Below the pieces are notes generated by a model. It saw nothing but the letters and a program-made list of their open reading frames with translations, was not told where the DNA came from and did not search any database. Both the position numbers and the translations under genes were made by a program. From Candidatus Brocadia sp. WS118 (lineage in GTDB: Bacteria > Planctomycetota > Brocadiia > Brocadiales > Brocadiaceae): DNA of 34,794 bases. This document shows, piece by piece, positions 1-34,794 of the stretch. Location: the NCBI GenBank assembly GCA_007618135.1, contig PHFX01000020.1:1-34794 (forward strand), in the 5' to 3' direction. Positions within the stretch are counted from its first letter, which is position 1. Every line of letters starts with the position of its first letter.

Positions 1-88
1 TCCCTGGTCAAGGAAGATATCTCTGAGCTTTATGCCACTACCACTGACATATTCCATGTGCGCCATTTATACCCTGTTCAAAAGATAA

Positions 89-148
89 ATTCAAAGAAAA
101 AAGCCGTTGGGTTTTTGTCTTTTAAAACCCAACCTAATTTAATGGATT
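89..148 (+). repeat. Remnant of the mosaic intergenic repeat
   Basis: The stretch with TTCAAAGAAAAAAG and GTTGGGTTTTTGTCTT matches 29128-29158 almost base for base. It ends in CCTAATTTAA, like other copies of the family. It appears to be a truncated copy upstream of the molybdate regulator. I see no gene in 1-270. Confidence 0.5.
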
Positions 149-204
149 AAACGAATCATCTTTTTCTTTTTGTAAAAATATCCAGAGGGGAAATAGGTAT
201 GCCT

Positions 205-235
205 TTCCCTGGTCAGGGAAAATATTTCCTTGACA
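205..235. promoter_or_regulatory. Overlapping inverted repeats upstream of the modE-like promoter
   Basis: TTCCCTG-GT-CAGGGAA (205-220) is a perfect 7-2-7 palindrome. GTCAGGGAAA and TTTCCTTGAC (213-235) form a second inverted pair with one mismatch that runs into the -35 hexamer. A related half, TCCCTGGTCAAGGAA, opens the window at 2-15. This could be a second regulator site or a hairpin; no function can be assigned. Confidence 0.3.
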
Positions 236-259
236 ACATTATGTCTTTTAAGACATAAT
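230..259 (+). promoter_or_regulatory. Sigma-70-like promoter with a palindromic operator, modE-like gene
   Basis: TTGACA (230-235), an 18-bp spacer and CATAAT (254-259) form a near-consensus promoter. A perfect palindrome, ATTATGTCTT-TT-AAGACATAAT (238-259), fills the spacer and covers the -10 box, so a bound protein would block polymerase. The half-site TTATGTC recurs in the palindrome at 1448-1469 before the porin, which suggests autoregulation by the adjacent ModE-type protein. The -10 lies only 11 nt from the ATG at 271, so the transcript would be leaderless or nearly so. Confidence 0.6.
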
Positions 260-270
260 GCTCGGCAAGC

Positions 271-615
271 ATGAAGGTAAAATTCAAGATATGGTTTGAA
301 GAAAATGGGGGCGTGGCATTCGCTGAGGGGCGCAGGATACTCCTGGAAGCTGTAGATCGTCTGGGATCCCTGAATGCAGCAGCAAAAGAACTGGGTATGT
401 CATATCGGGCTGCATGGGGAAAGATCAAGGCCACGGAAAAGGCTTTAGGGATAAAATTACTGGAGGTTACTACCGGGGGAAAGGGTGGAGGCGGGGCAAC
501 TCTGACGTCAGAGGCAGAGGAACTGATTCTGAAATACCAAAAGTATACAGGCCGGATGACCTTGTTGATCGAAAAAGAATTCAAGCGTATTTTTGAAAAC
601 GAGAAATCGCAATGA
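271..615 (+). CDS. ModE-type winged-helix regulator, DNA-binding domain only
   Basis: This 114-residue protein matches the N-terminal helix-turn-helix domain of the molybdate regulator ModE. The core is the LGSLNAAAKELGMSYRAAW region (about residues 31-50), followed by a wing with the glycine-rich TGGKGGGGATLT turn (about 67-79). Full-length ModE also carries two C-terminal Mop domains of about 135 residues that sense molybdate; these are absent here. A separate gene for a di-Mop protein begins 308 bp downstream. The ATG start gives the family's usual N-terminus but has no clear ribosome-binding site, in line with a leaderless transcript from the promoter 11 nt upstream. I infer that it represses itself and the porin-modA unit. 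The family is clear; the regulon is inferred. Confidence 0.85.
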   Translation: MKVKFKIWFEENGGVAFAEGRRILLEAVDRLGSLNAAAKELGMSYRAAWGKIKATEKALGIKLLEVTTGGKGGGGATLTSEAEELILKYQKYTGRMTLLIEKEFKRIFENEKSQ

Positions 616-633
616 CGCCTTCATACCCGATGT

Positions 634-827
634 ATAGGAATTTCACAGTTGTTGCAGAGCGAAGAATTTCTTCGTTCTTCATTAAAAAGCAGTACGACGA
701 ATATCGAATATCGAACAAGGAATGTTGAATGATGAAGTAGGGACACGGAGCACCGTGTCCCTACTAAATTCCTTGTTCTGCGGTTCGATCTTCTCTTTAA
801 ATTAAGTTGCCGAAGGTCTAATTAAAT
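634..827 (+). repeat. Mosaic palindromic repeat, copy A1
   Basis: It begins ATAGGAATTTCA and ends GCCGAAGGTCTAATTAA. The interior contains GTTGCAGAGCGAAGA, a GAACAAGGAAT...ATTCCTTGTTC inverted pair and a hairpin with arms GTAGGGACACGG/CCGTGTCCCTAC. Close copies of the interior lie at 9836-10019, at 7054-7277 (second half) and, inverted, at 4234-4543. Confidence 0.8.
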
Positions 828-829
828 GT

Positions 830-912
830 ATAGGAATTTCAATTACCCCCCCCCATAATCCCCCCGTTTACGGGGGGAAACAGGGGGGAAAGTAGCCGAA
901 GGCCTAATTAAT
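830..912 (+). repeat. Mosaic palindromic repeat, copy A2
   Basis: This unit directly abuts copy A1 and has the same ends (ATAGGAATTTCA ... GCCGAAGGCCTAATTAA). Its cassette differs: a hairpin of CCCCCCG and CGGGGGG around TTTA, then a further G run. The same cassette occurs at 7078-7110. Two tandem units with identical ends but different middles show that the ends define the repeat. Confidence 0.75.
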
Positions 913-923
913 GGTGGTCGTAT

Positions 924-1331
924 ATGGCAAACAGACTTTGCGGAACGATTATCAATATAACTCACGGGCAAATCCATGCCCACGTTCAAATCCTCTGGAA
1001 GGAGATACCACTGAGTGTGATTATAACCCGCGCTTCGTGTGAGGATATGCATCTCCTGGTGGGCGATACTATTTCGGTGCTGGTCAAGGGCACAGATATT
1101 ATGATTGCAAAGGCATTTACAGGGATGTTGAGCGCCAGGAACAGGGCCAGGGGAATGGTAAGGCAGATTATTCAGGGAGACGTATTGTCGAAGATCTTTG
1201 TAGAATCTCAGGGTGATATGCTCCATGCCATTATTACCAATGCCTCTCTGAAGGAAATGAATATTAAAGAAGGTGATGAGGTTGCCGCCATTGTGAAATC
1301 AACAGAACTGATATTGTCAAAGGAAATTTAA
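924..1331 (+). CDS. Free-standing di-Mop (tandem molbindin) protein
   Basis: These 135 residues hold two molybdate/tungstate-binding Mop (TOBE-type) repeats. Repeat 1 spans about residues 4-65 (CGTIINITHGQI ... VIITRAS ... VLVKGTDIMI). Repeat 2 spans about 68-134 and begins with the family motif LSARNRARGMV, ending AIVKSTELIL. The length and arrangement equal the C-terminal sensory half of classical ModE. With the HTH-only ModE-type gene just upstream it looks like the detached ligand domain of a split regulator; storage or buffering of molybdate is the alternative. The ATG at 924 follows a GGTGG element, and the upstream region is repeat copy A2. No hydrophobic segment is present, so it should be cytoplasmic. 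Confidence 0.8.
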   Translation: MANRLCGTIINITHGQIHAHVQILWKEIPLSVIITRASCEDMHLLVGDTISVLVKGTDIMIAKAFTGMLSARNRARGMVRQIIQGDVLSKIFVESQGDMLHAIITNASLKEMNIKEGDEVAAIVKSTELILSKEI

Positions 1332-1447
1332 CATAAAGAGAGTGAAAGGAGGTGTACGGTAGAGGATAAGTTGTTTTTGGATATATCGTTTAAAATACCT
1401 TGTGGGGCAGGCTGCGTCAAAGCTGTTGCCCATTTTTATGTACATGC

Positions 1448-1469
1448 GTTATGTCATATATGATATAAC
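1448..1469. promoter_or_regulatory. Putative ModE-type operator upstream of the porin-modA unit
   Basis: GTTATGTCAT-AT-ATGATATAAC is a 10-2-10 palindrome with one mismatch. It matches the perfect palindrome at 238-259 in length, spacing and the TTATGTC half-site. It also resembles the known ModE box (CGNTATATA ... TATATAACG). It ends 21 nt before the porin start, where it would overlap a promoter or leader. Confidence 0.55.
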
Positions 1470-1489
1470 AATGACGAAAAGGAGGATAC

Positions 1490-2965
1490 ATGAGAAATAG
1501 GTGGATTCAATATGGTATATCGGTGGGTATGGTATTTTTCATGGTATATGCTGACGGTAGAACACAGGATATCATTGCCCAGGACGTTGTTCAGAACAGA
1601 GAGGCTTTTGAAGATGAAGTAGGTGATTTGAGAATGCAGTTAAAACAAATGGAAGAGGCGTTTCTTGTCCAGCAGCAGATGATGAAACAGATGGAGACAT
1701 TGGCAATAAGTCAGCAGGAGCAAATCAAAGAATTGAAAACCCGTGTCGAGTCTATGAGTGAAAAACCTGTGACCGTTGCAAAAGAAGAGATCAAAGAAGA
1801 GGTAAAGCAAGAGGTGGGGAACTACCTTGCATCGGATGAGGCGCGGGAAAAATTGGGATTAGGCGTACTTGGCAAGAATGAACCGGTTAACGGTTACTAT
1901 ACGCCCGATAAGGGAAAGTCCTCGATTGGTTTTCAAACACGGGATGGAAACTATTCTTTAAACATTGGTTTCAGATCCCAGATGCGCTTTACCTACAAGG
2001 ACAGAGATGAAGATTTTGATGAAGATGATGTAACTGATATCGATTTGCGCAGGGCGAGGCTTTGTTTTAACGGCAATATCTATAGCAAGGATCTGTTTTA
2101 TAACGTGGAACTTGATGCAGACAGCTTCGAGGCGAATCTGAGGGATTATTATATCTGGTGGACGCCATCGGCAGCCGAGGGAGCGTTCAGTGTAAAGGGC
2201 GGATATTTTAAGGTGCCGGCCAACCGTCAGTGGAATTCATCAGGTTTCTATCTCCTGCTTCAGGACAGGTCTATTGCCAGCGATAACTTTAAACAGGATC
2301 GTGATTACGGTATAGATCTCTATGGACAACCGTTCGATGGCCATATGGAATACCACGCAGCCGTTTTTCGCGGCGCTGGCCAGAATACCTCAAAAGCGTT
2401 TGGCAAGGATGAAAACAACGACAATGAACTCATGTATGTGCTTGCCGCACGGTATTATCCCTTTGGATGGTGCAATGCCAACAATATAGCAATGGGCTGG
2501 GATGAGACTGACTTGAACTACGAAGAGAATTTTAAGGCCTCAATTGGCGCATCGTTCGTTTATAATGCAAAGGAGAAAGACAAAAAGCTGGAAGACACCA
2601 ATTCCGCAATCGGCAACGTTGACCTGTCTATGAGATACAGAGGGTTTAGCTGGGATAGTGAATATTATATACGGGAGAATGATCCTGAAGACGATGGTGA
2701 TTCAGTGACCTCAGACGGTTTCTACACCCAGGCTGGGTATTTTGTGCTGCCCAAAAAACTGGAACTTGCTGCCCGTTACTCCATGCTTGACCCGAATGAG
2801 GACGAGCGGGATGATGTTCAGACGGAGTACACGGTTGGCGTCAATTATTACCTGCGTGGGCATCGCCAGCAGATACAGACTGACTTTGGTCACTTCGTAA
2901 CTGAGACCACGGGGCAGGATAAAGACGAAAACAGAATCAGACTACAATATCAAATGATCTTTTAG
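1490..2965 (+). CDS. Outer-membrane porin, OprO/OprP (phosphate-selective) type, with N-terminal coiled coil
   Basis: The 491-residue protein starts with a basic, hydrophobic signal segment (about residues 1-22). A glutamine/glutamate-rich coiled coil follows at about 35-100. From about 125 onward it is a beta-barrel with alternating aromatic strands and many acidic turns. It ends in Phe (YQMIF), the usual C-terminal aromatic of outer-membrane barrels. The region with DIDLRRARL, YNVELDAD and the KGGYFKVPANRQ segment is typical of the OprP/OprO superfamily. The AAGGAGG at 1480-1486 fixes the ATG. modA starts only 11 bp downstream, so the two are co-transcribed; a role in letting oxyanions such as molybdate across the outer membrane is inferred. 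Substrate specificity cannot be read from the sequence. Confidence 0.85.
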   Translation: MRNRWIQYGISVGMVFFMVYADGRTQDIIAQDVVQNREAFEDEVGDLRMQLKQMEEAFLVQQQMMKQMETLAISQQEQIKELKTRVESMSEKPVTVAKEEIKEEVKQEVGNYLASDEAREKLGLGVLGKNEPVNGYYTPDKGKSSIGFQTRDGNYSLNIGFRSQMRFTYKDRDEDFDEDDVTDIDLRRARLCFNGNIYSKDLFYNVELDADSFEANLRDYYIWWTPSAAEGAFSVKGGYFKVPANRQWNSSGFYLLLQDRSIASDNFKQDRDYGIDLYGQPFDGHMEYHAAVFRGAGQNTSKAFGKDENNDNELMYVLAARYYPFGWCNANNIAMGWDETDLNYEENFKASIGASFVYNAKEKDKKLEDTNSAIGNVDLSMRYRGFSWDSEYYIRENDPEDDGDSVTSDGFYTQAGYFVLPKKLELAARYSMLDPNEDERDDVQTEYTVGVNYYLRGHRQQIQTDFGHFVTETTGQDKDENRIRLQYQMIF

Positions 2966-2976
2966 AGGAGGACGCG

Positions 2977-3783
2977 ATGTTTTTGAAAAAACATAACAGA
3001 CGGGTTACGAATTTTATCCCGATAATATGTGCAGCCTGGTTACTATCTTTATTCATAGCTTTTCACCATGAGGTTTACGCGGATGAAAAAATCCTTATTG
3101 CGGCAGCCGCCAACCTGAATCCTGCCATGAATGATATCTGCAAAGGATTCGAGAAGAGATATCCTACCATCGATGCGGAGGTGTCGTACGGTTCGTCTGG
3201 CAATTTCTTTGCCCAGATTAAACAGGGGGCGCCTTTCGATATATTTTTCTCAGCCGATACAACCTATCCCGCGCGTCTCGAAGAGGAAGGTTTGGCGGTA
3301 AAGGGGGGAAGTACGACTTACGCCTTTGGAAGCATTGTGCTCTGGATACCAAAGAAATCCGCATTCAATCCCCGAAAGGGATTGCATCTCGTTTTAGACC
3401 CAAAGGTAAAAAAGCTGGCCATTGCAAACCAAAGGCTCGCACCGTATGGCATGGCAGCAGAGGAGGCGCTTCGACACTACGGATTGTGGGACAAGGTTCA
3501 GGATAAACTGGTCTTTGGGGAAAACATTTCGCAAACGGCGCAATTTGTCCAGTCAGGCGCAGCCGACGTGGGCATTATCGCCCTGTCCCAGGCAATTTCA
3601 CCAAAAATGGAAAATGATGGAGACTATTGGGTCATCCCTGCCGAAGCGTATAACAAACTTGGACAAGCCTATGTTGTCCTGCAAAGAGGCAAGGATAATC
3701 CGGGTGTCAAAAAATTCCTGGAATACGTACACGGGAGAAAGGGAGAAAAAGTATTTTCCAAATACGGTTATTTACTCCCATAA
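2977..3783 (+). CDS. modA: Molybdate ABC transporter, periplasmic binding protein ModA
   Basis: This 268-residue protein has a Sec signal peptide (hydrophobic core about 13-29, likely cleavage after VYA at 35). The mature domain starts with KILIAAAANL. Family ligand regions are visible: SYGSSGNFFAQIKQGAPFD, with the serines that coordinate the oxyanion, then APYGMAAEEAL and AADVGIIALSQA. The length is normal for ModA. It follows the porin by 11 bp with AGAGGAGG as ribosome-binding site. The permease and ATPase genes are not adjacent: a molbindin gene and a repeat insertion separate them, which is unusual for mod operons. A tungstate-binding relative remains possible, but the Mop and ModE neighbours favour molybdate. 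Confidence 0.92.
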   Translation: MFLKKHNRRVTNFIPIICAAWLLSLFIAFHHEVYADEKILIAAAANLNPAMNDICKGFEKRYPTIDAEVSYGSSGNFFAQIKQGAPFDIFFSADTTYPARLEEEGLAVKGGSTTYAFGSIVLWIPKKSAFNPRKGLHLVLDPKVKKLAIANQRLAPYGMAAEEALRHYGLWDKVQDKLVFGENISQTAQFVQSGAADVGIIALSQAISPKMENDGDYWVIPAEAYNKLGQAYVVLQRGKDNPGVKKFLEYVHGRKGEKVFSKYGYLLP

Positions 3784-3835
3784 TCAATAATCAATGAAGA
3801 ATATTTAAAATATTGAGATGAAATTGCTTGAAAAT

Positions 3836-3852
3836 GGAAAAACTGTTTTTCC
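3836..3852. other. Small hairpin between modA and the molbindin gene
   Basis: GGAAAAA-CTG-TTTTTCC forms a perfect 7-bp stem with a 3-nt loop. Just upstream, AATATTTAAAATATT (3800-3814) is another short palindrome. Either may be a processing or attenuation structure within the transcript; neither is a convincing terminator. Confidence 0.3.
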
Positions 3853-3928
3853 CTGAGGACCCAGATGTCCTAAATTTATTATAGGGTTCAGTGATCTGGA
3901 ACTGACTCCAGAAGTGAGGAGAAAAGGC

Positions 3929-4138
3929 ATGAAGATTAGCGCTCGTAATATTTTGAAGGGTAAGGTCAAAGAGGTGAAGCATGGTATGGTAGACACGGAA
4001 GTGGATATAGAATTGCCGGGAGGGGGTGAAATTGTATCGATAATTACCAAACACTCCGCAGAAACAATGAAACTAGCTAAAGGCAAGGAAGTTTGCGCGG
4101 TTATCAAGGCTTCCAACGTGATGATTATGGTAGACTAA
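3929..4138 (+). CDS. Molbindin, single Mop domain
   Basis: These 69 residues form one Mop domain with all family marks: MKISARNILKGKV at the N-terminus, then IVSIITKHSAETMKLAKGKEV and VIKASNVMIM. The length equals that of classical molbindins, which assemble into hexamers binding molybdate or tungstate in the cytoplasm. An upstream GTG (3914) would add five residues, but its codons overlap the AGGAG at 3917-3921, so the ATG at 3929 is preferred. It lies between modA and modB. Together with the di-Mop protein and the TOBE domain of ModC it is the third Mo-binding unit in this locus. Confidence 0.88.
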   Translation: MKISARNILKGKVKEVKHGMVDTEVDIELPGGGEIVSIITKHSAETMKLAKGKEVCAVIKASNVMIMVD

Positions 4139-4181
4139 CCGGGAGAAAAAAAATACGTATCAAATAGATGAAAATAACAAC

Positions 4182-4222
4182 TCACATACAGCCACCGTGC
4201 GCTGTACGGTGGCTGTATGTGA
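4182..4222 (+). terminator. Strong hairpin after the molbindin gene
   Basis: TCACATACAGCCACCGT pairs perfectly with ACGGTGGCTGTATGTGA: a 17-bp stem with a 7-nt loop. Only a weak A/T tract (AAATTATA) follows, so it may terminate transcription inefficiently, act bidirectionally or protect the 3' end. It closes the porin-modA-molbindin unit just before the repeat insertion. Confidence 0.6.
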
Positions 4223-4233
4223 AATTATACACG

Positions 4234-4543
4234 TTGAATTAGGCCTTCGGCGACTTTTACCCTGTGTTCCTTCGCTGGTTCAGTCGTCCTCGATTGAATC
4301 GAAACGTTTGATATAATTCCATCTCATAGCACGAGTTTTAGAGTATCGTTCAAATATATGGTTCAATCTGCAATGAGTGAACCAGCCGTAAAGATCGAAC
4401 CGCAGAACAAGGAATTTAGTAGGGACACGGTGCTCCGTGTCCCTACTTCATCATTCAACATTCCTTGTTCGGTATTCGTCGCACTGTTTTTCAATGGAGA
4501 ACGAAGAAGCTCTTCGCTCTGCAACAACTTTGAAATTCCTGAA
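4234..4543 (-). repeat. Mosaic palindromic repeat, copy B (inverted)
   Basis: Read on the minus strand it begins AGGAATTTCAAAG and ends GCCGAAGGCCTAATTCAA. Its first half equals copies A1 and D, including the GTAGGGACACGG hairpin. Its second half (4234-4385) instead matches 29160-29313, with the GGTTCAATC hairpins. It is therefore a recombinant of two cassette sets. It sits between the modA-molbindin unit and modB, splitting the mod genes. No gene is supported here. Confidence 0.8.
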
Positions 4544-4648
4544 CCTTAAAATATATTAACTGGTTGCATACTAATCGTTATTATGTAAGATACTGTATGT
4601 ACTGGCGTATATGGGCTAACTGCTTTTAAACTACAGGATTATTTTCCT

Positions 4649-5320
4649 ATGGATTTCACGGCTCCTTTCCTTTTAACCCTAAAGCTTTCTACCATTACAA
4701 CACTTTTATTATTTGTCCTGGGTATCCCTTTCGCCTACTGGCTTGCCTTTTCAAGGTTTCGCGGGAAATTTTTCGTTGAGTCTGTGGTAGCCTTGCCCCT
4801 TGTTCTTCCTCCGACTGTCCTGGGTTTCTATCTTCTTATGGCTCTTGGGGGAAACAGTTTTGTTGGGCGTTGGTACGAAAGTATGTTTCATAAGACGCTC
4901 GCATTCTCCTTTCAAGGGCTTGTTGTGGGTTCGTTCATTTATAACCTGCCTTTTGCAATACGGCCATTTCAATTGGCTTTTATGGGGGTGGACAAAAAAT
5001 TGCTTGAGGCATCATGGAGCCTGGGCAGATCAAAATTATACACCTTTCTTTTCGTTATTTTTCCTCTCTCCCGGCAAGGTGTTATAACCGGTTGCATACT
5101 CTCCTTTGCGCACTGCGTGGGTGAATTTGGAGTTGTCCTTATGATTGGCGGAAATATTCCAGGAATCACAAAGGTTGCCTCAGTAGCTATCTATGACGAG
5201 GTACAGGTGTTGAATTACGGAACTGCGAATATCTATGCAGCCATTTTACTGGCATTTTCATTTGTAATACTCACCGTGGTCTATTTTGTAAATAGACGTT
5301 TTCTTCTGCGCATGTTCTAG
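4649..5320 (+). CDS. modB: Molybdate ABC transporter permease ModB
   Basis: This 223-residue integral membrane protein has about five hydrophobic helices (roughly 10-30, 45-68, 83-105, 135-160 and 190-215). The cytoplasmic EAA loop that docks to the ATPase is clear: EASWSLGRSKL from Glu120, then FPLSRQGVITG, with the ModB-type GEFGVVLMIGGNIPG after it. The length is standard. The ATG at 4649 has only a weak upstream element (CAGGA). modC follows 21 bp later. It forms the channel for molybdate delivered by ModA. Confidence 0.93.
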   Translation: MDFTAPFLLTLKLSTITTLLLFVLGIPFAYWLAFSRFRGKFFVESVVALPLVLPPTVLGFYLLMALGGNSFVGRWYESMFHKTLAFSFQGLVVGSFIYNLPFAIRPFQLAFMGVDKKLLEASWSLGRSKLYTFLFVIFPLSRQGVITGCILSFAHCVGEFGVVLMIGGNIPGITKVASVAIYDEVQVLNYGTANIYAAILLAFSFVILTVVYFVNRRFLLRMF

Positions 5321-5341
5321 TAGTAACGTGGAGGTTTTGTC

Positions 5342-6220
5342 TTGATAAAAGTCCGTGTTAAAAAGACCTGGAAAAAATTTGGGCTAGATGTAAACTTTGA
5401 GATTCCTCATGAAAAAGTAACCGCTTTATTTGGTCCTTCCGGGGCGGGAAAGTCGAGTATATTGCGCCTGGTTTCTGGTCTGGAAAGGGCTGACGGTGGA
5501 ATGATCCTTAAAGGAGAAGACGTGTGGTATGATGAGTCAAAAGCAATAAACCTCCTTCCCCAGCAACGTTCCGTCGGGTTCGTATTCCAGGACTTTGCCC
5601 TATTTCCCCATTTAACGGTGGAAAAAAACGTAGCGTATGGAATAAAAGAAAAAAAGAGATTGAAAGAGGCAAAAGACCTTTTATCCCTGGTAGGGTTGTC
5701 CGGATACGAACGTTACTATCCCGGTCAATTGTCTGGAGGACAAAAACAAAGGGTTGCCCTGATCCGTGCACTGGCCAGAAGACCGGATATTCTGCTTCTG
5801 GACGAACCGCTTTCAGCGCTGGATTGGGAAACGCGCAGGCAATTACAGGAGGATTTAAAACGGATCATAAAACAGCTTCGCATAACCACACTCTATGTAA
5901 CCCATGATGTGACGGAGGTGTACAAACTGGCTGACTATGTGGTTGTGCTGGAGTACGGTAGGGTCACAAAACAAGGAACACCTGAAGATGTATTCATGGG
6001 AAGGCGGCTAAGCACTCGTATTCAGGTCGTAGGGAAGGTAGTAGATATAGAATCCGACTCCATTTTGGCAGCGGTTACTGTTTTGCATGAAGGCCAGTAT
6101 TTTAAGACCCTCATTGATACGGAAGAGATCCTGCGTATGAACCTCAGAATAGGAGACGATGTGGTGATCGGCGCCAAGTCTTCTGATGTGATCTTGTGTA
6201 AGGTCTTAACAGAAACGTAA
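5342..6220 (+). CDS. modC: Molybdate ABC transporter ATP-binding protein ModC with C-terminal TOBE/Mop domain
   Basis: The 292-residue ATPase carries Walker A GPSGAGKSS (31-39), a Q-loop at FVFQDFALFPHL, the ABC signature LSGGQ (130-134), Walker B ILLLDEPLSALD and the switch His in YVTHD. From about residue 224 a single TOBE/Mop domain follows (VVGKVVDIES ... VVIGAKSSDVILCKV); in ModC this domain allows feedback by bound molybdate. The start is TTG, supported by GGAGGT at 5330-5335. Most ModC proteins are around 350 residues, so this is a compact version. It powers ModB. Confidence 0.93.
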   Translation: MIKVRVKKTWKKFGLDVNFEIPHEKVTALFGPSGAGKSSILRLVSGLERADGGMILKGEDVWYDESKAINLLPQQRSVGFVFQDFALFPHLTVEKNVAYGIKEKKRLKEAKDLLSLVGLSGYERYYPGQLSGGQKQRVALIRALARRPDILLLDEPLSALDWETRRQLQEDLKRIIKQLRITTLYVTHDVTEVYKLADYVVVLEYGRVTKQGTPEDVFMGRRLSTRIQVVGKVVDIESDSILAAVTVLHEGQYFKTLIDTEEILRMNLRIGDDVVIGAKSSDVILCKVLTET

Positions 6221-6278
6221 GACATGTTGAGAAATATACAGCAGGGAACACGGGTTTTCTGGTTATACGGGATTTTTA

Positions 6279-6339
6279 TTGCACGGGCAGCTAAGAGTGT
6301 ATAATATAACAAAATGAGGTTTATCATCCTTCATTTTGT
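6279..6339 (+). promoter_or_regulatory. Candidate promoter and leader hairpin of phoU
   Basis: TTGCAC (6279-6284) and TATAAT (6300-6305) resemble a promoter, though the 15-bp spacer is short. Immediately after it, ACAAAATGA (6309-6317) and TCATTTTGT (6331-6339) form a perfect 9-bp inverted repeat at the expected transcription start. This could be an operator or a leader hairpin. Confidence 0.35.
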
Positions 6340-6377
6340 CTCTTTCGAATTAAATTATTCGGGTCAGGAAAAAGGTT

Positions 6378-7049
6378 ATGGAACGACATTTTGATCAACA
6401 ACTAGGGATACTGAGGAAAAACCTTATTCAGATGGCTTCACTGGTGGAGGCGGCTATTGCAAAGGCCGTGAAATCACTGATTGAGAGGAATAGTGAATTG
6501 GCCTGTTTGGTAGTGAAAAGCGACGAACAGGTGGATACTCTGGAACTGGAACTTGAAAAACAATGCGTGGACTTGCTGGCGTTACAGCAGCCTTTTGCCA
6601 TCGATCTCCGGTTTATTACGTCTGCAATTAAGATCACCAGCAATCTCGAACGCATGGGCGATCTTGCTGTTAACATCGCAGAACGCGTGATCCCGCTGAA
6701 CCAGGAGCCACAACTGAAACCGCTCATTGATATTCCCAGAATGGCGACCATTACCCAAACCATGGTGAAAGACAGCATCGATGCATTTGTGAACAAAGAT
6801 ACGGCGCTTGCCAGGGCGGTTGCTGAACGTGATTCCACCGTAGATTCCCTGAATGACCAGATATTCAGGGAACTGTTGACCTATATGATGCAGAACCCGG
6901 CAAACATAACACGTGCAGTGCACTTGATTCTGATTTCCCGTCATCTGGAAAGGATTGCCGACCACTCCACTAACATTGCTGAAGAAGTCATCTATATCGT
7001 AAAGGCCAAGGTTGTCAAGCATCGCAGCACCAGCCTGGAAGAGATTTAG
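6378..7049 (+). CDS. phoU: PhoU-family phosphate signalling protein
   Basis: These 223 residues form two PhoU three-helix repeats. Both carry the metal-binding signature: NLERMGDLAVNIAE near residue 90 and HLERIADHSTNIAE near residue 190. The length is that of canonical PhoU, a cytoplasmic adaptor between the Pst transporter and the PhoR kinase that limits phosphate uptake. No pst, phoR or phoB gene lies nearby; the neighbours are modC upstream and a TPR protein downstream. A role in another ABC transporter's control is possible but unproven. The ATG follows AGGAAAAAGG. Confidence 0.9.
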   Translation: MERHFDQQLGILRKNLIQMASLVEAAIAKAVKSLIERNSELACLVVKSDEQVDTLELELEKQCVDLLALQQPFAIDLRFITSAIKITSNLERMGDLAVNIAERVIPLNQEPQLKPLIDIPRMATITQTMVKDSIDAFVNKDTALARAVAERDSTVDSLNDQIFRELLTYMMQNPANITRAVHLILISRHLERIADHSTNIAEEVIYIVKAKVVKHRSTSLEEI

Positions 7050-7053
7050 TGGA

Positions 7054-7277
7054 CAGGAATTTCAATTACCTCCAATAATCCCCCCGTTTACGGGGGGAAA
7101 GAGGGGGGGTTGTAGAGCGACGAGCATTGTCGCTTTACATTGAAAAGCAGTACGCCGAATATCGAACAAGGAATGCTGAATGATGAAGTAGGGACACGGA
7201 GCACCGTGTCCCTACAAAATTCCTTGTTCTGCGGTTCGATGTTCTCTTTAAATAAGTTGTTGAAGGTCTAATTCAAT
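7054..7277 (+). repeat. Mosaic palindromic repeat, copy C
   Basis: It begins ACAGGAATTTCAATTACC, like copy A2, and carries the CCCCCCG/CGGGGGG hairpin. After a junction near 7115-7140 it continues as copy A1 (AGCAGTACGCCGAATATCG, the GTAGGGACACGG hairpin) and ends GAAGGTCTAATTCAA. It is a second clear hybrid of cassettes found separately elsewhere. Confidence 0.8.
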
Positions 7278-7292
7278 GACCCATCATCTTCA

Positions 7293-9674
7293 GTGGAAAG
7301 AAAATATCCCAAACTTCCTTATATCTTTATAGCGGTCATATCGGCAGGGGTTTTCCTGAATTCGCTTCAGAGCGGATTTGTCTACGATGATATCGGGGTG
7401 ATTGAAGATAATTATTTTATACGCACACTCCATAATATTCCAAAAATCTTTAGTAAAGATTATTTCCACCTTTCCAATGAATTAAGTTACCGCCCAGTCG
7501 TCACCCTGAGTTATTTCGCAGACTGGGCAATCTGGCAACTCAATCCTTCTGGTTATCATCTGACGAATGTCCTGTTGCATGCGATAAATGGCGTTCTCCT
7601 GTACTTCCTGGCTTTCCGGCTGATACGGGTACGCTCTGTTGCATTGCTTTCGGCAGTGCTGTTTTCAATTCATCCGTGCGGAACGGAGACGGTGAATGCC
7701 ATAAGTTACCGGGAAGATCTCTTTGTTGTCCTGTTTACCTTGATATCATGCCTCTGTTTGATTCAATCAGGCCGGAATCGTTGTTGTTCATACGGAAACA
7801 AATCTTTTCATTCACCCTTACAAAACAGGAAGATGATAGCTGAGGATAAAGATGGTCCTGCCCGGCGTGCACCCGGGCTGAGAAAGAGGTTTTTTTATGC
7901 AATGGCCCTTTTCGCCTATCTGCTCAGCCTCTTTTCTAAAGAGACGGCGATAGTAACGCCCTTGTTTATTTTTCTCTACTGGGCATTGTGCATGCAGAAA
8001 GAACCTCATCCATCGTATTCCTATCGAGAGGCGGCGACACATTCCTTTCCTCTCCTGGCAAACGGGCATAAACCGGTAAGCCATGTGAAGTCAGGGTGGA
8101 TTAACGATTTTCTCGGCTATTATCTTGGATATGTGCTCATAAGCCTCTTCTATGTGCTGATCCGTTTTGTTGTCTTAAAAAACCCGATGGAGGTGTCCGT
8201 TGGTTATGTGCAGGACAGTATTGCGATCAATTTTATGACGATGGTAAAGATTCTGGCGTCATACGTAAAACTTATGTTTTTCCCGTTTCGTCTGAGTGCC
8301 GATTATACGATTACTCCTGTCACTTCGGTCTTTGACGTCTCTTTTATCACAAGTTGCATACTCCTTATTACTGTGGGTAGTATTATTTTCAGGGTTGTAA
8401 AGCGGGGTCGGGGGTCTGAGGTCAGGGATCGGATGTCGGAAGCTAAAAGCCAGACACCTAATCCCCGATCCCTGATTACTCTCGAAGGACGCACTGCAAA
8501 AGAGATATTTTTATCGGATAATATGATCAATATGCCCCGGATATACGGCCTGTTCATGCTGTGTTTCTTCGTGGCGCTGCTGCCGGTATTAAATATTATT
8601 CCCATCGGGCACATTATGGCAGACCGGTACCTTTACCTCCCTGTGGCGGGATTTTGTGTTATCATCGGTGGTCTTTTAATAAGTGCGGTGTCTGTGCAAT
8701 CTCCTGAAGACAGGCGGCGTCCTGTTTCCTCTCATCAACGCAACCGCCGTAGCTATGTTTCTGTGGCGCTTATCGTAACACTCTGTGCATCGTTTTCAAT
8801 AATGACCCTATTGAGAAACAGGGATTGGCAGAACGAGTATGCCTTTTGGACTACGATCCTGAAGGAACAACCTCACAATTACGATGCCCATAATAATTTG
8901 GGAAATTATTTCTACAAACAGGGAAGATTAGACAGAGCGATTCGAGAGCTGGAAGAGGCGGTCGGGTTGAACCAGAATTATCCTGAAGGACACAACAGTC
9001 TTGGAACGATGTATATGGACCAGGGACTCATCGACAAGGCTATTGCTGAGTACCATGAGGCAATAAAGTATAAACCTCTATTTCCCCATGCCTACTACAA
9101 CCTGGGAAATGCCTGTATTAAAAAAGGTTTACTGGATGATAGTATTGGTTATTTTCAAAAGGCCATCAGCATGGGCATGTATAATCCCCAGGTCTATAAT
9201 AATCTTGGTAGTGCGTATATTAAAAAAGGTATGCTCGATGGGGCGGTAGAGTATTATCAAAAGGCATTATCGGTCTACCCTGATTTTGCGGAAGTGCATA
9301 GCAACCTGGGGTATGTCTATACCGAAAAGGGTGATTTGGACAAGGCGATTTCTGAACTGAAAGAGGCATTGCGGTTACAACCGGGTCATGCCAATGCCCA
9401 CAATAATCTTGGGGCCATCTATTGCCAAAAGGGATTATTCGATTTGGCACAGCAGGAATTCCTTGCAGCTGTCAGCTACGATCCCCGCAATGCAAGTGCC
9501 CACAAGAATATTGGAATGATCTACTTTACGAAAGGGGATAAGGAACGGGCACGATCACATCTGGGAGAAATGCTGAAATACGACCCGAATTATCTCAGGA
9601 ATCCGGACATATACGCAATTGTATCAGACCTTGGATTGCTAAAGAAGCCGGTGACCCCGCAGCGAAATGAGTAG
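7293..9674 (+). CDS. Polytopic membrane protein with C-terminal TPR repeats (GT-C glycosyltransferase-like)
   Basis: In this 793-residue protein the first ~500 residues hold about ten hydrophobic helices. An acidic YDDIGVIEDN motif lies in the first periplasmic loop (about 31-40), followed by SYRPVVTLSY and the GYHLTNVLLHAING segment. This layout fits large GT-C/TMTC-like proteins that transfer sugars from lipid carriers; catalysis is not proven. Residues ~525-775 form seven 34-residue TPRs (NNLGNYFYKQGRLDRAI type). Two loops, at about 163-200 and 372-405, are charged and look inserted; the second is encoded by a DNA inverted repeat (8422-8475). The start is a GTG at 7293 without a good ribosome-binding site. 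An in-frame stop at 7269 excludes a start further upstream, so a later start is the alternative. Confidence 0.75.
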   Translation: MERKYPKLPYIFIAVISAGVFLNSLQSGFVYDDIGVIEDNYFIRTLHNIPKIFSKDYFHLSNELSYRPVVTLSYFADWAIWQLNPSGYHLTNVLLHAINGVLLYFLAFRLIRVRSVALLSAVLFSIHPCGTETVNAISYREDLFVVLFTLISCLCLIQSGRNRCCSYGNKSFHSPLQNRKMIAEDKDGPARRAPGLRKRFFYAMALFAYLLSLFSKETAIVTPLFIFLYWALCMQKEPHPSYSYREAATHSFPLLANGHKPVSHVKSGWINDFLGYYLGYVLISLFYVLIRFVVLKNPMEVSVGYVQDSIAINFMTMVKILASYVKLMFFPFRLSADYTITPVTSVFDVSFITSCILLITVGSIIFRVVKRGRGSEVRDRMSEAKSQTPNPRSLITLEGRTAKEIFLSDNMINMPRIYGLFMLCFFVALLPVLNIIPIGHIMADRYLYLPVAGFCVIIGGLLISAVSVQSPEDRRRPVSSHQRNRRSYVSVALIVTLCASFSIMTLLRNRDWQNEYAFWTTILKEQPHNYDAHNNLGNYFYKQGRLDRAIRELEEAVGLNQNYPEGHNSLGTMYMDQGLIDKAIAEYHEAIKYKPLFPHAYYNLGNACIKKGLLDDSIGYFQKAISMGMYNPQVYNNLGSAYIKKGMLDGAVEYYQKALSVYPDFAEVHSNLGYVYTEKGDLDKAISELKEALRLQPGHANAHNNLGAIYCQKGLFDLAQQEFLAAVSYDPRNASAHKNIGMIYFTKGDKERARSHLGEMLKYDPNYLRNPDIYAIVSDLGLLKKPVTPQRNE
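8408..8480 (+). repeat. Palindromic repeat-like insert inside the TPR membrane protein gene
   Basis: TCAGGGATCGG (8422-8432) and CCGATCCCTGA (8465-8475) form a perfect 11-bp inverted repeat. It lies in a G-rich stretch that translates without stops into a hydrophilic loop. Base use differs from the flanks, and it interrupts a membrane domain between two helices, so it looks like a repeat element accommodated in frame. Confidence 0.5.
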
Positions 9675-9835
9675 TGTGCATCCCGAATATACTCAAGAGG
9701 CTCACAATTACCAATTTAAAATTCATCTTTTATGAACATCTTGAGCATACCAGCCGATTTTCGATTGTGTTTTTGTGTCATCTTGTGATATATTCTTCAT
9801 CTCACTTCGACGGCAAGGTTTCCTTATTTAGGTTT

Positions 9836-10994
<1,159 letters not shown>

Positions 10995-11042
10995 TGTATT
11001 GTTTGTAAAATTTTGATTGCTTTGATAAGTACCAAACAACAA

Positions 11043-11155
11043 ATTCCAAATACCAAATAAATTCAAATAGAAAAACACAAAATCCCAAACGAATTGATTG
11101 GATTATCTTGGAATCTGATATTTGGGATTTATTTGGACTTTGGTATTTGAGATTT
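11043..11155. repeat. A/T-rich imperfect inverted repeat (CCAAATACCAAATAAA type)
   Basis: The left part (ATTCCAAATACCAAATAAATT, AAAATCCCAAA) is the imperfect complement of the right part (TTTGGGATTTATTTGG, TTTGGTATTTGAGATTTG). It could fold into a long A/T hairpin after mdh. It abuts the MITE-like element at 11164. Confidence 0.55.
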
Positions 11156-11163
11156 GAAAATTA

Positions 11164-11312
11164 GTAACAATTTAGTTTTTTGAAAAAGTAGGGGCGAAGC
11201 ATTTGCCAGTTTAGGTATGAATGCATGTATACCAATTATTGCAAATGCTTCGCCCCTACACTGTACGTCAAACACACCATTATTGGAATTTTTCAAAAAA
11301 CTAAATTGTTAC
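11164..11312. mobile_element. MITE-like element, copy 1 (149 bp, exact 8-bp target duplication)
   Basis: Terminal inverted repeats GTAACAATTTAG...TTTTTTGAAAA bound the element, and GAAAATTA flanks it directly at 11156-11163 and 11313-11320. Inside is a perfect 19-bp inverted pair, GTAGGGGCGAAGCATTTGC/GCAAATGCTTCGCCCCTAC. It has no coding capacity. Copy 2 lies at 27020-27169. This is the structure expected of a non-autonomous transposon moved by a transposase encoded elsewhere. Its right end is 15 bp from the pyrE start. Confidence 0.8.
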
Positions 11313-11327
11313 GAAAATTATTAAGCT

Positions 11328-11900
11328 ATGAACCTCGTTAAAGCTGAAAAGCGACTACTCGAAATTCTTTTGCAGAAATCCTTCAAATATAGTGAAGAGC
11401 CTGTCTTCAAACTGGTGTCGGGAAGGATGAGCAACTATTACATTAATTGCAAGACGACAACGTTAGACCCGGAGGCCATGCTCTTAATCGGGCATCTTTT
11501 TTATCATAAGGTCAAGCCGTTTCATATCCATGCCATTGGGGGGCTGACCTTGGGCGCAGACCCAATTGCCTTTGCTACCGCCATGGTCAGCGGCATGCAG
11601 GACGATGCGATTAATGCCTTTGTGGTGCGAAAAAAGGCAAAGGAACATGGATTAATGAAATGGATTGAAGGTAATGTGCGGGAAGGGGACAAGGTTATCA
11701 TTGTAGATGATGTCGTAACCACCGGTCAGTCAACGATAGATGCCATTGACCGTGCCAGGGAGTCAAAGCTGGATGTCATTAAGGCTGTTGCCCTGGTGGA
11801 TCGCCAGGAAGGTGGCCGGGAAAATATTGAAAGAAAGAAGATTCCTTTTGAATCGATCTTTACACGGGATGATTTAATGAATCTTTATAACAAATCATAA
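11328..11900 (+). CDS. pyrE: Orotate phosphoribosyltransferase
   Basis: These 190 residues have the type I PRPP-binding motif KVIIVDDVVTTGQST (about 121-135), the orotate/PRPP segment AIGGLTLGADPIA, and VVRKKAKEHG with the catalytic lysine region. It joins orotate and PRPP to make orotidine 5'-phosphate in pyrimidine synthesis. The length is slightly below the E. coli enzyme (213 aa) but normal for the family. No strong ribosome-binding site precedes the ATG at 11328; the transposon-like element ends just upstream and may have altered the leader. Confidence 0.93.
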   Translation: MNLVKAEKRLLEILLQKSFKYSEEPVFKLVSGRMSNYYINCKTTTLDPEAMLLIGHLFYHKVKPFHIHAIGGLTLGADPIAFATAMVSGMQDDAINAFVVRKKAKEHGLMKWIEGNVREGDKVIIVDDVVTTGQSTIDAIDRARESKLDVIKAVALVDRQEGGRENIERKKIPFESIFTRDDLMNLYNKS

Positions 11901-11905
11901 TAATT

Positions 11906-12032
11906 ACCACAGAGGCACAGAGACCACAAAGGAAAAGAAGCTGGGGGGGTTGAGAGGTTGATATATTCCCAACTTCCTAACTGCTCATCTTCTCAACCTC
12001 TGTTTTCTCTGAGTTCTTTGCATCTTTGCGGT
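11906..12032. repeat. Imperfect inverted repeat (ACCACAGAGGCACAGAG type)
   Basis: ACCACAGAGGCACAGAG near the left end is the imperfect complement of CTCTGAGTTCTTTGCATCTTTGCGGT near the right end. An inner GGTTGAGAGG/TTCTCAACC pair gives a two-tier hairpin. It fills the pyrE-sdh spacer and runs to within 10 bp of the next start. Confidence 0.5.
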
Positions 12033-12040
12033 GAAAAATA

Positions 12041-12409
12041 ATGAACATTGAAAAACGGGGCTATTGGTCGTGGTTTTTGCAGAGAATTACCGCCATATTG
12101 CTGGTGATGGGGATGTCGATTCATTTCTTTGTCTTTCATTTTAGCCCTGGCAGGTATGCCTCCCGCTATTACGATGAAATTGTCCACCGGTTTTGTTCGC
12201 CGGGATGGATTGCCTTCCATGTCTGCCTCCTTGCGCTGGTTGTTTTTCACGGCCTGAATGGATTGTGGGGCATATTTGCAGACTTTCCGTGGCACGAAAG
12301 AGTCATACAATTCGTGAGGTGGGTGCTCTGGTTGACGGGGCTTACTCTCTTTGGTGTCGGGGTATATATTCTTATTTGGTTTGCAACAACCACAAATAGT
12401 GGGTTTTAG
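12041..12409 (+). CDS. sdhD: Succinate dehydrogenase membrane anchor, SdhD-like
   Basis: These 122 residues have three hydrophobic helices (about 17-38, 60-85 and 95-117). The first helix begins WFLQRITAILL; the second ends HGLNGLWGIFADF, comparable to the His-x-x-x-Gly...Asp segment of SdhD. It would help hold the catalytic dimer on the membrane and bind heme b and quinone. The neighbour 12410-12793 resembles SdhC more, so the order here is SdhD-SdhC-like, opposite to E. coli. Assignment between C and D is tentative; succinate dehydrogenase anchor is secure. Confidence 0.75.
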   Translation: MNIEKRGYWSWFLQRITAILLVMGMSIHFFVFHFSPGRYASRYYDEIVHRFCSPGWIAFHVCLLALVVFHGLNGLWGIFADFPWHERVIQFVRWVLWLTGLTLFGVGVYILIWFATTTNSGF

Positions 12410-12793
12410 GTGTCAGCAATGAATATCCGGAAAATCAAAGAAGTTTTTCAAGATCTCGTAAAAAACAGAAATGCAGGTATGTACGCCTTCTGGATCCATC
12501 GCATTACCGGTGTCGTGGTTACCGTATTTCTCTTTTTGCATATCTGGACACTGAGCGCCGTTTTTCGGGGAAAAGATGCCTACGATTATGCAATTAGCAA
12601 ATTTGATACGACCTTTGGGTATCTGTTTCAATATGTGTTGCTCCTTACCGTAGCGATACACCTGGTCAACGGAATTCGGATTACGGTGGTTGATTTTTGC
12701 GGTGTCACCCGCAGTCAAAAGAAGTTGTTGTGGATATCAATTTTTGCCTTTCTCGTGGTTGCAGCCGTCGGTGCCAAGACGGTACTTTGGTAG
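12410..12793 (+). CDS. sdhC: Succinate dehydrogenase cytochrome b556 subunit, SdhC-like
   Basis: These 127 residues have three helices. The N-terminal cytoplasmic region leads into [17 protein letters not shown], the SdhC quinone/heme signature, and [13 protein letters not shown] near residues 83-95 holds another heme-ligand-type His. GTG at 12410 directly follows the previous stop; the ATG at 12419 is an equally plausible start. Together with the upstream anchor it should bind heme and quinone for complex II. sdhA follows only after an unrelated gene, and no iron-sulfur subunit is seen. Confidence 0.78.
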
Positions 12794-12848
12794 TGTCAGA
12801 AACAGAGGTATCATTGAAAACCAGTCCCGTCTTTGCGATAAATATTTT

Positions 12849-13730
12849 ATGGCTGATATAATTCTTAATGATATGGAGATATCCAACCTTATAAAGGAGC
12901 GAAAAGAATTCCCTCTCAATTATGAAATCCTTTTTCAAGCAAAAGATAAAATGGATATTGCTTTAATAGAAAGTGAATTTAAAAAGAAGATATGCGAGAA
13001 AATAGAAATTTTTCCTGAAGGCAAAGAAAGGTTCAAAATATTCACACCTTTTATGTTTGCGGATGGTGACCATTTGGTATCTGTATTAAAAAAATTACCC
13101 AAAGGATGGGTTATTACAGATGAGGCTCATACGTATATGCATCTTAGCTACGAGCTCGATATGAAGGATTTGGAAAAGGGAACCAGGCAAAAAATAATCA
13201 GTTCAACGCTGTCCATGTTTAATCTGGAGGAGAGCGATGGTGAAATATTGGTAAATGTAGAAGATAACATGTATGGTGACGCCCTTTACAACTTTGTTCA
13301 AGGGATTTTGAAAATTACTGATATAAATTATTTGAATCGGGAACGCGTCAGGTCTACCTTTATGGAAGATTTTAAGGCATACATAACTGAAAAAGTCGAT
13401 GAGAACAGAAGGTTTTTTGATTATTTTGACAAAGTACATGATCCGGAAGGGAAATATACTGTTGATTGTAGGATAAACGGTATGAAAAAACCTCTTTATA
13501 TTTTTGCTGTTGCCACTGATGATAAATGCAGGGATGCAACAATCGGTTGCTTGCAATATGAAAAATGGGGAATGCCATTTCGTTCTGTGGCTATTTTTGA
13601 AGATCAAGAGAAAATTAGTCGTAAGGTTTTGGCTCGGTTTAGCGATGTTTGTGAAAAACAATTCTCTAGCCTTTATTTAAATAAGGATAGAATTGAAAAA
13701 TATTTGCAAGAACAAATGAAAGAAACTTAA
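12849..13730 (+). CDS. DUF1828/DUF1829-type protein of unknown function
   Basis: These 293 residues resemble the DUF1828 family: an N-terminal domain with [23 protein letters not shown] and a [10 protein letters not shown] motif (about 82-110), then a central and C-terminal DUF1829-like part ([25 protein letters not shown]). The role is unknown; relatives are often found near mobile or defence genes. It sits between the sdh anchors and sdhA in the same orientation, is more A/T-rich than its neighbours and has a weak ribosome-binding site. It therefore looks like a late insertion into the sdh operon. The open frame continues upstream into the sdhC gene in another frame, so the ATG at 12849 is chosen. 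Confidence 0.7.
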
Positions 13731-13792
13731 AAACAGCGACAGAAAATATCAGAAAAGATGCAGGGTTGTTACTGCATTTCAAGGAAAATTTC

Positions 13793-15517
13793 ATGATTTA
13801 TCATGATGCTATCGTCGTGGGCGGAGGGTTGGCAGGTCTGAGGGCTGCCATTGCACTCAATCAGCATAATGTGAAGGTTGCGGTGATTTCCAAGGTGCAC
13901 CCCATCCGGTCGCATTCGGTTGCTGCTCAGGGCGGAATTAATGCACCCCTGGGTAATCATCCGCGCGGTATTTACGACACCTGGGAAAAACACGCCTTCG
14001 ATACGGTAAAAGGAAGCGATTACCTGGCAGACCAGGATGCCGTTATCCGCATGACCAAGGAAGCTGCCGAACGCATCTATGAGATGGAGCACTGGGGGTG
14101 CCCTTTCAGCCGGACTTCTGAAGGGAAGATCGCCCAGCGGCCCTTTGGCGGTGCCGGTTTTCCTCGTACCTGCTATGCAGCTGACAAGACCGGGCATGCC
14201 CTTTTGCACACCTTATATCAACAAACCATTAAATTCAAACAGGCAGCTGAAAGGAACGAGATTGTCATCTATGAAGAATGGTTAGTGACAGACCTTGTGA
14301 TTGAAGACGGGGTTTGCGTGGGTGTAATTGTGCTGGATATTATTAGTGGAAGGTTAGAGGCATTCCAGGCTGGGGCTGTAATCTTCGCCACGGGGGGTGT
14401 TGGCCGTATTTACGGAAATAGCACGAATGCCCTGATTAATACCGGTATGGGTATGGCAGTGTCATACTGGGCGGGAATACCACTCAAGGATATGGAGTTT
14501 ATCCAGTTTCATCCCACTACCTTATTGGGTAAAAACATTTTGATTACCGAAGGCTGCCGTGGTGAAGGTGGTTTTCTCCTGAATAACAAAGGTGAGCGTT
14601 TTTTAGCCAAATACCATGATTCAAAAAAAGACATGGAAGTGGCTCCCCGCGACATTATTTCCAGGAATATCATGCGTGAGATTATGGCAGATGGTGGTTT
14701 TCATAATAGCTATGTGCATTTGGATTTGAGACACCTCGGTGAGGAAAAGATTGTCCAAAGATTGCCCGGTATACGGGATATTTGTTTGGAATTTGCCGGG
14801 GTAGATCCTGTGACTGATTTCATTCCTATTCAGCCGGGTCAACACTATACCATGGGTGGAATTGATTGTAACACAGAGGGAGAAACGGCGGTAAAAGGCT
14901 TCTATGCAGCCGGAGAGGCGGCTTGTGTGAGTGTGCACGGAGCGAACCGGCTGGGTGGAAATTCATTGCTGGATACAATTGTCTTCGGTGCGATTGCGGG
15001 CGGCAATGCCGCTAAATATGTGCAGGGATTGGAAGGGAAAAAGGGTGAAGGCGCTCTCAGTGATGCGTTAAAGTGTGCAGAGCAAAAGATCGGTACATTG
15101 GGTAAATCAGGGGGGAATGAAATTCAGGCCGATATCAAAGTTGCCCTCAATAAAGTTATGGATACTAAGGTAGGTATCTTTCGTGAGGCCTCTCACTTGA
15201 AAGAAGCTGTGAACGATATCAAAATCCTGCAAGAGCGGTATGAGCGAATTAAGCTGAATTATACCGGTAGACGGGTTAACCTCAGCCTTGTGTGGGCATT
15301 AGAACTGAAGGGCAGTCTCGATGTGGCTGAGGCTGTTGTCGCAGGCGCGTTGGCACGTGAAGAGAGCAGGGGTTCTCACTTCCGGACTGATTTTCCAAAA
15401 CGAGACGATATGGTTTGGCTAAAACACACGTTAGCGTATTTTACCCCTGTTGGGGTAAGATTGGATTATAAACCCGTTAACATTGGGCCTTTTGAGCCAA
15501 AGGAGAGAAAATATTAA
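13793..15517 (+). CDS. sdhA: Succinate dehydrogenase / fumarate reductase flavoprotein subunit
   Basis: The 574-residue protein has FAD-binding GGGLAGL (10-16), RSHSVAAQGGI with His41 for covalent flavin, and RPFGGAGFPRTCYAADKTG. Also present are QFHPTTL, TEGCRGEGG, the active-site region ending in RDIISRNI, HYTMGGI and GEAACVSVHGANRLGGNSLLD. It oxidises succinate to fumarate, or the reverse. The ATG at 13793 with AAGGAA at 13781-13786 is preferred over 13766, because it gives the family N-terminus directly before the dinucleotide fold. No sdhB follows, so the iron-sulfur subunit must be encoded elsewhere. Confidence 0.93.
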   Translation: MIYHDAIVVGGGLAGLRAAIALNQHNVKVAVISKVHPIRSHSVAAQGGINAPLGNHPRGIYDTWEKHAFDTVKGSDYLADQDAVIRMTKEAAERIYEMEHWGCPFSRTSEGKIAQRPFGGAGFPRTCYAADKTGHALLHTLYQQTIKFKQAAERNEIVIYEEWLVTDLVIEDGVCVGVIVLDIISGRLEAFQAGAVIFATGGVGRIYGNSTNALINTGMGMAVSYWAGIPLKDMEFIQFHPTTLLGKNILITEGCRGEGGFLLNNKGERFLAKYHDSKKDMEVAPRDIISRNIMREIMADGGFHNSYVHLDLRHLGEEKIVQRLPGIRDICLEFAGVDPVTDFIPIQPGQHYTMGGIDCNTEGETAVKGFYAAGEAACVSVHGANRLGGNSLLDTIVFGAIAGGNAAKYVQGLEGKKGEGALSDALKCAEQKIGTLGKSGGNEIQADIKVALNKVMDTKVGIFREASHLKEAVNDIKILQERYERIKLNYTGRRVNLSLVWALELKGSLDVAEAVVAGALAREESRGSHFRTDFPKRDDMVWLKHTLAYFTPVGVRLDYKPVNIGPFEPKERKY

Positions 15518-15700
15518 CGGCGTTGTCGGATTGCCCTGAGAAAACCTCTTTTTGCATGGTTTTTTAAGATCCCCTTATTTCCGCTATTTCCGCTGTGTCA
15601 GGGGGATTTCGTTGCGGCTGTACTGCATTTGAAAATAGTGAATCAGGGTGGGCATAATAGTGTCTTTTAAAATATATTTTTACATTTTTGGCAAAGAAAC

Positions 15701-15754
15701 GTAGCGCCGATTTCTTGTGGTCGGTCTTTGGCGGGGGATAAACCACCCACGCTA
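15701..15754 (-). repeat. Mosaic repeat cassette remnant (GTAGCGC type)
   Basis: GTAGCGCCGAT...TTGTGGTCGGTC...GGGGGATAAACC is the reverse complement, with changes, of 29059-29112. It ends ...CGCTA, and the first ATG of the next open frame (15754) overlaps that end. The rest of 15518-15700 shows only a short direct repeat (ATTTCCGCT twice near 15578). Confidence 0.6.
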
Positions 15755-15783
15755 TGCATTCCGATTTATTCGGGTTGGGAAGT

Positions 15784-17643
15784 ATGATACATACGAAAAT
15801 ATTATTTGCAGCGGACACCATAGAAAAGTACGGTGACGTCGCCGGTTATCTGAGACAAAAAGGATTTCCAGAGATCATGATTGCAACCAACGGTGACGAA
15901 GTATTAAGGCATCTTAATGATCACACCCCTGATTTTGCTGTCCTGGATGTAAACCTGCCGGTATTGAATGGATTTCAATTATGCAGAATAATGAAATCTG
16001 GCGCAATCAAGAATAGTATAAATATTCCCGTCGTTCTGTTGTCGGGAACAGATAAAACCTATTTGGCATCCCAACTGGCGAAGTCTGTGGGCGCATACGG
16101 TATTCTTCATGCGCCAATAGCGATGGAGGATTTGTTGCATCTGATTTATCATGCATGTCATCCCAAAAAAGTTCCTGCTGATAAGGCCAGGGTTGTGCAA
16201 TATCCGGTAAAAGTAATGGTTGCAGCAAATGATGCCAATACGGTAAGGATTTTAGAACAAATCATGAGTGCGGAGGGGTATGAAATTTTAGTGGTGTCTG
16301 ATACCAAAGAGGCCATGTCTGCCCTGGAGATTGAAAAACCACAGATCATCTTTTTGCTCCTTAATGTGACAACAGGAAACGAATTGGATATCCTGAAACG
16401 GATAAAGAATGCCATGCCTGAGACTATAATTGTTGTAACCGTGGAGCGGGGTTCGGAAGTCATGATTATCAAATTCATGAAGGCAGGAGCAGATGACTAT
16501 ATTATCAGACCGTTTGATGAAAAAACGGTCGCCGGCGTTTGTAAAAATGCGATAAAAAAGTATCAGATGAATTGCCTTGGCAAACATGTGAATGAAGTAG
16601 AATTAAAGTTTCATTCCATGATAGAGGGCATGGTTGACGGCGTTATCTTAATGGATACGCACGGTAAAATGACATTAATCAACAGGGCCGGCAGGGAAAT
16701 GCTTGGGTATCTGGATATCAGGAGAGCCGAGGATGGTTCTATCGTGGGTTTTCATAATATTGAGATTAAGGAAATTTGTAACGAGATATTCGTTAAAAAA
16801 CAACGGTACATTTCGTGTGAAATTCATACGAAAGAAAACGAGGAAAAATACTTTGTTGTCATTGCCTCGCCTTTACGCGGAGTTGCAGGAGAAAAGGCCG
16901 GTATCATTGTTGTGCTTAGGGATGTTACCCGCGAATATCAGTTACAGCATCAGGTGGTAAAGACTGAAAGACTGTATGCCGTGAGCAACTTGATAGCGGG
17001 GGCAGCCCATGAATTGAACAACCCGTTGGCAGGAATTCAGCTCTGTGCCGATCTCGTGTTAAATGAACCTTCTATTAGTGAAAAAGCAAAAAAATATTTA
17101 AACAGGATACAAAAAGAGACGGATCAAATACAGAGTGTCATAAAGAGTCTGCTGACCCTTACCGGGAATTACACCCTTTCAAAAGAGCCGGTTAATCCGA
17201 ACGATATTCTCGAAGAAATTGTCGAGCAAAAGTCAGATCAATTTGAGTATGCAAACATTGCAATCTTTAAATTCCTGGATGAAAAATTACCCATAGTTTT
17301 TGTAGATAAGAATCAAGTCCGGCGGGTTTTCCTGGACCTTATAGAAAATGCTTGCGCCTCTATGGGAGAAGGAAAAAATGAAAAACGTTTGACCATTCGA
17401 ACAGAGGGACAGAGAGAGAAAGTAAGGATTCTTATATCTGATACTGGTCCCGGAATACCAAAAGAATATCTTACGAGGATATTTGAACCATTTTTTACTG
17501 CAAAAAATATCAAGCATAGCAAAGGAACCGGATTAGGTTTATCCATTGCCCATAGTATTGTCCACCAGCATAGTGGAAGGATTTATGTGGAAAGCGAGTT
17601 AGGTTCAGGGGCCACATTTGTGATTGAATTGCCGGCAAAATAA
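15784..17643 (+). CDS. REC-REC-PAS histidine kinase
   Basis: The 619-residue soluble kinase has no membrane segment. Receiver 1 (about 4-125) has phosphoacceptor Asp55 in VLDVNLPV. Receiver 2 (about 142-260) has Asn194 at that position (LLLNVTTG), so it cannot be phosphorylated normally, although its RPF switch region remains. A PAS domain follows (about 275-390), then HisKA with His409 in AAHELNNPLAG, and a HATPase with N-box LIENACASM, DTGPGIP and GTGLGLSIAHSIV. The ATG at 15784 follows GGGAAG; an ATG at 15754 adds ten residues but lies in a repeat end. No cognate regulator is adjacent, and the input and target are unknown. Confidence 0.85.
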   Translation: MIHTKILFAADTIEKYGDVAGYLRQKGFPEIMIATNGDEVLRHLNDHTPDFAVLDVNLPVLNGFQLCRIMKSGAIKNSINIPVVLLSGTDKTYLASQLAKSVGAYGILHAPIAMEDLLHLIYHACHPKKVPADKARVVQYPVKVMVAANDANTVRILEQIMSAEGYEILVVSDTKEAMSALEIEKPQIIFLLLNVTTGNELDILKRIKNAMPETIIVVTVERGSEVMIIKFMKAGADDYIIRPFDEKTVAGVCKNAIKKYQMNCLGKHVNEVELKFHSMIEGMVDGVILMDTHGKMTLINRAGREMLGYLDIRRAEDGSIVGFHNIEIKEICNEIFVKKQRYISCEIHTKENEEKYFVVIASPLRGVAGEKAGIIVVLRDVTREYQLQHQVVKTERLYAVSNLIAGAAHELNNPLAGIQLCADLVLNEPSISEKAKKYLNRIQKETDQIQSVIKSLLTLTGNYTLSKEPVNPNDILEEIVEQKSDQFEYANIAIFKFLDEKLPIVFVDKNQVRRVFLDLIENACASMGEGKNEKRLTIRTEGQREKVRILISDTGPGIPKEYLTRIFEPFFTAKNIKHSKGTGLGLSIAHSIVHQHSGRIYVESELGSGATFVIELPAK

Positions 17644-17688
17644 GCTCTCACCATCATCCCTGTAAGGAAACAACATCCTTTTCTTATT

Positions 17689-17883
17689 TCACGTCTCCGG
17701 ATTTGGTATAATTTTCCTATGCCGTTTGTTCTCCTTCTGTGTGCCGTTCTTGTCTTCACGATCCAAAGCACTGTCAAGAAAGGCGACTCTTCCTTCCATC
17801 ACACAGCCCTGTTGTAAAGGGTGGCATGCTTTTTTAAGCCGCGTGCATTCTTGATTTATCTGGTGAGGACAAACCCAACTCAT
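17689..17883 (-). CDS. Small cysteine-containing protein of unknown function
   Basis: This 64-residue antisense frame contains four cysteines in a C-x7-C-x6-C-x6-C pattern (MSWVCPHQ ... QECTRL ... ACHPLQQGCV). It resembles small conserved cysteine proteins I recall from anaerobes but cannot name. The C-terminal half is highly charged. There is no strong ribosome-binding site. It is the only minus-strand gene proposed in the window; treat it as tentative. The remainder of 17644-18050 shows nothing else I can support. Confidence 0.4.
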   Translation of the reverse strand: MSWVCPHQINQECTRLKKACHPLQQGCVMEGRVAFLDSALDREDKNGTQKENKRHRKIIPNPET

Positions 17884-18050
17884 TTTTTATGACTCTGTTT
17901 TTTAATTTAAGGACCGGTTAACTTATACTTGTTTTCACTTCAGCACAGCCTCCTAAGTATCCATCATTTCAGTAAGAAATGCAAACATTAAGAAAATTCC
18001 GTATCGATGTTTTTCAAATAAATCCTCTTGCGCGGGTGTCTTGCAGTTAA

Positions 18051-18114
18051 CCATTTCAAAATGAAAATCATTTGATTCTTACTTCCGGTTTGCTATAATT
18101 TCATTTTGAAATGG
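18051..18114 (+). promoter_or_regulatory. argG promoter flanked by a doubled palindromic operator
   Basis: TTGATT (18072-18077), 16 bp and TATAAT (18094-18099) form a good promoter. CCATTTCAAAATGAAA (18051-18066) lies upstream of the -35, and its exact reverse complement TTTCATTTTGAAATGG (18099-18114) covers the start point. Each arm is itself quasi-palindromic (TTTCA-TTT-TGAAA), so each can be a dimer site; their centres are 48 bp apart. The motif is unlike the E. coli ARG box. Between them, AATGAAAATCATT has some Fur-box likeness, which is weaker evidence. Confidence 0.55.
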
Positions 18115-18198
18115 TGTTATTATAAGGATCAGATTTAGCAATAGTATTATACGAAGCTTTTTTATGCGGTTTAAGTAAACCATAGGAGAGTTCTATTT

Positions 18199-19491
18199 AT
18201 GGCGGAACAACGGAAAAAGGTAGTGCTGGCATATTCAGGGGGGTTGGATACCTCAGTGGCGATTAAATGGATTCCCGAAAAATATAATATGGACGTTATT
18301 ACGGTAACCATTGACCTCGGTGCGGTAAAGGACCTGGATGCAATTCGGGAAAAGGCGCTAAAAATCGGGGCAAAAAAGGCGATTGTTCTTGATGCGAAGG
18401 ATACCTTTGTCAAATATTTTATCTTTCCTGCATTGCAGGCAGGCGCCTTGTATGAAGGCGTTTACCCGTTAGCTACGGCCTTAGGCAGACCGCTGATTGC
18501 AAAATTGCTGGCGGATGTGGCACATGAAGAAAAGGCAGATGCCGTAGCGCATGGCTGTACGGGGAAGGGGAATGACCAGGTGCGTTTGGATGTGTCCCTG
18601 CAGGTCTTGAATCCCAAATTACAAATTATTGCCCCTGTCCGGGAATGGAAGATGACCCGCGATGAGGAGATACGGTATGCGGAAGAACATAATATCCCGG
18701 TGGAAGCAAAGATTAAGAGCCCCTATAGTACGGACGAAAATCTCTGGGGGAGGAGTATTGAGTGCGGGATTCTGGAAGATCCCTGGGCGGAACCGCCCGA
18801 GGAAGTCTACAAGTGGACAAAAAGCGCACCGGATGCCCCGGAGGAACCTGAATATATAGAGATCTATTTTGAAAAGGGCATTCCCGTCGCCCTGAATGAA
18901 GAGGAGATGGACGGAGTTGTTCTGATTAACACCTTAAATGCGCGTGGCGGGAAGCATGGCGTTGGCCGGATCGACCACCTGGAGAACCGGCTGGTTGGCA
19001 TCAAGTCCCGGGAAATTTACGAATCTCCCGCTGCGGTTATCCTGCATGCCGCTCACCGTGCGCTGGCAGGTATGATTATGACGAAAGACGCCTTGCGCTT
19101 TAAGGATATAGTTTCTGCGCAGTACGCGGATTTGATTTATAACGGTCTTTGGTTCTCCGCCTTTCATCAGGATCTCGTGGCATACGTCTTAAGCAGCCAG
19201 CGGCTTATGACCGGGACTATCCGTGTAAGATTATCAAAAGGAACATGCACGGTAGTCGGCCGTAAATCTCCGTTATCCCTCTATAGCGAAAAACTGGCGA
19301 CCTACCAGAAGGAAGATACCTTTGACCACAGCGCTTCTCTTGGATTTATTAAGATATATGGACTTCCGGTAAAGATACAGGCACAAAAACAGATGGACGT
19401 TCTGGCTGGGAAGGAGGCGTTGCATCTGGATTCGATCATGCCGCCGAAGATGAAATCTCTGGGCAAAGCAGAGGGGGATAAAAAAAGGTGA
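18199..19491 (+). CDS. argG: Argininosuccinate synthase
   Basis: The 430-residue enzyme has the N-type ATP pyrophosphatase P-loop SGGLDTS (13-19). Further family marks are AHGCTGKGNDQVRLD, the SPYSTDENLWGRS segment that contacts aspartate and citrulline, and GRIDHLENRLVGIKSREIYE. It condenses citrulline and aspartate with ATP to argininosuccinate in arginine synthesis. It is about 25 residues longer than usual, with a lysine-rich C-terminal tail. AGGAGAG precedes the ATG. A radical SAM gene begins 4 bp after its stop, so the two are likely co-transcribed. Confidence 0.96.
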   Translation: MAEQRKKVVLAYSGGLDTSVAIKWIPEKYNMDVITVTIDLGAVKDLDAIREKALKIGAKKAIVLDAKDTFVKYFIFPALQAGALYEGVYPLATALGRPLIAKLLADVAHEEKADAVAHGCTGKGNDQVRLDVSLQVLNPKLQIIAPVREWKMTRDEEIRYAEEHNIPVEAKIKSPYSTDENLWGRSIECGILEDPWAEPPEEVYKWTKSAPDAPEEPEYIEIYFEKGIPVALNEEEMDGVVLINTLNARGGKHGVGRIDHLENRLVGIKSREIYESPAAVILHAAHRALAGMIMTKDALRFKDIVSAQYADLIYNGLWFSAFHQDLVAYVLSSQRLMTGTIRVRLSKGTCTVVGRKSPLSLYSEKLATYQKEDTFDHSASLGFIKIYGLPVKIQAQKQMDVLAGKEALHLDSIMPPKMKSLGKAEGDKKR

Positions 19492-19495
19492 AGGA

Positions 19496-21253
19496 ATGAA
19501 GGTGCTCTTACTCTTCCCACCGTCATGGCATCCTTCGCAGCCCTATCTCAGTTTGCCTTCGTTAACTGCCTTTTTAAGACAGAACGGCGTACCCGATGTT
19601 GTCCAGCGGGACATTAATATTGAATTGCTGGATATTCTCCTTACCGAAAAGACATGCCGTGAGTTTTATCAGAAAATTCTTGCTAAATTAAAATATATAG
19701 ACAGTGCATGGCCATCCCGCCGGGGTACGCCTTTTGATCAGGAAAAACGCCAGGTGTTAATTCGTGCAGTAGAGACGATTCCCGTTCTTGCGAAAAAGGT
19801 AGAACCTGCAAAACATACGTTGCGGTCAGAAGGTTTTTACGACCTCGAACGCTATATCGAAAGTGTCAATACCATAAATGATGCACTTGGCGTTCTGTCA
19901 GCCTTGTATTACCCTTCGTCAATGACGGCAATCAATAACGATACGCGGTATTCCGTCTATTCATCACGGGAGATTTTTACAGCGCTCGACGATGAAGAAG
20001 AAAATATCTTCCTCAATCTGTACAAGGATCATATTCTTACTTCCATTCTTGGGTTTTCTCCCACAATAGTAGGGATTTCCATTACCAGTACCTCTCAGAT
20101 TATTCCGGGCATGACCCTCGCAAAATTGATAAAGGACCGAAACAGAGACGTCCATATTACCATTGGCGGAAGTGTTTTTACCAAGCTCATTGAAAATGTA
20201 AAAAAGATCGATGGGTTATTTTCAATTGTTGATAGTTTTATTGTTTTTGAGGGAGAGCACGCCCTGCTGGACCTTGCAGAGCAGGTGAATGGCAAGAGGG
20301 ATTTTAAAAAGGTCCGTAATTTGATTTACCGGGATAATAACAGTATCAGGATTAATGAGCCATTTTTTGCAGAGGATTTAAACAAACTTCCTACTCCTGA
20401 CTTTGATGACCTGCCGCTGAGGCTTTACCATGCCCCTGCATCCGTCTTGCCGGTACAGACATCGCGGGGCTGTTATTACGGGAAATGCGCCTTCTGCAAC
20501 CTGCATCTGGATCACCGGAATTTTCGTTTGCGCCGGCCGGAATTGCTCCTGGAGGACATACACAAGCTTTCACAAAAATACGATACGCCGTATTTTTTCT
20601 TTACGGACGAATCAGTTCCGGTAAACCAATTACGCGATATATCACTAGGCCTGCTGGAAAATAAACAGGATGTTAAATGGATGGGAGGGGTGCGATTTGA
20701 GCATGCCCTCAGTCACGATGTGCTCAGGAAGATGTATGAATCCGGATGTCAGAAGCTGGTCTTTGGTTTGGAATCATACAACCAGCGGGTATTGGATCTC
20801 ATGAAGAAAGGGACAAAGGCCGATCGCGTGAAAAATATCCTGGATGAATGCCTGAACTTAGGGATATCTTTCCACCTCTACGTAATTATTGGGTTTCCGA
20901 CCGAAACGGAAAAAGAAGCATTGGAAACGCTTGACTTTGTACTCAAGAAAGAATATCTGGATTCACCAGGATTTTCCTGTTTACCTTCTCTTTTTGGCAT
21001 GGAAAAAGACTCCCCGATTACCCACAACCCTTCAGAATATGGATTGAAAAGCATCATGGCGCCTGGCAAAGAGGATTTAGGATTGGGTTATTATTTTGAA
21101 GTGGAACAGGGGATGTCCCCGGAAGAAGCTGAGCAGATGTACCATTATGTTATAAACCGATTAAGTGAGAAGTTGTGTCCGTTTCCCTATAATTATTCAA
21201 TGTCTGACGGGCTGTTATATATTACTCACAGAAAACATGCATTAAAGCCGTAA
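19496..21253 (+). CDS. B12-type radical SAM protein of unknown substrate
   Basis: In this 585-residue protein the N-terminal region (KVLLLFPPSWHPSQPY; GFSPTIVGISITST at about 184-198) resembles the cobalamin-binding-type fold found in class B radical SAM enzymes. The iron-sulfur cluster motif is TSRGCYYGKCAFC, with Cys326, Cys331 and Cys334: a C-x4-C-x2-C spacing seen in a subgroup of these enzymes rather than the common C-x3-C-x2-C. FFFTDES and LVFGLESYNQRVLDLM are core strands of the TIM barrel. It overlaps functionally with argG only by operon; substrate, methylation or other chemistry cannot be inferred. AAGGTG serves as ribosome-binding site. Confidence 0.82.
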   Translation: MKVLLLFPPSWHPSQPYLSLPSLTAFLRQNGVPDVVQRDINIELLDILLTEKTCREFYQKILAKLKYIDSAWPSRRGTPFDQEKRQVLIRAVETIPVLAKKVEPAKHTLRSEGFYDLERYIESVNTINDALGVLSALYYPSSMTAINNDTRYSVYSSREIFTALDDEEENIFLNLYKDHILTSILGFSPTIVGISITSTSQIIPGMTLAKLIKDRNRDVHITIGGSVFTKLIENVKKIDGLFSIVDSFIVFEGEHALLDLAEQVNGKRDFKKVRNLIYRDNNSIRINEPFFAEDLNKLPTPDFDDLPLRLYHAPASVLPVQTSRGCYYGKCAFCNLHLDHRNFRLRRPELLLEDIHKLSQKYDTPYFFFTDESVPVNQLRDISLGLLENKQDVKWMGGVRFEHALSHDVLRKMYESGCQKLVFGLESYNQRVLDLMKKGTKADRVKNILDECLNLGISFHLYVIIGFPTETEKEALETLDFVLKKEYLDSPGFSCLPSLFGMEKDSPITHNPSEYGLKSIMAPGKEDLGLGYYFEVEQGMSPEEAEQMYHYVINRLSEKLCPFPYNYSMSDGLLYITHRKHALKP

Positions 21254-21320
21254 AAAGAATGAACTCCTGTTCTCCGGAGGAAGGTCAACAAAGATGTCCG
21301 AAGCACGTGAGTAAAAAACC

Positions 21321-21469
21321 ACGAAAGAGAGGGATTGCAAACTTGATATAACAGGCTCAAGGATGAATCCATTGAAGGTGCAGACGACCTGCCGGAGCCA
21401 CAGTACCTGGTGTACGCGACGATTACGGAACTTGAGGCAGTCGTGGATGATTTAAAAGAAATTTTGTAA
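21321..21469 (+). pseudogene. hsdM remnant (type I methyltransferase C-terminus)
   Basis: KERDCKLDI, then after a frameshift LKDESIEGADDLPEPQ and ELEAVVDDLKEIL followed by a stop (21467-21469). This matches the C-terminal tail of type I restriction-modification HsdM subunits. The catalytic domain and all upstream sequence are gone: the radical SAM gene ends at 21253, only 68 bp away. Confidence 0.6.
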
Positions 21470-21472
21470 TTG

Positions 21473-21657
21473 ATTGTGGCGCGGTATAATAAGGCAAAGG
21501 CTTTTGTAGATAAACTTACTCAATCCATCATTGCCAAGCCTTCCGTGGCGAACTTGTGCTGTAGGATCCTAAAGACGAACTTCATCGGCGCTATTGGAGT
21601 GGATTAGAGCAGAAAGAAAAGTTCCCGAACCAAAGAAAAATATATGCGTGAAAGGTA
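21473..21657 (+). pseudogene. hsdS remnant (type I specificity subunit C-terminus)
   Basis: ARYNKAKAFVDKLTQSIIAK is the conserved terminal helix of HsdS. One base of frameshift later AFRGELVL continues, then a TAG replaces a sense codon before DPKDE. Both target-recognition domains are missing. The order hsdM tail, hsdS tail, AlbA_2 gene matches the layout of many type I loci, which supports a collapsed restriction-modification operon. Confidence 0.7.
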
Positions 21658-21661
21658 AGTT

Positions 21662-23347
21662 ATGACACGCGATGAACTTTTGCAGCTAATAGCAGAAGTG
21701 AAGAGTCACCAAAGCGAAATGAACAATATTGAAGTAAAGTCAGCAAAGGAAGGGACTCCAAAGCGTCTTTATGAAGTGTTTTCTGCTTTTGCCAACCGTA
21801 CAGGTGGAGGGGTAATTCTTTTTGGTCTGGATGAAAATGAGAATTTTGAGATTGTTGGAGTTGGTGATGTGCAACGTTTGCAGACAGAAATTAGTAATAT
21901 TGTCACCTCAGAGATGGAACCTCTTTTACGTCCTGAATTTAGCATTGAAGATATTGATGATAAGAAAGTTATGGCTGTTGAGGTTTATGCAGTCGAAGCA
22001 GAAGCAAGACCTTGCTATTACAAACCTGCTGGGCTTCAGAAAGGTGCTTATATCAGGGTCGGAAATACTAATCGCTTGATGACTGATTATGAAATTTTTG
22101 GTTATGTAAGTGCAAAAACTCAACCAACATTTGATGGAGAGCTTGTAAAAGATGCTACTCTGGAAGATTTGAATCGTGAAAAACTGGAAACATATTTAGA
22201 GCTGTTGAAACGGACTCGACCACAAGCAGCGTATTTGAAGCAATCTTTCGAACACATCTTAGCGCAACTGCACATAATTAGAAAGTCAGAAGGAATATTT
22301 CGTCCGACTCTGGCAGGTTTATTAATGTTTGGCAACTACCCGCAGACATTTGAACCTCAACTGGTTATTACCTTTCTTCAATATTATGGTGTGGCAGAGT
22401 CGGAAAAGACACCACGGGGTGAACGATTTCTGGATAACAGGAAGTTTGAAGGAACTATTCCTGATATGGTGGCGGGTGCTGTTAACCACGTAATGGCAAC
22501 TATTCGAAAAGGGAGTTTGATTGAGGGTCTCTTCAGGCGGGATATACCTGAATACCCGGAAGAGGCAGTACGAGAGGCTGTTGGCAACGCTGTAGCTCAC
22601 CGAGATTACAGCAATTTTGTACGTGGTGGTTATATTCAAATCCGTCTTTTTGCTGATCGCTTGGAAATCCAGAGTCCAGGCGGGTTGTATGGAAATGTGA
22701 CTGAAGAAACGCTGGAAGTTGAACAGTCAACCCGTAATCGAACATTAGTTCGATTAATGGAAGATATGCACTTAATCGAGAACCGTGGTAGTGGCATTAA
22801 TACTATGATAGAGGCCATGAGAAGTGCTAACTTAGAACCTCCTCGGTTTCAGGATAAAAGGAGTTCTTTTTGGGTAATACTTCGCAATCTTACTTTAATG
22901 GATCAAGCAGCAATCTCGTGGTTAAACCGATTTGCTAATCGACCACTTAATGACCGTCAGCGTTTGGCGCTAGTTTATTTACGACATATCAAATCAATCA
23001 CAAATTGCGACTACCAGCGACTTAACCAGGTAGATTCGGTTACTGCGAATAGAGAATTACGCGGTTTAGTTCGAACAGGTTTAATAAAACTTCATGGCGC
23101 TAGACGTTGGGCGCGTTATACACTAAATGTGCCAATTGAAGAGCAAATTCTTTCAATACTAAAAACACAAGAAACAAAAATTTTAGACTATATACGCGAA
23201 CACGGATTTATTAAGCGGGCAGATTGTATTAAATTATTGAATCTCAAGGATACTCAAGCCAAGACTATTCTTTTTAAAATGCGTAATCAAGGACTTTTAA
23301 AGCAACAAGGAACGAGAAAAGACACTCGATATATTTTGCCTGATTAA
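21662..23347 (+). CDS. AlbA_2 (Schlafen-like) domain ATP-binding transcriptional-regulator-type protein
   Basis: This 561-residue COG2865-type protein begins with an AlbA_2/Schlafen-like domain (about 10-130: EVKSAKEGTPKRL, AFANRTGGGVILFGLDE, GAYIRVGNTNRLM). It continues with a GHKL-type ATPase around 290-400 (EAVGNAVAHRDYS as N-box, RLEIQSPGG, ENRGSGI). The C-terminus has winged-helix modules (about 425-560). Such genes often sit inside type I restriction loci between hsdS and hsdR. Here hsdM and hsdS are only fragments and hsdR is absent, so this is a surviving orphan. It appears full length and intact. Its biochemical role is unknown; nucleic-acid binding is expected. Confidence 0.8.
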   Translation: MTRDELLQLIAEVKSHQSEMNNIEVKSAKEGTPKRLYEVFSAFANRTGGGVILFGLDENENFEIVGVGDVQRLQTEISNIVTSEMEPLLRPEFSIEDIDDKKVMAVEVYAVEAEARPCYYKPAGLQKGAYIRVGNTNRLMTDYEIFGYVSAKTQPTFDGELVKDATLEDLNREKLETYLELLKRTRPQAAYLKQSFEHILAQLHIIRKSEGIFRPTLAGLLMFGNYPQTFEPQLVITFLQYYGVAESEKTPRGERFLDNRKFEGTIPDMVAGAVNHVMATIRKGSLIEGLFRRDIPEYPEEAVREAVGNAVAHRDYSNFVRGGYIQIRLFADRLEIQSPGGLYGNVTEETLEVEQSTRNRTLVRLMEDMHLIENRGSGINTMIEAMRSANLEPPRFQDKRSSFWVILRNLTLMDQAAISWLNRFANRPLNDRQRLALVYLRHIKSITNCDYQRLNQVDSVTANRELRGLVRTGLIKLHGARRWARYTLNVPIEEQILSILKTQETKILDYIREHGFIKRADCIKLLNLKDTQAKTILFKMRNQGLLKQQGTRKDTRYILPD

Positions 23348-23365
23348 TGGTGTTTAACGTTCGTA

Positions 23366-23420
23366 AAATATCCATAAATATCCATAAATATCCATAAATA
23401 TCCATAAATATCCATAAAAT
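23366..23420. repeat. 10-bp tandem repeat, five units
   Basis: TCCATAAATA starts at 23371, 23381, 23391 and 23401; a fifth unit at 23411 ends AAAAT. A partial unit precedes them. It lies between the AlbA_2 gene and the broken radC. Such arrays vary by slippage and may mark a deletion or recombination point. Confidence 0.9.
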
Positions 23421-23444
23421 AGTGTACAAGGATAGAAAATCTCA

Positions 23445-23737
23445 ATGAAAAAGATTGCCCCATTCCAAAATCAGACCGGCATCGTGAAAAGCTTCGGGAA
23501 AAGGGCGCGGAGGTGTTATCAGACACGGAGCTCCTTGCCGACCCTGTCACTGACAGTGCTGCTGCGATAATCGTTGCACACAACCATCCTTCAGGGAGCT
23601 TATCACCCAGCAAAGAGGATGTTGAGGTAACCAAACAATTAAAGGCAGCCGGAGAAACCCTGGGCATCAAAGTATTAGGCCATATCATTTTTAACCAGAA
23701 AGGGTATTACAGTTTCCTGGAAAAAGGGGAATGGTAA
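23445..23737 (+). pseudogene. radC pseudogene, frameshifted and internally deleted
   Basis: After MKKIAPFQNQ a frameshift leads into DRHREKLREKGAEVLSDTELLA, the RadC N-terminal helix. This joins directly to DSAAAIIVAHNHPSG ... SKEDVEV, the JAB/JAMM metal site near the C-terminus, and continues to a normal end (SFLEKGEW). About 100 central residues, including the upstream catalytic Glu, are missing, so the product would be inactive. An ATG at 23513 could still express the C-terminal 74 residues. Confidence 0.75.
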
Positions 23738-23766
23738 ATTTTACTGAAGGAGAATGATAAACGTTG

Positions 23767-23795
23767 TTGGATGTTGGATGGTCGTTTACTATAAT
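23767..23795 (+). promoter_or_regulatory. Candidate sigma-70 promoter of the dCache kinase
   Basis: TTGGAT (23767-23772), a 17-bp spacer and TATAAT (23790-23795) lie 49 bp before the kinase ATG. Spacing and -10 are ideal. It would drive the kinase and, unless the transposon-like element interferes, its regulator. Confidence 0.5.
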
Positions 23796-23843
23796 ATAAA
23801 ATATTTCCTTGTAAATGAATAAGAGAAGAAACGAGTTACAACC

Positions 23844-26800
23844 ATGTTTCCTTTCAAGTCAATTAAAAACCGGTTAATACTGATCCTCCTGCTCTGCTCG
23901 TTTACGCCCTTATTGTTGCTGCGGTTTATGGCATTTCCCAAGGCACAAAAGGATCTGGAAGAGGCCTTGATACGAAACCTGGAGGGGGTCAAGCAAAAGC
24001 AGGTCGAGATTGTAAAGATGTGGTTTGAAGAAAGAAAGCGAGACGCAAAGGTAGTAAGCAGAAATGTGTCTTCGCTCATGGAACGGAGCGTGGATGATAA
24101 GTTCAGAGGTTTCCCAAAGATAAACGATTACCTTGAGATAGTTAAGTCAGAGTATGGATACAAAGCAGTATGCATTAGTTTGCGTGACGGAACGGTGCTG
24201 GTAGCCACAGAACGGGAATGCATAGGTTCCAGCATCATGAACGATGATTATTGCAGAGAGGCATTAAATGGAAGTGTTTTCATATCAAAAATTCAATACG
24301 TTGTTCCAGGCGAGAAGAACGGTAAACAGGGCGACAGCAACGTCCCGGTGTTGTTTCTCTCCGCCCCGCTCACTGATTCTAACGATCGTGTGACAGGAGC
24401 GGTCGTTCTGACGGTAGATACGTCGCCCCTTACCGGGATCATGAAAAGCGCAAAATTAGGAAAAACGGGGGAGACTTTCCTTATCAATCGGGAAGGTTTT
24501 ATGCTTACTGAGTCACCTTTTGCCGATGCAATACAAAAGGCTGGTCTGGTTCAGCAGGGGACAACATTAGCGTTAAGGGTAATAAACCCGCATACGGGGA
24601 AACTTACGGAGGGGGCACAAAAATGTCTGAGCGGCAATGACGGATATGACGCAGGTGGTTACAAAAATTACGATGGCAGGAAGGTGCTGGGTGCGTGGTG
24701 CTGGATTCCTGAGCACGAGTGCGGTTTGCTTGCACAAATTGATATCCGGGAGGGGTATGGTGCGGCGCATAGCTTAAAGACCTTTGTTCTTTCGATGCTC
24801 CTGGTACTGGCTTTTCCCTTGATATTGACGGCATTTTATTTTGGGAAACGGATTTCCGCCCCTATTTTAAAGATAACGGAGATGACGAAAAAAATTACCA
24901 GCGGCGACCTGGGGCAACGGGTAAAGGATCGCGGCAAAAAAGACGAAATTAGCGAGCTGGCACAGGCTTTCAACGTGATGGCTGAATCCCTGGAGGAAAA
25001 AACGGTTAAACTAAGAAATTATACCGCCGACCTGGAGAATACGGTAAAAGAGAGGACCCTGAAGCTGCAGGAAACGACGAATTTTTTAAATAGTATTTTA
25101 GCAGGTTCTACGGAATATTCGATTATTGCAGAAGATTTGAATGGCAATATCCTCGCGTTTAATAAAGGGGCGAGTCTGATTTATGGTTATAAACCAGAAG
25201 AAATGATTGGTGTGGCGAATGTGAGGGTCCTTCATACCGGGGAAGATTTAAAAGGGGGAAAGGTCGACCGTATGCTGGAGGTTGCGCGCACAACGGGCCG
25301 GTATGAGGGGGAAGTTTTCAGAAAGAGAAAGAATGGTGAAGTTTTTCCCGTCCATGTTACGTTCACCTTGCGGCGTGACGAAAAAGGACAACCTATTGGA
25401 TTTGTGGTGATATCCAAAGATATTACCGAAGAAAAGACCGTGACGCTCGAAAAAGAAATTGTTAATAACGTCAATAAGATTATTGCCTCGGGTCTGGATA
25501 TTAAAGAAATATACAAAAACATTTACCACGAATTGAAACGGAGAATTGATTGTGTCTGGCTGGGGGTGGCATGTCTTGTCGACGGGACAGAAATTGTTGA
25601 GGATTCTCATGTTGTCGATGGGGTGTTATTGTCCACCGACTGGTTGCATTGCTACCGGTCTCTTTCGGATGCAACGGCACAGGATCTCTCGATCAAAAAG
25701 GGGATTCCTGTTTTCGTTCAGGACACCCATGAAGGAACGTATCACTTTGACCGGGAATTATCTGAAAAGGGGATACATTCGTATGTTTGCTTTCCGCTGA
25801 AATCAAAAGGAATAACCGTAGGAGCGGTTACCCTGGGAAGCAGGAAAAAAGATGCATTTAGCGAAGCACATTTCGGATTATTAAGTCAAGTTATTCCCCA
25901 ATTGGCTATTGCCATTGAAAATGCAAGACTTTTTTTCTCCACGCGGGAATCGGAAAAGAAATATCGGGACCTTGTGGAAAATGCACCGGAAATGATTCAC
26001 GAGGTTAGCCTGAAGGGAAATTTTATTAACGTCAACAAGACAGAATTGAATAAATTAGGATATTCCCCTGAAGAAATGAGGCGGATGACCCTGGAAGATA
26101 TTGTGCCCCTTGAATATCGGGAAGAAATAAAGAGACTTATCAAGAGGATTCAGGAAACTGGGAGTGGTGAGTTGGAAACGGTGTTTATGACAAAATCGGG
26201 AAAGGAAATCAACGTCGAGATTAACGGGACGGGTCTTTACAATGCAAAAACGGGGGAGTGTGTTTGTGTGAGGGCGTTTGTGAGGGATATTACGGAAAGA
26301 AAAAGGATGGAGGAACAAGTCCGTCGGTCAGAAAAACTGGCATCGATGGGTGAGTTCGCTGCAGCGATTGCGCATGAGATTCGCAATCCCCTGGGTGCAA
26401 TATGCAATTCTGTGGGCATTTTGGACTCCCATTTAAAATTGACAGGGCAGGACAAAGATCTGCTGGAGATGATTGTAGGCCAATCCGAAAGATTAGACAG
26501 AATTATCAGCAATTTCCTGGTTTTTGCCCATCCCAGCGAACCATCCTTCTCTTTGCAGGATATCCGGGAAGTGATTAAAAATACCCTTTTCCTGTTAGAG
26601 CAGGACAGCCGGTTTACCGATCAGGTGGAGCTAAAAGAGGTATACGAGAGTGTATTGCCAAAAGTTTATATTGATCCGGATCTTATCCACCAGGTATTAT
26701 GGAATTTACTGATAAATTCTCTTGAGGCAATGCCGGATGGCGGGCAGATTAAGATAATGGTAAGAAAGACGAATGTTTTTTTACGAGACGCCGTTGAGAT

Positions 26801-27047
26801 TGTGATATCAGACACGGGAGTCGGTGTGCCGGTGCACGAATTGGAAAAGATATTTGAACCTTTTTATACAACAAAGACAGAGGGGACAGGCTTGGGTCTC
26901 TCGGTGGTTCAGCGGATCATTGATGATCATGGAGGGACGATTGATGCCAGGAGTAAAAAAGACAAAGGGACGACCTTTAATATCAAATTGCCTGTCGGAA
27001 ATGAAAAATTAGCAGTTCAGCAACAATTTAGTTTTTTGAAAAAGTAG
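23844..27047 (+). CDS. Membrane sensor histidine kinase: dCache-HAMP-PAS-GAF-PAS-HisKA-HATPase
   Basis: The 1067-residue kinase has one helix at about 8-30 and a second at about 315-333 bounding a double-Cache periplasmic domain (SEYGYKAVCISLRDGTVLVAT; KLGKTGETFLINREGFMLTES). A HAMP linker (about 335-390), PAS (about 410-530), GAF (about 545-690) and a second PAS (about 705-825) follow. HisKA with His844 in AIAHEIRNPLGA and a HATPase (LINSLEAMP, DTGVGVP, GTGLGLSVV) complete it. The last eight codons and the stop come from a MITE-like insertion at 27020. The NtrC-like regulator at 27210 is the likely partner. Its sensor half is paralogous to the protein at 30105. The ligand is unknown; Cache domains bind small molecules. 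Confidence 0.9.
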   Translation: MFPFKSIKNRLILILLLCSFTPLLLLRFMAFPKAQKDLEEALIRNLEGVKQKQVEIVKMWFEERKRDAKVVSRNVSSLMERSVDDKFRGFPKINDYLEIVKSEYGYKAVCISLRDGTVLVATERECIGSSIMNDDYCREALNGSVFISKIQYVVPGEKNGKQGDSNVPVLFLSAPLTDSNDRVTGAVVLTVDTSPLTGIMKSAKLGKTGETFLINREGFMLTESPFADAIQKAGLVQQGTTLALRVINPHTGKLTEGAQKCLSGNDGYDAGGYKNYDGRKVLGAWCWIPEHECGLLAQIDIREGYGAAHSLKTFVLSMLLVLAFPLILTAFYFGKRISAPILKITEMTKKITSGDLGQRVKDRGKKDEISELAQAFNVMAESLEEKTVKLRNYTADLENTVKERTLKLQETTNFLNSILAGSTEYSIIAEDLNGNILAFNKGASLIYGYKPEEMIGVANVRVLHTGEDLKGGKVDRMLEVARTTGRYEGEVFRKRKNGEVFPVHVTFTLRRDEKGQPIGFVVISKDITEEKTVTLEKEIVNNVNKIIASGLDIKEIYKNIYHELKRRIDCVWLGVACLVDGTEIVEDSHVVDGVLLSTDWLHCYRSLSDATAQDLSIKKGIPVFVQDTHEGTYHFDRELSEKGIHSYVCFPLKSKGITVGAVTLGSRKKDAFSEAHFGLLSQVIPQLAIAIENARLFFSTRESEKKYRDLVENAPEMIHEVSLKGNFINVNKTELNKLGYSPEEMRRMTLEDIVPLEYREEIKRLIKRIQETGSGELETVFMTKSGKEINVEINGTGLYNAKTGECVCVRAFVRDITERKRMEEQVRRSEKLASMGEFAAAIAHEIRNPLGAICNSVGILDSHLKLTGQDKDLLEMIVGQSERLDRIISNFLVFAHPSEPSFSLQDIREVIKNTLFLLEQDSRFTDQVELKEVYESVLPKVYIDPDLIHQVLWNLLINSLEAMPDGGQIKIMVRKTNVFLRDAVEIVISDTGVGVPVHELEKIFEPFYTTKTEGTGLGLSVVQRIIDDHGGTIDARSKKDKGTTFNIKLPVGNEKLAVQQQFSFLKK

Positions 27048-27169
27048 GGGCGAAGCATTTGCTATAATTGTCATGAACGCATTCATACCAAAACGGGCAA
27101 ATGCTTCGCCCCTACCCTGCATGATAAATATCGCAATTATTGGAAATTTTCAAAAAACTAAATTGTTAC
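27020..27169. mobile_element. MITE-like element, copy 2 (150 bp), inserted at the kinase 3' end
   Basis: It has the same ends (left GCAACAATTTAG, right CTAAATTGTTAC) and the same inner arms (GTAGGGGCGAAGCATTTGC and complement) as copy 1 at 11164-11312. The flanking octamers GCAGTTCA and GTAATTCA agree at six of eight positions, suggesting an aged target duplication. The element begins inside the kinase frame, supplies its stop at 27045-27047 and separates it from the response regulator. Confidence 0.78.
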
Positions 27170-27209
27170 GTAATTCAGAACAATCTTTTTGTAGGATGAT
27201 TCAGAAATT

Positions 27210-28616
27210 ATGGAAAACGGTAAAATCCTTGTTGTGGAAGATCAGGATGCCATGAGAGAATCCCTCATGATTGCCTTTCGGGATGAAGGGTACCAGGTAG
27301 ATGTCGCGGTAAGCGGGGAGGAGGCTATCCAAAAATTAGGGAACTACGACGGATATGACTTGGTTGTGACAGATTTAAAGATGAAAAAGGTTGACGGTCT
27401 GGAAGTGCTTAAATCGGCGAAAGCCCTGTGTCCGTCCACAGAAGTAGTATTGATTACTGCCTATGGTACTATCAGCACGGCAGTGCAGGCGATTCGCGAT
27501 GGGGCATATGACTATGTGACAAAACCTTTCCGCCATCAGGAAATTTTGAAAGTTGCAAAAAAGGCGATCGAGAAAAAGAGCTTAAAGGACAGAGTCAGGT
27601 ACCTCGAAGGGGAAATGAGAGAGAAATATAAATTTGAAGGCATTGTGGGGAATTCAAATGCCATGCTGGAAGTCTTAAAAATAACTTCACAGGTGTGCCG
27701 GACTGAAAGTACAGTCCTGATAACGGGAGAGAGTGGAACAGGAAAGGAACTGTGTGCCCGGGCCATTCATTATAACAGCCTGCGGAAAGAATGCCCCTTT
27801 ATTGTGATTAATTGTGGTGCATTACCTGAAAATCTGCAGGAAAGCGAACTGTTTGGGCATATGCGGGGGGCATTTACCGGTGCTGTTAAGGATAAGGTTG
27901 GATTATTCCTGCAGGCGCAAAAGGGGACGATTTTATTGGACGAAATTGGAGAGACTTCTCCGTCAACGCAGGTAAAACTCCTGCGGTTTCTGCAGGACGG
28001 CGAGATTCGTCCTGTCGGAGGAAACAAGGCGATACACGTAGACGCGAGAATTATTGCGTCGACCAATGAAAATCTGGAAAAGGCGGTTGAGTCTGGAAAA
28101 TTCAGAAAAGATCTTTTCTATCGCATCAATGTAATCCGTATTCACCTTCCCCCCCTCAGAGAGCGGCGGGAAGATATTCCCCTCCTGGTAGACTATTTTT
28201 TAGAAAAAATTTTAGAGAAACTGAAAAAGGGGAAAAGGGTGTTTTCCGAAGAATCGATGCGGGCATTCATGAATTATGATTGGCCTGGCAATATCAGAGA
28301 GCTTCAGAATATTATAGAAAGAGCCGTTACCCTGTCTAAGAATGAGGTAATCAACGTAGAAGAACTTCCGCTTCCCATCGAGGAATTTACCATGCTTGCC
28401 AGAGACCCCATCGAGGTACAAAAGAGAAAGTCCTTTATTGTAACGACCCTTGCAGAACAAGAAAAGAATGCGATTGTTGAGGCCTTGAATAAATATGGAG
28501 GCAATCAGACAAAAGTGGCGCAGATACTCGGCATATCAACGACAACCCTCTGGAGAAAGATAAAAAAATACAAGATCAGGCCACAGCACGAAATATCGGA
28601 TAAGACAGATCGGTAA
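27210..28616 (+). CDS. NtrC-family sigma-54-dependent response regulator
   Basis: These 468 residues are built as receiver-AAA+-Fis. The receiver has the acidic pair in VVEDQD, phosphoacceptor Asp55 (VVTDLKM), TAYG and KPF. The AAA+ domain has Walker A GESGTGKE from residue 173, the sigma-54 contact loop GAFTGA near 220, ILLDEIGE as Walker B and the arginine region in FRKDLFYRINVI. The C-terminal Fis-type helix-turn-helix reads GNQTKVAQILGISTTTLWRKI. It activates sigma-54 promoters after phosphorylation, probably by the kinase at 23844. The first ATG with a full receiver is at 27210; the upstream AGGATG is weak. I found no -24/-12 element with intact GG and GC in the neighbouring spacers. Confidence 0.93.
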   Translation: MENGKILVVEDQDAMRESLMIAFRDEGYQVDVAVSGEEAIQKLGNYDGYDLVVTDLKMKKVDGLEVLKSAKALCPSTEVVLITAYGTISTAVQAIRDGAYDYVTKPFRHQEILKVAKKAIEKKSLKDRVRYLEGEMREKYKFEGIVGNSNAMLEVLKITSQVCRTESTVLITGESGTGKELCARAIHYNSLRKECPFIVINCGALPENLQESELFGHMRGAFTGAVKDKVGLFLQAQKGTILLDEIGETSPSTQVKLLRFLQDGEIRPVGGNKAIHVDARIIASTNENLEKAVESGKFRKDLFYRINVIRIHLPPLRERREDIPLLVDYFLEKILEKLKKGKRVFSEESMRAFMNYDWPGNIRELQNIIERAVTLSKNEVINVEELPLPIEEFTMLARDPIEVQKRKSFIVTTLAEQEKNAIVEALNKYGGNQTKVAQILGISTTTLWRKIKKYKIRPQHEISDKTDR

Positions 28617-28726
28617 TTTCATTACATACTGAAACTACTATTGCATTATGGAATGTTTTTGGTGTGAGGTATCACATGACCCGGGATGACCTCAAGTGAT
28701 CGCATATTTCAATAAGGTATTGATTT

Positions 28727-28770
28727 AATGCTACTTATATACAATATAGGTAGCATTTTGTTTTTTTGTA
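28727..28770 (+). terminator. Rho-independent terminator after the sigma-54 regulator
   Basis: AATGCTACTTATAT pairs with ATATAGGTAGCATT (14 bp including one G-T) around an ACA loop, followed by TTTTGTTTTTTTG. It closes the kinase-regulator unit about 110 bp after the stop codon. Confidence 0.75.
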
Positions 28771-28813
28771 AGAAGTTGGTATATCTTTCGTAATTATACT
28801 AAAAGCACAATGG

Positions 28814-28831
28814 CGCGTGAGACGTCACGCG
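28814..28831. other. Short perfect palindrome
   Basis: CGCGTGA-GACG-TCACGCG is a perfect 7-bp inverted repeat with a 4-nt loop in the spacer after the terminator. It may be an operator or a small hairpin; no assignment is possible. Confidence 0.35.
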
Positions 28832-28870
28832 TGATGCTAAGAGATTTCATACTTCTCCGATTCTCATTTA

Positions 28871-29031
28871 GAAAGAGGGGAGATTAAGGGGTGTGTAAGT
28901 CGGACATAACACACCTCACGGCCCCTATGGTAGGTCAACCGTCCTCGGTTGACATCATAGTGACAAGAGGGGACGCTTGTCCTGTCAATGAGGGGAGCTT
29001 AAAGTAGGTGCCGAAGGCAGCCTAATTTAGG
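28871..29031 (+). repeat. Mosaic palindromic repeat, copy F (GTAGGTCAACCG cassette)
   Basis: It contains GTGTGT...ACACAC arms, then TAGGTCAACCGTCC/GGTTGAC and GACAAG...CTTGTC hairpins, and ends GCCGAAGGCAGCCTAATTTA. An inverted relative occupies 34626-34794. It fills part of the 28621-29350 spacer; no gene is visible in that spacer. Confidence 0.75.
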
Positions 29032-29034
29032 GTT

Positions 29035-29313
29035 TTAGGAATTTCAATGTAAAATTGTAGCGCTGGGGTTTATCCCCAGCAAATGGCCGACCACAAGGGA
29101 TCGGCGCTACGTCTCAAAAGATGCATTCAAAGAAAAAAGTCGTTGGGTTTTTGTCTTACGGCTGGTTCAATCTTGCAGATTGAACCATAATATTTGAACG
29201 ATACCCAAAAACTCGTGCTGTGAGACGGAATTATATCAAACGTTTCGGTTCAATCGAGGACGATTGAACCAGTGAAGGGACACAGGGTAAAATTTGCCGA
29301 AGGCCTAATTCAA
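29035..29313 (+). repeat. Mosaic palindromic repeat, copy E
   Basis: It starts TAGGAATTTCAA right after copy F. It then carries a GTAGCGC...GCGCTAC hairpin, the AAAGAAAAAAG/GTTGGGTTTTTG block shared with 89-148, and two GGTTCAATC/GATTGAACC hairpins shared with copy B. It ends GCCGAAGGCCTAATTCAA. A new AGGAATTTCAAAG start follows at 29319 but is cut short. Confidence 0.8.
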
Positions 29314-29494
29314 ATGTTCAGGAATTTCAAAGTGGAAAAAAGTTTTATCGGATGTTGAAAAGGAGAAAGAGCGCTGAGGTCAAAAAGGTTGTCGACGTAA
29401 AGTTTGAAGTAAAGGAAAGTCTTGAAGAAAAAGAAGGATGTTTTGCCGGTTTCGTAAGAATTTTTAAAAAGTCATCACAGGGGGGAAAGAGAAT

Positions 29495-30032
29495 TATGCC
29501 AATAACGGAGGGGATAAATAAAATAAGCGCGTATGTAAAAAAGTTGCCCAAGGCGCCACAGCCTGAGCTCACTGCAAGAGAGGTGTGGCTTTCTCTCTGG
29601 GGGGCGCTTTTGGGGATAGGGATAACGGCGTTGCTGGCCTTTACCTGGAAGTGTCCGATGTTATTAGGGTCTTTTGGATCTACCGCACCATTGATTTATT
29701 GTGCGTATAAGTCGCCTCTGGCGCAACCAAGAAATGTCGTGCTGGGGCATTTCCTCGGCGCAAGTATTGGTGTGGTTATCAATGATTTCTTTGGCGTGAC
29801 GTGGTGGTCGATTGCGCTTACCGTCGCCCTTGCTATTATTCTTATGTTTACGACGTATTCGATACATCCCCCGGCAGGCGCAACGGCATATGTAGCTGTT
29901 CAGACGGGGGGATTGGGCGTCGGATATTGGTTTATCCTGAATCCCACGATGTTGGGAATATTTATCATGCTGACCGTGGCAGTGGTCTTTAATAAGATGA
30001 GCAAGAGAGATTATCCAACACATTGGTACTAA
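29495..30032 (+). CDS. HPP-family membrane protein (putative nitrite transporter type)
   Basis: These 178 residues have four to five hydrophobic helices and the family signatures LLGSFGSTAPL, PLAQPRNVVLGHFLGASIGV and SIHPPAGATAYVAVQ, which holds the HPP motif that names the family. Plant chloroplast and cyanobacterial members have been reported as nitrite transporters; that is family knowledge, not shown here. The ATG at 29495 is favoured by the AGGGGGGAAAGAG before it. An upstream ATG at 29352 would add a charged 48-residue extension and is possible. The next genes are a sensor, a coiled-coil protein, a receiver and FocA, all co-directional. Confidence 0.82.
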
Positions 30033-30104
30033 AAGGCGGCATCGATTGAATCTGATGTTCGTGAATCTAAGTGTAACAAAGTTTGCTAAATTACGGAGAA
30101 AATT

Positions 30105-32393
30105 ATGTATATCTCGATTAAAAATCGGATCGTTTTTTTACTGATTGTATTTACCTTGCTGCCATTTGTATTATTGCGGATTATTGCTTACCCAAGAATA
30201 CAATCTGATCTGCAGGAGGTACTCATACGAAACCTCGATGGTATCGGACATAAACAGGCGGAATTGGTAACTACCTGGGCGCAAGAAAGGATGAAAAATG
30301 CCCGCGTTGTAGCAAACAATCCACTGATGATCAAATGTGCAAAGATCACAAAGAATGATAAAGATTACCAGGATGTCGTCCAATATCTGGAGGTGGTAAA
30401 GAGTGAATATGGTTTTAAAGGGGTACTTGTAAGTAATGATAAAGGCGTGGTAACAGTAGCTACAGCAGGGGAAGACGTAGGCAGTGATATTTCGCAGATG
30501 GATTACTTCAATCAGGCATTACAGGGAAATACCTTTGTGTCAAATATTATTCCATCTGAAATCCCGCTTACCAATGAATTTGGTGAGAAAGAGCTGGGTA
30601 TGCCTACGATGTTCGTTTCAACACCACTGAAAGATCGTGACGGAGTTATCATTGGCGTTGTTGCCATTAGAGTCGACGAAAAGACGCTTAACGATCTGAT
30701 GTTAAGTCTTCATTTGGGGAAGACGGGGGAGACGTATCTGTTAAATAAAGATGGGTACATGATCACTGAATCGAGGTTTGCTGCGCATTTAAAAGAGATG
30801 GGGTTGGTGAAAAAGAGGTGTGCACTGGAATTGAAGCTGGTTAACCCGGAAACGGGTGAATTCACCAATGGTGTGCAACAGTGTATTGCCGGGAACAATG
30901 GTTTTGACGCAAAAGGGTATAAAGATTACAGCGGCCTGACCGTGTTAGGTGTGTGGCGTTGGCTGCCTGAATTTAATTGGGGTATTATGGCGGAAATTGA
31001 TAGAGATGAAGGGTATGGAGCTGCCTATAATCTTAAATATATTGTGACTTCGGTTTTGCTGGTGATTGCATTTCCTATTGTGATTGTGGCGTATTTTATT
31101 GGTAGAAAGACGTCGACACCGATTATTAAGTTGAGAGAAGTAACCGAAAAGATGGCATCAGGGGATTTAACCCAACGGGTGGACATCAAGCGGGACGACG
31201 AGATTGGAATATTAGCGAATTCTTTTAACACCATGGCGAAATCTTTGGATGAGAAAACAAAGGAAGTGACCGAGTCCGAGAAACGTTACCGGGGATTGTT
31301 TGGTTCTATAAAGGAAGGGGTTTATCAGTCGGATCCTGGCGCTGATGGTGTTTTTACCTTTATTAATAAGGCGGGAGCTGAAATATTAGGCTATAGCACC
31401 CCGGAAGAGGTGATCGGGACAAAGGTAAAAGATATTTATGTAGATTCGGAAGACCGAAGGCGCCTTTGCGAGAAACTTGAAAAAGATGGTATTTGGAGGG
31501 ATTTTGTGTCCCTGTGTAAAAGAAAAAATGGCGATAGCTTTTATGCAGAACGCACAAGCAATATGCTTCGGGACGAGAAAGGGATTCCTGTGGCAATTTA
31601 CGGAGTATTCCGGGATATCTCAGAAAGGAAAAAGGCTGAGCAGGAGGTTACGGAATCAGAAAAGAGGTATCGATTGTTATTCGATTCCATAAAAGAGGGT
31701 GTTTATCAATCCGAGCCAGGACCTGAAGGTGTATTTACCTGGATTAACCTGGCTGGCGCAGAAATTCTCGGGTATAAATCTCCGGAAGAAGTTATAGGAA
31801 CGAAAGTAAAGGATGTTTACGTAAATCCAGATGATCGTATCAAGCTTCTCGAAAAACTCGAGAAAGAGAGGGCGTGGAAAGGTTTTGTCTCTTTTTGTAA
31901 GCGAAAAACAGGAGAACGTTTCTATATGGAACGGACGTCTAATCTGGTCGTTGATGAAAAGGGTAAGGCCGTTCGGGTTGATGGAATATTCAGAGATATT
32001 ACCGAGCGGAAGAAATTTGAGGAGGAATTACAGGAATCAGAAAAACATCACCGGCAATTGCTGAACTCGTTGAAGGAAGGAATATATCAGTCTGAATCGG
32101 CAGAAGATGGGGTTTTTACGTGGATTAATCAGGCCGGTGCTGAAATTCTCGGTTACAGTTCGCCGGAAGAAGTAATTGGGACGCGGGTAAAAGACCTATA
32201 CGTGAATCCGGATGACCGGAAGGAATTACTTGAGAAATTGGAAAAGGAAGGGGTATGGAGGGATTTTACCTCATATTGCAAGAGGAAAAATGGTGAACGG
32301 TTTATTTCCGAACGTACATGCAACCTCGTGCGTGATGAAAACGGAAAACCGATAAGAATTGAAGGTGTATTTAGGGACATAACGGAAAGATAA
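30105..32393 (+). CDS. dCache-HAMP sensor with three tandem PAS units and no output domain
   Basis: This 762-residue protein has a transmembrane helix at about 8-28, a dCache periplasmic domain and a second helix near 310-330. A HAMP domain (about 333-385) leads to three PAS/PAC units of exactly 127-residue period starting near residues 390, 517 and 644. Each unit reads SEK..R.L..S.KEG.YQS, then GAEILGY and FRDI(S/T)ER. The protein stops at the end of the third PAC: no HisKA, GGDEF or methyl-accepting segment follows. The N-terminal ~380 residues are paralogous to the kinase at 23844. GGAG precedes the ATG. It must signal through a partner, perhaps the coiled-coil protein next door, or be a truncated kinase. 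Confidence 0.88.
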   Translation: MYISIKNRIVFLLIVFTLLPFVLLRIIAYPRIQSDLQEVLIRNLDGIGHKQAELVTTWAQERMKNARVVANNPLMIKCAKITKNDKDYQDVVQYLEVVKSEYGFKGVLVSNDKGVVTVATAGEDVGSDISQMDYFNQALQGNTFVSNIIPSEIPLTNEFGEKELGMPTMFVSTPLKDRDGVIIGVVAIRVDEKTLNDLMLSLHLGKTGETYLLNKDGYMITESRFAAHLKEMGLVKKRCALELKLVNPETGEFTNGVQQCIAGNNGFDAKGYKDYSGLTVLGVWRWLPEFNWGIMAEIDRDEGYGAAYNLKYIVTSVLLVIAFPIVIVAYFIGRKTSTPIIKLREVTEKMASGDLTQRVDIKRDDEIGILANSFNTMAKSLDEKTKEVTESEKRYRGLFGSIKEGVYQSDPGADGVFTFINKAGAEILGYSTPEEVIGTKVKDIYVDSEDRRRLCEKLEKDGIWRDFVSLCKRKNGDSFYAERTSNMLRDEKGIPVAIYGVFRDISERKKAEQEVTESEKRYRLLFDSIKEGVYQSEPGPEGVFTWINLAGAEILGYKSPEEVIGTKVKDVYVNPDDRIKLLEKLEKERAWKGFVSFCKRKTGERFYMERTSNLVVDEKGKAVRVDGIFRDITERKKFEEELQESEKHHRQLLNSLKEGIYQSESAEDGVFTWINQAGAEILGYSSPEEVIGTRVKDLYVNPDDRKELLEKLEKEGVWRDFTSYCKRKNGERFISERTCNLVRDENGKPIRIEGVFRDITER

Positions 32394-32446
32394 TGCGATT
32401 ATTTTTAAAAGAATTGAAATACACTGAACGTGGGGAGTAGAGAATT

Positions 32447-32980
32447 ATGGGAAACGGAGCGGCAAAGGGTTTGTCGGTAAATGCGAAGACCCTTATTATG
32501 ATATTGTTGTTTGTAAATGTCGGGTTTGCATTCAAGATGATTCATAAGTATTACGCAATGAAAGAGGCAGGCTATATCAGGGAAAAGACGTTTCGTGATC
32601 AGCTTGAGACACGGGTAATGAAGGCCTTTGGTTCCATGGAAGAGTTGAACAAGATGGTGAATGATATTACCGGGCGAAAGGAAGAGGCAGAAAAGATCGC
32701 AGCCTCTTTCCAGGAGCAAGGTGAGCAATTAAAGTTTACAAACAAAAACCTTGAAGAGGCAAAGACACATCTGGAGGAGGAAAAGGCGCGGCTGCAAAGG
32801 GAGATCTGGGAGCTAGAGGACTCGCTGTCGCTTGCAAAAAAGACGTTAAGTAATAAAGATTTAACCATTCAGGAGCTTATGAATAATTTGGATATCCTTG
32901 GAAAGGAAAAGGCAACGCTCAAGAAACAGCTTGAGGAATATTCAAAAACACCAGGAGCGTGGAGTCTTCCCAAGCAGTAA
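32447..32980 (+). CDS. Membrane-anchored coiled-coil protein of unknown function
   Basis: These 177 residues have one hydrophobic helix (about 10-27, KTLIMILLFVNVGFAF) followed by a long, heavily charged alpha-helical coiled coil (about 55-165, heptads rich in Lys, Glu and Leu, for example LEEAKTHLEEEKARLQREI). The C-terminus is a short proline-containing tail. No family is recognised. GGGGAG precedes the ATG. Its position between the kinase-less sensor and the degenerate receiver, in a tight co-directional row, suggests a structural or signalling bridge at the membrane; that is inference. Confidence 0.75.
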   Translation: MGNGAAKGLSVNAKTLIMILLFVNVGFAFKMIHKYYAMKEAGYIREKTFRDQLETRVMKAFGSMEELNKMVNDITGRKEEAEKIAASFQEQGEQLKFTNKNLEEAKTHLEEEKARLQREIWELEDSLSLAKKTLSNKDLTIQELMNNLDILGKEKATLKKQLEEYSKTPGAWSLPKQ

Positions 32981-33016
32981 GACTTACATTCATGATACAT
33001 CCGACGAAAGATTTTT

Positions 33017-33421
33017 ATGATAAGGATATTAATTATCGAAGGGCAGGGGAAGATACGCCGGTCGTTGGTCAGCATCTTAAAGCGGGAAGGTTTTGGGATA
33101 TGTGAGGGAACAGGATGGGATGGGGCATTGAAGGCGTGTGGAAAAGAAGCCTATGACCTCGTTATGGTAGATTTAGATGCAAAGCCACCGGAAGGCGAAG
33201 AGATTTTAAGGAAGATAAAACGTGCCAATTGTACCACAGAAATTGTGGCAATTGCTTCTCAAAACAGGTATGATGCAAATCAGGTAAATAGTTATGGGGT
33301 ATATGATTTCCTTCAGAAACCTTTTCGTCAGAAAGAAGCAATTCAGTTAGTAAAGAAGGCGTTGGAGAAAAAGCAATTGGCTGATAAGGTACGCAACCTG
33401 GAGAAGATTATAGATAGCTGA
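33017..33421 (+). CDS. Degenerate stand-alone receiver domain
   Basis: This 134-residue single receiver aligns with the receiver of the sigma-54 regulator at 27210, including the following helix (KKALEKKQLADKVRNLE against KKAIEKKSLKDRVRYLE). Asp52 and the KPF lysine are kept. The Mg-binding acidic pair ED has become E8-G9 (IIEGQGK), and the conserved Thr is replaced by Ala (AIASQ). It may be weakly phosphorylated or not at all, acting as a pseudo-receiver. It has no output domain. FocA follows 171 bp downstream. A weak GAAAG element precedes the ATG. Confidence 0.85.
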   Translation: MIRILIIEGQGKIRRSLVSILKREGFGICEGTGWDGALKACGKEAYDLVMVDLDAKPPEGEEILRKIKRANCTTEIVAIASQNRYDANQVNSYGVYDFLQKPFRQKEAIQLVKKALEKKQLADKVRNLEKIIDS

Positions 33422-33540
33422 GATTGAATCTGTTAATAAAAAAAGAAAGGGGGTGTAATCAAGTAAATAACAATGAGGATATGAGATGTTTATGTATGTT
33501 AGAAGTATGTTCAAGAGTTGAAACGTAGCAAAACTAAAGG

Positions 33541-33577
33541 GGTGTTGTTTTGAGAGTATTGATCACAACAACATTTT
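33541..33577 (+). promoter_or_regulatory. Inverted repeat in the focA leader
   Basis: TGTTGTT (33543-33549) and AACAACA (33568-33574) form a perfect 7-bp inverted repeat just before the AGAGGAG ribosome-binding site of focA. A leader hairpin could influence translation. No clear sigma-70 or sigma-54 promoter is visible in 33422-33592. Confidence 0.3.
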
Positions 33578-33592
33578 AGAGGAGAACAATTA

Positions 33593-34483
33593 ATGTTATA
33601 TACTGGAAATGTAGATGCAATTGCAGCGGTGTCATTAAAAAAGGCCACTGCTATGAAGCATAGCCTGATAGGCTTCCTGACGCTTTCTGTAATTGCTGGT
33701 TTTTTTATTGGATTTGGTGTCCTTCTCATGATTATTGCTGCTGCTCCTGTTGCCGCGATAAATCCTGGAATAGGGAAGATAGTTGGTGGTGCAACATTTG
33801 GTATTGCTTTGATATTGGTAATTATTGCCGGAGCTGAGTTGTTTACCGGATATAATTTACTGATATTTAAAGGTACTTTGCGGGGCACCGTAACATTTGG
33901 CGATTCAATGCTGGGCTGGTTCTGGACGTACTTAGGCAACCTGGGTGGATCCTTGATTTTTGCGCTTATAATTTATATGACGGGTGTGTTTGCCCCTGAT
34001 CCATGGCATACCTTTTTGAACAAGGTAGCTACCTACAAATGCAATGCGCCATGGTGGGAATTATTTTTCAGGGGTATCTTTTGCAACTGGCTCGTATGTC
34101 TGGGTATATGGAGTACTTTCCGGGTTACCAGCGATAGTGCCAAGATCATGATGGCCTGGTGGGTTTTGTTTGTTTTTGTTACTACCGGAATGGAACACAG
34201 TGTGGCCAATATGACGTTATTGGCGATTGCGAATATGTTGCCCCATGACCCGGCGGCAATTTCATGGGGTAAGATGTTTGGCTGGAATCTTGTTCCTGTG
34301 ACCCTCGGTAACATCGTAGGCGGTACGTTCTTTGTCACCTTCCTGTACTGGTTTGCTACGTACATGGATGAAAGAGGCGCAAGAAAGATGGAGTCCATAA
34401 AGGGTGGTTCCGGAGCAGGAAGTTTGCCTCGTGCCGGTGGATCTCCTGAGGAAATAAAAGATGTTAAGGTAAAGATGAAGTAA
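33593..34483 (+). CDS. focA: Formate/nitrite transporter (FNT family, FocA/NirC type)
   Basis: The 296-residue channel has six helices. AGAELFTGYNLLIFKG forms the broken helix and omega loop of FNT channels. FRGIFCNWLVCLGIW and FVTTGMEHSVANM follow; the latter contains the central pore His202. FNT proteins form pentamers moving formate, nitrite or related monovalent anions, often with protons. The C-terminal ~30 residues are a glycine/lysine-rich tail not usual in FocA. AGAGGAG precedes the ATG. In a nitrite-dependent bacterium, nitrite is the likeliest substrate, but formate cannot be excluded from sequence. Confidence 0.9.
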   Translation: MLYTGNVDAIAAVSLKKATAMKHSLIGFLTLSVIAGFFIGFGVLLMIIAAAPVAAINPGIGKIVGGATFGIALILVIIAGAELFTGYNLLIFKGTLRGTVTFGDSMLGWFWTYLGNLGGSLIFALIIYMTGVFAPDPWHTFLNKVATYKCNAPWWELFFRGIFCNWLVCLGIWSTFRVTSDSAKIMMAWWVLFVFVTTGMEHSVANMTLLAIANMLPHDPAAISWGKMFGWNLVPVTLGNIVGGTFFVTFLYWFATYMDERGARKMESIKGGSGAGSLPRAGGSPEEIKDVKVKMK

Positions 34484-34557
34484 GAGAACTGAGACGAAAC
34501 GTAAAATCAGATGATATCGTACAAAAGCTGATAAAAGATGTTTCGGATGGAATAAAT

Positions 34558-34590
34558 AAAAAGGGCCAGTTTAAACGCTGGCCTTTTTTA
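34558..34590 (+). terminator. Rho-independent terminator after focA
   Basis: AAAAAGGGCCAG pairs with CTGGCCTTTTTT (12 pairs, one G-T) around an 8-nt loop, ending in a T run. It closes the sensor-focA row about 75 bp after the stop codon. Confidence 0.9.
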
Positions 34591-34625
34591 TTGTTACATT
34601 TTGAGCGATACCGGAAGAGTTGAAT

Positions 34626-34794
34626 TTAAATTAGGCTGCCTTCGGCAGCGACTTTAAATCTCCCCTCTAAAAAGAGGGGCCGGGGGTGTGTTACGACATC
34701 ATGTACACACCCCTTAATCCCATAAGGTAGGTCAACCGTCCCCGGTTGACATCATAATGACAAGCGGGGACGCTTGTCCTACCGATAGAGGGAA
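34626..34794 (-). repeat. Mosaic palindromic repeat, copy G (inverted, runs off the window)
   Basis: On the minus strand it ends GCTGCCGAAGGCAGCCTAATTTAA like copy F. It carries the same GTAGGTCAACCG/CGGTTGAC and GACAAGCG/CGCTTGTCCTAC cassette and the GTGTGT...ACACAC arms. The window end truncates it. Confidence 0.75.

Follow-up and report, generated by a model that had tools for sequence, protein, structure and literature searches.

A 24-bp palindrome at the molybdate locus of Candidatus Brocadia sp. WS118 is very probably the binding site of a ModE-type regulator that lacks a sensor domain

Two palindromes at the mod locus of Candidatus Brocadia sp. WS118 are very probably where a pared-down molybdenum regulator binds. 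Judged from sequence comparison, it is highly likely that they serve as operators for the HTH-only ModE whose gene lies at 271-615; this regulator would exert negative control over its own promoter and over porin-modA. The operator appears to be of the ModE box kind, with an inner sequence that seems to be new. Anammox bacteria rely on molybdopterin enzymes, nitrite oxidoreductase among them. In the literature covered, which lies mostly outside the subscription journals, we found no report of molybdenum regulation or a ModE operator in anammox bacteria, or of this inner sequence. With the 24-bp operator defined, the working of a ModE without a sensor domain becomes testable. An outer-membrane porin also comes into view as a putative molybdenum-regulated gene.

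The window (the whole stretch of DNA analyzed, 34,794 nucleotides) comes from an assembly that totals 5,037,263 bases over 299 contigs. Among named organisms, Candidatus Brocadia species are the nearest relatives, and modE is 91% identical in Ca. Brocadia pituitae. The genes run in the order modE, free di-Mop protein, porin, modA, single-Mop protein, modB, and modC (Table 1); Pfam detected no TOBE domain in the 292-aa modC product. An approximately 86-bp element recurs in four copies that are 97 to 99% identical, one of them inverted (701-790, 4393-4478, 7156-7240, and 9898-9983). It contains an internal palindrome (GGGACACGG..CCGTGTCCC) and is MITE- or REP-like, and two copies flank the stretch from the di-Mop to the single-Mop gene. 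An identical palindrome, ATCCCCCCGTTTACGGGGGGAA, lies near these repeats at 858-879 and 7078-7099.

Table 1. Genes, promoter elements, and putative operators of the mod locus, in window coordinates
Feature	Position	Strand	Basis or remark
-35 element TTGACA, modE promoter	230-235	+	Sequence; same or near match in orthologous promoters
Operator 1 (putative), CATTATGTCTTTTAAGACATAATG	237-260		Spans -35/-10 spacer and -10 of modE promoter
-10 element CATAAT, within right arm of operator 1	254-259	+	Sequence; CATAAT/TATAAT likewise in relatives
modE, 114-aa HTH-only ModE without Mop domain	271-615	+	TIGR00637, PDB matches, predicted fold
Free di-Mop (ModG-like) molybdate-binding protein, 135 aa	924-1331	+	TIGR00638 Mop, 94.1 bits, two stretches
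Operator 2 (putative), CGTTATGTCATATATGATATAACA	1447-1470		Begins 43 nt upstream of porin start
Outer-membrane porin, OprP/OprO-like, predicted N-terminal helical stretch	1490-2965	+	Family profile matches
modA, molybdate-binding protein	2977-3783	+	TIGR01256, 216 bits (cutoff of 62.5 exceeded)
Single-Mop protein, 69 aa	3929-4138	+	TIGR00638, 89.4 bits (cutoff of 55 exceeded)
modB, permease	4649-5320	+	TIGR02141, 237.3 bits (cutoff of 182.6 exceeded)
modC, ATPase, 292 aa	5342-6220	+	TIGR02142, 233.9 bits (under cutoff of 285.05)

The modE product is a winged HTH protein of the ModE type. Against this assignment, its score with TIGR00637 (ModE_repress; 82.7 bits, E = 1.5e-23) falls under the curated cutoff of 98.5. 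However, its sequence matches PDB entries 1b9m, 1o7l, and 2ijl, and its predicted fold (pLDDT 91.5) returned 1b9m at Foldseek rank 1 and 2ijl, an Agrobacterium protein described as a putative one-domain ModE, with a TM score of 0.77 to 0.82. Neither a C-terminal di-Mop nor a TOBE domain was matched in the 114-residue chain, as expected of the HTH-only ModE that had been predicted; the di-Mop protein is encoded separately. For the porin, the structure model was of low confidence (mean pLDDT 57.6), too low for a fold search, and the profile match to OprP/OprO was used instead. The porin family profile (A5) matched Porin P (OprP) in the PDB at E = 1.1e-11, a match based on the barrel's first part (profile positions 141 to 285 of 486), as well as Porin O (OprO). 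The score with the NCBIfam ExtI porin, 48.7 bits, was under the cutoff of 150.

Both palindromes lie where the original prediction had placed them, with a 10-2-10 geometry: ATTATGTCTT-TT-AAGACATAAT at 238-259, whose arms match at 10 of 10 positions, and GTTATGTCAT-AT-ATGATATAAC at 1448-1469, whose arms match at 9 of 10. The predicted unit length of 22 nt did not hold; the conserved unit is 24 bp, with consensus CGTTATGTCATTNATGACATAACG and inner bases GTCA-N4-TGAC. As anticipated, site 1 overlaps the regulator's -10, and it also fills the -35/-10 spacer; site 2 indeed lies just upstream of the porin-modA unit. Among 200 copies of the window simulated with a first-order Markov model, palindromes of the 10-2-10 form matching at 9 or more of 10 positions arose 1.41 times per copy, and two palindromes sharing the 7-mer half-site arose in none. 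The real window holds 10 palindromes of this class, six of them inside two unrelated repeated elements.

Across the whole 5,037,263-base genome, the exact pattern TTATGTC-N6-GAYATAA occurs at these two sites only. With two mismatches it yielded 54 + 52 matches versus 44 + 52 for the reversed control, and this uninformative pattern was dropped as a regulon scan in favor of a profile, R1, built from 36 related sites that include both window sites. R1 recovered operator 1 (E = 0.003) and operator 2 (E = 2.3e-4) and nothing else at E ≤ 0.5; the next best match was at 0.625. A weight matrix trained on the modE promoters of 24 related loci, with the window held out, ranked operator 1 first (32.2 bits) and operator 2 second (27.4 bits), the third window position scoring 6.7 bits; its maxima on four random 5-Mb Markov sequences were 16.2 to 22.0 bits. 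The predicted link between genome matches and molybdenum genes is thus present, in that the only strong matches lie at the mod locus. Together with the orthologous promoters, this supports reading the palindromes as putative ModE-type operators.

Those orthologous promoters had been named beforehand as the place where the prediction could fail, and nearly all modE-bearing genomes of the order keep the palindrome. Within the 150 nt upstream of modE, 25 of 29 loci, the window among them, have a 24-mer that agrees with the consensus at 15 or more of 20 positions; it was missing there from L068, L072, L073, and L074. L070 is truncated at a contig end, and L071 was outside the scoring. A modE match is present in 41 of the 62 genomes of the order, and 39 of these 41 carry a site in the modE locus, a count that mostly overlaps the training loci and so describes conservation rather than providing an independent test. 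The site scores at least 22 bits and starts 31 to 49 nt before the modE ATG in 32 genomes. Seven others have it elsewhere in the locus: at -476 in G012, at -307 in G031, at -67 in G044 (an E. coli-like box of 19.2 bits, with a modE 38% identical), and about 360 nt past the modE start, before modA, in G003, G007, G008, and G009 (family f3). The modE of G045, whose locus has no site, is broken by stops, and G055 has a modE match without upstream sequence. Site presence follows modE: of the genomes with this gene, 36 of 41 had an R1 match at E ≤ 0.03, versus 3 of 21 lacking it (Fisher p = 1.7e-8). Across 119 genomes of the phylum, the site was found in all five with a close modE (at least 73% identity) and in 1 of 108 others, but in none of six with distant modE-like matches (36 to 48% identity; the sequence of one was also inspected directly), which counts against the assignment.

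The porin promoter is conserved in a similar manner. In 15 of 18 porin loci (two from G019; a 30%-identical match in G055 excluded), a site lies no more than about 60 nt upstream, and in 11 it lies at exactly 43 nt; the exceptions, which count against the assignment, are G024, G025, and G041. The relatives' porin sites were also found by the matrix trained on modE promoters alone. Porin paralogues remote from modE bear the operator too (L165, L167, L168, L169, and L170).

Other copies in relatives have varied neighbors. Strong intergenic copies at L164 4282, L171 1998, and L169 882 lie beside a small cytochrome c gene, with an ACR3-type arsenite transporter on the other flank in L164 and a porin in L169; in L171, a family relative comes after a short ORF. 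We cannot tie the cytochrome c/ACR3 sites of L164 and L171 to molybdenum. At L167 5079-7901, an operator precedes a porin, and the next gene, PstS-like and phosphate-binding, is divided between two overlapping frames. Two operators of G036 (L170 5083 and 5245) have a porin and a TtrA-like molybdopterin oxidoreductase nearby; this genome has no modE match and a di-Mop fragment 81% identical; modE may be missing from its assembly. In Ca. Brocadia pituitae (L046 10825-12400), an operator precedes an apparent second, decayed porin start, and the intact porin starts about 1.4 kb downstream of it. Extra sites that fall within coding sequence (L172, L174, L178, and L183), that have a transposase next to them or repeat-like surroundings (L173 and L182), or that lie on a 4.7-kb contig without mod genes (G135) look like chance or are unexplained, and we set them aside.

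We propose that a ModE dimer would bind the 24-bp dyad and repress by blocking RNA polymerase. On operator 1, the dimer would overlie both the -35/-10 spacer and the -10 of the modE promoter, giving negative autoregulation; on operator 2, it would overlie the region where the porin-modA unit starts. Molybdate uptake would be repressed when molybdate is plentiful, and the porin, ModA, and the rest would be produced when it is short. Molybdate may be sensed in this lineage through the free di-Mop protein next door, which is most likely the candidate sensor. The best PDB match of this 135-residue protein is 1h9j, a 145-residue "molybdenum-binding protein" that we take to be ModG. Within the order, a strong di-Mop match is present in 35 of 41 genomes with modE versus 2 of 21 without, and in families f1 and f4 the gene adjoins modE almost always. 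These figures argue against a reading in which ModE binds its sites without a molybdate signal, as a repressor by abundance, and the di-Mop protein is a mere ModG-like molybdate buffer. We do not favor that reading, but it has an appreciable chance of being right: gene linkage alone could explain the co-occurrence, and a one-domain ModE with its operator occurs without a full-length di-Mop both in family f3 and in 22 of 23 distant genomes examined. The sole near-full-length match among these 23, in G097, is 26% identical and lies inside a 783-aa frame. Because family f3 and nearly all distant genomes are without a full-length di-Mop, a split ModE as a general rule is not upheld.

Beyond the phylum, we examined 50 more distant one-domain-modE loci (L075 to L125 minus L094). 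A score of 20 bits or more is reached in 17 of them, by 20 sites in all, versus none in 20 shuffled sets; the 33 loci without such a site count against the assignment. A second profile, R2, applied to 38 of the genomes from which these loci come, matched 23 at E ≤ 0.02; the 15 unmatched at that threshold likewise count against the assignment. At 18 bits or more, the distant loci plus genome-wide extras (18 further stretches) gave 35 sites. Family matches tie a flanking gene to Mo/W at 18 of these 35 sites, a proportion whose weight is limited by the prior enrichment of loci around modE in molybdenum genes. These neighbors encode TupA-like or PBP_like_2 proteins (L080, L091, and L110), FmdE/MoCF (L081), molybdopterin oxidoreductases or formate-dehydrogenase-like proteins (L082, L083, L085, L088, L101, L107, and L227), MobA (L084), MoCF (L088), a molybdenum hydroxylase (L090), MoeA (L117 and L122), and aldehyde ferredoxin oxidoreductase (L229 and L234). 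Five of the sites come from stretches away from modE (L227, L228, L229, L232, and L234), and three of these are Mo/W-linked. The expectation that sites would adjoin molybdopterin or transport genes often holds in these genomes, for molybdopterin enzymes, moeA, mobA, tupA-like, and aldehyde ferredoxin oxidoreductase genes. The remaining 17 sites, without a counted Mo/W-linked flank, lie beside an aldehyde dehydrogenase (L083, L095, and L099), a 2-hydroxyglutaryl-CoA dehydratase subunit (L101), or a gene without a family (L096, twice); have no gene start within 400 nt (L088, L119, L228, and L232); fall inside an ORF (L111 and L119); are flanked by a gene outside the family scan (L077, twice, and L090); are a second, weaker site of a promoter already counted (L101); or precede modE itself (L110). 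A stretch, SYRAAWGKIKATE, is nearly invariant among the distant ModEs (32 sequences; E. coli equivalent, SYKSAWDAINEM), which fits a common inner operator sequence.

A different molybdenum/tungsten regulator that shares the mod neighborhood with ModE, such as a TaoR-like protein, might instead bind the 24-mer. TaoR-like proteins combine an excisionase-type HTH with a PBP-like domain, and their targets are aldehyde ferredoxin oxidoreductase, tupA-like, and formate-dehydrogenase-like genes, the very kinds found beside the distant sites. Strong PBP_like (PF12727) frames of 280 to 390 aa are present in 9 of the 23 distant genomes (G064, G069, G072, G080, G082, G083, G090, G094, and G098). However, operators also occur in distant genomes without a high-scoring frame of that size (e.g., G067, G070, G071, G075, and G085), PF12727 has no match in the window's own genome or in most operator-bearing relatives (within the order, a match is present in 7 of 62 genomes), and the site sits on modE's own promoter. 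We consider this explanation improbable overall and reject it for anammox bacteria given the lack of PF12727 in the window's own genome; for some of the distant genomes it stays in contention. TaoR is mentioned, and its domain make-up given in part, in a published article (PMC11980592).

We return to ModE as the putative binder. A wider proposal would split the anammox ModE into an HTH-only repressor and a free di-Mop protein that form a molybdate switch on a TATGTCA-N4-TGACATA operator class common to one-domain ModEs (Planctomycetota, deltaproteobacterial, Bacillota, and Actinomycetota). Its main target would be the OprP-like porin, a regulated oxyanion (molybdate) channel, with paralogous porins elsewhere in related genomes bearing the same operator. 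As a whole, this proposal is rather unlikely to hold.

The 24-mer is found in three promoter layouts. At modE in families f1 and f4, it lies across the spacer and -10: TTGACA, an 18-bp spacer, and CATAAT, the 24-mer starting 1 nt after TTGACA, as in the orthologues. At the porin, there is no TTGACA at the equivalent place, and at modA in family f3 the left arm forms the -10 (TTGACA-N16/17-TATTAT). The modE mRNA is probably near-leaderless, because 11 bases separate the -10 from the ATG and a Shine-Dalgarno-like match precedes 1 of 25 modE starts (versus 8 of 8 porin starts). Compensatory covariation between the arms was not detected (396 complementary pairs versus 388.6 after shuffling, with 222 of 2,000 shuffles reaching 396; 253 versus 259.1 for the anammox sites alone), and we rejected it as proof of dyad recognition. 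It is very improbable that the palindromes are promoter sequence (TTGACA plus CATAAT/TATAAT) with AT-rich chance symmetry: the right arm at modE is the -10, a hexamer that alone accounts for part of its conservation, comparable palindromes arise in shuffled windows, and the arms do not covary, but the left arm, in the spacer, is about as conserved as the right, the same 24-mer recurs at the porin and modA under different layouts, and both strong whole-genome matches lie at the mod locus. A 24-mer kept whole in three layouts is better explained by a binding protein than by a promoter, and is not merely a promoter element.

Among known systems, the HTH-only ModE is comparable to the one-domain ModEs of Desulfovibrio and D. 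psychrophila described in a 2004 study, which called molybdenum sensing by the Desulfovibrio protein unclear (PMC545781). There, the motif CGGTCACG-N14-CGTGACCG was proposed for Desulfovibrio, and an E. coli-type site was not found (PMC545781). As a general operator, GTCAC-N14..22-GTGAC was rejected here: it occurred in 1 of the 50 distant loci, 4.5 kb from modE. The Desulfovibrio-type motif was reportedly later assigned to TunR. The porin resembles the OprP/OprO phosphate-type porins and Geobacter ExtI by family profile match; unlike these, it is linked to mod genes and a putative ModE-type operator, and its substrate assignment is putative. The di-Mop protein is, like the ModG di-molbindin of Azotobacter vinelandii, free and built of two Mop domains; unlike ModG, it is encoded in a modE-porin-modABC cluster, adjoining the HTH-only ModE.

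The closest comparison is with the ModE box of E. coli, where the best matrix position in 3 kb around K-12 modA is CGTTATATTGTCGCCTACATAACG (7.8 bits; next, -3.0). This box lies 43 nt upstream of modA, the first gene of its operon, the same distance as at the porin here. The predicted likeness to the enterobacterial box stands for the outer arms (CGTTAT...ATAACG) and the 24-bp dyad spacing but not for the inner bases, which are TATGTCA-N4-TGACATA here and TATATTG...CTACATA in E. coli. The window sites show CGNTAT...ATANCG arms at that spacing, with altered ends in operator 1 (CA for CG and TG for CG) and at the right of operator 2 (CA for CG); they do not contain the E. coli inner core TATATA-N6-TATATA. 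As expected of ModE boxes, they lie at molybdate transport or molybdenum enzyme genes. The consensus ATCGNTATATA-N6-TATATANCGAT, from PMC545781, has the same 24-bp core spacing as the window unit. E. coli ModE is a single 262-residue protein with two Mop domains, its HTH 45% identical to the window ModE over 74 aa and its C-terminal part 27% identical to the di-Mop protein over 85 aa; here, the HTH and the di-Mop are separate proteins.

Follow-up and report, generated by a model that had tools for sequence, protein, structure and literature searches.

The window analysed here, a stretch of 34,794 nucleotides of contig PHFX01000020.1 from Candidatus Brocadia sp. WS118, harbours five genes on the plus strand between positions 29496 and 34483, which encode, in order, an HPP protein, a receptor (dCP), a coiled-coil protein (CC), a receiver and an FNT channel. 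Reading frames and Pfam searches bore out the genes, strand and domains of the initial annotation, in which two transporter-type genes flank a sensory module without a recognisable output domain. The HPP protein (29496..30032, +; TM_HPP, 9.8e-46) is a putative nitrite transporter with four transmembrane (TM) segments, and the SIHPPAG motif in its translation together with the TM_HPP domain places it in the HPP family; its start codon lies at 29496 and not at 29495, as first given, and a second in-frame ATG at 29352. An HPP match was found upstream of dCP in 37 loci, with a mean pairwise identity of 78.9%, and HPP precedes dCP in every locus of the two families whose contig extends far enough. 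It is followed by dCP (30105..32393, +), composed of a TM helix, a dCache domain, a second TM helix, a HAMP domain and three PAS domains, the terminal one being PAS3 (32028..32390, +). CC (32447..32980, +) is a single-TM protein of 177 amino acids with a long coiled coil of predicted helices, and the next gene encodes a stand-alone degenerate receiver (33017..33421, +; Response_reg, 1.2e-14), which has kept its alpha5/linker helix (residues 113-134).

The last gene encodes a NirC-like FNT channel (33593..34483, +; Form_Nir_trans, 5.3e-72, 242.5 bits against a cut-off of 34.6). It had been labelled FocA, but a PDB sequence search places it nearest to HSC and NirC structures (E 2e-46 and 3e-45) rather than to FocA (4e-28). 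Nitrite is its putative substrate, judged solely from how the homologous gene of Kuenenia is expressed. Outside this core module, directly upstream, lies a two-component pair as complete as had been claimed (Pfam): a sensor histidine kinase (23844..27047, +; dCache-HAMP-PAS-GAF-PAS-HisKA-HATPase) and an NtrC-type response regulator (27210..28616, +; REC-AAA-Fis, also placed by the REC tree), hereafter HK-NtrC.

The receptor and the receiver

With matches to dCache_1 (9e-19) and HAMP (4.6e-16), three PAS domains and a dCache domain enclosed by two TM helices, dCP belongs to the dCache_1 receptors. Pfam detected neither HisKA, HATPase nor any other effector in the window copy, nor an MCPsignal, GGDEF, EAL or cyclase output, and the protein ends at its last PAS domain. 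Similarly, the HisKA/HATPase core is absent from the scanned relatives (L123, L125, L009), and no fused kinase occurs in any dCP orthologue examined. The length of dCP is exactly 762 amino acids in most Brocadiaceae-type loci, including those of single-contig genomes; the missing kinase is therefore no assembly error, and truncation, a caveat raised at the outset, is ruled out. An AlphaFold2 monomer model of the sensor domain aligns to dCache structures with Z scores of 17-21 (maximum 20.8) and an rmsd of ~3-5 A. Receptors for amino acids, dicarboxylates and urate are among the structures matched, at 10-20% identity, which does not single out a ligand.

The module had been read as a duplicated and stripped copy of the upstream pair, a description that suits the receiver and fails for the sensor. 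In the dCache tree the dCP receptors of Brocadiaceae and Scalindua cluster together, apart from the sensor domain of the kinase, and Scalindua carries dCP although that kinase has no orthologue there, which led us to reject a recent origin of dCP by duplication of its neighbour. Judged from these comparisons, the dCP sensor is an old, separate lineage. Conservation extends to its dCache, HAMP and PAS domains, all of them intact. No other domain of the locus is as strongly conserved as PAS3, whose mean pairwise identity is 93.5%; PAS1-2 reach 83-86%, the FNT core 85.5% and the kinase core 88.5%. Values of dN/dS are well below 1 for dCP, CC and FNT.

The receiver, by contrast, groups with the upstream NtrC receivers (99/98) in a clade which also includes one other NtrC paralogue of the genome, and the direct sister relation to the upstream NtrC receivers is supported at 93/77 in the REC tree. 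It had been described as lacking part of its acidic pocket. This holds for the window copy, which has E8-G9 at the acid-pair position and keeps D52 and K101, but not for the family, where an E-E or E-D pair is kept in 21 of 28 members (18 of 28 combine the pair with D52 and K101) and where it is the Thr/Ser switch residue that has been lost, from 28 of 29 receivers (present in 1/29). The receiver thus lacks the full set of acid pair, phospho-accepting Asp, Thr/Ser and Lys. Its linker is 84% conserved, against 50-57% for the receiver core.

The dCP-CC pair and its genomic neighbours

CC was found in 47 of the 62 genomes of the order, among them all 33 of the Brocadiaceae type and 14 of 17 of the Scalindua type, and it matches no Pfam family above the cut-off. 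A monomer model (pLDDT 85.5) comprises two helices (residues 11-61 and 64-167), the TM and juxtamembrane part is conserved, and the coiled coil probably lies on the cytoplasmic side. The adjacency of dCP and CC is kept in Brocadiaceae and Scalinduaceae. In Scalindua, moreover, CC carries a fused PAS domain that belongs to the dCP lineage; this domain nests among the PAS domains of Scalindua dCP (tree support 98), beside PAS2/PAS3 (89). The five-gene order itself, whose conservation in other Brocadiales had been proposed as a check, recurs well beyond this assembly and is kept over dozens of genomes, which excludes chance.

A second class of loci, found in seven genomes, has dCP-CC followed by a beta-carbonic anhydrase (PF00484), with DabA, SulP or NhaA genes near several of them; no HK-NtrC orthologue, receiver or FNT gene was found at these loci, and their CC proteins form a single clade (100/99). 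Since the pair occurs with two cargo types, HPP and FNT or beta-carbonic anhydrase, dCP-CC is a portable receptor pair. Titration of the kinase or of NtrC, one of the roles first envisaged, fails as its general function, given that the pair also stands beside a carbonic anhydrase without such a kinase or NtrC regulator.

Kuenenia has a homologous locus, kuste3050-3055, which the literature describes as a cluster of nitrite transporter genes (PMC6423088) and as the focA_2 operon (PMC7438415); by gene order, the FNT gene of the window is the orthologue of kuste3055/focA_2. At the mRNA level the cluster responds to nitrite supply, and the sensor genes are annotated as hypothetical or unknown (PMC6423088, PMC7438415). 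The claim that no such system had been described therefore needs correction as regards the cluster, but the sensory genes in it are not recognised in any paper that we found. HPP, dCache, PAS-PAS, CC and FNT follow each other in the same order as in the window, whereas Kuenenia is devoid of the receiver and its dCP is divided between two reading frames, one for dCache and one for PAS-PAS, which overlap by 4 nt in L110 and L111; CC and FNT come next here too. In one Kuenenia genome (G031), an internal stop and a change of frame interrupt the HPP gene. Label-free proteomics gave 1.16M for the dCache protein, 0.34M for CC and 0.47M for the channel, which are comparable signals and not a stoichiometry, while the HPP pieces and PAS-PAS were undetected (PMC6423088). 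Without nitrite, FNT mRNA drops 36-fold and that of dCache and PAS-PAS only 3-fold (PMC6423088), which implies strong transcriptional control of the channel.

Possible modes of action

The reading that we favour, at somewhat below even confidence, is that dCP and CC constitute a two-protein membrane receptor without enzymatic output, which would act locally and directly on adjacent anion-handling proteins. The dCache domain would bind either the substrate itself or some ligand in the periplasm or lumen, the signal would pass via HAMP to the PAS array, and the terminal PAS would dock onto the coiled coil of CC. We infer a physical complex, a ligand and an action at the protein level, by which the complex could gate, assemble or place the transporter in the membrane; its targets would be the NirC-type channel and HPP here, and beta-carbonic anhydrase in the second class. 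In Brocadiaceae a receiver-derived accessory would have been added, which may link dCP-CC to the neighbouring HK-NtrC, and the latter would set transcription. Physical coupling to the neighbouring transporter, as already envisaged in the initial annotation, is a possibility that fits the evidence. In favour of local action we counted the adjacency, the two cargo types, the PAS-CC fusion, PAS3 conservation, the Kuenenia split of reading frames, proteomics and dN/dS; against it stand HK-NtrC, which lies directly upstream in ~20 Brocadiaceae loci, the window included, and could give a conventional output, and the strong transcriptional control of the Kuenenia channel.

These last points lend weight to a strong rival, which we nevertheless consider rather unlikely: dCP-CC might be a co-receptor or dominant-negative partner of the adjacent kinase, with mixed dimers through the related dCache-HAMP parts tuning the kinase, NtrC switching nitrite genes by sigma-54, and the receiver competing or dimerising with NtrC. 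Besides the position of HK-NtrC and the strong response of the channel gene to nitrite, it draws on a dCache orthologue of the kinase (at least 52% identity) in 32 of 33 Brocadiaceae-type genomes, the ~42% identity between the two dCache domains, the branching of the receiver with NtrC receivers and its retained linker helix, and, in four Scalindua loci, a sigma-54-like site that precedes the FNT gene by ~200-240 nt. However, most Brocadiaceae loci have no strict-consensus site there, some genomes have HK-NtrC at an unlinked position (L098/L126, L109/L212), Scalindua has no orthologue of it (best match to the kinase's dCache ~42%), the receiver is missing from five Brocadiaceae-type genomes, from second copies and from Scalindua, and the carbonic-anhydrase class manages without kinase, NtrC and receiver. 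More improbable still is that dCP passes its signal to a kinase or another partner encoded elsewhere, the operon merely co-expressing a general small-anion sensor with uptake genes and CC being a dimerisation or anchoring factor that never touches the transporter. The genome does encode many unlinked PAS, kinase and receiver proteins, and without an output domain any partner is possible, yet no such distant partner was identified, and the gene order persists with either of two unrelated types of cargo. We regard as very improbable a mainly structural role, with dCP-CC marking or scaffolding the cytoplasmic or anammoxosome membrane for a channel or enzyme and little ligand signalling: the long TM coiled coil with its conserved TM and juxtamembrane part and the several membranes and many transporter copies of anammox cells (PMC7438415) agree with it, but dCache, HAMP and PAS are intact and conserved, as in a working sensor.

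Local action by dCP-CC would have partial counterparts. In DctA-DcuS, where the transporter is co-sensor of a kinase (PMC4280142), a membrane sensor likewise acts with a small-anion transporter, but DcuS is itself a histidine kinase served by a regulator of its own, dCP lacks one, and nothing there corresponds to CC. GlnK, which gates AmtB (as described in PMC7438415), is similarly encoded beside its channel and acts on it at the protein level; it is, however, a soluble PII protein, whereas dCP-CC is membrane-bound and unrelated, and gating is shown for AmtB and proposed here. Ks-Amt5, an ammonium sensor kinase of an anammox bacterium (Pfluger 2018, as cited in PMC7438415), also ties sensing to a transporter-type protein, with the transporter fold fused to a kinase, while sensor and channel are separate and kinase-free here. 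In PhoR-PhoU-PstSCAB, an adaptor links a PAS-containing sensor to the transporter of an anion; unlike the present case, the sensor PhoR is a kinase, PhoU bears no relation to CC and transport relies on an ABC system. That a relative of the dCP-CC pair stands beside a carbonic anhydrase suggests an undescribed way to match small-anion uptake to its supply.

For anammox bacteria nitrite serves as a substrate but is also a poison, and to our knowledge it has not been established how they control its uptake. The module accompanies the main, nitrite-responsive channel of Kuenenia, its proteins reach detectable levels and both main anammox families have conserved it; existing cultures and proteomes therefore make the question testable. 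While the Kuenenia homologue was already known as a nitrite transporter cluster, PAS3 as the most conserved domain, the Scalindua PAS-CC fusion and the carbonic-anhydrase class are new. Should dCP-CC act on the channel directly, a receptor without an enzyme would give a signal output missed by automatic annotation. With considerable doubt, we propose that dCP-CC might be the first described member of a class of effector-free receptor pairs, controlling a neighbouring channel or enzyme directly by a terminal PAS docked on a TM coiled coil, with one version for nitrite uptake and another, an independent comparison, for inorganic-carbon conversion.

Sequence elements around the channel gene

Sigma-54 sites near -290 of dCP were dropped as promoters, as most recur within the HPP coding region, and Rfam gave no match in the window. 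The C-terminal tail of FNT, EEIKDVKVKMK, is conserved in nearly all Brocadiaceae-type copies; as a docking signal it is not specific, a solo FNT copy having the same tail. The leader of the FNT gene (33446..33592, +) contains a conserved GAAAGGGGGTG block, a TGTTGTTTT...ACAACAACA dyad and a strong ribosome-binding site.

Composition and conservation of the locus

The genome of Candidatus Brocadia sp. WS118 comprises 5.04 Mb in 299 contigs, one of which (C236) is the window in its entirety. All five genes described in the initial annotation were found on the forward strand where it had put them, save that the start codon of the first lies at 29496 instead of 29495. They encode, in order, an HPP protein (29496-30032; Pfam TM_HPP), a 762-aa receptor with dCache_1, HAMP and three PAS domains (dCP, 30105-32393), in which the Pfam scan detected no kinase or other output domain, a 177-aa membrane coiled-coil protein (CC, 32447-32980) with no Pfam match above family cut-offs, a 134-aa receiver (33017-33421; Response_reg) and a channel (FNT, 33593-34483; Form_Nir_trans). 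The channel had been called FocA; its nearest solved structures by sequence are, instead, HSC and NirC. The upstream pair (HK-NtrC), a histidine kinase (23844-27047) and an NtrC-type regulator (27210-28616), is complete in its Pfam domains, as had been supposed. Elsewhere in the window, two Sdh_cyt genes and a succinate dehydrogenase flavoprotein gene occupy 12041-15517 with a DUF1828 ORF (12690-13730) in between, and a Schlafen/AlbA_2 gene is followed by a RadC-like fragment of 74 aa (21662-23737).

CC is present in 47 of 62 genomes of the order, namely in all 33 of the window's family (named matches include Brocadia, Jettenia, Kuenenia and Loosdrechtia), in 14 of 17 of the family holding Scalindua and in none of the remaining 12, with family assignments inferred from the 44 named matches. 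One of these 44 carries a Deltaproteobacteria label (locus L173) and is probably misbinned, because its dCP begins with the same sequence as the dCP of a Scalindua locus (L172). The gene order likewise extends beyond this assembly: Brocadiaceae share HPP, dCP, CC, (receiver) and FNT, the receiver gene occurring in 28 of the family's 33 genomes, while the order in Scalindua is FNT, HPP, dCP, CC. HPP lies immediately 5' of dCP at every locus whose contig extends far enough. HK-NtrC is immediately upstream in about 20 loci and unlinked in some others; an orthologue of the kinase's sensor domain was found in 32 of the family's 33 genomes and in no Scalindua.

Changing cargo and the possible role of dCP and CC

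In K. hertensis and six genomes of Scalindua type, seven in all, dCP-CC precedes a beta-carbonic anhydrase (PF00484, ~288 aa) in place of the nitrite genes (loci L123, L124, L125 and L205-L208; also L169-L173). Genes for DabA and a partner antiporter-type protein, SulP or NhaA lie nearby at several of these loci. None of the loci yielded an HK-NtrC orthologue, receiver, HPP or FNT, and the CC proteins of this class form a single clade (100/99). Judged by gene context, this second class is linked to inorganic carbon. Since the pair also precedes carbonic anhydrase without nitrite genes, dCP-CC is the unit and has changing cargo, both types of which handle small inorganic anions.

The best-supported reading, which we hold tentatively, is that dCP and CC are a putative receptor pair acting locally on the linked anion-handling protein. 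Its main rival, a co-receptor role for HK-NtrC, would suit Brocadiaceae but fits neither Scalindua nor the carbonic anhydrase class, and we consider it less likely. The downstream set had also been regarded as a stripped copy of the upstream pair, which finds support in the receiver but not in the sensor. Sensor domains of dCP from the two families form one group with those of the upstream kinase outside it, so dCP is no recent stripped copy of the kinase. The receiver, on a long stem, falls in a clade with NtrC receivers (99/98) that includes an NtrC paralogue on another contig (C80), and a direct sister relation receives 93/77, many forks being open in such short-domain trees. Its evolution is fast (50-57% identity) outside the alpha5/linker helix, which resembles the linker of NtrC and stays at 84%, and 28 of 29 receivers lack the Thr/Ser switch; the receiver may be able to dimerise with NtrC.

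Domain conservation and the Kuenenia cluster

Among 15 members of the window's family, the terminal PAS of dCP has a mean pairwise identity of 93.5%, above PAS1 (86.4), PAS2 (83.0) and dCache (80.0) as well as the FNT core (85.5), the kinase core of HK (88.5) and CC (77.8). For HPP the mean pairwise identity is 78.9%. Low-identity structure matches of the dCache domain include amino-acid, dicarboxylate and urate receptors. CC is predicted to form two long helices, with the TM within the first, and in several Scalindua it bears a PAS at its C-terminal end, which would place its coiled coil on the cytoplasmic (PAS) side. Among PAS domains, this fused one nests within those of dCP proteins from its own family (98), beside dCP PAS2/PAS3 (89); the transfer of such a domain between dCP and CC provides good circumstantial evidence for their working together. 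The receptor is divided into a dCache protein and a PAS-PAS protein in Kuenenia and one further genus. A solo second dCP of 635 aa with two PAS domains, accompanied by no CC, adjoins a protein-kinase-domain gene on contig C249 of the window's genome (L009, 10442-12349).

The six genes of the published Kuenenia cluster kuste3050-3055 match the order at a Kuenenia locus (L111, genome G031), where an internal stop and a change of frame divide the HPP gene (10536-11103) in two. On this basis kuste3050 and kuste3051 are probably short ORFs from a broken HPP, and from gene order and number kuste3052 would be the dCache protein, 3053 the PAS-PAS protein, 3054 CC and 3055 the channel. With genes assigned by order, removal of nitrite lowered the mRNA of the channel 36-fold, of CC 5-fold, of the HPP pieces 7.5-10-fold and of the sensor genes 3-fold, and the Kuenenia proteome contains the dCache protein, CC and the channel (PMC6423088). 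Our literature search found no paper describing the sensory genes of this cluster.

The FNT leader and further FNT copies

The FNT leader (33446-33592) is conserved in relatives, with a GAAAGGGGGTG block and a TGTTGTTTT...ACAACAACA dyad, the RBS region being invariant; Rfam gave no match in the window. Parts of the leader recur 5' of a solo second FNT copy in the same genome (L174, contig C147), which is 93% identical to that of the window and has a PII-type protein and an MFS transporter nearby. Four Scalindua loci (L112, L115, L116, L118) have in common a sigma-54-like sequence, TGGTATCACGATTGCG, about 200-240 nt 5' of FNT. Second FNT copies also lie near a PII-type protein at L122/L152 and, in Jettenia, close to a CC-like protein that has no accompanying dCP. 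At L112 (11492-12952) FNT carries a C-terminal extension of ~200 residues, Pfam detecting the FNT domain only, and an FNT-like tail located where its contig ends (L117, 2-673) likewise has a C-terminal extension of ~200 residues.
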